Translations under genes and position numbers: made by a program
Assembly: GCF_038066715.1 (NCBI RefSeq)
Contig: NZ_JBBUKT010000007.1
Coordinates: 186,001 to 250,000, forward strand
DNA: 64,000 nt
From: Luteolibacter sp. Y139
GTDB taxonomy: Bacteria; Verrucomicrobiota; Verrucomicrobiia; Verrucomicrobiales; Akkermansiaceae
Direction of reading: 5' to 3'
The notes under the pieces: model-generated
The model's input: the letters and a program-made list of their open reading frames with translations, nothing else
Databases searched by the model: none
What the model was told of the DNA's origin: nothing
In this document: positions 1-64,000 of the stretch, piece after piece
How positions within the stretch are numbered: the first letter of the stretch is position 1
Layout of the letters: the number at the start of each line of letters is the position of its first letter

Positions 1-2149
1 GCTGGCGGCAGTCCAATTGCTGGTGCGGCTGCACGACAAGAATGCGCAGGCCAACTTGTGGCTGGCGCTTCTTTCTCTGGCGATCACGGGGATTGCGGCC
101 GCAGAGCTTGCGCTGATGCTGGCGGGCTCCACGGAGGACTTTGCCACCGCCACGCGGTGGATTCACGTGCCGATCTTCATCACTTTCGTCGCTATTGTTA
201 GATTCGTGACGCGTTGCTTTGGCACCGCGCGGGGTTGGCTGGGCTGGACCGTGATCGGGGTCCGGGCGTTCGCGCTGGTGCTGAACTTCGCGGTCGGCCT
301 GAACCTCAATCACGATGCGATCCTGCGGTTGCGGCCGATCCGATTTCTTGGTTCCACGGTGATGACGGCGGATGCGGTTTTCAGCCAACGGACGAGGATC
401 GCCGAGGTGAGCACCTTGCTGTTGCTGGCGTTTGTGGTGGATGCCTCGTTGCGACTGTGGCGGAAGGGAGAAGCCGACGCGCGCCGACAGGCGGTGGTGA
501 TCGGGGGCAGTGTGACGGCGTTCGTGGTGATCGGCTTCGCCCAAGGAGTGCTCATTCACTCCGGCGTGGTGGCGATGCCCTATTTGATCAGCTTGCCGTT
601 TCTGGTGGTGGTGGCGGCGATGAGCTATGAGCTGAGCCGCGACTTGCTACGCTCGGCGCGAAACGCGGAAGAATTGCGGGAGGTAGCCGAGAGCATGCAT
701 CTAGCTGCCGGTGCCGCGGGGCTGGCCTTTTGGCGCTGGGAAATTCCCCAGGACCGAATCTGGGTGAATCCACAGGGGCGTGCGCTCTACGGCGTGCCGG
801 CAAACACGCCGATCACTTTCGAGCGCTACCTGACTTCGCTACATTCCGAAGACCGCGAGCGGGTGCGGCGCGGCATTGAGGGCGCGCTCACGGGAAACGG
901 GGAGCTTCGCACCGACTACCGGGTCAAGGATAGCGCCGGGATGGAGCATTGGGTGGAGGCGCGCGGAAAGGTGGATTTCAACGGCGGCGGCAAACCGCTC
1001 CGGATGCGCGGGGTCTCGATCGATGTGACCGAGCGGCACCACATGCAGGAGCGCTTTCGCCTGAGCGTGGATGCGTCGCCGAATGGAGTGGTGCTGGCGA
1101 ATGCGGCGGGCTTGATCCTGCTGACGAACCGGCGAGCCGACGAGATGTTAGGCTATGCGCCGGGGGAGTTGTTAGGCCAACCGGTGGGGAACCTGCTGCC
1201 CGAGCGCCATCGATGCGAGCATGCGGCCCCTCGCGAGGGCCTTCACCGGATGCCGGAGTCCCGGACGATGGAGGCGGGTCACGAGCTTCATGCGCTGCGC
1301 AAGGACGGCAGCGAGTTTCCCGTGGAGATCGGGATCAGCCCGGTGGAAAGTCCCGAAGGCACGCTGGTCCTCAGCGTGATCGTCGATATCAGCGCTCGCC
1401 GGGAGGCTGAGGAGGAGGCGAGACGTCATCGTGATGAGCTGGCCCATGTCACCCGGGTGACGACGTTGAGCGAATTGTCCGGCTCGCTTGCTCATGAGTT
1501 GAATCAACCGCTGGCAATCATTCTGGCAAATGCGCAGGCGGCGCAGAGGCTGATGGCGCAGTCGCCTCCGGACTTGGCAGAGGTGAAGGACATTCTCACC
1601 GACATCGTCGATGAAGACCGGCGCGCCGGGGAGGTGATCCAGCGGTTGAGGGCCCTGTTAAAGCGCGGCGAGACGAAGATGCTGCCGGTGTCCTTCAACG
1701 AGATCGCCACCGAGGTGCTGCACCTTACCCACGCCGACCTGATCGGGCGAGGGGTGACCGTTTCACGGGAGCTGTCTCCGGAGCTGCCGCTGGTGGCGGG
1801 TGATCGCGTGCAGCTCCAACAAGTGCTGCTGAACCTGGTGCTCAATGCCGCCGACGCGATGGCAGGCAATCCCGTGGGTTTCCGCCAGATCCAGGTGGTG
1901 ACCTCGCTGGAAGGGGATGTCGCACGGCTATCTGTCCGAGATGCGGGCTGTGGCTTGCCCGAGGATGTGGAGAGACTCTTCGAGCCCTTTTTCACCACCA
2001 AGCAGCATGGGCTCGGCATGGGGCTGGCGATCTGCCGGTCGATCGTGGCGGCGCATGGCGGGCGTCTGCGGGCGCAACCCCATTCGGAATGCGGCGCGGT
2101 CTTCCATCTGGAGATCCCGGTCTGTCCCCAGCAAGCCGCCTGGTCCTGA
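1..2149 (+). CDS. Membrane-anchored PAS/PAS sensor histidine kinase (FixL/NtrB type), 5' end outside window
   Basis: Senses a signal at the membrane or through its PAS domains and phosphorylates a response regulator. The reading frame is open back to base 1; the first visible start-like codon is a TTG at 17, so the true start probably lies upstream. Residues below count from that TTG. About 200 residues contain several hydrophobic segments (putative transmembrane sensor). They are followed by two PAS folds (about 220-340 and 345-460) and a HisKA domain with phospho-acceptor His493 in the motif AHELNQPLAII, which is typical of FixL/NtrB/TodS kinases. The HATPase domain has the RDAGCGL, LFEPFFTTK and GLGMGLAI boxes. 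All catalytic boxes look intact. The likely partners are the response regulators at 6145 and 6908, about 4 kb downstream on the same strand, but the pairing is inferred from position. Confidence 0.9.
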   Translation, partial: LAAVQLLVRLHDKNAQANLWLALLSLAITGIAAAELALMLAGSTEDFATATRWIHVPIFITFVAIVRFVTRCFGTARGWLGWTVIGVRAFALVLNFAVGLNLNHDAILRLRPIRFLGSTVMTADAVFSQRTRIAEVSTLLLLAFVVDASLRLWRKGEADARRQAVVIGGSVTAFVVIGFAQGVLIHSGVVAMPYLISLPFLVVVAAMSYELSRDLLRSARNAEELREVAESMHLAAGAAGLAFWRWEIPQDRIWVNPQGRALYGVPANTPITFERYLTSLHSEDRERVRRGIEGALTGNGELRTDYRVKDSAGMEHWVEARGKVDFNGGGKPLRMRGVSIDVTERHHMQERFRLSVDASPNGVVLANAAGLILLTNRRADEMLGYAPGELLGQPVGNLLPERHRCEHAAPREGLHRMPESRTMEAGHELHALRKDGSEFPVEIGISPVESPEGTLVLSVIVDISARREAEEEARRHRDELAHVTRVTTLSELSGSLAHELNQPLAIILANAQAAQRLMAQSPPDLAEVKDILTDIVDEDRRAGEVIQRLRALLKRGETKMLPVSFNEIATEVLHLTHADLIGRGVTVSRELSPELPLVAGDRVQLQQVLLNLVLNAADAMAGNPVGFRQIQVVTSLEGDVARLSVRDAGCGLPEDVERLFEPFFTTKQHGLGMGLAICRSIVAAHGGRLRAQPHSECGAVFHLEIPVCPQQAAWS

Positions 2150-2546
2150 CCGAGGCGTGAGGCGATATCAGGAGCGCCCGGGATTCGGGCGGTAGGATGA
2201 AGGCGCGGGAGAAGACCGGGGCGAACGCCATTTTGCGACGGGGAATCGTGGCGGGCGGAGGCTGTTTCACCGACAGGGAAGGGGGCGCTTTGGGAGCGGT
2301 TTTCCTTCCCCAATCCTTTCTCCGGAACACGTGAAGGAATGCTCCGCAGCATTTTGCTAATCGTTCGGATACGTTCTCGAAATCTTAATAGATGCAATTC
2401 GCAACGTCTGAGTCAGAGATGTCACGAATAGCACCAAAGTCGTACTTCCAAAATCCTGCCAAGCTATCATAGAAGTAATAAGGCAGCGAAAGGTTGTAGC
2501 CTTCCGAGATCGCGCCGTTGCCCGTCACCACTGTCGCATTCCGCGC
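2150..2546. other. Gene-poor spacer with a possible 3' gene remnant
   Basis: This is 397 bases with no intact gene on either strand. The segment from about 2385 to 2530 is more AT-rich than its surroundings. It reads on the minus strand as an uninterrupted peptide of about 46 residues ending in a TAA at 2387-2385, with a low-complexity-free, Tyr/Phe-rich composition (for example LSLPYYFYDSLAGFWKYDF). It has no obvious start and runs into the first codons of the plus-strand gene at 2547. It may be the tail of a decayed gene. I see no convincing promoter or terminator here. Confidence 0.4.
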
Positions 2547-3458
2547 ATGAAAACGAACCTGACCGCCGGCCTGGTGCTGGCACTCACCCTTGCTTCCGGC
2601 CTATGCGCCGAGGAAGCGTCTCCCGAGATCGCCGGTCTGGAGAAGACCGCCAAGGATTTCGTGGCCGCCTATAACAAGAAGGACGCTGCGGCCCTGGCTG
2701 CGCTCTTCACTGAGACAGGCGAAATCACCGATCTCGACGCCACCGACATCACCACCGGCCGAGAGGACATCCAAGCCCGCTATCAAGCCATCTTCGAAGC
2801 ACCTGATGCTCCCCAGATTTCGATCGATGTGGATTCCGTGCGGCTCGTTGGCAAGGACCTCGCCATCGAGGACGGCACGGTTCACGCCACTCCACCGGGC
2901 GACGACGATGTGGCGACGTCGATGGACTACACCGCGGTGCTTCAGAAAGGTGAAGACGGTGCGTGGCGGATCGCCAGCACGCGCGATCGCGAGGACTCTT
3001 CCGATGCCGCTGGTCAGCTGGCGGAACTGGCCAAGGCACTGAAGGGCGACTGGACGGCGACCCGCGAGGGCCTGCGGCTCGACATCGCCTTCGGCTGGGA
3101 TGACTCCGGGAATTTCCTGGTTGGCGAGATGCTCGCGACCGCGGCGGACGCCAAGCCGGTGAAGACGACCATTCGCATCGGCTGGGACCCGTCGCGGAAG
3201 ACGATCACGTGGTGGAACTTCGATGACGGCGGCGGATTTTCGAAAGGCGACTGGACGCCGGTGGATGACGGCAAGTGGCTGATCCGCACCGAGGGTGTCA
3301 CGGAGGATGGCGAAGTCACGAGCGCCAACCAGACGCTTACCTTTGATGGGCCGGATGCCTTCGTGTGGGACGCCGGCGAACGGCTTGTGGATGGCGAGAA
3401 GCAGCCGGACGTGGAAATGCGAGTCGTCCGGCAGACTCCGGAACCTGGCGCCCAATAA
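2547..3458 (+). CDS. Secreted SnoaL-like (SgcJ/EcaC, DUF4440-type) protein
   Basis: A 303-aa protein with a signal peptide (MKTNLTAGLVLALTLASGLCA). Residues about 28-150 match the pattern of the SgcJ/EcaC SnoaL-like fold: a helix followed by AYNKKDAAALAALFTETGEI, then TGREDIQARYQAIFE. That fold is a cone-shaped alpha+beta barrel found in unrelated enzymes and binding proteins. The rest (about 155-303) is a second beta-rich domain with WDDSGNF and WNFDDGGGF patches that I cannot assign. The substrate is unknown. Its stop lies 21 bases before the next gene, so it is probably co-transcribed with the Gly-rich/TPR protein. No catalytic residues can be named with confidence. Confidence 0.75.
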   Translation: MKTNLTAGLVLALTLASGLCAEEASPEIAGLEKTAKDFVAAYNKKDAAALAALFTETGEITDLDATDITTGREDIQARYQAIFEAPDAPQISIDVDSVRLVGKDLAIEDGTVHATPPGDDDVATSMDYTAVLQKGEDGAWRIASTRDREDSSDAAGQLAELAKALKGDWTATREGLRLDIAFGWDDSGNFLVGEMLATAADAKPVKTTIRIGWDPSRKTITWWNFDDGGGFSKGDWTPVDDGKWLIRTEGVTEDGEVTSANQTLTFDGPDAFVWDAGERLVDGEKQPDVEMRVVRQTPEPGAQ

Positions 3459-3479
3459 AACCTTCAACCTCCTCAGACC

Positions 3480-5630
3480 ATGAAAGCTTCAATCTTCAAT
3501 TGGATCGTAGTCGCAATCATCGGCATGTCCTTCATCGCCGCTGATGTCGAGGCGCGTGGCGGCGGACGCGGGGGTGGCGGTGGTGCCCGTGGTGGTGGCG
3601 GCGGTGGCCGCAGCATGTCGCGCGGAGGTGGTGGCGGCGGGTTTAGTGGCGGCGCATCCCGCAGCCCGTCTCGCAGCTATAGCGGCGGCGGCTCGCGGAG
3701 TACCAGTTCCGCGCGGCGCAGTCCGGCGACGGGCTCGAAGGTCCAGTCGCGGCCTTCCTCTAAGCCGTCAGGTTCCAGCCGTCCTTCAGCGTCGCGGCCG
3801 TCGGCTTCCACGCGTCCGTCTACCCGTCCTTCGCCGGGTGGTGGAGGTGCTGGTGGCGCGGGACGCCCTGATGCCGGTGGTGGAGCTGGTTCCCGTCCGG
3901 GTGGACCGAATGCCAGCCGGCCGGGAGGGGCAACGAAGCCTTCCACCTTGCCCGGCATGGTGGGTTATCCGAGCAAGCCCGGCGGACCGGGTGGTGCTGG
4001 CGGGATCGGAGGAGCCGGTCGTCCTGGTGGACCGGGTGGGCCCGGCGGTCCGGGAGGGGCTGGTCGCCCCGGTGGACCGGGTGGGCCTGGGGGCATTGGC
4101 GATGCCGGTCGTCCCGGAGGTCCAGGTGGTCCTGGAGGAGCGGGCCGTCCCGGTGGGCCGGGTGGTCCCGGAGGACCGGGGGGCGTTGGCCGACCCGGAG
4201 GTCCAGGCGGACCTGGAGGTGTCGGACGTCCCGGTGGACCCGGTGGCGTGGGACGCCCCGGCGGCATCGGTGGCGTGGGCCGTCCCGGTGGCATTGGTGG
4301 TCTCGGCGGCGTCGGGGTTGCCGGTGGCATTGGAGGCCTCGGCGGGGTTGGTGGAATTGGTCGACCTGGTGGTATCGGCGGAGTTGGCGGCGTCGGTGGA
4401 ATCGGCGGCGGCTGGGATGGTAACAAGTGGGGGGGTAACAGTGGTATTTGGGGAAATGGCAACAATTTCACCAATATCAACATCGATAATAACTTCCGGC
4501 ATAACAATAATTTCGCCGGTGGTCCGGGGCATTGGGGCGGTCACCCGTGGTGGGGCGCCGGTCATTGCCACGGCTGGCATCACGGCCACTGGGGCTGTGG
4601 CTGGAACAGTGGCTACTGGCACAGCAACTGGTGGTGGGATGATGATGACGACTTCGGCCAGGGCTTCATGTGGGGCATCGCGGCCTGGAGCCTGGGCAGC
4701 ATGATCTACAACACGGGCTACCAATCGTACAGCAACCCGTATCCTGCCCCGCCGGTGCAGAACTCGACGGTGGTCTATACCCAGCCGATGTCGGTCACGG
4801 CCGCGGCCAATCCGCCGGGCGATGAGAAGACGGTGGCTGCTGCCGACACCAAGGCGGAAGATGACATGGATGTCTCCCGTGCCGCCTTCAAGAACGGCGA
4901 CTACACCGCCGCGCTGAGATCCGCCGATGAGGCGATCGCGGCCACGCCGAGCGATGTGAGCCTCCACGAGTATCGCGCGCTGTGCTTCTTCGCGCTCGGG
5001 AAATATGCGGACGCCGCCGGCGTGCTGAATCCGGTGCTGGCCTCCGGTCCGGGCTGGAGCTGGGACACGATGGTGGGCTTCTACGGTAGCTCCAGTAGCT
5101 ACGAACAGCAGCTGCGCAAGCTGGAAGCATGGGTGAAGGCCAGCCCCGACAAGGCGGAAGGTCACTTCCTGCTCGGCTACCACTACCTCGTGTGCGGGCA
5201 CATGGAGAAGTCCTACGAGCAATTCGACCAGACCGCGAAGCTGCAGCCGGCCGATGGCATCGCCCGCCAGCTCCGCGACCTGACGAAGAACTCGCTGCCT
5301 GACGACGGCGAGTCGGACGCGGCCCGTCCGCCGAAGCCGGATCCGATTCCGAAGGAAAAGCTGACCGGCACGTGGACCTCGGACGCGTCCGGCGGCAAGA
5401 TCACCTTCAAGCTGCAGGATGACGGCAACTTCGTCTGGAGCTTCGCCGGCAAGGAACAGAACTCCGAGATGAAGGGGACCTGGGGTCTCAACGACAAGGG
5501 CCTGCTGGTGATGAACGCCGAGGGCTCGCAGATGGTCACCGCCGTCTCCCTCGAGGGCGAGAAGTCCATGAAGTTCGTCATCGTCGGTGGTCCGACGGGT
5601 GACCAGGGCCTCACCTTCAACAAAGGCTAA
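3480..5630 (+). CDS. Secreted Gly-rich (collagen-like GGX) / TPR fusion protein
   Basis: A 716-aa protein with a signal peptide (ending near DVEARG) followed by a Gly/Ser/Arg-rich stretch. Residues about 165-310 are a long run of imperfect GRPGGPGGPGG and GGIGGVG units. Next comes a segment rich in Asn, His and Trp (about 320-400) ending in an acidic DDDDD patch. Residues about 455-610 resemble TPR helices (AAFKNGDYTAALRSADEAI, then ALCFFALGKYADAAGVL). The last ~90 residues form a beta-rich lipocalin-like module (LTGTWTSDASGGKITFKL, then GTWGLNDKG). The role is unknown; a periplasmic or surface scaffold is possible. The gene sits between two other envelope genes and is followed by a strong hairpin. 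Confidence 0.8.
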   Translation: MKASIFNWIVVAIIGMSFIAADVEARGGGRGGGGGARGGGGGGRSMSRGGGGGGFSGGASRSPSRSYSGGGSRSTSSARRSPATGSKVQSRPSSKPSGSSRPSASRPSASTRPSTRPSPGGGGAGGAGRPDAGGGAGSRPGGPNASRPGGATKPSTLPGMVGYPSKPGGPGGAGGIGGAGRPGGPGGPGGPGGAGRPGGPGGPGGIGDAGRPGGPGGPGGAGRPGGPGGPGGPGGVGRPGGPGGPGGVGRPGGPGGVGRPGGIGGVGRPGGIGGLGGVGVAGGIGGLGGVGGIGRPGGIGGVGGVGGIGGGWDGNKWGGNSGIWGNGNNFTNINIDNNFRHNNNFAGGPGHWGGHPWWGAGHCHGWHHGHWGCGWNSGYWHSNWWWDDDDDFGQGFMWGIAAWSLGSMIYNTGYQSYSNPYPAPPVQNSTVVYTQPMSVTAAANPPGDEKTVAAADTKAEDDMDVSRAAFKNGDYTAALRSADEAIAATPSDVSLHEYRALCFFALGKYADAAGVLNPVLASGPGWSWDTMVGFYGSSSSYEQQLRKLEAWVKASPDKAEGHFLLGYHYLVCGHMEKSYEQFDQTAKLQPADGIARQLRDLTKNSLPDDGESDAARPPKPDPIPKEKLTGTWTSDASGGKITFKLQDDGNFVWSFAGKEQNSEMKGTWGLNDKGLLVMNAEGSQMVTAVSLEGEKSMKFVIVGGPTGDQGLTFNKG
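3982..4410 (+). repeat. Imperfect GGX-coding tandem repeat
   Basis: The coding sequence here is built from 9-base Gly-Gly-Xaa and Gly-Pro-Gly units, grouped into larger blocks that start with codons for Gly-Arg-Pro-Gly-Gly. Third positions vary between copies, so the protein repeat appears conserved more strongly than the DNA. The stretch also opens long spurious frames on both strands. Confidence 0.85.
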
Positions 5631-5643
5631 TCCATTCCCATCG

Positions 5644-5681
5644 GGCCGGGGCGGTGATGTTGCCGCCCCGGCCTGCATTTT
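5644..5681 (+). terminator. Hairpin after the Gly-rich/TPR gene
   Basis: An 11-base perfect inverted repeat (GGCCGGGGCGG at 5644-5654, CCGCCCCGGCC at 5663-5673) with an 8-base loop is followed by TGCATTTT. It lies 14 bases after the stop at 5630. It looks like an intrinsic terminator with a short T-tract, and may only partly stop read-through into the next lipoprotein gene. Confidence 0.55.
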
Positions 5682-5693
5682 CCCCTCCTACCT

Positions 5694-6092
5694 ATGAAAT
5701 CGTTCCTCGCCATTATTCTAACAGCTCTGATCCCGCTTTCAGGATTGCTGACAAGCTGTGCCTCGATGGGTGCTTCCAGCACTGAGCCACTTTTGTCCGC
5801 TGCGGGCTTCCACGTGAAGACTCCGGAGACCTCGGCCCAGAAGGCCATCTACGCCGAACTCCCGCCGTACAAGGTGCAGCGGGGAACCCATCAGGGGAAA
5901 GTCTTCTACGCTTACAAGAACGAGAAAGAAGGCGTGGCCTATGTGGGCGGCGAGGCGGAATACCAGAAATACCAGAAGCTTGCCGTGGAGCGGAGCATCG
6001 CCCGCCACCAGTATGAGGCGGCGCAAATGAACCAGTCGCTGTCCTATCGCTGGTACGGTGCCTATCCGGGGTATTACGGGCGCTACTATTAA
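5694..6092 (+). CDS. Small lipoprotein of unknown function
   Basis: A 132-aa protein with a lipoprotein signal peptide; the lipobox is LLTSC with Cys22 as the lipidated residue. The mature part contains a hydrophilic region (KVFYAYKNEKEGVAYVGG), a helical segment (YQKYQKLAVERSIARHQYEAAQMNQ), and a Tyr/Gly-rich end (WYGAYPGYYGRYY). I recognise no family. It probably sits in the outer or inner membrane facing the periplasm. Its stop lies 52 bases before the response regulator start. Confidence 0.7.
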   Translation: MKSFLAIILTALIPLSGLLTSCASMGASSTEPLLSAAGFHVKTPETSAQKAIYAELPPYKVQRGTHQGKVFYAYKNEKEGVAYVGGEAEYQKYQKLAVERSIARHQYEAAQMNQSLSYRWYGAYPGYYGRYY

Positions 6093-6144
6093 TCAATCAA
6101 TCTGCCGAGATCGAGAGCTCCGAGAATCCCTTCCCCATGTCGCC

Positions 6145-6780
6145 ATGAACGGAACCACCATTCACCTCGTCGATGACGATGCCGGCCTGCGCAAGGCCAT
6201 CTCCCGCCTCTTATGGGCGGAAGGATACGATGTACGGGCCTTTGCCAGCGCCGCCGAATTCCTCGACGCTTGTCACACGGGGGAGATCGAATGCTTGCTG
6301 TTAGATGTATCGATGCCGGATCTCGATGGTCTCGAGCTCCAGCGCCGGCTCGTGCGCTCCGGAGCTACGGTGCCGATCGTATTTCTCACCGGGCACGGCG
6401 ACATCCCGATGTCGGTGCGTGCGGTGAAGGCGGGGGCGGTGGACTTTCTCACCAAACCGGTGGACGGATACGAGCTGCTGGAAGCGGTCAGGGCGGCGCT
6501 TGTCCAATCGGGCGTGGACCGCAACGACCGTGAAGAGACTTCCCGGATTGCCGGCCGCTTCAGCCGGCTCACGCCGCGGGAGCGCGAGGTGCTGGAAGGG
6601 GTGGTCGCCGGCAAGCCGAACAAGATTATCGCCGCCGAACTCGGAACCTGCGAGCAGACGGTGAAGGTCCACCGGGGCCGTGTGATGGAGAAAATGGGGG
6701 CGGAGTCGCTGGCGGACCTGGTGCGCGCGGCTGACCGGATCGGTGCCCTGAAGAAGCTGGCGGTCTGCAAGGCGGGATGA
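6145..6780 (+). CDS. FixJ/NarL-type response regulator
   Basis: A 211-aa regulator with a receiver domain (residues 1-120) and a LuxR/FixJ-type DNA-binding domain (about 140-205). The receiver has the acidic pocket LVDDD, phospho-acceptor Asp54 in LLLDVSMPD, switch Thr82 in FLTGHGD and Lys104 in FLTKPV. The output domain carries LTPREREVLEGVVAGKPNK and the recognition helix region CEQTVKVHRGRVMEKM. I chose ATG 6145 because the open frame upstream to 6058 overlaps the lipoprotein gene and has no receiver-like sequence. It is likely phosphorylated by the kinase at the left edge of the window. Targets are unknown; the envelope genes on either side are candidates. Confidence 0.92.
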   Translation: MNGTTIHLVDDDAGLRKAISRLLWAEGYDVRAFASAAEFLDACHTGEIECLLLDVSMPDLDGLELQRRLVRSGATVPIVFLTGHGDIPMSVRAVKAGAVDFLTKPVDGYELLEAVRAALVQSGVDRNDREETSRIAGRFSRLTPREREVLEGVVAGKPNKIIAAELGTCEQTVKVHRGRVMEKMGAESLADLVRAADRIGALKKLAVCKAG

Positions 6781-6802
6781 AGTTTTGCGTGTATGCCCTG
6801 AC

Positions 6803-6827
6803 CATCGCCGCCGGTGGAGCGGCGATG
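6803..6827 (+). other. Hairpin downstream of the response regulator
   Basis: A perfect 9-base inverted repeat (CATCGCCGC and GCGGCGATG) with a 7-base loop lies 22 bases after the regulator stop. No T-tract follows, so it may be a processing or attenuating structure rather than an intrinsic terminator. Confidence 0.35.
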
Positions 6828-6907
6828 GGGCGGGATTTGAATGGCTTGGCCTCGCGTGGCAGTGCCGGTGGGGCGGGGGATAGTGAGGGGAATAGTACCA
6901 TGGTCTA

Positions 6908-7339
6908 ATGGAACCGTGCGCTGAATTGCGATGGTATGTCCGTGTGAACCGCCTTCCTGTGATCGCCGTCCTCGATGACGAGCCGAAGCTGCGGAAGGCA
7001 TTGCGCCGGCTGCTGGTCGCGCATGGATTCGCGGTGGTCACTTTCGAGCGGGGCGAGGATGTGGTTGCTGCTCTGACGGCACAGCCGCTGGATTGCCTGC
7101 TCCTGGATCTCCACATGGAAGCGACGAATGGCTTCGACGTGTTGGAGGCCATGGCCGACCGCGGGCTGACCACCCCGGTGATAGTCATCACCGGTCACGG
7201 CGAACCCGACACCGCCGAGCGCGTGATGACGATGGGTGCCGCCTCTTATCTCAACAAGCCGGTCGATGAATCGGCGCTGCTCGCTGCCATCGGCGATGCG
7301 ATTGGAACCCGCTCTACCCCTTGGAATTCTCACCCATGA
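6908..7339 (+). CDS. Stand-alone response-regulator receiver (CheY-like)
   Basis: A 143-aa protein made of a single receiver domain: acidic pocket VLDDE, phospho-acceptor Asp67 in LLLDLHME, switch Thr in VITGHGEPD and Lys in YLNKPVDE. There is no output domain, so it must act by protein contact or as a phosphate sink or relay. Two starts are possible: ATG 6908 or GTG 6944; the GTG begins immediately before the conserved first strand (NRLPVIAVLDDE). Its stop overlaps the start of the next gene (ATGA), suggesting translational coupling with the lipoprotein hydrolase. Confidence 0.88.
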   Translation: MEPCAELRWYVRVNRLPVIAVLDDEPKLRKALRRLLVAHGFAVVTFERGEDVVAALTAQPLDCLLLDLHMEATNGFDVLEAMADRGLTTPVIVITGHGEPDTAERVMTMGAASYLNKPVDESALLAAIGDAIGTRSTPWNSHP

Positions 7340-9000
7340 AAGGACGTTTCGCTGTTGCTTCCCTTGTTTGTGCCCATTTGCTGTTAGGTTCGCTGTCGCT
7401 GCTGAATACCGGTTGCACCGGCTATGCCGACGTATCGGAGCGTGATCCTGAGTTGCTTTCGATCCGGTCGACCTCGGGGCCCTTGGCTGAGGCGGGACGG
7501 AAGATCAGCGTGGCGCTGAAGGCCGAGAAGAAGAACCCGGCGGCGGCAGTCGGCGACCTGCTGGTGGCGGCGCGTCACGCGGCGGAACAGCTCCAGAAGG
7601 TTCCCGGCGACACGGAGGCGCAGACGACGTACAACTATGCGGTTTCCCGCGTCTTCGAGGTGCTCAAGGAGTCATCGCTCGATCCATGGACGAGGCCGCT
7701 CACCGTTCCCACGCCGGAGGGCGAGATCGTGCTGACCCACAAGCCCGACCCCCGGCCGGGCTGGAAGCCGGAACTCTTTGACTTCACTCCGGCGGATCGT
7801 ATCGACCTGAAGGGGAGCTACGTGAAGAATCGTACCACGCGCCCGGGCATCGGTGCGCCGCTGGTGGCAAGAGGGAAAGGCGTGAACGAGCGGATGAAGC
7901 AGGACTTCACCATTCCGCGCATTTATTACGGGGTGACGGCTGTTGTTCGTTTCGAGGGCAAAAAGGCCGTGGTTTCCTTTGAGGATCCGCTGGCGGTGGA
8001 AAAGGTCAATTTCGCCGGGCACGAGCAGACCCTGGCGGCGGATTTCACCGTGCCGCTCGCGGTGATGCTTGCCAGCACCAAGCCGCGGAAGTTCGAGATC
8101 ATGCGGATGCTGAAGCCGGCAGAGTATGCCGAGACGGCCCGGATCGCGCGGCTTCAGCCCTATGACCCGGACAAGACCGTGGTGCTGGTCATTCACGGGC
8201 TGATGGACTCGGAGGCGACCTGGACTCCGATGATCAATACCCTCCGTGGCGACCCAGAGATCCGGAAGAACTTCCAATTCTGGTTCTACAGCTATCCGAG
8301 CGGCTATCCCTATCCCTACTCTGCGGTACTGCTGCGGAAGGAACTGGATGCGATCCAACAGCGCTACCCGCTCAAGAAGAAGATGGTCTTGATCGGCCAC
8401 AGCATGGGCGGGTGCATCAGCCGACTTCTGATCACGGATACCGGAGACCAGCTCTGGAAGGACTTGTTCAAGAAGGCACCGGCAGACACCCATCTCTCGG
8501 AGGAAAGCAGGAAGCTCTTCAGCGACGCAGTGATTTTCAAGCACCGCCTGGAAGTGGGCCGGGTCATCTTCGTGGCCGCGCCGCTCAAGGGGAGCAATCT
8601 GGCCAGCGGTCGTCTGGTTCGCTGGGCATCCGGGCTCATCAAGTCGCCCGTGACGCTTTTGAAAGCGGGTAGCGAGGCGCTCCAGTCCACGACCTTCGAC
8701 GAAGGGGATTTGAAGTTGACGCGCATTCCCAGCAGCGTCGATACGCTCACGCCTAACAACCGCTTCGTGAAGGCGATCAACCGGGTGCCGATCACGCCGG
8801 GCATCCCCTACCACACGATCATCGGCGACCGCGGAAAAGGGGACAGTCCCAACTCCAGCGATGGCGTGGTTCCCTACTGGAGCTCGCACATGGACGGAGG
8901 TGTCTCGGAAAAGATCGTCCCATCCGGTCACAGCGCCCACCAGAACGACGAGGCGATCGCGGAGGTCCGCCGCATCCTGCTGCTCCACCGCGGCCTCTGA
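7336..9000 (+). CDS. Alpha/beta-hydrolase lipoprotein (esterase/lipase-like)
   Basis: A 554-aa envelope hydrolase. ATG 7336 is preferred over 7321 because it overlaps the preceding stop and starts a clean lipoprotein signal (MKGRFAVASL, lipobox NTGC with Cys27). The N-terminal half is unassigned. The C-terminal half has the alpha/beta-hydrolase pattern: oxyanion strand VVLVIHGLMDS, then nucleophile elbow IGHSMGG with Ser356. A candidate acid is Asp in DGVVPYWS and a candidate His in GHSAHQND near the C-terminus. It resembles PGAP1/lipase-type proteins. The substrate is unknown; a lipid or envelope ester is plausible from location. Confidence 0.82.
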   Translation: MKGRFAVASLVCAHLLLGSLSLLNTGCTGYADVSERDPELLSIRSTSGPLAEAGRKISVALKAEKKNPAAAVGDLLVAARHAAEQLQKVPGDTEAQTTYNYAVSRVFEVLKESSLDPWTRPLTVPTPEGEIVLTHKPDPRPGWKPELFDFTPADRIDLKGSYVKNRTTRPGIGAPLVARGKGVNERMKQDFTIPRIYYGVTAVVRFEGKKAVVSFEDPLAVEKVNFAGHEQTLAADFTVPLAVMLASTKPRKFEIMRMLKPAEYAETARIARLQPYDPDKTVVLVIHGLMDSEATWTPMINTLRGDPEIRKNFQFWFYSYPSGYPYPYSAVLLRKELDAIQQRYPLKKKMVLIGHSMGGCISRLLITDTGDQLWKDLFKKAPADTHLSEESRKLFSDAVIFKHRLEVGRVIFVAAPLKGSNLASGRLVRWASGLIKSPVTLLKAGSEALQSTTFDEGDLKLTRIPSSVDTLTPNNRFVKAINRVPITPGIPYHTIIGDRGKGDSPNSSDGVVPYWSSHMDGGVSEKIVPSGHSAHQNDEAIAEVRRILLLHRGL

Positions 9001-9051
9001 GTGGGGCGCATTCATCCACTATACCATCTCCAACCCCAATAGAACAGAACC

Positions 9052-9630
9052 ATGAAACGCATCCTCCATTCGCTGAAGGCCGCCGCCGGCCTCATTCTCG
9101 CGAGCATGACGCTGAGCCAGTGTGCCACCGGGCCGACCTCCTCGGGGGCCAGTGCTTCGCAGATCTCGTCCGATTCGCGCGTTGCCTTGAGGCAGCTGTA
9201 TGCCTCGAATCCGAAGGCGCGGCAGCTCGGATCGCATGCCAAGGGGATCCTTGTCTTCCCGAGCATTGCCAAGGGCGGCTTTATCGTTGGCGGCATGGGT
9301 GGCAATGGTGCGTTGATCCGTCCCGACGGTAGCATTCAGGACTACTACCAGACCGGCGGCCTTTCCTATGGCCTGCAGGCGGGGGTGCAGAAGTATGGCT
9401 ATGCCCTCTTCCTGATGGATCGCGAGGCCTTCGCGAACATCAACCGGGCGGACGGCTGGGAAGTCGGCAGCAGCCCGAGCCTGACGGTGGTCGACAAGGG
9501 GATGGCCAGTTCGCTTTCCACGACGACCATCGACAAGGGCACCTATGCCTTCTTCTTCAATCAGACCGGCCTGATGGGCGGCCTGGGCCTGCAGGGCTCC
9601 AAGATCACCCGCATCCATCCCGGCCGCTAA
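9052..9630 (+). CDS. SYLF-domain (YSC84-like) lipoprotein
   Basis: A 192-aa lipoprotein with a signal peptide ending in the lipobox LSQC (Cys24). The mature part matches the SYLF/Ysc84 family: LRQLYASNPKARQLGSHAKG, LVFPSIAKGGFIVGGMGGNG, then a glycine-rich strand pattern and TTTIDKGTYAFFFNQTGLMGG. In eukaryotes SYLF domains bind phosphoinositides; bacterial members are mostly uncharacterised envelope proteins. It lies in a run of envelope lipoprotein genes and is followed by two overlapping hairpin-forming sequences. Confidence 0.87.
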   Translation: MKRILHSLKAAAGLILASMTLSQCATGPTSSGASASQISSDSRVALRQLYASNPKARQLGSHAKGILVFPSIAKGGFIVGGMGGNGALIRPDGSIQDYYQTGGLSYGLQAGVQKYGYALFLMDREAFANINRADGWEVGSSPSLTVVDKGMASSLSTTTIDKGTYAFFFNQTGLMGGLGLQGSKITRIHPGR

Positions 9631-9645
9631 CGGCCCGGATGCGGG

Positions 9646-9681
9646 CGACGCATGCCGGAACGGGAAGCCCGGCATGCGTCG
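9646..9681. other. 13-bp perfect inverted repeat between two lipoprotein genes
   Basis: CGACGCATGCCGG at 9646-9658 and its exact reverse complement at 9669-9681 enclose a 10-base loop. No T-tract follows. A second dyad overlaps the SYLF stop (GCATCC at 9611 with GGATGC at 9637). It could stabilise mRNA, attenuate transcription, or be a REP-like element. Confidence 0.6.
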
Positions 9682-9790
9682 AGTCCTGCAAGCAAGCTTC
9701 CCTCATTGCACCAAGGTGCAATGGCCCTGCGCTGCGGGCTTTGGCAGCGTCGACGACGGAGATTTTTACTTAATGACAACAGATCCTTTC

Positions 9791-10513
9791 ATGACCTCAT
9801 CCCGATCCATTCTTCGTGGCACGCTGATCGCCGGTGCCTGTGCTTCCTTCGGCTTGCTCGCTTCCTGCGGCAGTTCCGGTGGCAACAGCAGCGGGCGCGG
9901 TGCCTTCCTCGATAAAACCACAGCGACGCCGGAGTTCCAGAGAACCGATGTCCAACAGCGATACTCCTCGGTCTATGTCGCGCCGGTCGATATCTCGCGG
10001 CTGGCGAAGCAGGATTGGTGGCAGAACCAGAACGCACGGATGAAGTCGGACGTGCTGGCGAAGGACGCGCGGAAGCTCGGCAAGAAGCTGGAGGACTCGC
10101 TCAAGCGCGAAATTCTCGCTTATCCGGGCAACCGGCTGAGCATTGCCTCGCACCCGGGGCCGAAGACGCTGACGATCGAAACCGCGATCACCGAACTGGT
10201 GCCGTCCAAGGCTTATTGGAATGCCGGGGCGACTGCTGCCGGTTTCGTCGTCCCCGGGGCGGGCCTGCTCAGCGCTGCCGGCAGTGGCAGCATCGCGGTC
10301 GCGGGCCGGGCCAAGGATAGCAACGGCACGGTGGCGACCTTTTCCGACCGCCGCAGCGATCCACTCTCGCCGATCAACATGAGAGGCTACCAGTGGTACG
10401 GCGGCGCGGAGAAGAACATCGAGATCTGGGCGAAGAAGGGATCCGAATTCCTTCATGCTCCGCCAGGATCGACCGTCAAGCGTGCGTCTTCTGTGACGCT
10501 CAATCCCCTATAA
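9791..10513 (+). CDS. DUF3313-like lipoprotein
   Basis: A 240-aa lipoprotein with signal MTSSRSILRG and lipobox LASC (Cys26). The mature part has features I associate with the DUF3313 family: a strand-rich start (SVYVAPVDISRL), an ETAITELVPS strand, a glycine-rich hydrophobic stretch (GFVVPGAGLLSAAGSGSIAV) and a late acidic/aromatic region. I chose ATG 9791 because the upstream frame to 9674 encodes no signal peptide and covers the 9646-9681 hairpin; ATG 9773 is an alternative. Function unknown; probably periplasm-facing. It ends 19 bases before the next gene. Confidence 0.75.
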   Translation: MTSSRSILRGTLIAGACASFGLLASCGSSGGNSSGRGAFLDKTTATPEFQRTDVQQRYSSVYVAPVDISRLAKQDWWQNQNARMKSDVLAKDARKLGKKLEDSLKREILAYPGNRLSIASHPGPKTLTIETAITELVPSKAYWNAGATAAGFVVPGAGLLSAAGSGSIAVAGRAKDSNGTVATFSDRRSDPLSPINMRGYQWYGGAEKNIEIWAKKGSEFLHAPPGSTVKRASSVTLNPL

Positions 10514-10532
10514 CAATCCATTCAGTGAACCC

Positions 10533-11534
10533 ATGAAACGGACTTTCGTCTTCCTCTACCTCATGGCCGCCGGATTTGCGGTAGCCCAGGATACCGCTAC
10601 CGCCGACCTTGAAGAGCGCCGGCAATCGGTGGTGACCCTCAAACAACACCTTGCCATGCGCGAAGAACGCCTCGCCGAGGTGGCCGCGGAGATCCGCCAG
10701 CGCGGGGAGGCGACGGACAAGAAGATCGGGCGGATCGTGGACATGCTCACGAGCCTGAAGGATTCGCAGTCGTCCAAGCGGCGCGTGGCCGACGTGAAGG
10801 GAGAGGCGATCGCCGGGCTCAAGCGGATGCTGGATGTGTACAAACGCGAGCGGAATGCGATCGTCCAGAAGATCAGGAGCGACAACTCCGCACCCGCGGA
10901 GGCGCTGATGAAGGACATGGAGGCGATCGACAAGCTCTCCGAGAAGCGGGTGGGTCAGATCGTGGATCTGGTGAAGTCGATGCCCGGTGGCGAAGACATC
11001 TCGAAGTATGAGCGGGACGGCAGCTACGAGTACAACGGCGTGGCCTACGAGAACAGCCGCATCAGCGAGGAGTGGCGGCAAAACCGCCGCGACAAGGTGG
11101 AGACCGAGAAGCAGCGCAACGAGGCCCAGGAGGCACTCAAGAAGGCCATCGATGATCTTGAACGTCGGCAGGCAACCCTCAAGTCCCAGCTTGCCGACGG
11201 GAAGCTGAACGAGACGGAGAAAGAACTCTATGAGCAGGAACTCGGTCATGTGAGCTCGCTGGTGGATGTCCGCAAGTCGCAGCTGCTGGCGGTGGCGGCG
11301 CCTTCCGCCGCGGGCACGAATGCCGCGTCGAAAGGAGAGGCGGACGACCTGACGCAGCTATTCCAGGATGCGCGGAAGGACATCGCCGAGGACTTTGCCA
11401 AGACCGTGCGCCTGTATCACTCCGCGGCCGCCGAGCGGGAAAAGATTCACGAGGTGAAGGAGAACTTGGCCGCACGCGAGAAGTGGCTCCAGGAGAACGA
11501 TCCCGAAGCGAAGAAGAAGGAGAAGAGCGAATAA
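10533..11534 (+). CDS. Secreted coiled-coil protein
   Basis: A 333-aa protein with a signal peptide (MKRTFVFLYLMAAGFAVAQ). The mature sequence is nearly all Glu/Lys/Arg/Ala-rich helix, with heptad-like segments across residues about 25-135, 175-260 and 270-330. A break around VGQIVDLVKSMPGGEDISKYERDGSYEYNG contains the only Gly/Pro/Tyr-rich part. No enzymatic motif is visible. It could be a periplasmic spacer or tether between the neighbouring lipoproteins. Gaps to its neighbours are below 20 bases on both sides, so it is probably in their operon. Confidence 0.8.
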   Translation: MKRTFVFLYLMAAGFAVAQDTATADLEERRQSVVTLKQHLAMREERLAEVAAEIRQRGEATDKKIGRIVDMLTSLKDSQSSKRRVADVKGEAIAGLKRMLDVYKRERNAIVQKIRSDNSAPAEALMKDMEAIDKLSEKRVGQIVDLVKSMPGGEDISKYERDGSYEYNGVAYENSRISEEWRQNRRDKVETEKQRNEAQEALKKAIDDLERRQATLKSQLADGKLNETEKELYEQELGHVSSLVDVRKSQLLAVAAPSAAGTNAASKGEADDLTQLFQDARKDIAEDFAKTVRLYHSAAAEREKIHEVKENLAAREKWLQENDPEAKKKEKSE

Positions 11535-11552
11535 CCTAACATTGCTGCTGCC

Positions 11553-11939
11553 ATGAGCCTTGCCAACCGGCTTTCGAATCACTTCAGCGCCTGCCGACTC
11601 GTCAGCCTGGCGAAGGTCAAGGGGGCATCGGAGTTTCCCAATCGCGATTCCCGCGGGCCCTACGTCATCATGCAGCACGGCTACGAGCCGGGCGACGCGA
11701 CGATGACGGGGGCCGACTACATCCTCGGCCGCTCCGGGGCGTGGCTGGGCACTCACTGGTTCATTCGCATGCCGGTGCCGGAGCGCCGGAAGGAATTCCT
11801 TTTCAGCACGGTGGCGGAGGTGATGGAGATGATGGAGAACCTTACCAGCAAGGTGGAGGTGATCCGCGACAAGCCTGACAATGTTTCCGGGGATGCTCCG
11901 GCGGACGAGGAAATGCAGAAGGCGCTCACCGAATCCTGA
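11553..11939 (+). CDS. Conserved-looking 128-aa protein of unknown function
   Basis: A small soluble-looking protein without signal peptide or transmembrane segment. The central part is mixed (RGPYVIMQHGYEPGDATMTG, then GRSGAWLGTHWFIRMPVPE), followed by a helix (STVAEVMEMMENLTSKVEVI) and an acidic tail. I recognise no family. Base composition and codon use match the neighbours. The 18- and 15-base gaps on either side put it in the same transcription unit as the coiled-coil protein and the polyphosphate kinase. Confidence 0.7.
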   Translation: MSLANRLSNHFSACRLVSLAKVKGASEFPNRDSRGPYVIMQHGYEPGDATMTGADYILGRSGAWLGTHWFIRMPVPERRKEFLFSTVAEVMEMMENLTSKVEVIRDKPDNVSGDAPADEEMQKALTES

Positions 11940-11954
11940 ATTACCCTGTCTGCG

Positions 11955-12887
11955 ATGAAATACAACCTGGACCCCGACCGGAAGATCTGCCTCGACGTGA
12001 ACGACAAGGATACCGTGGAATTCAAGCTCCGCGATATCCTGGTCCCGCCCGACACGAAGATCTCGTTGAAGAAGGATTATGATCCGGATTTTACGGGAGG
12101 TTTTGAGGACAAGGCCGGCGCGCTGGAGCGCGTCGCCTCAAACGTGCAGCGCCTTTCCGAACTTCAAGAGAAGCTCTACGCGCAGGACGTCTATGGCATC
12201 CTGATCATCTTCCAGGCGATCGATGCGGCGGGGAAGGACGGGGCGATCCGCCATGTGATGTCGGGGGTGAATCCGCAGGGATGCAGTGTCACCAGCTTCA
12301 AGGCACCCTCGTCCGAGGATCTGGACCACGACTACCTGTGGCGCGCCACGAAGGCACTGCCGGCCCGCGGGATGATCGGGATCTTCAATCGCTCCTACTA
12401 CGAGGAAGTGCTCGCGGTGAAGGTGCATCCCGAGTTTCTCGCCAAGCAGAACCTGCCCGGCAAGCCCGGTGGCAAGGCCTTCTGGGAACGCCGCTACAAG
12501 GAGATCAACCGCTTCGAGAAATATCTCACCAGCAACGGCATCATCCCGATCAAGTTCTTCCTCAATCTTTCGAGGAAGGAGCAGAAGAAGCGATTTCTCG
12601 CCCGGATCGATGAGCCGAAGAAGAATTGGAAATTCTCCGTGGCGGATTTCAAAGAGCGGGAGCGGTGGGATGATTACCAACAGGCCTTCGAGGACATGCT
12701 GAACCATACCAGCACCGAGCAAGCGCCGTGGTTCGTGATCCCCTCCGATAACAAGTGGTTCGCGCGGCTCGCGATCTCCGAGTCGATTTGCACCGTGCTG
12801 GAACGCCTCAAGCTCAAGTTCCCGGACATCGGCGATGAGCGCCGCGCCGAACTCCAGCGGATCCGCGAAGAGCTGCTGAAAGACTGA
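11955..12887 (+). CDS. ppk2: PPK2-family polyphosphate:nucleotide phosphotransferase
   Basis: A 310-aa cytoplasmic kinase that transfers phosphate between polyphosphate and nucleotides. The Walker A motif is FQAIDAAGKDGAIRH (about 86-100), followed by VNPQGCSVTSFKAPS, the lid-type DYLWRATKALPARG and Walker B-region FNRSYYEEVLAVKVHPE. These are hallmarks of the PPK2 group that phosphorylates nucleoside mono- or diphosphates (TIGR03709-like). Length is normal for a single-domain PPK2. The direction and substrate (AMP or ADP) cannot be fixed from sequence. Lying inside an envelope-gene run suggests a stress or energy role, which is inference. Confidence 0.93.
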   Translation: MKYNLDPDRKICLDVNDKDTVEFKLRDILVPPDTKISLKKDYDPDFTGGFEDKAGALERVASNVQRLSELQEKLYAQDVYGILIIFQAIDAAGKDGAIRHVMSGVNPQGCSVTSFKAPSSEDLDHDYLWRATKALPARGMIGIFNRSYYEEVLAVKVHPEFLAKQNLPGKPGGKAFWERRYKEINRFEKYLTSNGIIPIKFFLNLSRKEQKKRFLARIDEPKKNWKFSVADFKERERWDDYQQAFEDMLNHTSTEQAPWFVIPSDNKWFARLAISESICTVLERLKLKFPDIGDERRAELQRIREELLKD

Positions 12888-12904
12888 TTCAAATTTTCAC
12901 TCCA

Positions 12905-14083
12905 ATGGATCGCCCTACCTCCAGTCGTCCCGGTCTTTTGGGAAGCCTCTTGCTTCTCGCCGCGGTGATGCCTCTCTCTTCCTGCAAGAAGGATGAAGCC
13001 GCAGCCTCTGCAGCGCCGCCACCCGCCGTTCTTACAGCACCTGCGACCAGTCGCAGCGTGAACATTGTCCGGACCTGGACCGGTGCGCTCGATGGTTCGA
13101 AGAACGTCGATATCCGGCCGCGGGTTTCCGGTTACCTGCTCTCGCGGGGCTACGAGGAGGGCAAGACGGTGAAGAAGGGGGATGTCCTGTTTACCATCGA
13201 TCCCCGTCCACTCGAGGCAGAGCTGCAACAGGTGGAAGCGGATCATTTGATGGCCGTGGCCCAACAGACGAAGGCCGAGCAGGACGTCGCTCGCTATCGC
13301 CCGCTGGCTGAGAAAAACGCGATCAGCCGTGAGGATCTCGAACACGCGATCCAATCCCAGGAAGCGGCCAATGCCAAGGTCGCGGCGGCGCTGGCGGTGA
13401 TCGCACAGGCGAAGCTGAATCTCGGGTTCACGAAAATTGTCAGCGAGATCGACGGGGTGGCAGGCTTCGCCAATCGTGAGATCGGTGACTTGGTCGGGCC
13501 GCTTGATTCGAAGGCGCTGACCACCGTTTCGACGGTGGATCCGATCAAGGTCAGCTTCCAAGTGAGTGAGCAAGAATACCTGGCGGCGAAGCGCAAGCGG
13601 GAGCAAGACGGCAAACCTGCCGTGGATGTGCCGGATGTTCCGGTTGGCCTTACCTTGGCCGATGGGCACCGGCATTCGCAGCCCGGGAAGATGTTCAGCA
13701 TCAGCCGCGAGGTGAACAACCAGACGGGCACCTTTGAGATCACCGCTCATTTCCCCAATCCGGGGAATGTCCTGCGCCCCGGCCAGTTCGCCCGTGTCGA
13801 TGCGATCCTCGGCACCATCGATGCCGTGCTCGTCCCGCAGCGGGCGGTGATGGAGGTTCAAGGCTCTTATCAGATTGCGGTGGTCACCGATGGCAAGGTG
13901 GAGATCCGGCCGGTGAAGGTCGGACAGCGCGAAGGCAGCGAATGGGTCATCGAGTCCGGCTTGAAGGCCGGCGAGACGGTCATCGTGGAAGGCGTCTCGA
14001 AAGTGCGCAGCGGCATGCCGGTGGTGGCCAGCCCATGGACGCCGCCAGCCACCGGAGACCAGCCCAAACCAGAAGGGAAATAA
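12905..14083 (+). CDS. RND efflux periplasmic adaptor (AcrA/MexE type) lipoprotein
   Basis: A 392-aa membrane-fusion protein that links the inner-membrane RND pump to an outer-membrane channel. It has a lipoprotein signal with lipobox PLSSC (Cys27). It shows the biotinyl-lipoyl motif halves (VSGYLLSRGYEEGKTVKKGDVLF and LNLGFTKIVSEIDGVAG), a helical hairpin between them, then the beta-barrel (VDPIKVSFQVSEQEYL) and the membrane-proximal domain (LVPQRAVMEVQGSYQIAVV). It ends 6 bases before the pump gene, so the two are co-transcribed. No TolC-like channel gene is present in the window. Confidence 0.93.
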   Translation: MDRPTSSRPGLLGSLLLLAAVMPLSSCKKDEAAASAAPPPAVLTAPATSRSVNIVRTWTGALDGSKNVDIRPRVSGYLLSRGYEEGKTVKKGDVLFTIDPRPLEAELQQVEADHLMAVAQQTKAEQDVARYRPLAEKNAISREDLEHAIQSQEAANAKVAAALAVIAQAKLNLGFTKIVSEIDGVAGFANREIGDLVGPLDSKALTTVSTVDPIKVSFQVSEQEYLAAKRKREQDGKPAVDVPDVPVGLTLADGHRHSQPGKMFSISREVNNQTGTFEITAHFPNPGNVLRPGQFARVDAILGTIDAVLVPQRAVMEVQGSYQIAVVTDGKVEIRPVKVGQREGSEWVIESGLKAGETVIVEGVSKVRSGMPVVASPWTPPATGDQPKPEGK

Positions 14084-14089
14084 GCGCGC

Positions 14090-17000
14090 ATGGCCTCCTT
14101 TTTCATCAATCGCCCGATCGTCGCGATGGTCATCTCCATCCTGATGACGATCATCGGGATCGTTACCTATTTCCGTCTGCCGGTTGCGCAGTTCCCGGAC
14201 ATCGTGCCGCCGGAAATCCAGGTGAAGACCACCTATACCGGTGCCGACGCCCTGACCGTGGAGCAATCGGTGGCCACGCCGATCGAGCAGCAGATGAGCG
14301 GGGTGGACAACATGAACTACATGCAGTCCGTCAACGGAAACGACGGCACGCTCAAGCTCACGGTCAATTTCGAGGTCGGTACTGACGTCAACCAGGACCA
14401 GATCCTCTCACAGATGCGCTCGAACCAGGCGTCCTCGCAGCTTCCGCAGGACGTCAACAAGTTCGGCGTGACGGTGCAGAAGTCGACGTCCTCGCCGCTG
14501 ATCATGTTCGCGCTGTTCTCGCCGAAGGGGAGCTACGACAACGTCTTCCTGGCGAACTACGCCAACATCAACCTGAATGACGAGTTCACCCGAGTGAAGG
14601 GTATCGCGAGCGTGACCGTCTTTGGCGCGGGCCAGTATGCGATGCGGATCTGGGTGAAGCCAGACCAGCTCGCGAAGCTGGGCGTGACCATTCCGGAAAT
14701 TCTCACTGCGGTGCAGACCCAGAACGCGGTGAATCCCGCGGGCACCATCGGTGGCGAACCGATCCCGAAGGGGCAGGAGTTCACCTATGCGGTGCGTGCG
14801 CAGGGGCGCCTCGAGACTCCTGAGCAATTCGGCGAGATCATCGTGCGGGCCAATACGGATGGCTCGATGCTGCGGGTGAAGGATGTAGCGCGCATCGAAC
14901 TCGGCGCGCAGAACTACGCGATCAACGGACGCCTCAATGGCAAGCCTGCTGCCATTGTCTCGCTCTATCAGCTTCCGGGGTCGAATGCGATCGCTGCCGC
15001 CCAAGGTGCGAAGGATACGATGAAGCGGCTTTCGGAGAAATTTCCGCAGGATCTGGAGTACGTCACTTGTCTCGATACCACGCTCGCAGTGACCGAGGGG
15101 ATGGTGGAGATCCAGCACACGCTGATTGAGGCGCTGGTGCTGGTCATTCTGGTGGTTTTCATCTTCCTGCAAGGCTGGCGTGCGACGCTGATCCCGTTGC
15201 TGGCCGCGCCTGTCTCGCTGATCAGTACCTTCGTGTTGTTCCCGGCGTTCGGATTCACGGTGAATACGCTATCGCTCTTCGGGCTGGTGCTGGCGATCGG
15301 CCTGGTGGTCGATGACGCCATCATCGTGGTGGAGGCGGTGGAACATCACATCGAGCACGGGCTGTCGCCGAAGGAGGCAACCCGCAAGGCGATGGCCGAG
15401 GTGAGCGGTCCGGTGGTGGCGATCGCGCTGATCCTCGCGGCGGTGTTCATACCGACGGCCTTCATTCCCGGGATCACGGGCCGCCTCTATCAACAGTTCG
15501 CGGTGACAATCGCGATCTCGATGCTGATCTCGGCTTTCAATGCGCTCACGCTTTCACCGGCGTTGGCGGCGCTGCTGCTGAAGCCGAAGTCGAAGAGCGG
15601 CGGATTGCTGCAGAAGTTCTTCGACTGGTTCAACCGGGTCTTCGGGGTCGCGACGAACGGCTTCGTCACGGGGTGCAATTTCTTCGTCCGGAAATGGATC
15701 ATCGCGCTGATCGTGCTGGGTGGCTTCGTGGTGCTGACCGCGAGGCTCGGCAAGTCGATCCCGACCAGTTTCCTGCCTGAAGAAGACCAAGGCTATTTCT
15801 TCGCCCAGATCATCCTGCCCGATGCTGCCTCGATGCAGCGCACCGACGAGGTGATGAAGCAGTGCGAAGAGATCCTGAAATCGACTCCCGGCGTCGAATA
15901 CTACAGCACGGTCACCGGCTACAACTTCCTTACCGGGGTCAACACCAGCTACAGCGGCATCTTCTTCATCTCGCTCAAGGGCTGGGGCGAACGGAAGGCG
16001 CCTGAGGAGCAATATCCCGCGATTCTAAAGCATGTGAACACCGAGTTCGCCAAGATTTCCGCGGCGCGCGCGTTTGCCTTCTCGCCGCCGGCGATTCCCG
16101 GCATCGGCACCAGCGGCGGCGTGACCTTCCTGCTGCAGGATCGCTCTGGAAAGGATGTCCAGTTCCTAGCCGAGAACGTGATGAAGTTCACCGCTGCTGC
16201 CCGCGAGCGCAAGGAACTCGCCGGCGTCACGCCCATGTTTTCGCCATCCGTCCCGCAGGTCTTCATGGACGTGGACCGTGAGAAGGTGCTGAAGCAAAGC
16301 GTGGATCTCGCCGATGTTTACAAAACGCTGCAGACTTTCATGGGCGGCTACTTTGTGAACTACTTCAACCGGTTTGGCCGGCAGTGGCAGGTCTTCGTCC
16401 AAGCGGACGGCGACTACCGCACGAACGTAGAGCAAGTCGGGCAGTTCTTCGTGAAGAACAAGGAGGGTGGTATGGTTCCGCTCAGCGCGCTCACTAACTC
16501 GAGATCGGTCAGCGGCCCGGAGTTCACGATGCGCAACAATCTCTACCGCAGCGCACAGATCAATGCGGCGGCCGCCCCCGGATACTCGTCCGGGCAGGCG
16601 ATGAAGGCGATGGAGGAAGTCTTCGCGCAGACGATGTCGAGCGACCTTGGCTTTGGCTATCTGGGGATGAGCTATCAGGAGAAGCGGGCACAGGAGGGGG
16701 TCTCCTCTTCCGTTATCTTCGCGATGTCATTGCTCTTCGTCTTCCTGATTCTGGCCGCGCAGTATGAAAGCTGGACGCTGCCCTTTAGCGTGTTGCTTAG
16801 CGTGCCGGTCGCGGTCTGCGGTGCCTTCGGTGCCCTGATGGTCGGCAAGTATGAGAACAACATCTACGCCCAGATCGGGCTAGTGGTGCTCATCGGCCTG
16901 TCGGCGAAGAATGCGATCCTCATCGTCGAATTCGCCAAGATGAAACATGAGGAGGGGATGGAGCTCATCGAGGCCGCGCTCGAAGGGGCGAAGCTGCGCC

Positions 17001-17245
17001 TGCGGCCGATCCTGATGACCAGCTTTGCCTTTATGCTCGGGTGCGTGCCGCTGGCCACCGCCACTGGCGCGGGTGCCCTGTCGCGCCAGATCATGGGCTT
17101 CGTCATCATCGGCGGGATGATCTTCGCCAGCTTCGTCGCGATCTTCCTGATCCCCGTGCTCTACTACATGGTGGAGCGGATCACTGGCAAAAAGAAGGCC
17201 TCCCATGATGCTCCCGAAGCTCCGCCGCCGCCTGCGCATGCGTGA
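14090..17245 (+). CDS. RND efflux pump, HAE1 (AcrB) family
   Basis: A 1051-aa inner-membrane proton/drug antiporter. The start MASFFINRPIVAMVISILMTI and the two-fold repeat of six transmembrane helices with large periplasmic loops fit AcrB. The proton-relay residues are at AcrB-like positions: Asp408 and Asp409 in LVVDDAIIV, and Lys940 in SAKNAILIVEFAK. Late motifs GALSRQIMGFVIIGGM and the final VLYYMVERI are typical. It probably exports hydrophobic toxic compounds with the adaptor just upstream; the substrate cannot be read from sequence. The following 196 bases (17246-17441) hold no gene. Confidence 0.95.
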   Translation: MASFFINRPIVAMVISILMTIIGIVTYFRLPVAQFPDIVPPEIQVKTTYTGADALTVEQSVATPIEQQMSGVDNMNYMQSVNGNDGTLKLTVNFEVGTDVNQDQILSQMRSNQASSQLPQDVNKFGVTVQKSTSSPLIMFALFSPKGSYDNVFLANYANINLNDEFTRVKGIASVTVFGAGQYAMRIWVKPDQLAKLGVTIPEILTAVQTQNAVNPAGTIGGEPIPKGQEFTYAVRAQGRLETPEQFGEIIVRANTDGSMLRVKDVARIELGAQNYAINGRLNGKPAAIVSLYQLPGSNAIAAAQGAKDTMKRLSEKFPQDLEYVTCLDTTLAVTEGMVEIQHTLIEALVLVILVVFIFLQGWRATLIPLLAAPVSLISTFVLFPAFGFTVNTLSLFGLVLAIGLVVDDAIIVVEAVEHHIEHGLSPKEATRKAMAEVSGPVVAIALILAAVFIPTAFIPGITGRLYQQFAVTIAISMLISAFNALTLSPALAALLLKPKSKSGGLLQKFFDWFNRVFGVATNGFVTGCNFFVRKWIIALIVLGGFVVLTARLGKSIPTSFLPEEDQGYFFAQIILPDAASMQRTDEVMKQCEEILKSTPGVEYYSTVTGYNFLTGVNTSYSGIFFISLKGWGERKAPEEQYPAILKHVNTEFAKISAARAFAFSPPAIPGIGTSGGVTFLLQDRSGKDVQFLAENVMKFTAAARERKELAGVTPMFSPSVPQVFMDVDREKVLKQSVDLADVYKTLQTFMGGYFVNYFNRFGRQWQVFVQADGDYRTNVEQVGQFFVKNKEGGMVPLSALTNSRSVSGPEFTMRNNLYRSAQINAAAAPGYSSGQAMKAMEEVFAQTMSSDLGFGYLGMSYQEKRAQEGVSSSVIFAMSLLFVFLILAAQYESWTLPFSVLLSVPVAVCGAFGALMVGKYENNIYAQIGLVVLIGLSAKNAILIVEFAKMKHEEGMELIEAALEGAKLRLRPILMTSFAFMLGCVPLATATGAGALSRQIMGFVIIGGMIFASFVAIFLIPVLYYMVERITGKKKASHDAPEAPPPPAHA

Positions 17246-17441
17246 ACGGAGCCTTTCCGGCATCCTTGGCGCCATTTCCCGGGTGAAGCAGGGGCTGTAA
17301 GCGGGAGCTTTCGTCCGCGGGATCGCCGCGTGTGTTCCGAGGGGGCCAGTGGATTGGCTTTGCCGATCCGACGGCGCGTGGCTTAATCGTAGTAACAAAG
17401 GCCGCGGGTGGTTAGAATGAGCCCGCCGGCCGACCCAAGCC

Positions 17442-19166
17442 ATGCCCGACAAGAAGCCCGCCGTGACCCGTGAGATCCTGCGCCGCCTGAGGCGCGTTGT
17501 GTGGGCGTTTCTCCGTTCCAAGAGGGTGCGGGCGAGGGCGTGGCTGCTATTGGCGGGGCTGCTGATCCTGATGCTGGTGATCAGCGGCATGAACGTGCTG
17601 AACAGCTATGTGGGCCGCGATTTCTTCTCGTCGATCGAGCGGCGGGACAGTGCAGGCTTCGTCCGCTATGCGTGGCGCTATGTCGCTGTCTTCGCCGCAT
17701 CGACCCTGGTGGCGACGCTGTTCCGCTTTTGTGAGGAGAGGCTGGGTTTGCTGTGGCGCGAGTGGCAAACGCAGCGGGTGGTGCGGGGCTACCTGAACCA
17801 GCACATCTATCTTCACATCAAGCAGACTGGATCGATCTCCAATCCGGACCAGCGGATGACCGATGACATTCGCGCGCTGACCACCACTTCGTTGTCGTTC
17901 CTACTGATGATCCTCAACGGGACCTTTACCGCGATCTCGTTCTCGGGAGTGCTGTGGTCGATCAGTCCGGTGCTTTTTGGAGTGGCCGTGCTTTACGCCG
18001 CCGTCGGGTCGGGCCTGACCTTTTGGCTGGGACGACCGCTGATCCGGCTGAATTACCAGCAGTCCGATCGTGAGGCGGACTTCCGGTCCGAGTTGATCTA
18101 CGTGCATCAGAATGCCGAGGGGCTCGCCTTTACGCGGGACGAGGCGCGGATGAAGGAGCGGTTGGGGGCTCGAATCGACCAGCTGGTTTTCAATTACCGC
18201 AAGATCGTGGCGGTGAACCGCAACCTGAACTTCTTCACGGGCGGCTACAACTACATGATCCAGCTGATTCCGGCGCTGTTTGTGGCACCGATGTTCATTG
18301 CCGGCGGGGTTGAATTCGGGGTGATCGGGCAGTCAACGATGGCGTTTGCCACGCTGGTGGGGGCGTTCTCGCTGGTGGTTACGCAGTTCCAGTCGATTTC
18401 GTCTTATGCCTCGGTGGTCACTCGTTTGAGCGAGCTGGTGGATGCTTCGGAAAATGCGGCGCTTCGCAATTCGCGGTCGTGCCTTGATTGCAGCATCGAT
18501 GGAGACCAGGTGGTTTATTCGAAGCTTTGCCTGAAGGCATCGGAGAAGGATGAACGGCTGCTTTTGCGGGATCTCGACGCTACCCTTGAGCCGAAGCGGA
18601 ATGTGCTGATCACTGGTCCTAATCCGGCGGCGAAGACCTCGCTGTTTCATGCGACGGCTGGATTGCACGAGGCGGGGAGCGGTAGCATCCGGCGGCCTCC
18701 ACCGGAGAAGCTGGCCTTTGTACTGGAGCAGCCGTACTTGCCGCCCGGGTCGCTGCGGGAGCTGCTCACTCCGCCCGGTGCGCCGGCACTGGCGGATCAG
18801 GAGATCCTGTCGCTATTCAATGAGCTGGGGCTCGATCTGGAGGGAGCTCGCAATGGTGACTTCGACACGCCGCAGCGCTGGGATGATGAGCTTAGTCTCA
18901 CCGAGGGGCAGCTGCTCGCCGTTGCGCGGGCATTGCTAGGCAAGCCCGACTTCATCTTTCTGGATCACCTTGATGCGGCGCTCGACGGGGAGGAGTTCCG
19001 CAGGGTTCGTGACGTGATTGCGCGTCGCGGGGTAGCGGCGATTGTCTTTGGCAATGGGAAGACTTCCGATAGCGGCTACGACGCGGTGCTCGAGGTAGCT
19101 GCCGACGGGAGTTGGAAGTGGAGGGATAGGAATATCCCATCGGCGGAAGGCAAGGGAACGGCCTGA
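17442..19166 (+). CDS. SbmA/BacA/YddA-like ABC transporter with degenerate ATPase
   Basis: A 574-aa membrane/ATPase fusion. Residues about 25-330 match the ABC_membrane_2 (SbmA/BacA) fold: VGRDFFSSIERRDS, SISNPDQRMTDDIR and six hydrophobic segments. The C-terminal ATPase is abnormal. Walker A reads GPNPAAKT (392-399), with Ala where the last Gly is expected; the signature is LSLTEGQ; and Walker B reads FIFLDHLD with Asp508 followed by His509 instead of the catalytic Glu. The residues needed for hydrolysis are therefore missing or altered, although an adenine nucleotide could still bind. The ORF itself is intact, so this is divergence rather than decay. It ends 1 base before the convergent gene. 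Confidence 0.85.
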   Translation: MPDKKPAVTREILRRLRRVVWAFLRSKRVRARAWLLLAGLLILMLVISGMNVLNSYVGRDFFSSIERRDSAGFVRYAWRYVAVFAASTLVATLFRFCEERLGLLWREWQTQRVVRGYLNQHIYLHIKQTGSISNPDQRMTDDIRALTTTSLSFLLMILNGTFTAISFSGVLWSISPVLFGVAVLYAAVGSGLTFWLGRPLIRLNYQQSDREADFRSELIYVHQNAEGLAFTRDEARMKERLGARIDQLVFNYRKIVAVNRNLNFFTGGYNYMIQLIPALFVAPMFIAGGVEFGVIGQSTMAFATLVGAFSLVVTQFQSISSYASVVTRLSELVDASENAALRNSRSCLDCSIDGDQVVYSKLCLKASEKDERLLLRDLDATLEPKRNVLITGPNPAAKTSLFHATAGLHEAGSGSIRRPPPEKLAFVLEQPYLPPGSLRELLTPPGAPALADQEILSLFNELGLDLEGARNGDFDTPQRWDDELSLTEGQLLAVARALLGKPDFIFLDHLDAALDGEEFRRVRDVIARRGVAAIVFGNGKTSDSGYDAVLEVAADGSWKWRDRNIPSAEGKGTA

Positions 19167-19167
19167 A

Positions 19168-19710
19168 TCAGAACGGCCAGATGGTGCTCCAGACGCTGGC
19201 TTTGGCGCAGCGGATGACTTCTTCCTCATCCGACACACGCTTGAGGGCGCGGCTTGCTTTCAGGGCTTCCGTTCCTCTCGCGACGGCGCGCCATTCGATG
19301 GTCATGCCGGTGGCGCGGAAGAGGGTCCACATGGCCAAGACGCCGAGGGCGGCGGCGAAGGCTAACAGGGGGCGCATGCGAAAGCAGGCAAAGAAGGCGA
19401 AGATGCACAAGAGTGCGGGCAGTGCTTTTGTGAGGTAAGCGCCCTTGATGCGGGACTTGGCGAGGGTGTTGCCCTCTTTTTCCAGGAGGAGCAGCCCGCA
19501 TTCCCGGACTGCGTTGCCGAGGGCGGCGGCGTGGGTTTCGGTGCCACCGCGTGCGACGGGGAGGCCGAGGTGCTGGCGGAGTTCACGGACGCTGATGCCG
19601 CAATCATGCCGGATTCCCTCCATCCGTGCCTTGGTCCAGAACCAGTGACGGCCCAGCCAGGCGCCGACCAGCGAGACGAGGGAGAGGACAAGGATGAGCT
19701 TCCAGATCAC
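19168..19710 (-). CDS. Small membrane protein of unknown function
   Basis: A 180-aa protein starting at a GTG. Residues 1-22 form one transmembrane segment. A soluble region (about 25-90) contains VRELRQHLGLPVARGGTE and ALGNAVRECGLLLLEKEG. Two further hydrophobic segments (about 92-132) precede a charged tail. I recognise no family. It lies 14 bases downstream of the HrpB stop on the same strand, so it is probably co-transcribed with the helicase. It meets the ABC transporter gene tail to tail with one base between stops. Confidence 0.65.
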   Translation of the reverse strand: MIWKLILVLSLVSLVGAWLGRHWFWTKARMEGIRHDCGISVRELRQHLGLPVARGGTETHAAALGNAVRECGLLLLEKEGNTLAKSRIKGAYLTKALPALLCIFAFFACFRMRPLLAFAAALGVLAMWTLFRATGMTIEWRAVARGTEALKASRALKRVSDEEEVIRCAKASVWSTIWPF

Positions 19711-19724
19711 GGCTTGTTAGAAAG

Positions 19725-22316
19725 TCAGCGTTTCTGGCCGCCGGCGGCAAGCCATGCCTTCGGATCGTCCGGCCAAGGCTGCTTTGGATAGCGTCCGGCG
19801 AGGTCCTTCTTCATCTGGGTGTAGCCGCCAGCCCAGAAGCTGGCGAGGTCCTTGGTCATTTGCCATGGCCGGTGGTTGGGTGCACAGATGTGGACGAGCA
19901 AGGGGACGCGGCCACTGGCGATGGTGGGAGTTTGCCAGACGCCGAAGAGATCGCGGACCCGTAGGGCGATCCATGGGTCCTTGCCGGGTTCGTAGGTGAT
20001 CTTGGCGCTCTGGCCATTCGGCAGGGAGATGCGCTCGGGGGCATAGGAGTCGAGGGCGGCGCGTTGCGTGTGGCTGAGCCACTCGCGGAGGACGGGCCAG
20101 ACTTGGCGCTCCTTGATGTCCTTGTAGCTGACGGCGCCGTGGCAGATCTGCGCGACGGCGGCGGCGCGGTCTTCGTCTGACCAACCGGGGAGTTTCAGAT
20201 CGGGCATCCATTTGCCGAGGTAGTCGAGGCGGGTGCACCATTGATCGACGGCGGCGTCCCAGTTCTTCAGCACCAGTTCGCCGGAGAGCACTCGCGCGGC
20301 GAGGATCTCGGCGGCGGCATCGAGATTGATGCCGTGGTCGCTTTCCTTCGACTCCAGGACGAGGTCGCGGAAGCGGGTCTCTTTCCGCGAGACGACTCTT
20401 CTACGAGGTTCATCGTAGGCGGCTCCGTCGGTAAGGGTGAAGTCGCCGGGGAAGAGTTCCTTCAGCCAGGCGGGATCGACGGCTGTCGCGCGGCGGAGCT
20501 GGACGGTGACGTCGCGGCCTTCGACCTCGGTGATTTCGGCGGCGACGAAGGCGGCGGCATTCTTTGCGGCGCTGTCGTCATCGAGCTTGCCCTTGCGCTT
20601 GTGGACGACGCGGCAGGCGAGGGTGGCTTCGCCGAAGCGCACGGCGAGCCGATCACTGAACGAGGCGAGCATGGCGCGGCCGACGGGTTCGCGGTGAGCG
20701 GCGAAGTCGATGGGTTCCCATGGCCAGCCGCGTTGGAGGGCGAGCTTTCGCAGGCGATCGAAGCCCTGTGCCACTTCGCGGGCGCCGCGGCCATGGATGC
20801 CGAGGGGGGCGCAGCGCTGGGGATTGAAATCCATCCCGGCGGCGGAATCGAAGGCTCGCCACTCGGCTTCGAAGTCGCTGGCGTCTTCCTTGAAGACGAA
20901 GTCCTTGCGGCCGATGCCGCCGCGCTTGTTCACGAAGATGCCTTCGCCTTGCACCGCGGCGGCGATGAAGGCCATTTCGGCGACGCAGCCTTGCTCCACT
21001 CCGGCGAGCATGAGGCGTGAGTAGCGGGGCTCCAGCGGGAGAGCGGCCATGGCGCGGCCTTCGTCGGTGAGATTGCCGTGGGAATCGATGGCGCCAAGGT
21101 CGTGGAGGAGCGATTCCGAGCGCTGGAGGCTTTCTTCCAAGGGCGCGTCCAGCCAGCGGAACTCGCGGACGTCGCGGACACCGGCTGCCTTGAGCAGGAG
21201 CACGGTTTCCGCGAGATCAACGCGGCGGACTTCCGGGGCATCGAAGGCTTCGCGGCGGGCGTGCTCGCTCTCGCTCCAGAGGCGGAAGGCGCGGCCGGGG
21301 CCGGTGCGGCCGGCACGACCGGCGCGCTGCTCGGCGGAGGCGCGGGAGATTTTGCGGACCAACAGGGTATCGATGCCGCGGCGGGGATCGAAGCTGGCTT
21401 CGCGGGCGAAGCCGGCGTCGATGACGGTGCGGACGCCCTCGATGGTGAGGGAGGTTTCGGCGACGTTGGTGGAGACGATGATTTTCGGCCGCTTGCCCGG
21501 GGAAACCGCTGCTTCCTGGGCTGCGGGCGGGAGGCCGCCGTGGAGCGGGAAAATGTCGTGGCCGCGTGCGAAGGAGGCGTTTTCGAGGGTTTCGACGGTT
21601 TTCCGGATCTCGTGCATGCCGGGGAGGAAGCAGAGCACGTCACCGGCATCGGGGAGGGCGAGGGCTTCCTTGCAGACGGTGGCGATGCGTTCCCAAACCG
21701 GGGTTTCGACGGGCGGGCCGCCGCGGCGGTCATTGACCTTCGGTCGCTCCGGGCGGTAGGCGGTTTCGATGGGGAAGGTGCGGCCACCGGCTTCAAGCAT
21801 CTGAGCCGGAGCGAGATACTCGGCCAAGCCGCGGGTTTCGAGGGTGGCGGACATGACCAGCACCCGGAGGTCGGGGCGGGCGGCTTCCTGGAGATCGAGG
21901 CAGCGGCCGAGGGCGACGTCGACGGCGAGGCGGCGTTCGTGGAATTCGTCGAAAACGACTGCGCCGACGTCCTTCAGCTCGGGATCCTCCTGCAGCCAGC
22001 GCTGGAAGACGCCGTCGGTCATGTAGATCAGGCGGGTGTCGCGGCCGTAATTCGTGTCGAAACGGACGGCGTAGCCGACCTCGCCGCCGAGGCGGGAGCC
22101 GCGGAGCTTCGCCACCCAGCCGGCGAGGAGGCGCGCGGCCATGCGGCGGGGCTCGATGACGAGGATTTTTCCGGAAATCCCGGCATCCATGAGCATGCCG
22201 GGGACGGCGGTCGATTTGCCGGAGCCGGTGGGGGCTTTCAGCAGCACGCGGTCGCGCTCGCCGCGGGCCACGGCGGCTTTCAGGTCGGCCTCGATTTCAT
22301 GAACCGGCAATCGCAC
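19725..22316 (-). CDS. hrpB: ATP-dependent helicase HrpB
   Basis: An 863-aa DEAH-family RNA helicase-like protein. Walker A is APTGSGKST (residues 28-36); the motif II box reads DEFH (123-126) in VVFDEFHERRL where DEAH/DEIH is usual in this family. Further motifs are VLVMSATLET, KIIVSTNVAETSLTIEGV and AEQRAGRAGRTGPG. The HrpB-specific C-terminal region follows (EILAARVLSG, later GYTQMKKDLAGRYPKQPWPDDP). I place the start at GTG 22316 because upstream residues to 22418 are not helicase-like; an ATG at 22418 is in frame. The physiological RNA target of HrpB proteins is not well established. Confidence 0.93.
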   Translation of the reverse strand: MRLPVHEIEADLKAAVARGERDRVLLKAPTGSGKSTAVPGMLMDAGISGKILVIEPRRMAARLLAGWVAKLRGSRLGGEVGYAVRFDTNYGRDTRLIYMTDGVFQRWLQEDPELKDVGAVVFDEFHERRLAVDVALGRCLDLQEAARPDLRVLVMSATLETRGLAEYLAPAQMLEAGGRTFPIETAYRPERPKVNDRRGGPPVETPVWERIATVCKEALALPDAGDVLCFLPGMHEIRKTVETLENASFARGHDIFPLHGGLPPAAQEAAVSPGKRPKIIVSTNVAETSLTIEGVRTVIDAGFAREASFDPRRGIDTLLVRKISRASAEQRAGRAGRTGPGRAFRLWSESEHARREAFDAPEVRRVDLAETVLLLKAAGVRDVREFRWLDAPLEESLQRSESLLHDLGAIDSHGNLTDEGRAMAALPLEPRYSRLMLAGVEQGCVAEMAFIAAAVQGEGIFVNKRGGIGRKDFVFKEDASDFEAEWRAFDSAAGMDFNPQRCAPLGIHGRGAREVAQGFDRLRKLALQRGWPWEPIDFAAHREPVGRAMLASFSDRLAVRFGEATLACRVVHKRKGKLDDDSAAKNAAAFVAAEITEVEGRDVTVQLRRATAVDPAWLKELFPGDFTLTDGAAYDEPRRRVVSRKETRFRDLVLESKESDHGINLDAAAEILAARVLSGELVLKNWDAAVDQWCTRLDYLGKWMPDLKLPGWSDEDRAAAVAQICHGAVSYKDIKERQVWPVLREWLSHTQRAALDSYAPERISLPNGQSAKITYEPGKDPWIALRVRDLFGVWQTPTIASGRVPLLVHICAPNHRPWQMTKDLASFWAGGYTQMKKDLAGRYPKQPWPDDPKAWLAAGGQKR

Positions 22317-22481
22317 GCCCCGGCGATAGCGGCGGGAAGGGAAATTGAGAACCGCCAATTTAAGAACCGCGAATTGGGGTTTGGCACAATCACTGCGACT
22401 CATGAATTCGTTGAACAAGCCCGGTGCGGAGTGCCGTTATTCCCATTGCAAGCCGGCCCCGGGGGGCCTAGGCTCAATCAC

Positions 22482-22715
22482 ATGAACACCCCACTCGCCA
22501 TTATGAATCTAGGCGGACAAGAAATGATGGTCATTTTCGTGATCATCCTGCTGCTCTTCGGAGCGAAGAAAATTCCTGAACTCGCTCGTGGCCTCGGCAA
22601 GAGCATGGGTGAATTCAAAAAGGCTCGCGACGAGTTCGAACGCGAGATCACCCGATCGGAAGACGAAGTCCGGGTCAAGGAAGCCTCTGGCAAGGAAGCT
22701 CACGACAAGGCCTGA
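22482..22715 (+). CDS. tatA: Sec-independent protein translocase subunit TatA
   Basis: A 77-aa protein with one N-terminal transmembrane helix (MMVIFVIILLLFGAKKIPEL), the hinge motif FGAKKIPELARGLGKSMGEFKKA and a charged amphipathic tail. It forms the pore of the twin-arginine translocase, which exports folded proteins. The annotated start is ATG 22482; an in-frame ATG at 22503 (MNLGGQEMM) is closer to the usual TatA start. TatC and TatB are not in the window. It is divergent from HrpB and 5 bases upstream of the secreted phosphodiesterase gene. Confidence 0.92.
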   Translation: MNTPLAIMNLGGQEMMVIFVIILLLFGAKKIPELARGLGKSMGEFKKARDEFEREITRSEDEVRVKEASGKEAHDKA

Positions 22716-22720
22716 GCGGC

Positions 22721-23779
22721 ATGAAATTCCTCCCTCGCTTTTTCCAGATCGCCCCGGGTTTGCTCGGGGCGTTTTTCTTGCTCCTCACCGGTTGCGACAA
22801 GAAGGACCAGGCGGGGGATTGGGCAGGCCAGGCACCGCCGCCGCCCGCGCAGGCTCCGGCGAAGACTGCCGCGGCCCCAGCGCCTGCGGCACCGGCCACG
22901 ACGCCGGTGGCTGCCACGCCCGCGACGCCTGCCGCGGAGGTGGCTCCTGTCACGGAAGGCACGGTCCGGTTCGTCGGCTACAACGTCGAGAACTGGCTGA
23001 CCATGGACCGCTACGTCGATGGCAAGAGCCTGAAGGGTGCGCCGAAGCCGGAGAAGGAGCGTCTCGCGGTGGCGAAGGTGATTGCGGAGGCGAAGCCCGA
23101 TATTCTCGGCGTTGCTGAAATCGGCCACGAAGAGGACGTGAAGGATCTCCAAGCTTATTTGGAAAAAGCGGGTCATCCGATGCCGCATTCCTACCTGAAC
23201 CACGGTGTGGATCCGACGCGCAGTCTGGTGATCTTGTCCCGTTTTCCGATCGGCAAGACGGTGGTTCACGAGAACCTCACCTACCGGATCGAGGGTAAGG
23301 AATATGGCATGCAGCGTGGCATTCTCGACGCGACGATCCAGACGCCTGTCGGAGCCTATCGTTTCATCGGCCTGCACCTGAAGTCGAAGCGTGATGTGAC
23401 CGAGGGCGATCAGGAGGAGATGCGCCTTCAGGAAGCCCATTTGCTGCGCCGGGAGCTCGATACCATCCTGAAGGAAGATCCTAACGCACGCCTGGTGGTT
23501 TACGGGGATTTCAATGACACCCGCAACAGCCCGGCGATCAAAGCGATCCACGGTTCCGGGAAAGGACCGGAGACGCTGAACATGATCGCGCTGAAGGATT
23601 CGAAGGGCGAATACTGGACGCAGTTTTGGGACTTTCAGGACGTCTACTCGCGGATTGACTACGTGATGCTGAGCAGCGCGCTGAAGAAGTCCGTCGAATG
23701 GGATAACTGCAAGATCATCGATAGCGAAGGTGTGGACGACGCGAGCGATCACCGGCCGCTGTTCGTGATTTTGAAGTAG
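22721..23779 (+). CDS. Endonuclease/exonuclease/phosphatase (EEP) family lipoprotein
   Basis: A 352-aa lipoprotein with lipobox LLTGC (Cys25), then an Ala/Pro-rich linker (about 30-80). The catalytic domain has the EEP fold motifs: FVGYNVENW (metal/phosphate-side Asn), GVAEIGHEEDV (metal-binding Glu), FIGLHLKSKRD (His), VVYGDFNDTRNSP (Asp/Asn pair) and a C-terminal DASDHRPLFV (catalytic His). All catalytic positions are present. Being extracytoplasmic, it may hydrolyse extracellular nucleic acid or phosphodiesters; the substrate is unproven. The spacing suggests co-transcription with tatA. Confidence 0.88.
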   Translation: MKFLPRFFQIAPGLLGAFFLLLTGCDKKDQAGDWAGQAPPPPAQAPAKTAAAPAPAAPATTPVAATPATPAAEVAPVTEGTVRFVGYNVENWLTMDRYVDGKSLKGAPKPEKERLAVAKVIAEAKPDILGVAEIGHEEDVKDLQAYLEKAGHPMPHSYLNHGVDPTRSLVILSRFPIGKTVVHENLTYRIEGKEYGMQRGILDATIQTPVGAYRFIGLHLKSKRDVTEGDQEEMRLQEAHLLRRELDTILKEDPNARLVVYGDFNDTRNSPAIKAIHGSGKGPETLNMIALKDSKGEYWTQFWDFQDVYSRIDYVMLSSALKKSVEWDNCKIIDSEGVDDASDHRPLFVILK

Positions 23780-23837
23780 CAGGCTTGATCGGCGGGACTT
23801 GGCATGTCCGGTGGGATGTGCCAGTTAGAGGGTCGAC

Positions 23838-26633
23838 ATGGCGCCCCCAATAGCTACGCCGGAAAGATGTGCTTCCATCGGGCTTCTCGCTGGCCTTGCA
23901 CTGGCGGGTATTTCGGGAGTCGTCGATGCGAATGGTGCTGCCGCTACGGCTGGTATCTTGGCTTGGCTGGGAGGCGTTGCGGGGAACCAATTCCAGTCGT
24001 GGTTCGGCTCCAAGATCAAGGAGCCGCCTCCTGGAGCCGAGGAGGTCTTCCGGAATCATCACATCCGGGCGCTGCTCCGGCGTGCTGTTGTCGTCTCGGT
24101 TGAAAAGAAAGCCGTCTGGGTTCGGGAAGAGCGAGGCAATGCCTCCGATCTCTTCCGTGATGCCGGGGAAATCCTAGCTGCCCGGCTTGGTGAATTGGTA
24201 GACGAGCCTTCCGGTGCTTTTGCCAAGTTCCAAGAGTTTGAGGTCACTGCGATTCTCGACAACTTCGTCGCCAACAAAGGGAAGATCAATGTCCTCACCT
24301 TGGATCTCTGGTCGGACTTGGTCGCGGAAACGCCCGAACTCCAAAGCCTTTCCGAGATCGAGCGTGCCGACTTGATCGGCGGGGTACATGAGGGATTCGG
24401 CGAGGCGCTGTGGGGCCTCTTCAAGCACGATGCTGCGACGGACCGGCAGGCCTTTGCCGCCATCGAATTGCTCTACCTGTCCCGCATCCTTCAGGCCGTC
24501 CAAGCCATTCCCGGTTCGTCTTCTTTGGATCTCTCCGGTTTGGTGGGCCGGATCGACTTGCTCTTCAAGGAGGTGAAGCAGCAGCAGGTCTTCTACTTCA
24601 AGGAAATCCTGAGCGACCTCCTTGCGGTAAACAAGACGCAGTCAGTTCACACGGAGCTGCTCCTGAAGATTCTCGCGGCCGTTACTGCTCCCAAGGCTCC
24701 GACCTTCGACGCACTCCACACCATCCCGCCGCCGCCGCTGGGATTCACCGGCCGTGAGGAGGAGTTGGAAAACCTGCGCCAGCGGGCCGGGCGGGGTGGT
24801 GCTGTCATTACAGGGCTCAAGGGCATGGGCGGCATCGGGAAGACGGCGCTTGCGCTGGTGCTCGCCAGGGAATGGGCATCTCGCTTCCCGGATGCCGCGC
24901 TGATGTTGGATGGCAAGGGGCTAGCCGGGAATGCTGCTCCTTCCGCGGCCAAGCTGATGGAGCAGGTTATCCTCGCGTTCCATCCGGAGGCGAAGTTGCC
25001 GGACGATCCCAGTGCCATCGCCGGCATCTATCAGAGCGTGCTGCATGGGAGGAAGGTAATGATCCTTTTGGACAACGCGAAGGATGCGGCGCAGGCGAAG
25101 CCGCTGCTGCCGCCCGACGGCTGCGCGGTCATCGTCACGTCCCGTTCTGGCTTCGCCATTGATGGCTGTGCGCCTTATGCGGTGGGCCGGATGAAGGATG
25201 GAGAGGCAGAAGCGCTCCTGCGTGGTGCGTATTCCGGGCTGACGGACGAGCAGGTGAACGAGCTCATTCGGCTCTGTGCCGGTCTGCCACTGGCTTTGAA
25301 ATTGGCGGCTTCCCATCTGGCGTTGGATGCTGCTGACCGCGGGGGCGCTGCGGATGTGGCTGGGTATTTACGGAAGCTTGGCGGCGGGCGTTTGGCTCAC
25401 CTCAATGCTGACGCCGAGGATGCCGGGGAGGTCACCATCTCTGAAACCCTGCGCCTGAGCGTCGAACCCTTGCTTGAGGACGAGAAACAGGCGTGGCGCC
25501 GTCTCGCGATCTTTACGTCCAGCTTCTGCGCCAAAGCGGCGGAGGTCATCGCCGGGGCGAGTCAGGAGATGCTTGATTCTTTCCTGCGCCGTAGCTTGCT
25601 GGAGGCGGATGGCGCTGATCGCTACAGGCTTCACGATTTCGCGGCGGACTACGCCCGCGCCCAACTCTCAAAAGAGCAAAAAGACTATCTCGCGTTGGCT
25701 CACGCGCGGCATTACGAGACCGTCGGGTATGAGGCGGATCGGTTGTATAAGGAGAAAGGCCTGCATCTTGAAGGACTCGCCCTCTTCGATAGAGAGCGTG
25801 CTCAAATCGAGGCTGCCTTTGCTGCGATGGAGGTCCGGCAGGACGGAGCTGCAGCGGGATTGGTGATCGGGATCGCCAACGCGATTGTCTACGTCGGGCA
25901 GTCTTTACGTTTCCACCCCCGGCAGAGGATTAATTGGCTAGAGGCTCAGCTTCGCGCTGCTGGTCGGATCGGACATCGTGAAGCGGAGGCCTACGCGTGG
26001 GGCAATCTTGGCAACGCGCACTCCGTGTTGGGTGATGTAAACAGGGCCATCGAATGCTATGAGCAGCTGTTGAAGATCGTCCGCGAATTAGGCGATCGGC
26101 ACGGAGAGGGAGAAGCTTTGGGCAACCTTGGTACCGCGCACTCTGCGTTGGGCGACGATCGGACCGCCATCGGATATTATGAACAACATTTGGCGATCGC
26201 TCGTGAGAGTGACGACCGACGTGGCGAGGGCATCGCGCTGGGTAATCTCGGTGCGGCGCACAGGAACGTAGGCAGCACAACAATGGCCATAGGATTCCAG
26301 AAGCAACGATTGAAGATCGCTCGGGAGATAGGCGACCGGCGCGGCGAGGGCGACGCGCTAGGCAACCTCGGCAACGCGCATTCCGACTTGGGAGACACAC
26401 GGGCGGCCATCGGGTACTACGAGCAGCACCTGGAGATCGCCCGGGAGATCGGCGACCGGTTCGGCGAGGGTGGCGCACTTTGGAACTCCGCGGAGGAGTA
26501 TTACAAAGAGGGCAATCACGCCGAAGCCATCTTTCGGGCGGAACAGGCGCTGGGAATTCTAACAGCAATCGAAAACCCCAAGGCACCCTTGGTTCAGGCC
26601 TATCTCGCCGAGTGGCGGGGCGAGGCAGGTTGA
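23838..26633 (+). CDS. STAND NTPase with NB-ARC domain and C-terminal TPR array
   Basis: A 931-aa signal-transduction ATPase. Residues about 14-52 are hydrophobic and Gly/Ala-rich (possible membrane helix). About 55-285 is an unassigned helical N-terminal domain, where STAND proteins carry their effector or signalling module. The NB-ARC core follows GFTGREEELENLRQR: P-loop GMGGIGKT (329-336), Walker B KVMILLDNAKD, sensor CAVIVTSRS and GxP motif LCAGLPLALKLAASH. A winged-helix segment with an MHD-like LHDF (His599) comes next, then at least five 40-residue TPR units (about 715-915). No neighbour is obviously functionally linked. Roles in transcriptional regulation or phage defence are both compatible; neither is shown. 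Confidence 0.87.
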   Translation: MAPPIATPERCASIGLLAGLALAGISGVVDANGAAATAGILAWLGGVAGNQFQSWFGSKIKEPPPGAEEVFRNHHIRALLRRAVVVSVEKKAVWVREERGNASDLFRDAGEILAARLGELVDEPSGAFAKFQEFEVTAILDNFVANKGKINVLTLDLWSDLVAETPELQSLSEIERADLIGGVHEGFGEALWGLFKHDAATDRQAFAAIELLYLSRILQAVQAIPGSSSLDLSGLVGRIDLLFKEVKQQQVFYFKEILSDLLAVNKTQSVHTELLLKILAAVTAPKAPTFDALHTIPPPPLGFTGREEELENLRQRAGRGGAVITGLKGMGGIGKTALALVLAREWASRFPDAALMLDGKGLAGNAAPSAAKLMEQVILAFHPEAKLPDDPSAIAGIYQSVLHGRKVMILLDNAKDAAQAKPLLPPDGCAVIVTSRSGFAIDGCAPYAVGRMKDGEAEALLRGAYSGLTDEQVNELIRLCAGLPLALKLAASHLALDAADRGGAADVAGYLRKLGGGRLAHLNADAEDAGEVTISETLRLSVEPLLEDEKQAWRRLAIFTSSFCAKAAEVIAGASQEMLDSFLRRSLLEADGADRYRLHDFAADYARAQLSKEQKDYLALAHARHYETVGYEADRLYKEKGLHLEGLALFDRERAQIEAAFAAMEVRQDGAAAGLVIGIANAIVYVGQSLRFHPRQRINWLEAQLRAAGRIGHREAEAYAWGNLGNAHSVLGDVNRAIECYEQLLKIVRELGDRHGEGEALGNLGTAHSALGDDRTAIGYYEQHLAIARESDDRRGEGIALGNLGAAHRNVGSTTMAIGFQKQRLKIAREIGDRRGEGDALGNLGNAHSDLGDTRAAIGYYEQHLEIAREIGDRFGEGGALWNSAEEYYKEGNHAEAIFRAEQALGILTAIENPKAPLVQAYLAEWRGEAG
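26001..26500 (+). repeat. 120-bp coding repeat (TPR units) in the STAND gene
   Basis: Related sequence recurs at exactly 120-base spacing, beginning at 26001, 26121, 26241, 26361 and, weaker, 26481. Each unit encodes a 40-residue TPR of the pattern GNLGNAHSxLGDxxxAIxYYEQxLxIAREIGDRxGEG. The copies are similar at both DNA and protein level, suggesting fairly recent duplication or gene conversion. Confidence 0.9.
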
Positions 26634-26691
26634 GGCTGTGGCTTTCCGGCGGAGGCGAAGCGGCGATGGGGAGAACCGCTCGAGTTGCATC

Positions 26692-28533
26692 TCATTTCAC
26701 CTCGACCACAACTGCATTCAGCAATGAGATGGTGGGAAGGGCAATGCCTTGGTCGGGGAGGGCGGCGGCATTGCTGTTGGCGGTCCACTGGGGACCGAGG
26801 CGGGTAGTGAAGGAGAGAGAAGCGGTGTCTTTCTTGCCGAGCCATTCGAGGGCGTTTTCGGGGAGGCGGAGTTTGGCGTTTTCGATGGCGTGGGTGCCGT
26901 TGAAGTTGGCGACGACTAGGAAGGCTTGGCCGGTGGTTTTGTCTTGGCGGAGGTAGCTGTAGAGCCAGTGGCCGCTGGCGGTTTCGTTGTCGAGGCGGCC
27001 GTAGTCGGGGTTGTCGTTGTTGGCGTGGTTGAGGCCGTAGAACTCGCCGCTGGTGAAGGCGGGCTCGTGCATGAGGTGGATGAGTTTGGCGTACCAGGCG
27101 CGGAGGGCTTTTTGGTCGTCGCTTAGTTTGGCGCCGTCGTATTTGCCGTTGTTGGTCCACTTGGTGAACTCGGGCATGGACCAGTAGTCGAAGATGGTGG
27201 TGCGGGCGTCGTCGCCGCCGAAGCCTTCTCTTCCTGCGGCGGGTTCGCCGACTTCCTGGCCGGAGTAGAGCATGAGGGGGCCGCGGCCCATGCCGAAGAG
27301 GACGGCACTGACAGGTCGTCCGACGTTCATGCCGAGGCCGCCCCATTCCTTGGGGCTGGCGATGCGGACTTCGTCGTGGTTCTCGGCGTAGCGGAGAGAG
27401 TGGTGGAAGCGGTCGCCGGTGAAGGTGAGGGCGTCGAGGTCATTGGCCCACTTGCCGGAGTCGTAGAGGCCTTCGAGGACGTCGTAGACGGGGTCATCGT
27501 AGACGGCGTCGAAGCCGGCCTTGATAAGGTCATCGAGGACGTGGCCGTCGGTGAGTTTGGCGGGGTCGTTGTCGTAGGCTTCGGCGGAGAAGAAGACGCC
27601 GGGCTTGCGGTCGCGGGCGCGCTTGATGGACCAGCGCCAGAATTCCATGGGGATCATGTGCGCCATGTCGGCGCGGAAGCCATCGACGCCCATGTCCTGC
27701 CAGTAGGCGAGGATGGCGTCCATGGTGCGCCAGGTCTTTGGAACGTCGGCAGGTGCGGCGTCGGGGCCGGGGAGATGGGAGGTGTGGCGGCCGGTGGTGA
27801 AGTCGTGGCCATAATTCAGCTTCACGGTCTCGTACCAGTCGTTGATGGAAGGGGACCACGAGATGACGTTGTTGCCGGTGACACGGCCGAAGGTGGTTTC
27901 GGGGGCGAAGTGGCCGGTGCAGCCGGGCAGATCCGCGGTGGGGAGCTTGAGCGGTGGGCCGCCGCCGGCGTCACTACTACGGAGGTAGTAGAAGTGGTTG
28001 TCGCGGGAGAAGAAGGTGGCGGTGTCGTCGCCCTTGCCGAAGGAATGCTCCGGCTTCACGTCGGAGTCGTAGGAACGGGCGACGTGGTTCGGGACGAAGT
28101 CGATGATGACCTTCAGCCCCTGGGTGCGGCAGCGGGTGAGGAGAGACTTGAATTCATCCAGGCGCTTCGCCGGGTCGACGGCGTAGTCGGGGCAGACATC
28201 GAAGTAGTCCTTGATGGCGTAGGGGCTGCCGGCGATGCCCTTGAGGATGTCCGGGGCATCGGCGGGGCGACCGGGGTAAGTGGTGCCGCTGGCTTGCTCT
28301 AACACGCCGGTGAGCCAAACGTGGGTGAAGCCCATCTCCTTGATGGAGTGCAGGGCGGCGTCATTGATGTCGCGGAATTTCCCGCAGCCGTTTTCCGCGA
28401 GCGTGCCGTTGACCTTGCGGGTCTCGTTGGTGTTTCCGAACAGCCGCGGGAGGAGCTGATAGATCACGGGACGCTCGGCGGCATTCATCACGGAAGCAGT
28501 CAAACAGAGCAGGAGGCTGGCGACAAACTTCAT
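26692..28533 (-). CDS. Secreted GH13 alpha-amylase family glycosidase
   Basis: A 613-aa enzyme acting on alpha-glucans, with signal peptide MKFVASLLLCLTASVMNAAE. The GH13 motifs are all present: region I DFVPNH (145-150), region II GFRADMAH with nucleophile Asp289, region III FFSAEAYDN with acid/base Glu318, and region IV ENHDEVR with His386 and Asp387. A beta-rich C-terminal domain completes it. The exact activity (amylase, neopullulanase, glucosidase) cannot be fixed. It lies 4 bases downstream of the sugar MFS gene, so enzyme and transporter are probably one operon for oligosaccharide use. Confidence 0.9.
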   Translation of the reverse strand: MKFVASLLLCLTASVMNAAERPVIYQLLPRLFGNTNETRKVNGTLAENGCGKFRDINDAALHSIKEMGFTHVWLTGVLEQASGTTYPGRPADAPDILKGIAGSPYAIKDYFDVCPDYAVDPAKRLDEFKSLLTRCRTQGLKVIIDFVPNHVARSYDSDVKPEHSFGKGDDTATFFSRDNHFYYLRSSDAGGGPPLKLPTADLPGCTGHFAPETTFGRVTGNNVISWSPSINDWYETVKLNYGHDFTTGRHTSHLPGPDAAPADVPKTWRTMDAILAYWQDMGVDGFRADMAHMIPMEFWRWSIKRARDRKPGVFFSAEAYDNDPAKLTDGHVLDDLIKAGFDAVYDDPVYDVLEGLYDSGKWANDLDALTFTGDRFHHSLRYAENHDEVRIASPKEWGGLGMNVGRPVSAVLFGMGRGPLMLYSGQEVGEPAAGREGFGGDDARTTIFDYWSMPEFTKWTNNGKYDGAKLSDDQKALRAWYAKLIHLMHEPAFTSGEFYGLNHANNDNPDYGRLDNETASGHWLYSYLRQDKTTGQAFLVVANFNGTHAIENAKLRLPENALEWLGKKDTASLSFTTRLGPQWTANSNAAALPDQGIALPTISLLNAVVVEVK

Positions 28534-28537
28534 TGCT

Positions 28538-29833
28538 TCAGGAGGTGGCGGGTGGGTCGTCTTTCACCAGCAGGGTGGCGGCGGCGGCGATGAGCAGGCA
28601 GATGCCGCCGAAGACGACGGCGGAGAGGCGGTTGAAGCCCTCGAAGTTCGCCATCACCCGGCTGAGGATGATGGCGACGAGGATCTGCGGGATGACGATG
28701 AAGAAATTGAAGATGCCCATGTAGACGCCCATGCGGTTCGCGGGCAGGGCGGACGAGAGCATGGCGTAGGGCATGGAGAGGATGGAGGCCCAGGCGATGC
28801 CGACGCCACTGAAGCAGGCGAACTGGAGAACCTGCGGATTTTTCACGAAGCCGGTGGCGGCGAGACCGAGGCCTCCGAGGAGCAGGGAGACGAAGTGGAT
28901 GCGCTTCGCCGGGACCTTGTGACCGACGAAGAGGAGGGCCATGGCGGCGAGGAAGGCGACGAAGTTGTAGTTGGCGAAGCAGTTGTTCGCGAGGTCGATG
29001 CCGTCCTTGTAGAGTTGCGAATTCGTGTCCGTGGCACCGAGGATATTCCGGGCGACGGCCACGCTGAAGTAGATCCACATGCAGAAGAGGCCCATCCAAG
29101 TGAAGAATTGAACCACCGCGAGCTGTTTCATGCGGGATGGCATGGCCTTGAGGGCGGCGATGACTTCGCTCACGCCGGAATGCTCTGGCGGCTTTTCATC
29201 GGGCGAGGGAGGGTGCTCCTTCGTGGTGAAGACGGTCCACAGCACGGCCAGGATGAAAACCACCGCGCCGACGGAGAAGGCGACGTGGACGGTCTTGGGA
29301 ATGGGTTGTCCGGCACCGGTGAGGGTGCTGACCCCATGGTCCCGCAACCAGCCGGGGAGCTTCGAGGCGATGACCGCACCCGCCCCGATGAAAACCGACT
29401 GCATCGCGAAGCCGACCGTGCGCTGCCGCTCCGGCAGGAGATCGGCGACGAAGGCGCGGAATGGCTCCATGCTGACATTCACCGAGGCATCCAGGATCCA
29501 CAGCAGGCCGGCCGCCATCCAGAGGGAGCCGGAATGGGGCATGAGGAACAGGGCGAGGGAGGAGAGGATGGCTCCGACGAGGAAATAGGGGCGCCGGCGG
29601 CCCCAGAAAGGGTGCCAGGTACGGTCGGACATTGCTCCGATGATGGGCTGGACCAGCAGCCCGGTGAGCGGAGCGGCCAGCCAGAGGAGGGCCAGCTTGT
29701 CCTCCGAGGCGCCCAGGTATTCATAGATCGAAGACATATTGCCCATCTGCAGGCCCCAGCCGAACTGGATGCCGAAGAAGCCGAAGGACATGTTCCAGAT
29801 CTGCCAGAACGAGAGGCGGGGTTTTTCAGACAT
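28538..29833 (-). CDS. MFS sugar transporter (SLC45/GPH-like)
   Basis: A 431-aa permease with about 12 hydrophobic segments. The start MSEKPRLSFWQIWNMSFGFFGIQFGWGLQM and motifs YLGASEDKLALLWLAAPLTGLLVQPIIGAMSD and WGRRRPYFLVGA are characteristic of the MFS group that takes up sucrose/maltose-like sugars with cations (SLC45/GPH types). I start at ATG 29833; the frame stays open upstream to 30061 but without membrane-protein features. With the GH13 enzyme immediately downstream it most likely imports maltose or other alpha-glucosides; that substrate is inferred. Confidence 0.88.
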   Translation of the reverse strand: MSEKPRLSFWQIWNMSFGFFGIQFGWGLQMGNMSSIYEYLGASEDKLALLWLAAPLTGLLVQPIIGAMSDRTWHPFWGRRRPYFLVGAILSSLALFLMPHSGSLWMAAGLLWILDASVNVSMEPFRAFVADLLPERQRTVGFAMQSVFIGAGAVIASKLPGWLRDHGVSTLTGAGQPIPKTVHVAFSVGAVVFILAVLWTVFTTKEHPPSPDEKPPEHSGVSEVIAALKAMPSRMKQLAVVQFFTWMGLFCMWIYFSVAVARNILGATDTNSQLYKDGIDLANNCFANYNFVAFLAAMALLFVGHKVPAKRIHFVSLLLGGLGLAATGFVKNPQVLQFACFSGVGIAWASILSMPYAMLSSALPANRMGVYMGIFNFFIVIPQILVAIILSRVMANFEGFNRLSAVVFGGICLLIAAAATLLVKDDPPATS

Positions 29834-30020
29834 GGGTTTGCAGAAAAAAGGGGGATCCCCAGCTTGGACTGGAGAGTGGCGGATTCCAGGTCGCGCGAAA
29901 AGCCCGGTGTGAATCCTCCCCAATCTCGGAATGTTGGATCTAACGGTCCGGTTTAATTCCCAAACACGTTCCGGTTTGGAATTGCCCCGGGTCCGTGGAT
30001 TTCCGTAGCGTTCGCGGGTA

Positions 30021-32231
30021 ATGAAAGCATTCCGCCCCTGGTTCACCGTTCTTCCCGTCACGGCCCTCGTCCTCGGTTCCTGCGAGAAGAAGGAGCAGGC
30101 TGCCGTCCCGCCAGCCCCGGCTGAGGCCGCGAAGGCTCCGGTAGCGGCGCCCGCCGAAGCTCCTCCTGCCGCTCCGGTGGTGAAGGCCCTGACTCCCGGC
30201 GAGCGGGCGTCGATGCTCGGTATCGTGGGTCATCTCTCCAAGGATACCGAGAGCGCGATGGCGCTCTATGACGGCAAGGACATCGTGAAGCGCCTGAAGT
30301 CCCTGAAGAGCTGGGAATTCATCAAGGAGCTGGCCAAGGAGGAAGATGGCACGGACATCGAGGCGGATATGGCGGAAGGCGCCGAGGAAGCCGGCAAGTT
30401 CCTGGGTCAGGAAATTTTCCTCGCGACCGGCAAGGGCACAGTCCCGCAGGTCGCGAACCTGGTGAAGCTCGGCCAGCGTAGCAATTACTACCAGATGCGG
30501 GTGATGGCCCAGGCCTTCGCGGCCGGTGCCAAGAGCGGCGATTTTTCCGGCATGGATAGCGCCAGCGAGCAGGTGATGATGTCGATGGCCAAGGAGATCG
30601 GCAAGGAGATGGGCATCGTGGAAACTGCCGCCATGCCGCCGACGCTGATCGGCGTGAAGGCGCAGGATGCCGAGGCACTGGCGATGGCCCAGCAGGAACT
30701 TTCCAATGGCCTGGACGGCCTGATGCAGATGCTCGGCGAGGCGGCCAAGCCGCTGGAATTCACCAAGGGCGGCGTCGCTTTCAAGGGCTACAAGCTCGCC
30801 GGAAGCTTCCTGGCGGAGCAGATGGAAGCCGGACGGCAGGAGATGGAACAGACGCTGGAGCCTGCCGACGTGGATCGCCTGATCAAGGCGGTGAAGACCA
30901 AGAACCTGGCAATCGCGCAAGGGGCGCTCGGCGACTACCTGATGCTTTTCGTGGGCGACAATGAGGAAGCCTGTCCTCTGGCGGACAAGGTCGAGGACTC
31001 GCTGGCTGCCAACGACGCGATCTCCTTCGTGGATGGCTACAAGGGCAAGAAGCTGGCCGGTTTCCTTTACGGCGACCAGGGGATCGTGAAGGCAGGTGTG
31101 GTCGGCAATTTCAAGGACATGGCGCTGGGCATTCGCGACGGCCTGGCCGGTGCTGAAGGCCTCGGCGATACCCGCGAGCTGGCTTCGCTGCTGGAGCTGG
31201 TGGGCGAGAAGGAGGACGCGCTGGTCGCCCTGGCCAAGGCCGATACTGTTGGCGGGCTGGTTGTGCTGGAGGATGGGGTGAAGTTCGAGCTCTTCGGTGG
31301 TGTCGACCACGGCGCGATGGACTCCACGGCCGCCCACAAGCTGGCGAACCTGGGATCGACCGACGATGTGCTGCTGTTCGGCAACTGGGTGGCTGACAAG
31401 GAATACGCCAAGCGTGCCGGCGAGTGCGGCGAGGCGCTGGTGGAAACCGCCTATGCCATCGCTGAAAAGGTCGCGGGAGTGAAGGTGGAGGACTCGGAGG
31501 AGTTCGCCCAATTCCAGCAGGGCTTCGCGCTCTTCAATGAGAAGTTCCGCGCCGACACGATCGCCATGTGGGATGCGCTTTCGGTCGCGGGCACGGGTCT
31601 CGGCAATGAGACCGCGATCGTGATCGACCTCAAGGGTTCGGTGCCGCCGTTCCCCGGCGTGCCTCAGGAGCTGGTCGATGGTGGCCGCTTTGTCCGCGCC
31701 TCGATGATTTCGCCGGTCACGGATCGCGCGAAGCTGAAGGACTCGTGGACTAAGGTGGATGGCTCTCTGAAGAACGTCTTCAAGACCGTGAGCGAGCTGG
31801 CGGGAGAAGACATTCCGAAGCAAACGCCGATGTCCTCGAAGGAAGGCGACTTCACGACCTGGTTCGTGCCGACGGCGGTGTTCGGTGACTTCGTTCCTTC
31901 GGTGACGGTCAGCGACAAGTGGTTCGTGGCTTCGACTTCCAAAGCCCAGGCGCTGGACCTCGCGGCCTCGGCGGAGAAGGCGGCGGGCGATCGCAAGGGC
32001 GCCTGGATGGAGCTGGACTTCGACACGCTGCGCAAGTTCACCGGCGACTGGGTTAACCAGCTGGAAAAGAACGGTGAGGCCGTGCTTGGCGATAAATTCG
32101 AGAAGTTCAAGGAGGACCTCCCGCGGATCAAGAAGGGCCTCGCGGCCTTCGAGGAATTCGACCAGCTGAGCGTTTACGAGCGCCGGGAAGGTGGAAAGCT
32201 CCGCAACACGGTGCACTTCAAGGTGCGCTGA
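30021..32231 (+). CDS. Large lipoprotein of unknown function
   Basis: A 736-aa lipoprotein: signal MKAFRPWFTVLPVTALVLGSC with Cys21 lipidated, then an Ala/Pro linker to about residue 58. The mature protein is acidic and Ala/Lys/Glu-rich without cysteines in the motifs I can see. Repeating patterns of the type GKKLAGFLYGDQGIVKAGVVGNFKD and LGNETAIVIDLKGSVPPFPGVP suggest a tandem alpha/beta architecture. No catalytic motif or known family is evident to me. Verrucomicrobial genomes carry many such lipoproteins. It is monocistronic by layout: divergent from the MFS gene and followed by a perfect terminator. Confidence 0.75.
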   Translation: MKAFRPWFTVLPVTALVLGSCEKKEQAAVPPAPAEAAKAPVAAPAEAPPAAPVVKALTPGERASMLGIVGHLSKDTESAMALYDGKDIVKRLKSLKSWEFIKELAKEEDGTDIEADMAEGAEEAGKFLGQEIFLATGKGTVPQVANLVKLGQRSNYYQMRVMAQAFAAGAKSGDFSGMDSASEQVMMSMAKEIGKEMGIVETAAMPPTLIGVKAQDAEALAMAQQELSNGLDGLMQMLGEAAKPLEFTKGGVAFKGYKLAGSFLAEQMEAGRQEMEQTLEPADVDRLIKAVKTKNLAIAQGALGDYLMLFVGDNEEACPLADKVEDSLAANDAISFVDGYKGKKLAGFLYGDQGIVKAGVVGNFKDMALGIRDGLAGAEGLGDTRELASLLELVGEKEDALVALAKADTVGGLVVLEDGVKFELFGGVDHGAMDSTAAHKLANLGSTDDVLLFGNWVADKEYAKRAGECGEALVETAYAIAEKVAGVKVEDSEEFAQFQQGFALFNEKFRADTIAMWDALSVAGTGLGNETAIVIDLKGSVPPFPGVPQELVDGGRFVRASMISPVTDRAKLKDSWTKVDGSLKNVFKTVSELAGEDIPKQTPMSSKEGDFTTWFVPTAVFGDFVPSVTVSDKWFVASTSKAQALDLAASAEKAAGDRKGAWMELDFDTLRKFTGDWVNQLEKNGEAVLGDKFEKFKEDLPRIKKGLAAFEEFDQLSVYERREGGKLRNTVHFKVR

Positions 32232-32262
32232 GTTCATCCGGTGTCCCAAAGGTTTCAAACGG

Positions 32263-32290
32263 AAGGCCTCCCGCAAGGGAGGCCTTTTTT
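32263..32290 (+). terminator. Intrinsic terminator of the 30021 lipoprotein gene
   Basis: A perfect 10-base stem (AAGGCCTCCC / GGGAGGCCTT) with a GCAA tetraloop is followed by a T-tract, 32 bases after the stop codon. It is the clearest intrinsic terminator in the window. Confidence 0.93.
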
Positions 32291-32522
32291 GTGCCCGATG
32301 ACGCGTTTAAGGCCGCTTAAATGCACTTGTCGCTAAACGAGCGGCTGGCCTTTTGACGTTACTACTGAAATTCCCAGCCCCGGTCCTCCGTTGTTGCGTC
32401 CCTGTCCTGCATTTGGGATCCAGCACGAGGTCCGTGCCTGACGGATTCCGAACATGACGACTCACCGATAGCCGGGAGGACCCACCCGTACCCTATCCTC
32501 CAACACCGCAACCGACCTAAGC

Positions 32523-34781
32523 ATGAAGTCCGCTCTCGCACCGTCCATTTTTGCCGCCCTGGCGCTATCCACCGTCACGCCGGTCTTCGCCGCGTGGTAT
32601 GAGGACATGCAGATCGGGCCGGCATGGAGCAATACCTTTGCCGCGACCATCGACGGCAAGGAAACCCCGGCTGCCGTGAAGGGCATCCTCGTGGATCTCG
32701 GCGACGGGGTTCACGCATTGTTCGACACCGAGACCCTGCGGGTGGTTTCGATCTACAAGGGCTTCGTGCACTGGGGCGGCACGCCTTGGACCGGTGAGCA
32801 CGGCAAGCTGATCCGGATCGCCAATGAGGGTGACAACGCCTTCATCACGACACCGGCCGGGCCGGGCTGGGGCGATGCTTCAGGGAACTTCACCGACAAG
32901 CGTTCGAAGGACCTGCATGGCTGGGGAAATCTGGACTATGCGAAGTTCAAGGGGTTCTTCCGGGACGGGAAGAAGATCATCTTTTCCTATGAGGTGAATG
33001 GTGCGGCGGTCCTTGAATCGCTGGAGGCTTCCGGGGATAGCGTGACGCGGCAATTCCAGATCGCCCCGCACAAAGGTGCGCTGAGTGTGATCCTGGGCGG
33101 CGCGGATGCCGTCGAGAGCGCCAGCGGTCCTGCGGCTGCCCTGAAGGGTGGCGTGACCGTGGCTGTGGGCGGCAAGGGGCCGACGCTTTCGAAGGACAAG
33201 GAGGGTTTGGTCGCGAAGATTGCGGCTGCGAGTGCTCCGCTCAGCTTCACGGTCACCTATGCCAAGGGTGGCAAGGCGGCCCCGGCCGCACCGGTCGATC
33301 TGGCTGCCCGCACGAAGGGCGGGGATGGAATCTGGAAAGAGACTCTCACGACCACTGGCAAGGTTTCCACCGACAAGGACTCTCCCTGGGTGGTGGATTC
33401 GCTTGGTGTGCCGGACAACAATCCGTGGAAATCGAACATCCGCTTCAGCGGATTCGATTTCATCGACGAGGACACCGCCGCGATTTCGACGTGGAATGGT
33501 GACGTGTGGACGGTGAGCGGCCTGAAGGGCGACTGGAGCAAGCTGACGTGGAAGCGCTTCGCTTCCGGTCTCTTCGAACCGCTGGGGGTGAAGGTGGTCA
33601 ATGGTGTGGTGATGGTTCATGGCCGCGACCAGATCACGCGGCTCTACGACCTGAACAAGGATGGTGAGGCGGACCGGTATGAGGCTTTCTTCCGGGACAA
33701 CGCCGTTTCGCCGAACTTCCACGAGTTCGCCTTCGAGCTGCAGACGGACAAGGCGGGGAACTTCTACACGTGCAAGGCCTCGCCAGTGCGTGGGGGCGGC
33801 CGCGGCTTTGACACGATCTACCCGCACCACGGCACGATCCTGAAGATTTCCCCGGACGGTAAGAATTATCAGGTGATCGCGACCGGCCTGCGGGCACCGG
33901 GCGGCATGGCGGTGGGACCGAATGGTGAGATCACCACCGGAGAGAACGAGGGCAGCTGGCAGCCGCGCTGCAAGATCAACTACTTCACGCCGAAGCAGGC
34001 CCCGGTCTTCCTGGGCACCGAGCCGAGCAAGCACGACGTCAACAAGCCTTACCTGGAGCCCCTCTGTTTCCTCCCGATGGAGGTCGACAACTCGGGTGCT
34101 TCCCAGGTCTGGGTGCCGGAAGGCGTAGACTTCGGCCTGAAGCCAGGCGAACTCATCCACTGCTCCTACGGGCAGTCCTCGATCTACCGCGTCCTGCCTT
34201 CGCCTGCCGCGGATGGGACGATGCAGGGCGGCGTGGTGAAGATTCCGGTGAGCCTTGGCTCCTCGGCGCAGCGCGTGCGTTTCCACAAGGACGGCTCGCT
34301 CTATCTCTGCGGCCTGCGTGGCTGGCAGACGAATGCGGCGTCCGAAACGGCCTTCCAGCGCATCCGCTATAACAAGGGGGTGGAGGTGACGCTTCCGAAC
34401 CAAGTGGAGCTGATCAAGACCGGCGTGCGGATCCACTTCGACGTCCCCGTGGATGCGGAGCTGGCAGCTGATGTCGAGAGCTACAGCGCCGAGCGCTGGA
34501 ACTACGTGCGCAGTTCGCAGTATGGCTCGGGTGAGTTCTCCGTGGACAAGCCGGACCGCGAGCTCGAGAAGCAGGCGCAGGAGAAGGAGATTCGCCCGAA
34601 CAACCACGACAAGATCAAGATCAAGGCGGTGCGCGTCGCGAAGGATGGCAAGTCGGTGGAGATCGATTTGGACGGGCACAAGCCGTCCGATCAGTTGAAG
34701 GTCTCCTGGGACTTGGAAGACAAGGACAAGAAGGTGATCAAGGGGGACTACTACGGGACCTATCGTAAGCCGTCGAAGTAA
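32523..34781 (+). CDS. Secreted DUF6797-type / PQQ-glucose-dehydrogenase-like beta-propeller protein
   Basis: A 752-aa secreted protein with signal peptide ending near VFAAWYEDM. The N-terminal ~240 residues (MQIGPAWSNTF, LDTETLR-like FDTETLRVVSIYKGFVHWGG) resemble the DUF6797 domain. The central ~400 residues look like a beta-propeller of the PQQ sugar-dehydrogenase class (GTILKISPDGKNYQVIATGL, APGGMAVGPNGEITTGENEG). The last ~120 residues are a beta-sandwich-like tail (VDAELAADVESYSAERWNY). No haem-binding CxxCH motif is visible. Such proteins are common in Verrucomicrobiota and Planctomycetota and are presumed to act on carbohydrates; the activity is unknown. Confidence 0.75.
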   Translation: MKSALAPSIFAALALSTVTPVFAAWYEDMQIGPAWSNTFAATIDGKETPAAVKGILVDLGDGVHALFDTETLRVVSIYKGFVHWGGTPWTGEHGKLIRIANEGDNAFITTPAGPGWGDASGNFTDKRSKDLHGWGNLDYAKFKGFFRDGKKIIFSYEVNGAAVLESLEASGDSVTRQFQIAPHKGALSVILGGADAVESASGPAAALKGGVTVAVGGKGPTLSKDKEGLVAKIAAASAPLSFTVTYAKGGKAAPAAPVDLAARTKGGDGIWKETLTTTGKVSTDKDSPWVVDSLGVPDNNPWKSNIRFSGFDFIDEDTAAISTWNGDVWTVSGLKGDWSKLTWKRFASGLFEPLGVKVVNGVVMVHGRDQITRLYDLNKDGEADRYEAFFRDNAVSPNFHEFAFELQTDKAGNFYTCKASPVRGGGRGFDTIYPHHGTILKISPDGKNYQVIATGLRAPGGMAVGPNGEITTGENEGSWQPRCKINYFTPKQAPVFLGTEPSKHDVNKPYLEPLCFLPMEVDNSGASQVWVPEGVDFGLKPGELIHCSYGQSSIYRVLPSPAADGTMQGGVVKIPVSLGSSAQRVRFHKDGSLYLCGLRGWQTNAASETAFQRIRYNKGVEVTLPNQVELIKTGVRIHFDVPVDAELAADVESYSAERWNYVRSSQYGSGEFSVDKPDRELEKQAQEKEIRPNNHDKIKIKAVRVAKDGKSVEIDLDGHKPSDQLKVSWDLEDKDKKVIKGDYYGTYRKPSK

Positions 34782-35121
34782 GGCACCCGCGATCGGAAGA
34801 TCGAACAGGTGTCTTCATCAGCGCCAACGGCGCGCGATTTCCAAGCCCCGGTTAACAGCCGGGGTTTTTCGCGTGGTGGTGATGGCGGAGTGAAGGGCGC
34901 GAGATGGGGTAGAGATACGGCAGATTGCTATCGGTTATCACCCTCGAGCCGGTTTCATCGTTTCACCGTCTGGCGGGCCTTCAGCCCTTCAAGTCAGTTG
35001 CCCCGGTGACCCAGTCCGATGGGCTGGGCTAAGGGCTTGCGCGCCGTTGGCGCTGGAAGACGGCCGTTGATCGCAAGACGAACGTTGCTTGCGCGGCGCG
35101 ATCGGGGCGCCTTTGCGGCTC
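34782..35121. other. Palindrome-rich intergenic spacer
   Basis: This is 340 bases without a gene. It holds a terminator (34844-34869) and several short palindromes with 3- to 5-base loops: GCGCC-AAC-GGCGC at 34821, GGGC-CTTCA-GCCC at 34975, CCCAGTCC-GAT-GGGCTGGG at 35010 and GCGCC-GTT-GGCGC at 35041. The 17-base block around 34821 and that around 35041 are exact inverted copies. It looks like a REP-type or miniature interspersed element of the kind scattered in intergenic DNA of this phylum. Confidence 0.6.
34844..34869 (+). terminator. Intrinsic terminator of the DUF6797-type gene
   Basis: A 6-base GC stem (CCCCGG / CCGGGG) extended by flanking A-T and G-T pairs, with a 7-base loop, is followed by five T residues, 63 bases after the stop. 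Confidence 0.8.
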
Positions 35122-35820
35122 CTACTCCGGCAGCGGAATTTTTTCGCCTAGGTGCTTCGGCTTGGTGCCCAGGATTCGAACGTCCAGCCACATCTTCACG
35201 CGTGCACCGACTTCGCGGAGCTTGGTTTTCAGGCCGCCTTGGCCGGCCACGTCGCGGGCATTGAAACCGACGCAGGTCATGCCGTTTGCCATGGCGAGGT
35301 AGGCGGCGCGCTCGTTGTGGAAGCGTTGTGAGATGAAGAGCACGTCGGTGAGTCCGAAGACCTCCTTGGCGCGGACCACGGAGTCCAAGGTCCGCAGGCC
35401 TGCGTAGTCACAGACGATCCGGTCCTTCGGGATGCCGCGCTCGATGAGCGCCTTCTTCATCTTCTCCGGTTCGTTGTAGTATTTCTCGCTGTTGTCGCCG
35501 GAAACGAGGATCAGGCGGATTTTGCCGGCTTTCCAGAGGGCTTCGGCGGCGTCGATGCGGTAGCGGAAGTAGAGGTTCTCGCGGCCCTGGAAGCGATCAT
35601 CGGTGCCGAAGAGCAAGGCGACCTTTCCCGCGGGGACCTTCGAGACATCGTCGAATAGCTTGCCACTGCCGGCGTGCACGGCGGCGAAATTGGCCCATGC
35701 GATAAAGCCGACCCCAAGGAGGCCAAGGACTCCTGCCGTGATGAAGATCCGCTTCAGCCAGCGCTTCCAAGCCGGCTTCCACGTCACACCTTCTGCTCGA
35801 CCGGTTTCCATTTGGTCCAC
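35122..35820 (-). CDS. SanA/YdcF-like (DUF218) membrane protein
   Basis: A 232-aa protein with one transmembrane helix (about 25-48) and an extracytoplasmic DUF218 domain. Family marks are VALLFGTDDRF, YRIDAAEALWKAGKIRLILVSG, a GIPKDRIVCDYAGLRTLDSVVRAKEVFGL stretch and the FHNERAAYLA segment. SanA affects envelope permeability and vancomycin sensitivity in enterobacteria; its chemistry is unresolved. The start is uncertain: ATG 35820 or 35811 overlap the preceding lipid-kinase gene by tens of bases, whereas GTG 35787 would give a 4-base GTGA overlap. Either way, translation looks coupled. Confidence 0.83.
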   Translation of the reverse strand: MDQMETGRAEGVTWKPAWKRWLKRIFITAGVLGLLGVGFIAWANFAAVHAGSGKLFDDVSKVPAGKVALLFGTDDRFQGRENLYFRYRIDAAEALWKAGKIRLILVSGDNSEKYYNEPEKMKKALIERGIPKDRIVCDYAGLRTLDSVVRAKEVFGLTDVLFISQRFHNERAAYLAMANGMTCVGFNARDVAGQGGLKTKLREVGARVKMWLDVRILGTKPKHLGEKIPLPE

Positions 35821-36809
35821 GAGACCATCGCTTTCACCGCCTCGGCGAAGCGGCTGCCGATTGGCTCCTCGGGTGCAAGGACCCGCAGGCGGCCGGGGTC
35901 CTGATTGCTGAATGCCACTTCCTTGCAGCGCCCGGCGAGTTCGCCATCGACCTGCACGGGCACCTCGCGATCTGCGGTGACGCGGAGCGAGTGGGCCTGC
36001 AGGTAGCTGACGGTGGATCCTGCGTGCTCCAAGTCACCGAGGGCGAGCCCGCGCAGCGAATCTAGCACCAGCTTGTAGCCGGCTTCCTTGAAGACGAGCA
36101 CGTCGAGCATGCTGTCGCTGTTGTCGGCCTTGTGGAAGAGCTTGAACTGGCCGCCGTAGAGCGAGCCATTTCCGGCCAGGACGGCGACGCCTTCCTCCTG
36201 GGTGCCATCGTCGCAGGTCACCAGCATCTTCGGTGGCGATTCACCGAGGACCTTGACCGCTGCCAGCAGGTAGGCGAGGGGACCGAGGACCTTCTTGCTC
36301 TCCCAGGTCGTTTCCTCGATGACCATGGCGTCGAAGCCGACGCCGGCCATTTGCACGAAGGGCATGCCATTGGCCTCGAAAAGATCGATTTCCTGGACCC
36401 GGCCTTCTTCGATGACCTCGAAGGCGCGGGCGAGATTGTCGAAGGGGATGCCCAGCTCGCGGGCGAAGACATTCATGGTGCCGGCGGGCAGGACACCGAG
36501 CGCGGTCTGCGAACCGGCTAGGCCTTGGACCACGGCATTCAGCGTGCCGTCTCCCCCGGCGGCGATGACGACCGGCTCGCCACTGCGGGCAAACATGGCG
36601 GCGAGCTCGCGGGCTTCCTCGGCGCTATTGGTGGCGTAGAGCGCGAAACGGGTCGCGTGATCCATCAAAAAGCCGAGGGCGCGGCGGCCTTTCTGGCTGC
36701 GTGCCTTGGGGTTGAAAAGCAGCGGATACCGGTGAGGTCCCTTCACGCCCCGAATGGAAGCCGGGCGAGGGGAAATGCCAAACCCGAAATGGTGCAGGAC
36801 CTCATTCAA
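35784..36809 (-). CDS. Diacylglycerol/sphingosine kinase-like lipid kinase (DagK_cat, YegS/BmrU type)
   Basis: A 341-aa protein with the lipid-kinase catalytic domain: FNPKARSQKGRRA near the start, the nucleotide-binding AAGGDGTLNAVVQGL motif, then LGVLPAGTMNVFARELGIP, and the C-terminal beta domain with VQMAGVGFDAMV and VPVQVDGELAG. It should phosphorylate a lipid such as diacylglycerol at the inner membrane. The long form begins at a TTG (36809) overlapping the upstream gene's stop; a GTG at 36746 just before KGPHRYPLLFNPKA is an alternative. It is flanked by overlapping genes on the same strand. Confidence 0.88.
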   Translation of the reverse strand: MNEVLHHFGFGISPRPASIRGVKGPHRYPLLFNPKARSQKGRRALGFLMDHATRFALYATNSAEEARELAAMFARSGEPVVIAAGGDGTLNAVVQGLAGSQTALGVLPAGTMNVFARELGIPFDNLARAFEVIEEGRVQEIDLFEANGMPFVQMAGVGFDAMVIEETTWESKKVLGPLAYLLAAVKVLGESPPKMLVTCDDGTQEEGVAVLAGNGSLYGGQFKLFHKADNSDSMLDVLVFKEAGYKLVLDSLRGLALGDLEHAGSTVSYLQAHSLRVTADREVPVQVDGELAGRCKEVAFSNQDPGRLRVLAPEEPIGSRFAEAVKAMVSWTKWKPVEQKV

Positions 36810-39447
36810 AGCTCACCGGCGTATACGCGGTGAGCGCGACTTCCTTGCCAGCAATCCGGGCTTTGACGGCCCGGTCGGCTTCCAGCCGGAGGATCTTGCC
36901 GTCTTTGAGCTGGAGAATGAAGCCACAGGATTCGCTGAAGCTGGCGTCGTCGGTGCCATCCCCGTCCAGATCGATGGCATTTCCCACGCCGCCGGCGGAG
37001 GTGCGGCCGACGTAGAGGGTGCCTTTTACCCGGCCGAGAACGGACGTGAAGTCCTTCCCGTCCCGCTTGAAGCTGGCGCGCACGCTTTCCGCGTCCGGGT
37101 CACCGGCGCTGCGGGGGTAGACGAAGGTGTCGACGACTTTCCCCGCCAGGCTGGTGACCCGCACGGGCTTGAAGTCGCCATAGCCGCCGCGGACCGATGG
37201 CTCGCTCGTGTCTAGATGGTGGTCGTCGTCCAGTGCGATGAAGTTCTGCTGGTCGGGCTCGGTCATGGGGGCCGAGATGAGATGGAAGCGGAGTTCATCG
37301 ATCACCGCGCCTTCGTCGGTGAACTCGAGCTTGGCGGTGTTCGCCGTGCCAGGTGCCAGTGTCACGGGTAGCTCGACCTGATGCCAGAACTCGCGGCCGC
37401 CGGTGCTTGGGAATAGCACGTCGCGGGGGGAACCGCCGTTGACGGTCAGCTTGCCGTGGCGTGAGGTCTTTGGGTCGATGCCGAGTGAGTAGCGGAAGCC
37501 AAGCCGCGTCTGGCCGCCCTTGGCGCCGTCGATTCCTTTCCACTCGAGCGAGCCGCCGCTGGCGGGGAATTTCACCGCGCCGGTGCCGTAGAGCCCTGGT
37601 CGATCGGTGACGACCGCGCCGCCGGAGATGGCCGCCTGCTCTGCCTGGGTGGTGGCGAACATGGTGGAGGCCGGCGGATAGGATGTGGTGGCGCTCTTGT
37701 CGGTGATGCGGGTGTCGAGCATCGTCTTGCCGTCGAATTCGAACAGCGGCCAGGTCACGCCGAATTCATTCGTGCCGCTGGTGCGTGCGGTTTCGACTCG
37801 CGCGCCATCGGGGGTGAGGGTGAGGCGCATCGCGAATGACGGTCCGCTTTGTCCTGATACGGGCGCGATGGTGAAGGTGCCGCGGGTCAGCAGCGGGTGC
37901 ACGAACTCCGGCTCGAAGCGGCCTTCGAAGCGCTTCGGTTCCAAGCAGACGCGCTTCCATTTTCCGTCTTCCAGAAAGCATGGGGCGAAGCTCACGCCGT
38001 CGCTGAAATCCGGATTCACATGGCCTGCGCCCGGGCCGAGGCGGCCATCCCAGCCGGTGCGGCTGAAGCGGGTGATGCCCAGCACGTGCCACTGCACGCC
38101 GCCGTAGGCATCCGTCTCGCCGCGGGTGCAGAGCTGGGCTTGCATGCCGCCGGCATTGAGGAAGGTATTGGCGAAGGTTGGATCGAGTGTCGCGACATAG
38201 CCGCCGATTTCGGAGGGAGTCGGTTGCTGGGGGATGTCCGATTTCCGTGCGAGCAGTGTTTCTCCGAGGCAGGTGAGCGTGAAGCCCTCGTAGTTGGCGA
38301 TGCCGCTCCAGGTGGCGTAGCGGTTCTTCATCGCCGGAGGGAAGGCGTTCTTGGTGATGGAGAAGAGGCCGCTTTCCTGTTGGAAGCGGGAGTGGCTCTC
38401 CAACAGGAGCTGCGAGGCGTGGCGGAATTGTCCGGCCAGCTGTTCCTTGCCCTCGCGCTTGCTTGCTTGGGCGATGAGTTCGAAGGCGTTTGCATAGACG
38501 GTGTCGTCCCAGATGTGTTCGCCGGTGCGTCCGCCGCCCGGAGCTTCGCCGGAGCCGCTCATCATGAGCAGCGATGCTTGCAGGTTGCGGCGGATGGTTT
38601 CCCGCATGTCAGCTGCCGACGCGCCGTCGTAGCCGTTCTCTAACATATCGAGCAGGTTCGCGGTGGTCGCGCCATTGTAGGCGAAGGTCTCAGGATTGGC
38701 GGTCTCGTCGTGATAGAGGAAGAAGTGCGGGTCACGGCGGAAGCGGTCGCGCTGGCCGCCTTCGGATTTCTCGGTCCAATTCGCCTCGTTCCACTTCACG
38801 CCATCGGTGATGTAGCCGTCCTGCTGCCGCAGCCACTCGCCCTTCATCGCGAAGGTGCGCCAGTTCTGCTTCACCTTCATGTTCATGAAGTGCGTGCGAT
38901 CGGAGCTCATCCGCTCGCGCCATTTCTTCATGCGCTCCGGGGTGAAGTCGGGAAACTTGCCTTCCAAGGGGGAGAAGATCCGCAGCGCTTTCACCATCGC
39001 GGCGCAGAAGAACTCGCCGTGCCAGTCGTTGGCGGGGCCGTCGGAGATATCGAGCGTGCAGCGGTCGAGCGCGCGTGCGGCTTGCGGCAGGAGATCGATT
39101 ACGTGGCCTTTCTGGTAGAGTACGGCGATATTGAAGGCGAACAGCGGGGTGGCGTACTGGATCTCCTTCTTGTCGATGGGATCGATGATCGCGCCGTTCA
39201 TCACGTTTGCGGGGTCCGCCGGGTCCCACTGCTGCATTGGGGCCATCGCGCGGACGGCTTTTTCCATCGAGCTGAGCCACTCCGAGTCGGGGGTGGTGAC
39301 CGGTTGCCAAGGCCGCGCGGTGAGGTGCCAGTGGAAGTCGGGTAGATCGGCAGGCATACTCGTGTTCTCCTGTGAGAAGACAGGGCTAGCTGCGGCGATG
39401 TGACCGAGCAGGAAGCGAGCTGCGAGACGGGCGGATTTATCGAACAC
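36802..39447 (-). CDS. Large secreted protein of unknown function, possible carbohydrate-active enzyme
   Basis: An 881-aa protein beginning at GTG 39447 with a signal-like stretch (RLAARFLLGHIAAASPVFSQ). Residues about 30-420 are mostly helical and Trp/His/Asn-rich (NDWHGEFFCAAMVKALRIF, EHIWDDTVYANAFELIAQA), resembling an (alpha/alpha)6-toroid. Residues about 430-640 are beta-rich (PCFLEDGKWKRVCLEPKRFEGR), as in the second domain of many polysaccharide lyases. About 640-760 looks like a beta-sandwich binding module, and the last ~110 residues another small beta domain. I cannot assign a family. Catalytic residues are not identified. It overlaps the lipid-kinase gene by 8 bases. Confidence 0.65.
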   Translation of the reverse strand: MFDKSARLAARFLLGHIAAASPVFSQENTSMPADLPDFHWHLTARPWQPVTTPDSEWLSSMEKAVRAMAPMQQWDPADPANVMNGAIIDPIDKKEIQYATPLFAFNIAVLYQKGHVIDLLPQAARALDRCTLDISDGPANDWHGEFFCAAMVKALRIFSPLEGKFPDFTPERMKKWRERMSSDRTHFMNMKVKQNWRTFAMKGEWLRQQDGYITDGVKWNEANWTEKSEGGQRDRFRRDPHFFLYHDETANPETFAYNGATTANLLDMLENGYDGASAADMRETIRRNLQASLLMMSGSGEAPGGGRTGEHIWDDTVYANAFELIAQASKREGKEQLAGQFRHASQLLLESHSRFQQESGLFSITKNAFPPAMKNRYATWSGIANYEGFTLTCLGETLLARKSDIPQQPTPSEIGGYVATLDPTFANTFLNAGGMQAQLCTRGETDAYGGVQWHVLGITRFSRTGWDGRLGPGAGHVNPDFSDGVSFAPCFLEDGKWKRVCLEPKRFEGRFEPEFVHPLLTRGTFTIAPVSGQSGPSFAMRLTLTPDGARVETARTSGTNEFGVTWPLFEFDGKTMLDTRITDKSATTSYPPASTMFATTQAEQAAISGGAVVTDRPGLYGTGAVKFPASGGSLEWKGIDGAKGGQTRLGFRYSLGIDPKTSRHGKLTVNGGSPRDVLFPSTGGREFWHQVELPVTLAPGTANTAKLEFTDEGAVIDELRFHLISAPMTEPDQQNFIALDDDHHLDTSEPSVRGGYGDFKPVRVTSLAGKVVDTFVYPRSAGDPDAESVRASFKRDGKDFTSVLGRVKGTLYVGRTSAGGVGNAIDLDGDGTDDASFSESCGFILQLKDGKILRLEADRAVKARIAGKEVALTAYTPVSFE

Positions 39448-39550
39448 ACCGCAGGCTGAACTGCCGTGTCACCGCCTTCAAGATTGCATCGCCCCCACGT
39501 CCGTGGGGGATTTGATATGGAGCGCCAATTTTGGACGTATTCCGGGTGCG

Positions 39551-39793
39551 ATGAACTGCCCCCACTGCCAGCGCCTGCTCTACAGCCGCCAGCATGCCCG
39601 CTGCGGCTACTGCGGTGGGCTTCTGCCGGAAGATGTGCGCCTCGCCGATCACGAGGTCGCGGAGATGAAGGCGGAGATCCGCGAGATCGACGAGCGCCGT
39701 GCGATCGCGAAGGAGAAGGAAGAGCGGGAGCGCGAGGAGCAGCGCCGACGTAATCAGCACGCAGGCTGGTCTCCTCCGATAGGGCCGTTTTGA
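39551..39793 (+). CDS. Small zinc-ribbon/coiled-coil protein
   Basis: An 80-aa protein with two CxxC knuckles near the start (MNCPHCQRL and CGYCGG), a typical zinc ribbon, followed by an alpha-helix rich in Glu/Arg/Lys (about 35-68). The start ATG 39551 places the first CxxC at residue 3. Function unknown; such proteins often bind other proteins or nucleic acid. Confidence 0.65.
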   Translation: MNCPHCQRLLYSRQHARCGYCGGLLPEDVRLADHEVAEMKAEIREIDERRAIAKEKEEREREEQRRRNQHAGWSPPIGPF

Positions 39794-39805
39794 ACGGCGG
39801 CCGGT

Positions 39806-40117
39806 TCAGTGGCGGAAGCGGCGATAGGCATTCATGTAGCCGTTCGCGAAAGCCTGCTTGGTCGCGGAGGTGTAGTAGTTGTTGTAGAGCAGGTAGTTTG
39901 CCTGCCGATGCTGCATGGCGTCCTTGCGGCCGAAGCCCCAGCCTTGCTGGTAGGCTTGGTCGCGCTGGGCCTGGAGTGCGCCGCCGGGGACGGGTGGACC
40001 GGGCATTGGCGGTGGCCCCGGCACTGGTGGCGGATAGTAGCCGCCGGGGGCTGGTGGGATGCAGGAGGAAAGAGCGACCGCACCGACGACGACGGCAAGC
40101 GACTGGAATGGATTCAT
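39806..40117 (-). CDS. Small Pro-rich lipoprotein
   Basis: A 103-aa lipoprotein with lipobox LSSC (Cys19), a Pro/Gly-rich linker (PPPVPGPPPMPGPPVPGG) and a helical, Tyr/Gln/Asn-rich C-terminal part (AYQQGWGFGRKDAMQHRQAN, then FANGYMNAYRRF). It meets the zinc-ribbon gene tail to tail. I know no family; the role is probably structural in the envelope. Confidence 0.7.
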   Translation of the reverse strand: MNPFQSLAVVVGAVALSSCIPPAPGGYYPPPVPGPPPMPGPPVPGGALQAQRDQAYQQGWGFGRKDAMQHRQANYLLYNNYYTSATKQAFANGYMNAYRRFRH

Positions 40118-40154
40118 GACCGTTAGAGACTGAATCCGGTCTCCCTCGCGTCAA

Positions 40155-40904
40155 TCAAAGTTCAGCGCCTGCCTCGGCATCGAGGTAGAAGGTCGCGTCG
40201 GGATGATTTTGCAGGAAGGACGCGCTCACCTGATCGGTGACCGGGCCGGTGAGTGCTTCCTTCACGATGAATGCCTTCGCCTTGCCCCAGGCGAGGAGGG
40301 CGATCTTGCGGGCTTCGAGGATGGTGCCGCAGCCCATGGAGATGGCGTGGGTCGGGACGTGCTCCAGCCCGCCGAAGGATGGGGCGGCGTCCTCACGGGT
40401 GATCGGGTCGAGGTGGACTTGGCGGGTGCGGCTGTCGCGCGGTGAGCCGGGTTCATTGAAGCCGATGTGACCGGTGCGGCCGATGCCAAGGAGCTGGAAA
40501 TCGATGCCGCCGGCATCGCGGATTGCCTTTTCGTAGGCGGTGCAGTGGGCGGGTATATCGGTCACGCTGCCGTCCGGGATGTGGACGTTTCCCAAGGGGA
40601 TGTCGACGTGGGCGAACAGCTCGCGCTGCATGAAGGCGCGGTAGCTTTCCGGGTGGCCTCCTGGCAGACCGAGGTATTCGTCGAGATTGAAGGTGATGAC
40701 GTTGGCGAAGGACAACTGGCCCTCGCGATGGAGGCGGATGAGCTCGGCGTAGAAGGGGAGAGGGGTGCGGCCGGTGGCGAGACCGAGGACCGCGGGACGC
40801 CCGGATGCATTGATCGACGAGACCAGTTCCGCGAGCCCGACTGCAAGGGTACGGCAGGCTTCGGTGCGATCTGCGAAGACGCGGGCGGGAGCGGACTCGG
40901 TCAT
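40155..40904 (-). CDS. nagB: Glucosamine-6-phosphate deaminase
   Basis: A 249-aa enzyme of amino-sugar catabolism that converts glucosamine-6-phosphate to fructose-6-phosphate and ammonia. Recognised by the phosphate-binding LGLATGRTPLPFY, catalytic NLDEYLGL with Asp75, and GIGRTGHIGFNEPGS with His146 and Glu151. The residue matching Asp141 of the E. coli enzyme (two before the His) is Thr144 here; I recall the same GRTGHIGFNEPGS form in Bacteroidota-type NagB. No nagA or GlcNAc transporter is adjacent, so it stands alone. Confidence 0.92.
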   Translation of the reverse strand: MTESAPARVFADRTEACRTLAVGLAELVSSINASGRPAVLGLATGRTPLPFYAELIRLHREGQLSFANVITFNLDEYLGLPGGHPESYRAFMQRELFAHVDIPLGNVHIPDGSVTDIPAHCTAYEKAIRDAGGIDFQLLGIGRTGHIGFNEPGSPRDSRTRQVHLDPITREDAAPSFGGLEHVPTHAISMGCGTILEARKIALLAWGKAKAFIVKEALTGPVTDQVSASFLQNHPDATFYLDAEAGAEL

Positions 40905-41020
40905 GAGGCGGAGGTGAAGTTGGGAGCGAGGATTGTCAAAATCAAACGGGTCGCAAAAGCGCAGGGAATTTGCGAAAAAGCGATGGCTTGGGGCGTGCTT
41001 CTCCCGGACATCCTACCTCC

Positions 41021-41046
41021 CGTTTTCCGGAAACGCCCGGGAAAAC
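41021..41046. promoter_or_regulatory. Candidate palindromic operator upstream of the semialdehyde dehydrogenase operon
   Basis: GTTTTCC at 41022-41028 is repeated as its reverse complement GGAAAAC at 41040-41046, and a near-palindrome CGTTT-CCGG-AAACG is nested in it. It lies about 80 bases before the mmsA start in an otherwise empty 219-base spacer, a plausible site for a regulator of the pyrimidine/beta-alanine operon. No regulator gene is adjacent. Confidence 0.25.
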
Positions 41047-41123
41047 AACAAGCAGTCTTGCCGGAACGGCATGGTTTCCGCTAGAGACGGGATGATCCTG
41101 CTCTTCCGCAGGAGAGCCCTATC

Positions 41124-42623
41124 ATGAGCCTTACTGCTGATCAGACTTGCCCCTTGTATGTCGGTGGAAAATGGAAGGAGGTGACAGGGAAGGGGAGCAG
41201 CCAGGTTTTCAATCCCTCCCGCGGTTCCGTCATCGCCACCGTCCCGATGTGTGGTGCGGCCGAGGTGAATGAGGTGGTGGCTGCGGCCAAGGCTGCCTTT
41301 CCGATGTGGCGGGACACGCCGCCGAACGAGCGCGCGCAGGTGCTGTTCCGGGTGAAGATTTTGTTAGAGGATGCCTTTGAGGAGCTGTGCCTTGGGATTT
41401 CCACCGAGCACGGGAAGACGCTCTCCGAGGCGCGTGGTGATCTTCGGCGCGGGATCGAAGTGGTGGAGTTCGCGTGTGGCATCCCGACGCTGCTGATGGG
41501 GGAGTCGCTGGAGAACATCGCGCGTGGCATCGATTGTCATACGGACCGGCATCCGCTGGGAGTGGTGGCGGGGATCTGTCCGTTTAATTTCCCGGCGCTG
41601 GTGCCGATGTGGATGTGGCCGATCGCGATCGCCTGTGGGAATACTTTCATCCTGAAGCCGAGCGAGAAGGTGCCGCTCACGATGCAGCGGGTGGTGGCTT
41701 TGTTAGAGAAGGCTGGGCTGCCGCCGGGCGTGCTGAACATCGTGCATGGTGGACGTGATTGTGTGGATGCGTTGCTGGAGCATCCGGATGTGGCGGCGAT
41801 TTCCTTTGTCGGCTCGACGCCGGTGGCACGCGAGATTCATCGCAAGGGGACGTCGCATGGCAAGCGGGTCCAGGCTGCGGGTGGTGCGAAGAACTTCGTG
41901 ATCCTGATGCCGGATGCGGATGTCGATCGGACGGTGGAGGCGGTGAAGGATGGGGCCTTTGGCTGCGCGGGGGAACGCTGTATGGCGGGCTCCACCGCGG
42001 TGGCGGTGGGTGAGGCGGGTGACAAGCTTTTGCCTGCGTTGGCGGATCTGGTCGGGGCGATGAAGGTCGGGCCGACTGACAAGCGTGAATCCCAGCCTGA
42101 CATGGGTGCGGTCATTTCGGCCGAGCATAGGGCGCGTGTCGCTGGGCTGGTGGATGCCGGAGAACATGCCGGGGCGAAGGTCCTGACGGATGGACGCAAG
42201 ACCAAGATCGACGATGCGCCCGATGGCTTCTTCCTTGGGCCTACGGTCATTGACCACGTGACTCCGGACAATCCGTTGATGGAGACGGAGGTCTTCGGTC
42301 CGGTGCTGGCGGTGCTGCGCGCGAAGTCGCTGGAAGACGCTATCACCCTCGCGAACCAGCAGGCTTTCGGCAACGGGGCGTCGATCTTTACGAATTCCGG
42401 GAAGGCTGCGCGGGAGTTTCGCCGCAATGTCAGTGCCGGCATGGTGGGTATCAATGTGGGCGTGCCTGCGCCGCTGGCCTACTTTCCGTTCACCGGGTGG
42501 AATGACTCTTTCTTCGGCGATCTCCATATCCAGGGGAAAGAGGGCGTTGAGTTCTTCACCAAGCGCAAGACCACGACGACGCGTTGGTTCTCCTTCGGCG
42601 ACGGCGAGGTGTGGGCGAAGTGA
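41124..42623 (+). CDS. mmsA: CoA-acylating methylmalonate/malonate-semialdehyde dehydrogenase
   Basis: A 499-aa NAD+- and CoA-dependent dehydrogenase. It converts malonate semialdehyde to acetyl-CoA, or methylmalonate semialdehyde to propionyl-CoA, with CO2 loss. Motifs: PFNFPALVPMWMWPIA, LKPSEKVPLTMQ, GSTPVAREIH, catalytic Cys286 in GCAGERCMAGST, and AAGGAKNFVILMPDAD, where ordinary aldehyde dehydrogenases carry the catalytic Glu; its absence fits the CoA-dependent mechanism. A purine-rich ribosome site (AGGAG near 41109-41114) precedes the start. It is first in an operon with dihydropyrimidinase, an NCS1 permease and an aminotransferase, so malonate semialdehyde from beta-alanine is the likely substrate. 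Confidence 0.93.
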   Translation: MSLTADQTCPLYVGGKWKEVTGKGSSQVFNPSRGSVIATVPMCGAAEVNEVVAAAKAAFPMWRDTPPNERAQVLFRVKILLEDAFEELCLGISTEHGKTLSEARGDLRRGIEVVEFACGIPTLLMGESLENIARGIDCHTDRHPLGVVAGICPFNFPALVPMWMWPIAIACGNTFILKPSEKVPLTMQRVVALLEKAGLPPGVLNIVHGGRDCVDALLEHPDVAAISFVGSTPVAREIHRKGTSHGKRVQAAGGAKNFVILMPDADVDRTVEAVKDGAFGCAGERCMAGSTAVAVGEAGDKLLPALADLVGAMKVGPTDKRESQPDMGAVISAEHRARVAGLVDAGEHAGAKVLTDGRKTKIDDAPDGFFLGPTVIDHVTPDNPLMETEVFGPVLAVLRAKSLEDAITLANQQAFGNGASIFTNSGKAAREFRRNVSAGMVGINVGVPAPLAYFPFTGWNDSFFGDLHIQGKEGVEFFTKRKTTTTRWFSFGDGEVWAK

Positions 42624-42674
42624 GGAAATCTCCAATCATCAATCGAAGTGCACTTCGTGATTTTCTAACAGAAT

Positions 42675-44108
42675 ATGAGTTTGCTGATTCGCAACGGCGA
42701 GATCGTCACTTCCACGGCGCGCTTCACCGCCGACGTCCTGAGCGAGAATGGCGTGATTACGGCCATAGGGCCCAATTTGCCGGTGCCGCCGGGTGTGGAG
42801 GTGATCGATGCCTCGGGCAAGTATGTGTTTCCGGGTTTCATCGATCCGCACGTGCACATCTACCTGCCCTTCATGGGTACGTTTTCGAAGGACGACTGGG
42901 CGAGTGGAAGCAAGGCGGCGCTGATGGGTGGCACCACGACGCTGATTGAGATGTGCTGCCCGTCGCGGGCGGAGGATCCGCTGGAGGCGATCCGGCTGTG
43001 GAAGAGCAAGGCGGCGGGACTCGCTTCCTGCGACTATACGTTTCACGCGGGAATCACGAAGTTCGATGACTCCACGGCGGAGGCGATGAAGGCGATCGTG
43101 GCGGAGGAGGAGATCCTGTCGTTCAAGGTCTTCCTTGCTTACAAGGGTGCCTTCGGGATCGACGATACGGAGCTCTATCGGACGCTGGTCGCGGTGAAAG
43201 AACTGGGTGCGGTGCTCACTGCGCATTGTGAGAATGCGGAACTGGTTGCGGAGACGCAGAAGAAGTTGGTCGCGGAGGGAAAGACGGGGCCGGAGTGGCA
43301 TGAGCCGTCGCGGCCGATTTCAGTCGAAGCGGAAGGTTGCCATCACTTGATGACCTTCGCGGGGATGACGGGCACGGAGGTGTATGTGGTCCATACGAGT
43401 TGCAAGCCGGCGGTGGAGGCGATCACGGAGGCGCGGGCTCGTGGGGTGAAGGCCGGGATCGAGACGGTGGCTCCCTATCTCACGCTCGATAGCAGCTATG
43501 CGGAGAAGCCGGACTTCGAGGGGGCGAAGTGGGTAATGAGCCCGCCGATCCGTGCGAAGGAGCATCAGGATTTCCTGTGGCAATGCATTGCGGATGGAAC
43601 CGTCGACACGGTGGCTACGGACCATGCGCCGTTTGATTTCATTCCTCAGAAGCACATGGGGCATCCGGAAGCTGGTAAGGCTGTGGATGCTTCGTTCCAG
43701 GCAACAGGAAAGGCGGCGAATTTTACGCTCATTCCGAATGGGATCCCGAGTGTGGAGGAGCGGGTGAAGCTGCTCTACACCCATGGTGTTGCCACCGGTC
43801 GGATTGATCTTCACACCTTCGTCAAAGTGGCGAGCACTCGTGCGGCGGAGATTTTTGGGCTGTATCCGCAAAAGGGGGAGATTGCCATCGGCAGTGATGC
43901 GGATCTGGTGATTTGGGATCCGGCGTGGCGCGGCACCATTTCCGCTGCCACGCACTCGATGGCGACAGATTACTCCGCATGGGAAGGCTGGCCGGTGGAA
44001 GGTCGTCCGGAGCTGGTGACCGTTCGCGGCAAGGTGATGGTGCGTGATGGCATCTGGTGTGGCGAGAAGGGGTGGGGGAACTTCCTTCCCCGCAAGTCGA
44101 AGGGCTAG
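42675..44108 (+). CDS. hydA: Dihydropyrimidinase (D-hydantoinase family)
   Basis: A 477-aa metal-dependent amidohydrolase that opens the ring of 5,6-dihydrouracil, dihydrothymine or hydantoins. All metal ligands are present: His59 and His61 in DPHVHIY, the carbamylated Lys151 in LSFKVFLAYKG, His184 in LTAHCENAEL, His240 in YVVHTSC and Asp316 in VATDHAPF. Length fits the family. It lies 51 bases after mmsA and 5 bases before the permease. The following enzyme of the pathway (beta-ureidopropionase or carbamoylase) is not in the window. Confidence 0.95.
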   Translation: MSLLIRNGEIVTSTARFTADVLSENGVITAIGPNLPVPPGVEVIDASGKYVFPGFIDPHVHIYLPFMGTFSKDDWASGSKAALMGGTTTLIEMCCPSRAEDPLEAIRLWKSKAAGLASCDYTFHAGITKFDDSTAEAMKAIVAEEEILSFKVFLAYKGAFGIDDTELYRTLVAVKELGAVLTAHCENAELVAETQKKLVAEGKTGPEWHEPSRPISVEAEGCHHLMTFAGMTGTEVYVVHTSCKPAVEAITEARARGVKAGIETVAPYLTLDSSYAEKPDFEGAKWVMSPPIRAKEHQDFLWQCIADGTVDTVATDHAPFDFIPQKHMGHPEAGKAVDASFQATGKAANFTLIPNGIPSVEERVKLLYTHGVATGRIDLHTFVKVASTRAAEIFGLYPQKGEIAIGSDADLVIWDPAWRGTISAATHSMATDYSAWEGWPVEGRPELVTVRGKVMVRDGIWCGEKGWGNFLPRKSKG

Positions 44109-44113
44109 ACGAC

Positions 44114-45586
44114 ATGCACCAACCTCTCCACGACGAACGCCTGACCAACGAGGACCTTGCTCCGGTCCCGCCGGAGCGGCGCACGTGGACCTACTGGAAT
44201 TTCGCCGCGCTGTGGGTGTCGATGGCGGCCTGCATTCCCACCTACATGCTGGCCTCGGGCTTGGTGGAGAAGGGGATGAATTGGTGGCAGGCGGTGCTCA
44301 CTGTTTTCCTCGGCAATGCCATCGTGCTGGTGCCGATGATCCTGAATGCCCATGCGGGGGCGGCCTATGGCATTCCTTTTCCAGTTTTTTGCCGCGCCTC
44401 CTTCGGCACTCTTGGCGCGAATGTGCCCGCGGTGCTCCGGGCCTTGGTCGCGTGCGGGTGGTTCGGCATCCAGGCGTGGATCGGTGGCGATGCCATCCAT
44501 CAGATCCTTGCTGTGTTCTTTCCTTCGATGGCGGCAGGAGCAGCCATTTCCGGTCTCGGTATCAACGCGAGCCAACTTGTCTGCTTCCTCTTCTTTTGGA
44601 GCATTAACATGTGGGTGATCTATCGTGGCATCCACACGATCCGCGTGCTGCTTTCGATCAAGGCTCCGTTGCTGATCATTCTCGGTTTGGCTCTCTTGTG
44701 TTGGGCATATAGCGCGGCAGGTGGTTTTGGGCCGATGCTGTCGAAGCCCTCCGATTTCGGTCCCGGTCAGCCAAAGGAAGGGCAGTTTCCGCTTTTCTTC
44801 ATCGGTGCGCTCACCGGTATGGTCGGCTTCTGGGCCACGCTCTCGCTCAATATTCCGGACTTCACGCGCTATGCTCGCTCGCAGAAGGACCAGATTCTCG
44901 GGCAGTCTATCGGATTGGCACCGACGATGGGTCTCTACGCCTTCATCGGAGTGGCGGTGACTTCAGCCACTGCGGTGATCTATGGAGGTGACGGGATCTG
45001 GGATCCGGTCAAGGTGCTCACGCGTTTCACGAATCCGGTGGTGCTGGTTATTGCGATGCTCGCTCTCTGCGTCGCCACCCTGGCCACGAACATCGCGGCG
45101 AATGTTGTCAGTCCTGCCAATGACTTTGCCAACCTGGCACCCAGCAAGATCTCCTTTCGCACCGGCGGCTTCATCACCGGGATCATCGGGGTATTGATGA
45201 TGCCTTGGAAGCTGGTGACGGATCCCACTGGCTACATCTTCACGTGGTTGCTCGGCTACAGCGCCTTGTTAGGACCTATCGCCGGTATCATGATTGCGGA
45301 TTACTTCGTGATCCGTCACCGGAAGCTGGACGTGGATGATCTCTACCGGATGAACGGCCGGTATCGATATTCCAGCGGCTTTAGCTACGCAGCACTCGGG
45401 GCCTTTGCTGTGGCGGTGCTGCCGAATCTTCCCGGCTTCCTCGTGGAGATCAAAGTGCTGGATGCCGTTGGAGTGCCTGACTTCCTGGAAGTTCTCTACA
45501 AACAGGCGTGGTTTGTCGGCTTCGCCATTGCCTTCGTCCTTTACCTCGTCTTTCGCAAAATCGCTCCGGTCAAAATCCATCCCTAA
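44114..45586 (+). CDS. NCS1-family nucleobase/hydantoin/allantoin permease
   Basis: A 490-aa inner-membrane permease with about 12 hydrophobic segments. Typical NCS1 marks are RRTWTYWNFAALWVSMAACI, a Pro-rich conserved GIPFPVFCRASFGTLGANVP, GWFGIQAWIGG and NVVSPANDFANLAPSKISFR. I use ATG 44114 because upstream frame overlaps the dihydropyrimidinase gene. It should import uracil, allantoin or hydantoin with Na+ or H+; operon context favours a pyrimidine or hydantoin. Confidence 0.93.
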   Translation: MHQPLHDERLTNEDLAPVPPERRTWTYWNFAALWVSMAACIPTYMLASGLVEKGMNWWQAVLTVFLGNAIVLVPMILNAHAGAAYGIPFPVFCRASFGTLGANVPAVLRALVACGWFGIQAWIGGDAIHQILAVFFPSMAAGAAISGLGINASQLVCFLFFWSINMWVIYRGIHTIRVLLSIKAPLLIILGLALLCWAYSAAGGFGPMLSKPSDFGPGQPKEGQFPLFFIGALTGMVGFWATLSLNIPDFTRYARSQKDQILGQSIGLAPTMGLYAFIGVAVTSATAVIYGGDGIWDPVKVLTRFTNPVVLVIAMLALCVATLATNIAANVVSPANDFANLAPSKISFRTGGFITGIIGVLMMPWKLVTDPTGYIFTWLLGYSALLGPIAGIMIADYFVIRHRKLDVDDLYRMNGRYRYSSGFSYAALGAFAVAVLPNLPGFLVEIKVLDAVGVPDFLEVLYKQAWFVGFAIAFVLYLVFRKIAPVKIHP

Positions 45587-45590
45587 TCCC

Positions 45591-46925
45591 ATGGCCACGC
45601 TTCCACCTTTCGACTACACTCCGATGCCTTACGATGGTCCTTCGCCGGAGGAGATCCTCGCGCTGCGACAGGCTTATGTGAGTCCCGGCATTTTTCACTA
45701 CTACAAGAAGCCGATCGCGATCGTGGAGGGGAAGAGGCAGTATCTTTTCGATGACAAGGGACGGCGTTATCTCGATGGCTTCGGTGGAATCGTCACGGTG
45801 AGTGTGGGGCATTGCCATCCCGAGGTGGTGGCTGCGGCGAATCTCCAGAACGAGACGATCTCCCACACCACGACGATCTACCTGAATCCGAACATCGCGC
45901 TGTATGCGAAGGAGCTTGCGGCAAAGATGCCGGGGGATCTGAAGGTGTGCTACTTTGTGAATTCCGGCTCGGAGGCGAACGATTTGGCCTTGTTGATGGC
46001 CCGCGCCTACACCGGGAACTACGACGCGATCGCTCTACGCAATGCCTACCACGGCGGCAGTCCGTCGGCGATGGCGCTGACCTCGCATCACACGTGGAAG
46101 TTCAATGTGCCGCATTCCTTCGGTGTTCAGCATGCGCAGATGCCGGACATCTATCGCGGTCCCTTCGGCAGCGATGATCCGGATGCGGGCAAGAAATACG
46201 CAGCGGATGTGGCGGATCTTGTCCGCTTCGGTAGCTCGGGAAAAATCGCGGCATTCATCGCCGAGTCGATCCAAGGTGTTGGCGGCACGGTGGTGTTTCC
46301 GGATGGTTACTTGAAGCATGCGTATGAGCACGCGCGCGCTGCGGGTGGGCTGTGCATTGCGGATGAAGTGCAGGCTGGCTTCGGACGCACGGGCACGCAC
46401 TTCTGGGGCTTTGAGACGCAGGGTGTGATTCCCGACATTGTCACGATGGCGAAGGGGATCGGGAATGGTTGCCCGCTTGCGGCGGTGGTGACCACGCCGG
46501 AGATCGCGAAGACTCTGGCGACTCGGATTCACTTCAATACGTTCGGGGGCAATCCGGTGTCGATGGCGCAGGGGCGCGCGGTGTTGAAGGTGATCGAGAA
46601 GGAGGGATTGCAGGCGAACTCGTTGAAGATAGGGGCTCAGTTGACCGCGGGCTTCAACCGGCTGGCGGAGAAGCATTCGTTGATCGGTCAGGTCCGCGGG
46701 CCGGGGCTGATGCTGGGTGTAGAGTTGGTGAAGGATCGTGCGACCAAGGAGCCAGCGCGGGATGAATGCGCGGCGGTGTTCGAGAAGTGCAAGGAGCTCG
46801 GGCTGCTGATTGGAAAGGGCGGGCTGTTCGGGAATGTGCTCCGGATCAAGCCGCCGATGTGTATCACCGAGGCGGATGCGGAGTTCATGATCGAGGTGAT
46901 CGATGAGGCGTTGGCGACCGTGTGA
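45591..46925 (+). CDS. PLP-dependent class III aminotransferase (AGXT2-like)
   Basis: A 444-aa pyridoxal-phosphate enzyme. Landmarks: YLDGFGGIVTVSVGHCHPEV, the substrate/PLP phosphate region YFVNSGSEANDLALLMARA, AYHGGSPSAMALT, CIADEVQAGFGRTGTHFWGFE and catalytic Lys288 in IVTMAKGIGNGCPL. It resembles alanine-glyoxylate aminotransferase 2 and the beta-alanine (or beta-aminoisobutyrate) transaminases. The start ATG 45591 is 4 bases after the permease stop. In this operon it most likely turns beta-alanine into malonate semialdehyde for the mmsA product. Confidence 0.92.
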   Translation: MATLPPFDYTPMPYDGPSPEEILALRQAYVSPGIFHYYKKPIAIVEGKRQYLFDDKGRRYLDGFGGIVTVSVGHCHPEVVAAANLQNETISHTTTIYLNPNIALYAKELAAKMPGDLKVCYFVNSGSEANDLALLMARAYTGNYDAIALRNAYHGGSPSAMALTSHHTWKFNVPHSFGVQHAQMPDIYRGPFGSDDPDAGKKYAADVADLVRFGSSGKIAAFIAESIQGVGGTVVFPDGYLKHAYEHARAAGGLCIADEVQAGFGRTGTHFWGFETQGVIPDIVTMAKGIGNGCPLAAVVTTPEIAKTLATRIHFNTFGGNPVSMAQGRAVLKVIEKEGLQANSLKIGAQLTAGFNRLAEKHSLIGQVRGPGLMLGVELVKDRATKEPARDECAAVFEKCKELGLLIGKGGLFGNVLRIKPPMCITEADAEFMIEVIDEALATV

Positions 46926-46987
46926 TTTGATGGTGGCGTGGACTTGCTGTCCATGCCGCGTCGGCGGAATGTCGACACCCCTTATGG

Positions 46988-47008
46988 CCGCGGGCTTTCA
47001 GCCCACGG
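46988..47008. repeat. Short intergenic palindrome with GGGCT-TTC-AGCCC core
   Basis: A dyad CCG-C-GGGCT-TTC-AGCCC-A-CGG lies between the convergent aminotransferase and rhamnose mutarotase genes. No T-tract follows. The core resembles the GGGC-CTTCA-GCCC element in the spacer near 34975, suggesting one interspersed family. Confidence 0.5.
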
Positions 47009-47030
47009 CGTCGTGACATCTGCGCTTTCG

Positions 47031-47345
47031 TCAGTCCAAATGGAAGACTTCGCGAAGCGGTGCCGAGACGGGTGAGGAGTCGGGATTCGATGGCATTACT
47101 TCGGCCATGTGTTTCCACCAGCGCTGGCAGACTTCGGTGGAGGCGATGGCGGCCCAGCGTTCTTCGCTTTCGATTTCGGCATAGCCGAAAAGCTGGCGTG
47201 TCTCCGGATGCAGGAAGATGGAGTAGTTGTGGACGCCGTGTGCCTTTAGCACCGCCGCCAACTCGTCCCAGATTGGCTGGTGGCGACGCTCGTATTCCTC
47301 TTCCGCGCCGGCGTTGACCGACATGACGAAGGCCTTGCGGATCAT
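47031..47345 (-). CDS. rhaM: L-rhamnose mutarotase
   Basis: A 104-aa enzyme interconverting alpha and beta L-rhamnose. It has the family's compact dimeric ferredoxin-like pattern: [22 protein letters not shown] with catalytic His22, [21 protein letters not shown], and the C-terminal [14 protein letters not shown]. Its length matches E. coli RhaM. No other rhamnose genes are adjacent; its start is 8 bases from the ribBA stop, so it may be translated from the same transcript. Confidence 0.9.
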
Positions 47346-47353
47346 GGCTGCTG

Positions 47354-48556
47354 TTAGAGGTGGTGGCCCATGCGCTCGCGCTTGGTGGCGAGGTAGCGGG
47401 CGTTGTGAACATTTTCCGGCAGGCGGATGGGGAGCTGTTCGACGATCTCCAAGCCGTAGCCTTCGAGGCCGACGACTTTCTTGGGGTTGTTCGTCAGCAG
47501 GCGGATCTTCCGGACGCCGAGGTCGCAGAGGATCTGGGCACCCATGCCGTAGTCGCGGAGGTCGGAGGGGAAGCCGAGCTTTTCGTTGGCTTCGATGGTG
47601 TCGAAGCCCTGCTCCTGCAGCTTGTAAGCGTGAATTTTCGCGGCGAGGCCGATGCCGCGGCCTTCCTGGCGGAGGTAGAGGAGCACGCCGCCTTCCTTTG
47701 AAATGTGCTCCATGGCGGCGTCGAGTTGGCCGCCGCAGTCGCAGCGTTGGGAAAGGAAGACGTCGCCGGTGAGGCATTCCGAGTGGACGCGGACCAGGGT
47801 CGGGGTGTCGGGATCGATCTTGCCGCGGCTGAGGGCGAGGTGATGTGAGCCATCGGTCTCGACGCGATAAAGATGGCAATCGAACTCGCCGTGGTCGGTG
47901 GGCAGCTTGATGGTTTCCTCCCGCACCACGAGCTTCTCGGAGCGGCGGCGCCACTGGATGATCTGGGCGATGGTGCAGGCTTTCAGTCCGTGGGTCTGCT
48001 GGTAATCGCCGAGGTCGCCGACGCGGGCCATGGTGCCGTCGACGTGCATGATTTCGCAGATCACGCCTGCGGAGGGCAGGCCGGCGAGGCGGGCGAGATC
48101 GACGGCGGCCTCAGTGTGACCGGCGCGACGGAGGACGCCGCCGGCGCGGGCTTGGATCGGGAAAATGTGGCCGGGCTGGACGAAGTCATCGGCCTTGGCG
48201 GTCGAGTCGGCGAGCAATTGGACGGTGCGGGCACGGTCGGCGGCGGAAATGCCGGTGGTCACGCCTTTGGCCGCATCGACCGAGACGGTGAAGGCGGTGC
48301 GCAGGACCTCGCGATTGCGGCGGGTCATTTGTTGGAGTTCGAGTTCCTCGGCGCGCTCCTGGGTGATGGGAGCACAGATCAGGCCGCGGCCGTGGACGGC
48401 CATGAAGGAAATCGTTTCCTGTGTGCACAGCGAGGCCGCGGCGATCAGGTCGGCCTCGTTCTCGCGGTCCGGATCATCTGCCACGATGACGATGCGGCCG
48501 GCGGCGATCTCGGCGATGATTTCCTCAACGGGGCTGAATTCAAGCGGGGTGGCCAT
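47354..48556 (-). CDS. ribBA: Bifunctional riboflavin enzyme: DHBP synthase / GTP cyclohydrolase II
   Basis: A 400-aa cytoplasmic enzyme that starts both branches of riboflavin synthesis. Residues 1 to ~200 are 3,4-dihydroxy-2-butanone-4-phosphate synthase ([14 protein letters not shown], the [13 protein letters not shown] motif). Residues ~205-400 are GTP cyclohydrolase II, with zinc ligands in [22 protein letters not shown] and the [13 protein letters not shown] motif. Both active sites look complete. I see no FMN riboswitch in the 220-base divergent spacer 48557-48776. Confidence 0.94.
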
Positions 48557-48776
48557 GCGCGGGCAGCGTCATCCGTGGTGCGCCGCAGGTCAAGGGGGAG
48601 GGCAGGATGTGCGGTCGCGAGGTTTCCCAAAAGGGTAGGGTTGTCAGACAGGTTTGACGGCCGGGGGCGGCCGGAAGGATACCGGATGATGTCGCAATTT
48701 TCACGGATCTTGGGGATTTTCCCTTTCCCCCGGTGAAAGGCCTTCGCCAATCTCCGCGCACCATTCTACCCACGCT

Positions 48777-49829
48777 ATGTCCAGACCTGTAACCCTTTTC
48801 ACCGGCCAGTGGGCCGACATCCCCGCGGAAGAACTTTTCCCCAAGGTCAAGGCCATGGGCTTCGACGGCGTCGAGCTGGCGTGCTGGGGTGACCACTTCG
48901 ATGTCCAAGCCGCGCTCAATGATCCGGCTTATATTCCTGCCCGCTGGGAATTGCTGAAGAAGCACGGCCTCGCCTGCTACGCGATTTCCGCCCACCTCGT
49001 CGGCCAGGCGATCTGCGATCCCATCGACGATCGCCACAAGTCGATCCTGCCCGAGCACGTCTGGGGCAATGGTGATCCGGAAGGCGTCCGCCAGCGTGCC
49101 GCTCAGGAGATGATCGACACGGCAAAGGCCGCGCGGAAGTTCTTCGATGCGGGGAAGGAATACATGGCGACCAAGCCAGCTGGCTCCGGCAAGACCGTGG
49201 TGAATGGTTTCACCGGGTCCTCGATCTGGGGCGCGCTCTATGCCTTCCCCCCGACCAGCCAGGAGTATTTGCAAAAGGGCTTCGATGACTTCGGTCGCCG
49301 CTTCAAGCCGATCCTGGATGCCTTCGACAAGGAGGACGTTTACTTCGCGCTTGAGGTTCACCCGACCGAAATCGCTTTCGACATCGTGTCCGCACAGCGT
49401 GCGATTGAAGCTGTGGGTGGCCACAAGCGTTTCGGCTTCAACTACGACCCGAGCCACCTCGGCTATCAAGGGGTAGACTACGTGAAGTTCATCTATCAGT
49501 TCGCCGAGCGCATCCATCATGCCCACATGAAGGACGTGTGGTGGGGCCACGGCACCGGCGAGGTCGGCGTTTTCGGTGGCCACACCGATTTCTGCGACGC
49601 GCGCCGCTACTGGGATTTCCGCAGCGTGGGCCGCGGCGACATCAACTTCGAGGAAGTCATCGTCGCGCTCAATGACACGCGCTACAACGGACCGCTTTCG
49701 ATCGAGTGGGAAGACGGCCGGATGGACCGCTTCCATGGTGCCACCGAGAGCTGCGCCTTCGTCAAGAACCTCGATTTCCCGCGCAATACCGTCGCCTTCG
49801 ACGCCGCGTTCGACAAATCCAACCAATAA
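48777..49829 (+). CDS. Sugar phosphate isomerase/epimerase (xylose isomerase-like TIM barrel)
   Basis: A 350-aa TIM-barrel enzyme of the AP_endonuc_2 superfamily. It starts [34 protein letters not shown] and contains [12 protein letters not shown] (metal Glu/His region), [14 protein letters not shown] (Asp/His), [13 protein letters not shown], and [11 protein letters not shown] (final Glu) as likely metal ligands. No signal peptide, so cytoplasmic. It lies 5 bases before the Gfo/Idh/MocA gene, a pairing common in sugar or inositol catabolism. The substrate is unknown. Confidence 0.9.
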
Positions 49830-49834
49830 AGATC

Positions 49835-50914
49835 ATGTCTACCAAAGTAGGAGTTATCGGAGCGGGCGGCATGCTGCGCTATCACGCGGACGGTTTCCGC
49901 AAGGCCGGAGCCACCGTCACCGCCGTGGCCGACCCGGCACCGGGTGCTGCGGAGCGTGCAGCGAAGCAGTGGGATATCGAAGGCGCCTACGAGAGCGTCG
50001 AAGACATGCTGGCGAAGGCCGACATCGATGCTGTGTCGATCATCGTCCCTAACAAGTTCCACAAGCCGCTGGCGATCCAGTGCCTCAATGCGGGCAAGCA
50101 CGTCTTCTCCGAAAAGCCGCCGGCGCTGAATGCCGCGGAAGTGCAGGAGATGATCGATGCGGCCAATGCCGCGGGCAAGAAGCTGATGTTCAACTTCAAC
50201 AATCGCGCCCGGCCCGAGTCGATCGCGATGAAGAAGTATGCGGCCGATGGCACCGTGGGTAAGATCAATTCGGCACAGGCCAAGTGGATCCGCCGCACCG
50301 GCATCCCGGGCTTTGGCGGTTGGTTCACCACCAAGGCGCTGTCCGGTGGTGGTCCGGTGATCGACCTGCTGCACATGATCGACCTCGCACTCTACTTCAT
50401 GGACTACCCTGAGCCGGCGCACGTGCTCGCTCAGACCTTCAACGATCACATCACCGACAAGGGCTTCAAGGGGCCATGGGGTATTCCTGACCGTGCCGAT
50501 GGCGTCAACGACGTGGAGGCAGCTGCCCACGGCTTCGTCACCTTTAAGACCGGCCAGGTCCTGACGCTTCAGGTTTCCTGGGCTGAGATGATCAAGCGCG
50601 AGGAAGTCTCCGTCGTGTTCCAAGGCTCGAAGGCCGGTGGCAAGGTGGAGCGTCTGTTCGGCCGTGATGGCCTGGATGAGACCGCGATCGACACCTGCGA
50701 GCTTTACGTGCAGGAGAATGGCTGTTCCGTGAACCGCAGCATCGTCACCGAAGCTTGTGAGGACATGGGCCGCAGCGCTTCCGCCGCGAACTTCATCCAC
50801 GCGATCGAGGGCAAGGCCGAGGCATTCAATACGCCGGACCAAGCGCTCAAGCTGATGAAGATCATCGACGCGATCTACGCTTCCGCTGCCTCGGGCGCGC
50901 CGGTGGCCGTTTGA
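49835..50914 (+). CDS. Gfo/Idh/MocA-family oxidoreductase (first copy)
   Basis: A 359-aa NAD(P)-dependent oxidoreductase. The Rossmann motif is VGVIGAGGMLRYHADGF; the family's conserved Lys is in FSEKPPALNAAEVQ; the C-terminal alpha/beta domain contains GGGPVIDLLHMIDLALYFM, with a likely catalytic His. The start ATG 49835 follows the isomerase stop by 5 bases. These enzymes oxidise or reduce sugars and inositols, often at C3; the substrate is not evident. The second copy at 51268 is only distantly similar. Confidence 0.9.
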   Translation: MSTKVGVIGAGGMLRYHADGFRKAGATVTAVADPAPGAAERAAKQWDIEGAYESVEDMLAKADIDAVSIIVPNKFHKPLAIQCLNAGKHVFSEKPPALNAAEVQEMIDAANAAGKKLMFNFNNRARPESIAMKKYAADGTVGKINSAQAKWIRRTGIPGFGGWFTTKALSGGGPVIDLLHMIDLALYFMDYPEPAHVLAQTFNDHITDKGFKGPWGIPDRADGVNDVEAAAHGFVTFKTGQVLTLQVSWAEMIKREEVSVVFQGSKAGGKVERLFGRDGLDETAIDTCELYVQENGCSVNRSIVTEACEDMGRSASAANFIHAIEGKAEAFNTPDQALKLMKIIDAIYASAASGAPVAV

Positions 50915-50935
50915 TTTGATACCAGGTTTTCCTTC

Positions 50936-51130
50936 ATGAAAGAATACAAGACCTCCCAATGGCCGATCAAAAACGGGCAGGTCAACACGGACACGTTCGA
51001 CAAATACCTGAACGACATGCAGAAGGTTGGGTGGTCGCTTTTTTCCACCACTGCCATCCCTGTTTGGCAAGGTGACGGAAATGTCGTCCTGTGTGTCTTC
51101 GTGAAGGAAATGACTGAGACTCCAACCTGA
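50936..51130 (+). CDS. 64-aa protein, DUF4177-like
   Basis: A small soluble protein with the pattern MKEYKTSQWPIKN, TFDKYLNDMQKVGWSLFSTTAIP, GNVVLCVFVKEM, which is like the DUF4177 fold (one helix and a small sheet with a GW motif). No signal peptide. It lies 21 bases after the first oxidoreductase gene. Function unknown; base composition is somewhat lower in GC than its neighbours. Confidence 0.6.
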   Translation: MKEYKTSQWPIKNGQVNTDTFDKYLNDMQKVGWSLFSTTAIPVWQGDGNVVLCVFVKEMTETPT

Positions 51131-51206
51131 ATCCGATGTAGCGAACTACAGAGGTGACAGGTTGGCTGCTGATCCTCTAATAGAACATTTAATTATTCGC
51201 GCTTGG

Positions 51207-51239
51207 CGCCCTTGGCATCTTGGCGATTTGATTTAGAAA
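51207..51239. repeat. Interspersed-repeat-like sequence (TTGGCGCCCTTGGCATCTTGG)
   Basis: The spacer before the second oxidoreductase contains CGCTTGGCGCCCTTGGCATC followed by TTGGCGATTTG. Read on the minus strand it encodes NRQDAKGAKRE, a peptide I recognise from many spurious ORFs over intergenic repeats in Verrucomicrobiota, Planctomycetota and other environmental bacteria. This is recognition from memory, not a search. Confidence 0.5.
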
Positions 51240-51267
51240 ACTCCCGAACCCAGATCCTCTTTACCTC

Positions 51268-52428
51268 ATGAATCGAAAACTCCGCATGGGCATGGTTGGC
51301 GGCGGCCGTGGTGCCTTTATTGGTGGCGTCCACCGCATGGCTGCGAACCTGGATGGCAAGATCGAGCTTGTCGCCGGCTGCTTCTCTTCCGATCCCGAGA
51401 AGAGTCGGCTTTCCGGCGAGGACTTCTTCCTCGATCCGGCTCGCGTTTACACTTCCTACGAGGAGATGGCGCAGAAGGAGGCCGCCTTGCCGGTCGGGGA
51501 GCGCATCGACTTTGTTTCGGTCGTGGTCCGTAACAACCTCCACGTGCCGGTGGCCAAGGCCTTCTTGAAGGCCGGGATCAATGTGATCTGTGACAAGCCG
51601 CTGGCGTTCTCGCTCGCCGAAGCGAAGGAGTTCGCTGAGGTGGTGAAGAAGTCCGGGAAGGTGTTCGCGCTGACCCACAACTACACGGGCTATCCGATGG
51701 TCAAGGAAGCGCGCGCGATCGTGAAGTCGGGCAAGCTGGGCCGTTTGCTCAAGATCGTGGCGGAGTATCCGCAGGGGTATGCTGCCAGCGCCTTCAAGGA
51801 TGCGGCGGATGGGGCGATCTCCAACTGGCGTATGGATCCGAATACCTCGGGTGTCTCAAATTGCATCGGCGACATTGGCACGCATGCCGAGAATCTGGCC
51901 CGCTACATCACCGGTCTTGAGATCGAGGAGCTTGCCGCGGAGTTGACGACCTTTATTCCCGGTCGCCAGTTGGACGATGATGGCAACATTCTCGTCCGCT
52001 ACGAGCAGGGCGTGAAGGGGATCATTTATGCCTCGCAGGTTTCCAGCGGTGATGAGAACAACCTCAACATCCGCGTCTACGGCACGGAAGGGTCGATCGA
52101 GTGGCATCAGGAGCACCCGAACGAGCTGATCGTGAAGTGGCTCGACAAGCCGCGCGAGACCTGGCGGCGCGGCAATACTTACAATGGTGCCGAGGCTTCC
52201 GGTGTCACTCGCCTGCCCTTCGGCCATCCGGAGGCGTTCATCGAGGCTTTCGCGAATGTCTACCTCGCCGCAGGTGAGGCGATCCGCGACGAGGTGCAGG
52301 GCAAGTTTCCGCGTCCGGAAGGCTATGATTTCCCGACCGTGGACGATGGCATCGCCGGGATGGCCTTCATTGAGGCGGCGGTCACTTCTTCAAAAAACAA
52401 CGCGGCTTGGACGAAGCCTGGTCATTGA
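51268..52428 (+). CDS. Gfo/Idh/MocA-family oxidoreductase (second copy)
   Basis: A 386-aa NAD(P)-dependent oxidoreductase. It begins RMGMVGGGRGAFIGGVHRMAA (Rossmann loop), has the active-site Lys in VICDKPLAFSLAEAK and a likely catalytic region VSNCIGDIGTHAENLARYITG. The C-terminal domain includes IRVYGTEGSIEWHQEHPNEL, a strong family mark. It lies between two interspersed repeat-like spacers and is followed by ThuA. Together with the isomerase and ThuA it suggests a keto-sugar pathway. Confidence 0.91.
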   Translation: MNRKLRMGMVGGGRGAFIGGVHRMAANLDGKIELVAGCFSSDPEKSRLSGEDFFLDPARVYTSYEEMAQKEAALPVGERIDFVSVVVRNNLHVPVAKAFLKAGINVICDKPLAFSLAEAKEFAEVVKKSGKVFALTHNYTGYPMVKEARAIVKSGKLGRLLKIVAEYPQGYAASAFKDAADGAISNWRMDPNTSGVSNCIGDIGTHAENLARYITGLEIEELAAELTTFIPGRQLDDDGNILVRYEQGVKGIIYASQVSSGDENNLNIRVYGTEGSIEWHQEHPNELIVKWLDKPRETWRRGNTYNGAEASGVTRLPFGHPEAFIEAFANVYLAAGEAIRDEVQGKFPRPEGYDFPTVDDGIAGMAFIEAAVTSSKNNAAWTKPGH

Positions 52429-52434
52429 ATTAAA

Positions 52435-52536
52435 AACCACGGAATACACAGAAGACACGGAAGGGATGGGAAGGTTTGGCTCAGAGCTAGCGTAACGCCT
52501 ATCCGATTTCTGATCTGATCCGTGTCTTCCGTGGTT
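52435..52536. repeat. Interspersed inverted repeat (CCACGGAA...ACACGGA type)
   Basis: AACCACGGAATACACAGAAG followed by ACACGGA begins at 52435; TCCGTGTCTTCCGTGGTT at 52519-52536 is the inverted counterpart lacking 8 bases. Together they form an imperfect 100-base dyad between the oxidoreductase and ThuA genes. The plus-strand reading TEYTEDTEG is a peptide I have often seen in spurious ORFs over a widespread intergenic repeat. It looks like a miniature mobile or REP-type element. Confidence 0.6.
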
Positions 52537-52553
52537 CCTTTCCATTCCTCACC

Positions 52554-53477
52554 ATGAAACCAACCCTTCTTCTTCCTCTCGCCGGTGCCGCTGCGGCGTT
52601 CTTCCTCGTGGCCGCTGCTCCGGACAATGAACAGGCTCCTCCGGGGGCCGCCGAGGCGATTGCCAAGGCGCTCCCGGACAAGCCCTTCGCCAAGCCGCTC
52701 AAGGCACGCAAGGTGCTCGTTTTCGCGAAGACCGCGGGCTTTCGCCACCAGTCGATCCCGACCGGCAAGCTCGCGCTGACGGAACTCGGCAAGAAGACCG
52801 GTGCCTTTGAGACCGTGGTCAGCGACGACCTCGCGAACTTCGAGCCGAAGACGATCGATCAGTTCGATGCGATCGTCTTCCTCAGCACCACCATGGATCC
52901 CTTCTCGCCTTCGCAGGACGAGCTGAAGGGGATGGACGACAAGGCCAAGAAGGACGCCGAGAAGCACGTGGAGCGTCTCCAGAAAAGCCTCCTGGACTTC
53001 GTGAAGGGCGGCAAGGGCTTCGTGGGCATCCACGCGGCCACCGATACCTTCTACAACTGGGCCGAGTATGGCGAGATGGTGGGCGCTTACTTCGATGGCC
53101 ATCCTTGGGGGGCGGGCCAAGAGGTTTCCATCAAGGTGGAACCCGGCCAGGAAAAGCATCCGCTGGTCGCGATGTTCGAGGGCAAGAACCAGGACTTCAA
53201 GGAGGAGATCTATCAGTTCAAGGCACCCTACGACTCGAAGAAGTATCACATGCTGCTGCGTCTCGACACGGAGAAGACTGATATGAAGCTCGGAGGCATC
53301 AAGCGGACCGATGGCGACTTCGGCGTGGCGTGGGCGCACTCGTATGGCAAGGGCCGCGTCTTCTACTGCTCGATCGGCCACAATAACGAGATGTATTGGA
53401 ATCCCGTGATCCTTCGCCATTACCTCGCCGGCATCCAGTGGGCGATCGGCGACTTCAAGGTGAAGGTGGACAAGTGA
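52554..53477 (+). CDS. Secreted ThuA-domain protein
   Basis: A 307-aa protein with a signal peptide (MKPTLLLPLAGAAAAFFLVAAA). The ThuA-like (class I glutamine amidotransferase-like fold) domain fills the rest: KVLVFAKTAGFRHQSIP, DAIVFLSTTMDPFS, GKGFVGIHAATDTFYNWAEYGEMVGAYFDGHPWG, and FGVAWAHSYGKGRVFYCSIGHNNEMYWNP. ThuA proteins take part in 3-keto-sugar metabolism. Exported versions are common in Verrucomicrobiota, often near Gfo/Idh/MocA genes, as here. The amidotransferase triad is not obvious. Confidence 0.9.
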   Translation: MKPTLLLPLAGAAAAFFLVAAAPDNEQAPPGAAEAIAKALPDKPFAKPLKARKVLVFAKTAGFRHQSIPTGKLALTELGKKTGAFETVVSDDLANFEPKTIDQFDAIVFLSTTMDPFSPSQDELKGMDDKAKKDAEKHVERLQKSLLDFVKGGKGFVGIHAATDTFYNWAEYGEMVGAYFDGHPWGAGQEVSIKVEPGQEKHPLVAMFEGKNQDFKEEIYQFKAPYDSKKYHMLLRLDTEKTDMKLGGIKRTDGDFGVAWAHSYGKGRVFYCSIGHNNEMYWNPVILRHYLAGIQWAIGDFKVKVDK

Positions 53478-53486
53478 CCTTGGCCG

Positions 53487-54827
53487 CTACGGCTTCGCAA
53501 GAGCCTGCACTCTAACAAAGCTTCTCGACCCCACGGCGGGCGTGACGGACACCGTTCCGTCGCCCGCCGTGCTTGTTCTTGCGGCTGGCACCGGCGCCCA
53601 TGTGGTGAGGTTGGCGGACTCTTCCGCGGTCAGCGACGCGAAGCGGAGGCCGATGGGATCAGGATGCCACGAGAACGACCGGCCCGGGGCGAAGCTGCCG
53701 GTGAATGGGCGGCTGAAGGAATTGGGTGGGGTGCCCAAGGCATACTCCGCGACGTTGGGGATGCCGTCGCGGTCAGGATCGGCATCCATGGGTGAGCCTG
53801 TCAGTCCGGCTGCGGAGATCCACGTCAGGTAGGGCTGGTCGGGATTCAGACCGAGCAGGTTCTGAAGGATCTCGCGGTTGGAGAAGAGCGTGAGGTTGGT
53901 GCCGAGCTTCGTGTTGATGGTCGCCATGATTTCATTGGCGACGAGTGCCTGGGCCATCGTGGCGATGTGGAAGCCGTCCTTGCAGAAGACTCTCGTTGGA
54001 AGATTCTCGGGATGTCCGGGAAGGGTGAAGACGGTGGCGTTGAGCTGGAACGGGTGCTCGTCGAAAAGCCGGTCGGTGAGGAGATCGATGCGTGCAATCG
54101 CCGGGGGATTGGTGGTCTTTCCCGCGGCCCACGTGATGATCGATTGGTTGAAGGCGGCGATCTTGGCGCGGGTCGAGGCTTGCTTCGCTGGAATGTTGTA
54201 GGTTCCGGAGATCTGCGGCGTGGCACCGACGTCCGGGACCGTGCAGACCACGATGGGGACATTCGGACGGAGGAATCTCACCCAAGCGTAGATCTGGTTC
54301 AGGTAGGTGTGGACCAGGTCATTGAGGAAGTTGGGATCCTCCGTGTTGTTGAAGAGGTCATTGTATTCCTTCTTCAGATCGTTGGCTCCTAGAAGGATCA
54401 CGACGACTTGGGCGGAAGGCAGTTGGTTTTCGAGCGCGTTCCGGGTGACTCCGTAGGCATATTTCACCACCTTTTCGTCGTCATCATTGGAAGGCGTGTT
54501 GTATAGCAGGTTCTTCCAGAAGACCATGGTCATGCCGGGGATCCCGAAGTTCCACTCGTGTCCCGCATCCCGCAGGTCGAGGTAACTGCCACCGGTGGAT
54601 TCGAAAGGTCCCAAGGTGGCTTCGGCAGGGCGGAAGAGCCGCAAGAGCTCGGGCCAATTCCGGACGTTGGCATTGAATTGATCCGAATCGGGCGCGGAGA
54701 AGGTCAGCTCGTAGGCATACTCCTCCGTCATGCTGTCGCCGATCGCGAGAATCCTCAGCGGCGCTGCCTTCGCTGCGAACGCCATTCCGAGGAGGAGGGA
54801 GGCGGAGCGCAAAAACTTCAGGTTCAT
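53487..54827 (-). CDS. Secreted SGNH/GDSL hydrolase with C-terminal calcium-loop/beta module
   Basis: A 446-aa protein starting MNLKFLRSASLLLGMAFAAKAAP (signal peptide). SGNH block I is ILAIGDSMTEEYA with Ser32; block III is VILLGANDLKKEY (Asn); block V is FCKDGFHIATMAQ (Asp/His). These are residues of an esterase, acyl- or acetyl-esterase. Residues about 350-446 hold a calcium-type loop DADPDRDGIPNVAEYALG and a beta-rich tail ending FVRVQAL, shared with the two large upstream proteins. I start at ATG 54827; the frame is open further upstream without a signal peptide. It converges on ThuA with 9 bases between stops. Confidence 0.87.
   Translation of the reverse strand: MNLKFLRSASLLLGMAFAAKAAPLRILAIGDSMTEEYAYELTFSAPDSDQFNANVRNWPELLRLFRPAEATLGPFESTGGSYLDLRDAGHEWNFGIPGMTMVFWKNLLYNTPSNDDDEKVVKYAYGVTRNALENQLPSAQVVVILLGANDLKKEYNDLFNNTEDPNFLNDLVHTYLNQIYAWVRFLRPNVPIVVCTVPDVGATPQISGTYNIPAKQASTRAKIAAFNQSIITWAAGKTTNPPAIARIDLLTDRLFDEHPFQLNATVFTLPGHPENLPTRVFCKDGFHIATMAQALVANEIMATINTKLGTNLTLFSNREILQNLLGLNPDQPYLTWISAAGLTGSPMDADPDRDGIPNVAEYALGTPPNSFSRPFTGSFAPGRSFSWHPDPIGLRFASLTAEESANLTTWAPVPAARTSTAGDGTVSVTPAVGSRSFVRVQALAKP
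53532..53580 (+). terminator. Possible ThuA terminator embedded in the convergent SGNH gene
   Basis: CACGGCGGGCG (53532-53542) pairs with CGCCCGCCGTG (53561-53571), with a further 5-base inner stem (ACGGA/TCCGT), then CTTGTTCTT. It lies 55 bases downstream of the ThuA stop, inside the last codons of the opposite-strand SGNH gene. Plausible as a plus-strand terminator; selection on the coding sequence could also explain the symmetry. Confidence 0.4.
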
Positions 54828-54931
54828 TGGCAGTGGTCGTGTTTGATCGGCAGTCGAGGAGGCCGGACGTTCCAATTTCGACTTAGTTCGCCTGCCGTGC
54901 CAGCGAAGTTTTTCGCCCCTCCTGCAAAGGT

Positions 54932-54964
54932 AAAAAGCGGCCGTCCGCGCATGCGAACGACCGC
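54932..54964 (-). terminator. Intrinsic terminator of the 55001-58024 gene
   Basis: On the minus strand, GCGGTCGT and ACGGCCGC form an 8-base stem (one G-U pair) with a 17-base middle that can fold further, followed by TTTTT. It begins 37 bases after the stop of the large surface-protein gene. Confidence 0.75.
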
Positions 54965-55000
54965 CCAAGGAGGTGGAGTGTTGTTAGAGCCGGATGCGGC

Positions 55001-58000
55001 TCACGGCGTCTCCACGCGGATGAAGAACGACGACGAAGGCAGCGGCGCAGGTGTGCCGAGCGTGACTTCCACCGTTTCGACGTCGTTGGTGAGGCTGGTG
55101 ACATTCAGGGTGGCCGCGCCGTCCTGTGTCCAACTCGTCAGATTGCTCGAGGTGAAGACGCGATAGCTGAGGCCGGTCATGGCGGGCGGGCGGCGGGTGA
55201 AGCTGAACTTGCCCGTGGCAGGATCGAGGTTGCCGACGATGGCGCTTGAAGAGGCCGCCGAGCGCGGGTCGAGGCCGAAGGCGTATTCGTAAGCGTTGTC
55301 GCGGCCATCGCCATCATCGTCGGCGGCACTGTTAGGGTTGGTGACGCCGTGATCGGCCCTCCAGAGGGCAACATCGGTCATGCTCACCGCATCGCCGGGA
55401 TCACGAGGCATGAGGAAATAGCTGCCGGTGAAGGGAGACGTGCCGTCCGATTGGCCGACGATGCCGGTGATGACGATGGGAGTGGAGGGCATCGAAGTGG
55501 CCGTGGAGCCGGGTTGGATACGGACGTCGATGGTGTTTCCCAGCGGATCGCGAAGCGTTGCGGTGGTGCCCGGTCCCCACGTTCCGGAGTCGAGGACGAG
55601 ATTGCTGAGGGTGATGAGGGAGCCTTCCTTCAGCTCGGGATTGGAGAAGAGATTGGGCAAGGTGGTCCGGGCTCCCAAGACCTCGGGAACCGGGCCGCGA
55701 TCCACGATGTGAGTTGCCGAGGTCGGAACGATCGAGGTCTGGCCATTGGTCTGGACGACAGTGCCGAGGACGGTGAAGCGGTAGCCGCGAAGCAAGCCGA
55801 GGTTCAAGGTCGGCGAGGAGATATTGATGCCGCCGCTGGCGTCCTGAAGGAAGCCGCTGAAGTTCGCCGCGCCCCCTCCGAAGTCTTCTTCGCTGACCGT
55901 GCCGGAAACCGCGACGACCAGACCGGAATCCAAGGCGAGTCCGTCGGCATCGGTGTCATGCAGGGCCCCGATCGGGGTGACCACCCTTACCGCTGCTTGA
56001 GCCGGGATGGGTGTCAGCGTGCCGCCTGCGCCCGTCGTGGAGATCGCCAGTGGATAGATTCCATTGTTGGAGACTTGTGAGGAAGCGGGGGTGGAGAGGC
56101 CGCTGATAGTGATTTCCAAGGCATTGAGCTTGGTGATGGCTGCCGAATTCACCTGGATCGTCTGTCCATTGCGGGACACGCTGGCACCTGCGGAGGCAGG
56201 GCCGGAAAGCACGGCTCCGGTTGGAGTTCCTAGCGCCGCGGGAACGACGATCCTGACTTGGGTGAGAGGAGCGGTGCTGGCTTGTGCAAGCAGGCTCACC
56301 TTGACCAGGCGACCGGTCTGTCCCGCATCGAAGGCCGGTAGCCCGAGCAGGGCGCTATCGAGCGTGCCATTGGTGACGGTGGCAACGCCATCTCCCTGAC
56401 CTGCGGTTCGTCCGCGCAGGGCGGCGATGAACGCGGCATTGGTGCCATTGTTCGGTGAGCCGAAGTCGTCGAGGCTCAGGAGCAATCCGCCACTTGCGTC
56501 GGTGCCGGACATGTAGTCGGCCAGCGTGGCGGTAGCGTTGCCGACCTTCGCTCCGAGGTTGGCGCCGGTGGTGGCGTCGGTGATCACCTTGGCACCGGGA
56601 TAGGTGGCGAAGAACGACAGGCCTGACGGGCTTCCTGCGGCCAAGGCATGGATGCCGCCGCTGGTGCCCGCCGGATCGCTGCCAGCATGCTTGATCATGA
56701 TCATCTCCGTGGCGTTCAGATCGAATTCCGGGGAGCCGGCGACGGGTGTGAAGTAAGTGGGGTCCGTAAGGCCCACGGACAGCGTGAAGTCCGAGGCCGA
56801 GACGTCCGGGCTGCTGGCCCAGTTGGTGAGCGTGACCAAGGTTCCGACCGGGACTGCCGACCACAGCGGAGAAGAGCTGAAGACCAGCTTGCTGCCGAGG
56901 TCGGTGTCGATGTTCCCGCTGAATTCCTTCAGGATCATCCCGCGCAGGTCGACGGTGGAGCCGGGCTCGCCATTACCGGTGACGAGGAGTTCGACCCGGT
57001 CAGGCGAGCCATTGAAGAACTTGTTTACCACCACCTCCGGCGGATCGATGACCTGCAGGGTGGTGAAGTTCCAAGATTCGCTGTCGGTGAAGCCGGCGAA
57101 GGGATTCCCGGCAAGGTCCACGATGGCTCCCTCCGGAATCACCACATAGTAGTCGGTACCGGGGGTGAGTGGATTGGCCATCACCAGGTTGATCTGGTTG
57201 ACCGTCAGCCCGACTTGCGCGGGGTTGGTGACATTGAGCGTGTTGACGACTGTGCCGGTGGCCGCTTCCTTGACGAGAATGGAGCCGGTGCCGCGGGCAA
57301 TGTTCTCGTTGAACACGGCGGTGAGTGTAGCCGGTGCGGGAACGTTGGTGGCGTTGTCGTTCGGGGTGACGCCGGAAAGGGTGGGAGGAGTGGTATCGCC
57401 ACCGCTGGAGCCGGTGACGGTGCCTTGGACCGTGAGATCCAAGCCGGGAGACTCGCCCCAGACGTAGAAGTCTCCCTCGTCATCGTTTGCAAGGTAGGGG
57501 ATCAGGCGGAAGGTGATGGGGCTGCCGCTGTGATCTTGGAGCTCCTGGATCGACGACAGGTCGATGTCGTTGGCGATGCCGGCGGTGTTTGCCTCGGCAT
57601 CGAGCAACATTTCCTCGACGTCGATGTAGGCTCCATTGCCGATCTTGAACTGGAGGGCGGCCACGAGCGGGCCATTGGTGGAGCGCCGGTAGTGGAGGGT
57701 GAAGGTTTCGATCGAAACCTCCGAGCCCGAGCCCGGGGTGATGGTGAAGGTGATGAAGCGGTTGGCGGCGATGCCGTCATCGTAGGATTCGGCATTCCAG
57801 TGTTCGCCGCCCCAGCCATTGAGGGAGGAGCCGGCACCGGTGTCGACGCCGCTGCCGCGGGTCAATCCGCCGACAGTGACATTGGAGTGTTTCTGGGTGG
57901 CGGCCAATCCCTGGGTACCCCAGTTGTTTTGGCCGGTGGTTTCCCAGCCAGCGATGAGCGTGGCGTGGGCGGAGTGGACGAGGGTGCAGGCGCCGAGGAG

Positions 58001-58024
58001 GGCGACGATTCGGGACGTGGTCAT
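55001..58024 (-). CDS. Large secreted multidomain surface protein (paralogue A)
   Basis: A 1007-aa protein with signal peptide MTTSRIVALLGACTLVHSAHA. Order of parts: an N-terminal beta-sandwich (about 20-200); an SbsA-type Ig-like (Big_5) domain (DTTPPTLSGVTPNDNATNVPAPATLTAVFNENIARG, split here by position only); a lamin-tail-like region (VVVNKFFNGSPDRVELLVTG); beta domains; an OB-like segment (LLRGYRFTVLGTVVQTNGQTSIVP); and a C-terminal module with DDDGDGRDNAYEYAFGLDP then a beta tail ending FFIRVETP. No catalytic motif seen. I start at ATG 58024 because upstream sequence has no signal peptide. It is a tandem paralogue of the next gene. Confidence 0.85.
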   Translation of the reverse strand: MTTSRIVALLGACTLVHSAHATLIAGWETTGQNNWGTQGLAATQKHSNVTVGGLTRGSGVDTGAGSSLNGWGGEHWNAESYDDGIAANRFITFTITPGSGSEVSIETFTLHYRRSTNGPLVAALQFKIGNGAYIDVEEMLLDAEANTAGIANDIDLSSIQELQDHSGSPITFRLIPYLANDDEGDFYVWGESPGLDLTVQGTVTGSSGGDTTPPTLSGVTPNDNATNVPAPATLTAVFNENIARGTGSILVKEAATGTVVNTLNVTNPAQVGLTVNQINLVMANPLTPGTDYYVVIPEGAIVDLAGNPFAGFTDSESWNFTTLQVIDPPEVVVNKFFNGSPDRVELLVTGNGEPGSTVDLRGMILKEFSGNIDTDLGSKLVFSSSPLWSAVPVGTLVTLTNWASSPDVSASDFTLSVGLTDPTYFTPVAGSPEFDLNATEMIMIKHAGSDPAGTSGGIHALAAGSPSGLSFFATYPGAKVITDATTGANLGAKVGNATATLADYMSGTDASGGLLLSLDDFGSPNNGTNAAFIAALRGRTAGQGDGVATVTNGTLDSALLGLPAFDAGQTGRLVKVSLLAQASTAPLTQVRIVVPAALGTPTGAVLSGPASAGASVSRNGQTIQVNSAAITKLNALEITISGLSTPASSQVSNNGIYPLAISTTGAGGTLTPIPAQAAVRVVTPIGALHDTDADGLALDSGLVVAVSGTVSEEDFGGGAANFSGFLQDASGGINISSPTLNLGLLRGYRFTVLGTVVQTNGQTSIVPTSATHIVDRGPVPEVLGARTTLPNLFSNPELKEGSLITLSNLVLDSGTWGPGTTATLRDPLGNTIDVRIQPGSTATSMPSTPIVITGIVGQSDGTSPFTGSYFLMPRDPGDAVSMTDVALWRADHGVTNPNSAADDDGDGRDNAYEYAFGLDPRSAASSSAIVGNLDPATGKFSFTRRPPAMTGLSYRVFTSSNLTSWTQDGAATLNVTSLTNDVETVEVTLGTPAPLPSSSFFIRVETP

Positions 58025-58193
58025 GACGCGATGGATCTTGGAACAAAAGCCAAGGCGTGGAGGGCGCCGCCCGGCGCGTGATGGGGAGCTCAACCGGGCC
58101 GAGGGAGGCACCGGTTTCCGTAATGTCGCGAAAGGCTAACAGTTAAGAACTCCCCTTGACAAGGCCGCACATGTGGCAGTCTCGAAAGACACG

Positions 58194-58221
58194 AAAAGGG
58201 CGGCCCGTTGCCGGGCCGCCC
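58194..58221 (-). terminator. Intrinsic terminator of the 58251-61322 gene
   Basis: On the minus strand a perfect 10-base stem (GGGCGGCCCG / CGGGCCGCCC) with a GCAA tetraloop is followed by TTTT, 29 bases after the stop codon. It separates the two tandem paralogues into different transcripts. Confidence 0.9.
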
Positions 58222-58250
58222 TCAGGATGAAACGTGATCAGAGGATCTTC

Positions 58251-61200
58251 TTACTCCGCAACGACGCGGACGAAGAGCCTTGGTGCGGTTAGGGGAGCCG
58301 GTGCGCTCAGGGTGACTTCCACGGTCTGGACCTCGCCGGTCGTGCCGACGACGGTCTGGGTCGCGGTCGTGTCCTGGACCCAGCTAGGCGCTAGCAGGGT
58401 CGTGGAGGTGAAGACCTTGTAGGTGAGACCGGTCAGCGACTGGGTGCGGCGGGTGTAGGTGAACTTCGCCGTGGTCTTGCTCAACGTGGTCACATAGGGA
58501 TTCACCGATCCACCCGAACTTGCGTTCAGGCCGAAGGCGTATTCGAAGGCATTGTCCTTGCCGTCGCCATCAGGATCAGCTGCCGAACCGCCGGCAGCAC
58601 CACTCGGGCCGCTCGCCCAAGCGTCATAGTCGGAGAGCGATCCCGCGGTGAAATCCGCCGAGTCGCGAGGCAGGAGCTGGTAGCCGGAGTTGAACGGATT
58701 CGAGCCGTCGAACTGGGTCAGCACGCCGGTGATGGTCACCGGATAGGACGGTTCGGCCATGCCTGCCATCGTCGGGCTGAGGCGGATGGTGATTTCGTTG
58801 TTCGCGGCATCGCGCATGACGATGTTGTTCCCGGTCGGGGTGCCCGAAGGCCAAGCGCCGGAGACCTTGAAGAGGTTCTGCAGGGTCACGAGGCTTCCTT
58901 CCTTCGCTTCCGCAACTGCGAGGACTCCCGGAACCGTGAAGGTCTGGGATGCTTGCTCAGTGGAGGCACCGAGGTTGACGATGTCGCTTTCAGAGGCCGG
59001 CACGATCTCGGTCAGGCCGCTGAACTGCTGGATGGTTCCGAGCACGGCGTAGCGGTTGCCGCGGACCAGAGGCGTATTCAGCAGCGTGGACTTGAAGAGG
59101 TTGATACCCGCGGTCGTGTCCTGAATGTAGGCTTGGGTGTTGGAGACGCTGAAGTTGGCCGAAGAACTGACACCTTCCACGGCCACCACGGCACCGGCGT
59201 CGAGGGCGATGCCGGTGGCATCGACGTCACGCAACACGTTGATGGGGACAAGGACGTGAGCGCTCGGCTGGAGACCGATCGGAGTGAGGGTGCCGCCGCC
59301 GCCCGTGGTCGAGACGGTGAAGCCGTAGGCGCCGGTGTCCGTCAAGGCGGACGGGCTAGGCGTCGAGAGGCCATTGATGGTCACGACCAATGGGGCACTC
59401 GTGGTGACCTGCGCATTCGAGATCGTGACGGTTTGCAGGTTGATGGAGTTGGTGGCCGAGCCGGCCCCTGCACCCGAGAGCGAAACCGAAGACGGCGCTC
59501 CAAGTGCGGCGGGGACGACGATCGTCACGCTCGAAAGGGTCGCGGAGGGGACCTCGGCGGTGAGAGTCAGGCTCACGGACTGGCCGGTCTGGCCGCGGGC
59601 GAAGATGCCCGAACCAACGTAAGGGCTGGCACCCGTGGCGTTGGCAAGCACCACCACGCCGTCGCCATTGGCCGGATTGACGCCGCGGAGGGCAGAAACG
59701 TAGGAGGCATTCGTTCCATTGTTCGCGGTTCCGAAGTTCGCCGGGGTGAGCGTGGTGTTACCCGTGGCACCCGTGCCGGACATGTAGTCGGCCAGGGCAG
59801 AAGTGGCGTTGTCGACGACCACGCCGGGCCCGCCTGCGCTCGCGAGCAACTTGGCACCGGTGAAGTTGGTATACTGCGGGCCGGCAGGGCCACCGCCGAG
59901 GATATGAATCCCGCCGGTGGTTCCGCTCGTGGGGCTGCCGGCAGCCTTGATCATGACCATGTCCTGGTTCGAGATGTTGAACGAGCCAGCAGCGGCGAAG
60001 TAGGTGGTGTTATCCAAGCCCACGTTCAGCGCGAAGTCGGTGGCGTCCGTATCGGCAGCGGTATTGGTCTGTGGAAGCGTGATCAGCGTGCCGGCCTTCA
60101 CTGCCGACCACGTGGTGTCGGTGGAAAAGGTGTAGCTGCCGCCGCCGTCGCCTTCGCCCACCGTGTTTCCGGAGAAGTCCTTCACGATCATGCCGCGGAG
60201 GTCCACGGTGCTGCCGGGAGTTCCGTTGCCGATCACCAGGAGTTCGACGGTGTCAGGCGTGCCGTTCGAATACTTGTTCACGACCACGGTCGGCGCGGTT
60301 GGCGCGGCGGCGGTGGTGAAATTCCAGCCGGTATTGGTGGTGATACCCGCGAAAGCATTCGCGGTGGGCGTGGCCTGGTCGGTGATGGCACCCGCCGGGA
60401 TTTTCACCCAGTAAGCGGTGGAGTAGGCCAGAGGCGTGTCCATCTTCAGCTTGAGGATGCCTCCGTTGAGGTCCACATCGTCGAAGTTGGTGACGTCAAA
60501 GCTGTTAACCAGAACGTTGTCGGAGACCCTGCGCAGCTCGATGATGCCAGTCGTGAGGTTGATGTTCTCGTCGAAGGCGATCGTGAGTTCGGTGGCGACG
60601 GAATCGAGAGAGACGTTCGTCGCGTCGTCTGCGGGAGTCCGCGAGGCGATTCCCGGAGGAGTGGTGTCGCCGCCGACGGCCGTGGCGGAGACCAGAAGAT
60701 TGTCGATCCGGTTGTTGCCGGCGGCAGCGGACGCTCCCGAGAGCGTGTAGCGGAGAGTGACATTGGCAGCTCCGTCCAAGGCGTTGACGCTGCTCATATC
60801 GATGGTCTGCAACCCGTAGGAGGCGGGCGGCGAGACGGATCCGGAAGGGACAGCAGTGAAGGTGGTCCCGTCGGTGCTGTAGGACCAAACCCCGGTCGTG
60901 AAGCCGGTGGTGGTGCGCTGGGTCGCGTAAGTGATGATCGGGTCTGCCTTGCCCGTCATGCTCAAGGTCAAGTCGATGAAGCTGTTGTTGCCGGGAAAGG
61001 GAGAAGCTCCGGCGATCAGGCTCAGGGACACGCCAGCGACATCGCCATTCTGAGCATTGACGGTAGAGCCGCCAAAGTCATCCACATTGCCGAGCCAATT
61101 GGTCAGGACAACATTACCGGTTCCGCTGCTGGCTGCGATGGTGGTGGGAATGCCGTTAGTGCCTGGAAGGCCAGCTGTGGTAATTGCGGGAATATTGCTG

Positions 61201-61322
61201 AAATTCCAGTAGGCGACCGTGTCAGCGGAGGCGGTGGCGAGAAAGACGGCTTGGAGGGAGGCCAAGGCGAGGAGGGCGCTCCGGCGCGAGAGATGAGGCA
61301 TGTGGGGACTGGTCCGGTTCAT
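58251..61322 (-). CDS. Large secreted multidomain surface protein (paralogue B)
   Basis: A 1023-aa protein. Signal peptide within MPHLSRRSALLALASLQAVF, with a twin-Arg pair that could suit Tat or Sec export; ATG 61322 or 61301 may be the start. It shows the same order as paralogue A: N-terminal beta-sandwich, Ig-like Big_5 domain (DTTPPGIASRTPADDATNVS), lamin-tail-like region (VVVNKYSNGTPDTVELLVIG), beta domains, OB-like segment (LVRGNRYAVLGTIQQFSGLTEIVP), calcium loop ADPDGDGKDNAFEYAFGLN, and a beta tail ending LFVRVVAE. Function unknown: adhesin, S-layer-like or carbohydrate-binding surface protein. Thr/Ser/Gly/Ala-rich composition fits an exported protein. Confidence 0.85.
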   Translation of the reverse strand: MNRTSPHMPHLSRRSALLALASLQAVFLATASADTVAYWNFSNIPAITTAGLPGTNGIPTTIAASSGTGNVVLTNWLGNVDDFGGSTVNAQNGDVAGVSLSLIAGASPFPGNNSFIDLTLSMTGKADPIITYATQRTTTGFTTGVWSYSTDGTTFTAVPSGSVSPPASYGLQTIDMSSVNALDGAANVTLRYTLSGASAAAGNNRIDNLLVSATAVGGDTTPPGIASRTPADDATNVSLDSVATELTIAFDENINLTTGIIELRRVSDNVLVNSFDVTNFDDVDLNGGILKLKMDTPLAYSTAYWVKIPAGAITDQATPTANAFAGITTNTGWNFTTAAAPTAPTVVVNKYSNGTPDTVELLVIGNGTPGSTVDLRGMIVKDFSGNTVGEGDGGGSYTFSTDTTWSAVKAGTLITLPQTNTAADTDATDFALNVGLDNTTYFAAAGSFNISNQDMVMIKAAGSPTSGTTGGIHILGGGPAGPQYTNFTGAKLLASAGGPGVVVDNATSALADYMSGTGATGNTTLTPANFGTANNGTNASYVSALRGVNPANGDGVVVLANATGASPYVGSGIFARGQTGQSVSLTLTAEVPSATLSSVTIVVPAALGAPSSVSLSGAGAGSATNSINLQTVTISNAQVTTSAPLVVTINGLSTPSPSALTDTGAYGFTVSTTGGGGTLTPIGLQPSAHVLVPINVLRDVDATGIALDAGAVVAVEGVSSSANFSVSNTQAYIQDTTAGINLFKSTLLNTPLVRGNRYAVLGTIQQFSGLTEIVPASESDIVNLGASTEQASQTFTVPGVLAVAEAKEGSLVTLQNLFKVSGAWPSGTPTGNNIVMRDAANNEITIRLSPTMAGMAEPSYPVTITGVLTQFDGSNPFNSGYQLLPRDSADFTAGSLSDYDAWASGPSGAAGGSAADPDGDGKDNAFEYAFGLNASSGGSVNPYVTTLSKTTAKFTYTRRTQSLTGLTYKVFTSTTLLAPSWVQDTTATQTVVGTTGEVQTVEVTLSAPAPLTAPRLFVRVVAE

Positions 61323-61509
61323 GAGTTCATGGGGTTTGGAGGTGTCGAGTGGGCTCGAGCCGGGAGGGATCTCGGTAAAAGCAGAATAGGTACCGTTTTG
61401 TGGCTTTCAGCAGTTTGAATGTGGCCAATCCGTCACTGGTTTGAAGAGAGATCGTCAGTTAGGCGATTTTCCTTGAGAGTTTGAATTTTCAGGAAATAGT
61501 GAAAACGAG

Positions 61510-62031
61510 ATGAGCAAGGACGCGATGATCTTGAAGCAAGCGCGCGACGAATTCGTGGCCCAGTGGGGAGCGATGGGATCGCAGTGGGGGATCAACCGGA
61601 CGATGGCCCAGATTCACGCCCTGCTGATGACGGCACCGGAGCCGGTGAGCACCGACGAGGTGATGGTCGAACTCCAGATCAGCCGCGGCAACGCCCACAC
61701 CAATCTCAAGGAACTGGTGACGTGGGGACTGGTCCGGATTATCGTGAAAAAGGGCGAACGGCGTGAGTTTTTCGAAGCGGAGAAGGATGTTTGGCAGATT
61801 TTCACGATCGTGACCCGGGAGCGGAAGAAGCGGGAGATCGAACCCGCGCTGGGGATGCTCAATCAATGTTCCGAGGCGACCCGCGAGCTATCCTCACCTG
61901 AGGGAAAGGCATTTCATACCCAGATCCGGCAGCTGGAGGAATTCGTGGGCTTTGCCTCCAAGGTGGCGGATAAGGTGGGGGGGATGAAGCACGGCTTCGC
62001 GATCCAACTTGCCGCGAAATTGTTGGGATGA
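61510..62031 (+). CDS. GbsR/MarR-type winged-helix regulator
   Basis: A 173-aa DNA-binding protein. The winged helix-turn-helix spans about 30-100: GINRTMAQIHALLMTAPEPVSTDEVMVELQISRGNAHTNLKELVTWGLVRII with a wing (KKGERREFFEAEKDVW). The start and helical C-terminus match the GbsR group, whose members often control osmolyte or membrane genes. It is divergent from paralogue B; the 187-base spacer could hold operators for both directions. An AGGAAA purine stretch precedes the ATG. The effector is unknown. Confidence 0.85.
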   Translation: MSKDAMILKQARDEFVAQWGAMGSQWGINRTMAQIHALLMTAPEPVSTDEVMVELQISRGNAHTNLKELVTWGLVRIIVKKGERREFFEAEKDVWQIFTIVTRERKKREIEPALGMLNQCSEATRELSSPEGKAFHTQIRQLEEFVGFASKVADKVGGMKHGFAIQLAAKLLG

Positions 62032-62113
62032 TGGGAATGGCGGTTGGGACGAGTTTTCAGAGTTTTCCGAAAGGAACGGAATTTAAGATTTACGAAAGGA
62101 AAGGGAGGCTGAA

Positions 62114-63130
62114 ATGAATCCTCAGATTGTGATATTCGGGGCGAATGGTTTCCTGGGTCGCTATTTTGCGCGCCACTATCAGGGACAAGGCCGGGAAGTG
62201 GTGTGCGTGGCCCGCCATCGCGAGGGGTGGAGTGGAGACGGGATGTTCCTGGAATGGGATGGCCGGACCATGGGCCCCTGGGCGCTGGCACTGGAAGGTG
62301 CGGAACGGGTGATCAATCTTGCCGGGCGCAGCGTGAACTGCCGCTACGATGCCCGCAACCGCAGGCAGATCATGGAGTCGCGCGTCGACTCGACCCGGGT
62401 GATCGGGAAAGCAATCGCTGCTTGCAAGGTGCCGCCGAAGCTGTGGATGAACTCGAGCACGGCGACCTTTTATCGTCACGCGGAGGATCGCCCGCAAGAC
62501 GAGTGGGAGGGAGAGCCGGGCGAGGGGTTTTCGGTCGACGTGGCGCGCGCGTGGGAGGAGGCGTTTTTTGCTGCTGCGGTGCCGGGCGCGACCCGCAAGG
62601 TGGCGCTGCGCACCGGGATGGTGCTGGCTTACGAGGACGGCACAGTGTTCGAAGTGCTGCGGCACCTGACCCGGCGCGGACTGGGCGGACGGATGGGGAA
62701 GGGGGACCAGCGGGTGAGCTGGATTCACATGGAAGACTTCATCGCGGCCATCGAATTCATCGCCGCGGAGCCGTGGCGGGATGGGGTCTATAACCTGACC
62801 GCTCCGGAACACCCCACCAACCGCGAGCTGATGCAGACTTTCCGCGAGCAGCAGGGGGCGCCCTTCGGTCTGCCCGCGACCCGTTGGATGCTGGAGATCG
62901 GAGCGCAGGTGATGAAGACCGAGACCGAACTCGTGACGAAGAGCCGTTGGGCGGACCCGCGACGCTTGCGGGAGGAGGGCTTCCGCTGGCGCTGGCCGAA
63001 GCTGGAGACCGCGCTTGCAGATCTGGAGGCGCGGCATGGCCTGGAGGGATTCTTCTATCAACCCGACCACCGCTCGGCCGGGGTGCGGGTCTGGACGCCG
63101 GGAAAGAAGGCTGCGGCTGGAAGCCGGTGA
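62114..63130 (+). CDS. TIGR01777-family NAD(P)-dependent epimerase
   Basis: A 338-aa SDR-superfamily protein. The start MNPQIVIFGANGFLGRYFARHY is the Rossmann motif; VINLAGRSVNCRYDARNRRQIMESRVDSTRVIGKAI and WMNSSTATFYRHAEDRPQDE are hallmarks of TIGR01777. Later, LRTGMVLAYEDG and VSWIHMEDFIAAIEFIA continue the fit, and the C-terminal DUF1731-like part has SRWADPRRLREEGFRW. The substrate of the family is unknown. A strong ribosome site (AAGGGAGG) precedes the start by 7-8 bases. The YxxxK lysine of classical SDRs is absent (ATFYRHA). Confidence 0.9.
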   Translation: MNPQIVIFGANGFLGRYFARHYQGQGREVVCVARHREGWSGDGMFLEWDGRTMGPWALALEGAERVINLAGRSVNCRYDARNRRQIMESRVDSTRVIGKAIAACKVPPKLWMNSSTATFYRHAEDRPQDEWEGEPGEGFSVDVARAWEEAFFAAAVPGATRKVALRTGMVLAYEDGTVFEVLRHLTRRGLGGRMGKGDQRVSWIHMEDFIAAIEFIAAEPWRDGVYNLTAPEHPTNRELMQTFREQQGAPFGLPATRWMLEIGAQVMKTETELVTKSRWADPRRLREEGFRWRWPKLETALADLEARHGLEGFFYQPDHRSAGVRVWTPGKKAAAGSR

Positions 63131-63222
63131 GATGGGGAAAGATCCCATGGAGTCCCTGATTTTTCACAGAGGAATGCTTTGTGAATCTGCGAGGCGTCTT
63201 GTAATCTGAGGCCCCAAGCCGG

Positions 63223-64000
63223 ATGTCGGAAATCGGAAATACCCCCAGAAAGCCGCGGGCCTCGCAAATGGTCCTGCTATTTGCGGCGCTGGTGATCGGC
63301 GTGGCCGGGCTCAAGGCGGCCCAGGCGTTCTTTGTGCCGGTGTTTCTGGCGTTCTTCATCGCCACGGTCAGCTATCCGATCACCGGGTGGCTCCAGCGCC
63401 ATAAAGTGCCACCGGCGGTGGCGGTGCTGTTCACCGTCCTAGTCGATTTCGCCTTCCTCGCCGCCGTGGTGGTGCTTGGAGTGACTATCGTGGGCGATCT
63501 TCAGGAAAAGTGGGACGCGGAGTACTACGATCTGGCCCGCGCCAAGATTCTCGAAGCGAACGGCGCGATCGCCGGGAAGCTGGACGAGTGGGGCGTGGAA
63601 GACGCCGTTGAGAAGCTGAATGCCTTCACCAACGAGAACCTCGCCGAGCTGCGGAACATCAAGTTCGGCCAGATCTGGTCGCTCGGTACCGGGGTGGTCG
63701 GACGGGTGCTGACCTTTTTCGCGACGGCAGGCGTGGTGATCGTACTGACCATTTTCATGCTGTCCGAGGCGCAGGGATTCAGCCGGCGCTTTGGCGCAAT
63801 CCAAGCCGCCCGCGGGCCCAATTTCCAGCGGCTCGTCGGGGCGATGCAGGACACCCAGCGCTACTTGGGAATCAAGACGATCATCAGCTTGGCAACCGGC
63901 GTCCTCGCCGGGGTGCTGTGCTGGGTGGCGGGGATCGATTTCTTCCTGTTGTGGGGGATTCTTGCATTTGTGATGAATTTCATCCCGGCGGTCGGTTCGC
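63223..64000 (+). CDS. AI-2E family (TqsA/PerM-type) permease, 3' end outside window
   Basis: The frame from ATG 63223 stays open to the end of the window (259 residues visible). After a short basic start (MSEIGNTPRKPRASQ) come two hydrophobic helices (VLLFAALVIGVAGL and VFLAFFIATVSYPI), a short cytoplasmic strand, another pair, a periplasmic helical region, and the family marks FFATAGVVIVLTIFMLSE, RYLGIKTIISLATGVLAGVL and GILAFVMNFIPAVGS. AI-2E permeases move autoinducer-2, indole-like compounds, or ions in different bacteria; this one's substrate is unknown. Confidence 0.88.
   Translation, partial: MSEIGNTPRKPRASQMVLLFAALVIGVAGLKAAQAFFVPVFLAFFIATVSYPITGWLQRHKVPPAVAVLFTVLVDFAFLAAVVVLGVTIVGDLQEKWDAEYYDLARAKILEANGAIAGKLDEWGVEDAVEKLNAFTNENLAELRNIKFGQIWSLGTGVVGRVLTFFATAGVVIVLTIFMLSEAQGFSRRFGAIQAARGPNFQRLVGAMQDTQRYLGIKTIISLATGVLAGVLCWVAGIDFFLLWGILAFVMNFIPAVGS

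Follow-up and report, generated by a model that had tools for sequence, protein, structure and literature searches.

Substrates of the type IX secretion system of Bacteroidota carry a C-terminal domain that forms an Ig-like sandwich at the extreme C-terminus and whose last residues are needed for export, according to the excerpt of PMC4804311 that we draw on. GlyGly-CTERM, the tag that goes with rhombosortase, sits at the C-terminus of proteins that are homologous only there, as put in the portion of PMC3237569 used here, and PEP-CTERM goes with exosortase, which is tied to exopolysaccharide loci in the part of Haft et al. (2006; PMC1569441) cited here. In the window, by which we mean the whole 64,000-nucleotide stretch of DNA from Luteolibacter sp. 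Y139 that was analysed, three neighbouring proteins end in a tail that can be compared with all three.

As in the type IX domain, the sandwich predicted for the tail is Ig-like and lies right at the C-terminus, and the proteins that bear the tail are unrelated and apparently exported by Sec. Unlike that domain, the tail had no type IX tail model among the five matches listed for each of 28 tails in Pfam and NCBIfam (E <= 1), and an EF-hand-like loop and a terminal proline are its own. With PEP-CTERM it has in common a C-terminal, tag-like position, a diverse set of exported carriers, a high copy number within a genome and an overlap in phyla, but the tail appears to be a folded domain of ~100 residues that lacks the PEP motif, the membrane helix and the basic cluster. 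GlyGly-CTERM resembles it in being common to otherwise non-homologous proteins, yet is a short, helix-containing tag and not a folded domain. A DxDxDGxxNxxE loop is also found in EF-hands and in PF18884, the bacterial TSP3 repeat, but these cover only the first ~20 residues of the tail and do not include its beta domain. PF18884 matched 5 of 28 tails with a model of ~22 positions, against ~108 residues for the module, and was rejected as a description of the whole; the Amuc_1099 family (NF042425) was set aside too, its weak match in 6 of the 28 tails being mostly to the calcium loop alone. A separate observation concerns this pilus-like family: L086 (G000:C10:177677-178162) holds its C-terminal half in a 923-residue frame, and a full-length copy lies at C17 (L085).

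Three neighbouring proteins with homologous tails

The three ORFs, and all their features given below, lie on the minus strand (53487-54968, 55001-58111 and 58251-61322), separated by gaps of 32 and 139 bases. The first encodes an SGNH/GDSL hydrolase (PF00657, E 2.5e-10). Its listed start, TTG 54968, is probably too early, and the probable coding sequence (53487..54827) runs from ATG 54827, a start inferred from the signal-peptide-like N-terminus MNLKFLRSASLLLGMAFAAKA at 54765..54827. For the first of two ~1000-aa proteins the listed start, GTG 58111, is likewise probably too early; here the probable coding sequence (55001..58024) runs from ATG 58024, which opens the signal-peptide-like stretch MTTSRIVALLGACTLVHSAHA (57962..58024). 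The second ~1000-aa protein (58251..61322) begins with MNRTSPHMPHLSRRSALLALASLQAVFLATASA (61224..61322), also signal-peptide-like, all three N-termini having been read by eye. Both ~1000-aa proteins carry Big_5 (57059-57397 in the first, 60312-60668 in the second) and look like paralogues of each other, so the window set amounts to two unrelated cargos, not three. The original prediction, that the proteins are otherwise unrelated, holds for the hydrolase versus the ~1000-aa proteins but not for the latter two.

Tail 1 (98 aa, ending ...SFVRVQALAKP) occupies 53490..53783 on the hydrolase, tail 2 (107 aa, ...FFIRVETP) 55004..55324 on the first ~1000-aa paralogue, and tail 3 (109 aa, ...LFVRVVAE) 58254..58580 on the second. 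They matched profile A1, built from 28 tails of this genome with these three among them, at E 2.9e-19, 1.2e-28 and 1.4e-31, respectively, and by their sequences they are homologous, which bears out the claim that the three neighbours share one C-terminal arrangement; tails 2 and 3 are 52% identical. Each opens with a DxDxDGxxNxxE loop, continues with a beta-rich part that contains a conserved W, and closes with F-x-R-V and a few further residues, with neither a terminal helix nor a basic cluster, as had been correctly noted. The loops, DPDRDGIPNVAE in tail 1 (53745..53780), DDDGDGRDNAYE in tail 2 (55286..55321) and DPDGDGKDNAFE in tail 3 (58542..58577), have a spacing that we take to be that of a 12-residue EF-hand loop. 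The motif had also been written correctly: D4, D6, G7, N10 and E13 are invariant in the 28 tails, and D2, W67 and F103 are conserved in at least 90% of them. No Pfam or NCBIfam model matched the beta domain, and a description of the tail was absent from titles and abstracts in the open-licence literature searched.

Copy number, position and distribution

A single tail used as query (E <= 0.001) hit the genome in 30 places; in a search of plasmids one tail as query had no match. Profile A1 gave at least 150 matches at E <= 0.01 from 484 candidates, of which, among those listed, the weakest dozen or so were short and spanned the loop only. Searching the DNA of the matches in all frames at E <= 0.001 yielded 154 domains, among which 136 are full-length, a scale of occurrence far larger than the original prediction saw. 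In 131 of the 136 full-length copies a stop codon follows 0-9 residues past the end of the tail, which makes the shared arrangement more than chance, and no protein carries two full-length tails. Among the five other copies, one ends 42 residues before the stop (L196), one is internal, with 343 residues after it (L164), and in three (L157, L148, L161) the reading frame continues past the end of the DNA stretch examined. Several of the 18 partial matches are calcium loops that stand alone inside a protein, and several others are divergent tails with 1-57 residues left before a stop. As all profiles were built from C-terminal copies and are biased toward terminal matches, the internal share counted is a minimum.

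The tail is not restricted to this genome. A scan of bacteria and archaea, with one genome per species, found at least 57 loci, and the titles of the 57 listed name Verrucomicrobiota, Kiritimatiellales or PVC bacteria. From these loci of other species, 65 of 71 distinct full-length copies lie at most 20 residues from the stop; five are clearly internal (L042, L044, L067, L069, L078) and one lies just 21 residues from it (L080). The module is found at the C-terminus far more often than internally, here and elsewhere, and the objection that the original prediction had raised against itself, a module internal or in cytoplasmic proteins as often as terminal, clearly falls away, given also the signal-peptide-like starts counted below. 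In all 30 genomes for which the best copy was taken, that copy ended 0-4 residues short of the stop. Among copies in 28 loci of distant families, 23 end 0-4 residues short of the stop and five end 10-50 residues short of it; of these five, one (L230) has a 17-residue extension and four (L241, L242, L249, L251) are partial matches, the remaining residues of L241 and L242 reading on as the last strand.

Within the phylum, 235 of 383 Verrucomicrobiota genomes and 126 of 191 sampled genera have the tail (E <= 1e-5), figures that are lower bounds, the survey having scored 12 candidates per genome. Calling it specific to this lineage, as had been proposed, was therefore too narrow. Several counts rose when 35 chosen genomes were scored fully (up to 137 candidates), so we distrust the per-genome counts of the survey; in these 35 genomes the tails number from 1 to 64. 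The tail also persists on one cargo. Among 30 loci of SGNH hydrolase orthologues, two of them incomplete (L264, L281), it is clear in 27 of the 28 complete ones and degenerate in L270, and the hydrolase retains it down to ~28-35% identity of the catalytic part.

A variant was seen in L157 and L044, which ends in FYR or FWR, has an upstream DxDGDGxxDxWE loop and is sometimes internal with further TSP3-like loops after it. It is perhaps an ancestral, non-terminal form.

Predicted fold and the end of the chain

An AlphaFold2 model of the 107-residue tail 2 has a mean pLDDT of 92.7 and shows a short helix after the loop and then a beta domain with strands at residues 29-34, 39-44, 55-59, 72-79, 82-88 and 101-105. 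When 40 more upstream residues were included (pLDDT 89.1), another helix (24-32) appeared ahead of the loop, giving helix-loop-helix and then sandwich in succession. This first helix corresponds to DVALWRADH at 55349..55375 and contains a conserved W; in 110 of 123 tails a W is found 10-40 residues ahead of the loop. The fold predicted for the module begins with a helix, goes on with an EF-hand-like loop and closes with an Ig/FN3-like sandwich. Among solved structures, the best matches of the loop part of the profile were EF-hands, and weak ones (calcineurin B, E 0.0054; calmodulin). Foldseek found no PDB match at E <= 0.001 with either tail model, the best structural Z was 6.4, to an FN3 cytokine receptor domain, and the Ig/FN3-like matches were all weak; CBM21 entries were among the structural matches, and a type IX tail was not named in the best 50 rows of either fold comparison, which does not count against one. 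Such a fold is common and gives no clue to function.

The chain end itself has a feature that the original prediction missed, a proline almost locked to the last position. Proline is the last residue in 77 of 131 tails versus 24 of 207 control ORFs from the same stretches, which are stop-to-stop frames with some spurious ones among them, and stricter, secreted-like controls end in proline in 4 of 22 cases; in other genomes it is last in 44 of 114 tails. The remaining tails of this genome end in E (20), N (9), Q (6), R (5), D (4), K (4), L (3), T (1), G (1) or F (1), so that 128 of 131 end in P, E, N, Q, R, D, K or L, with A, S, G, V and T, common in controls, almost absent. In the window, tails 1 and 2 end in proline (53490-53492 and 55004-55006) and the third in E. 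The hydrolase orthologues have a terminal proline in 21 of 28 proteins, and in 16 of 27 loci when the best tail per locus is taken, whichever gene bears it.

At positions -2 to -9 of the tails proline occurs in 0-5%, and the distance from the conserved aromatic residue to the chain end varies from 3 to 15 residues, mostly 7-11. We could hence compare chains at equal spacing from the conserved F: proline was present in 73 of 120 ending chains versus 11 of 489 continuing ones in this genome, and in 43 of 108 versus 9 of 436 in other genomes. Since proline tracks the chain end at matched distance, it is not a structural residue at a fixed position of the fold, and its lock to the chain end makes the free end itself seem selected. 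The terminal proline is written with codons that the genome commonly uses, and each of the three stop codons occurs after it. We take the terminal proline as the strongest hint that the free end is read by something; protection from exoproteases would fit it too.

Cargo and possible roles of the tail

Cargo families were obtained by scanning 95 of 130 complete tail ORFs (in batches of 47 and 48, the 35 longest of the remainder excluded) against Pfam and NCBIfam. Among the Pfam families seen, 25 of 75 and 25 of 67 for the two batches, these 95 proteins included PATR (27), LamG (11), GSDH (5), CotH (4), GDSL (4), sulfatase (3) and subtilase (3), as well as GH76, rhamnogalacturonan lyase, 3-keto-disaccharide hydrolase and an Hcp-like domain (PF05638). 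NCBIfam added alpha-amylase, pectate lyase, PhoD and diheme cytochromes; its weak matches to whole-protein models are not taken as names. The cargos are diverse and, judging by these families, mostly extracytoplasmic. M36 models labelled T9SS/myxo/rhombosortase-dependent matched a few tail proteins; these matches were set aside, since they may fall on an accessory domain and not on the peptidase. Choice-of-anchor families swap sorting tails; four matches to them (D twice, C, Q) were found among the 95 proteins, and none of these members was among 18 proteins scanned singly for architecture.

Signal-peptide-like starts were found in 127 of 135 tail ORFs versus 40 of 86 control ORFs by a lenient rule and in 73 of 130 versus 29 of 165 by a strict one, both rules being home-made and the controls being stop-to-stop frames with spurious ones included. 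The association with signal-peptide proteins that had been anticipated is thereby upheld.

Strict terminal position, single copy per protein, diverse exported cargo, many copies and a selected end together make the pattern of a sorting tag. On this pattern we consider it somewhat probable that Verrucomicrobiota use the tail as a C-terminal sorting domain, for export or surface attachment; the original idea of a sorting, anchoring or secretion signal would survive through the terminal position and the signal-peptide cargo, without its restriction to one lineage. On the best reading, by analogy, the tail may act as a type IX tail does, although its sequence does not place it among them. A tailed protein would leave the cytoplasm by Sec, and the tail would fold, probably with calcium; its last strand and free C-terminal end would then be recognised by an apparatus that carries the protein through the outer membrane, or fixes it to the outer membrane or to the extracellular matrix, in analogy to type IX secretion but with a different machine. 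The step from tag to mechanism is one that we infer, and no export machine, sortase or cleavage acting on the tail was found. PF03934, a marker of type II secretion, proved uninformative: it matched 10 of 10 tail-rich genomes versus 8 of 20 genomes without a tail match, with a model that also matched Gram-positive controls, and around its match in this genome there is no evident type II cluster. Tentatively, Verrucomicrobiota may own a system, not related to type IX, for export across the outer membrane or for sorting to the surface; its substrates (>100 in some genomes) would bear a folded, calcium-dependent C-terminal domain and be read at their free end, with proline as the preferred last residue. 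We put this forward as a possibility, at somewhat less than even odds.

The main rival of a sorting domain is matrix retention, in which the tail is no more than a binding module at the C-terminus: an Ig/FN3 domain, stabilised by calcium, would hold exported enzymes in the matrix or on polysaccharide and would not direct their export. The generic FN3/Ig/CBM-like fold, with CBM21 among its structural matches, speaks for it, as do the few internal copies (5 of 136 here, 6 of 71 elsewhere). It also draws on exosortase and the exopolysaccharide connection mentioned at the outset: an exosortase is present in 145 of 146 genomes with at least five tails, from 40 families, in a count that ignores the tree. 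Weighed against this is the arrangement of the copies. As a rule, binding modules come in tandem repeats and anywhere along a protein, but none of the 136 proteins has two tails and 131 copies are terminal. Binding would moreover leave the proline locked to the chain end unexplained, and we regard it as an unlikely reading, although one that carries real weight.

The restricted terminal residues (128 of 131 tails) could instead point to a stabilising cap, in which the domain and its proline end shield exported proteins from tail-specific periplasmic proteases or carboxypeptidases and hold no address. Such terminal residues suit tail-specific proteases. Other secreted proteins manage without the tail, however, and the purpose does not call for a conserved fold of 100 residues that includes an EF-hand loop and F-x-R, so a cap strikes us as improbable.

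Handling of the tail by the PEP-CTERM machinery, which would make the tailed proteins a class of exosortase substrates, is suggested by co-occurrence. Exosortase is present in 224 of 235 tail-positive genomes versus 84 of 148 without a tail match; put otherwise, among the 383 genomes 224 have both, 11 the tail only, 84 exosortase only and 64 neither, counts based on 12 candidates scored per genome that ignore phylogeny, genome size and assembly gaps. Within one genus (g2), 9 of 16 exosortase-positive versus 0 of 7 negative genomes have at least four tails (one-sided p 0.014, tree ignored). The present genome has an exosortase (PF09721, E 1.6e-47) and 17 PEP-CTERM matches (L207-L223), which are distinct from the tail proteins and are the exosortase substrates of this genome; two classes of C-terminal tag therefore coexist in it. 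The frames with PEP-CTERM are short (144-341 residues), whereas the tail ORFs have a median of 1249 residues. Against this handling, PEP motif, membrane helix and basic cluster were all absent from the tail ends, no PEP-CTERM model was among the NCBIfam matches of the 28 tails, and 11 tail-positive genomes have no exosortase match, one of them (G312) with seven tails. We read the association as shared lifestyle or matrix and not as proof that exosortase handles the tails, and hold such handling to be very improbable.

That the tail is a true type IX secretion tail is hardly credible: the idea and the general fold agree, with an Ig-like sandwich at the extreme C-terminus as in the excerpt of PMC4804311 (here a model of pLDDT 92.7 with weak fold matches, 131 of 136 copies terminal), but the identity is rejected on sequence, since no T9SS tail family was among the five matches listed for each of the 28 tails in Pfam and NCBIfam at E <= 1, and the SprA models were silent in this genome (TIGR04189, 0 of 1) and in 383 genomes (PF14349, 0 of 383), as they also were in the control genomes.

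A tag recognisable by sequence, if it is a sorting domain, would let one list at least 131 substrates in this genome and draw a phylogenetic profile over hundreds of genomes. The large polysaccharide-degrading and adhesive proteins of Verrucomicrobiota take a route outside the cell that we could assign to no machine found. PATR, the autotransporter-associated repeats, occur in the 27 of 95 scanned tail proteins counted above (25 of 75 and 25 of 67 families seen), and their C-terminus is the tail and apparently not the beta barrel that follows the passenger in classical autotransporters; the tail is a candidate answer to the apparently barrel-less ends of such "autotransporter" passengers in Verrucomicrobiota. 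The Hcp-like domain listed among the cargos belongs to a 344-residue frame (L143:16539-17570) that matches the type VI family PF05638 at E 8.8e-15 and ends in the tail.
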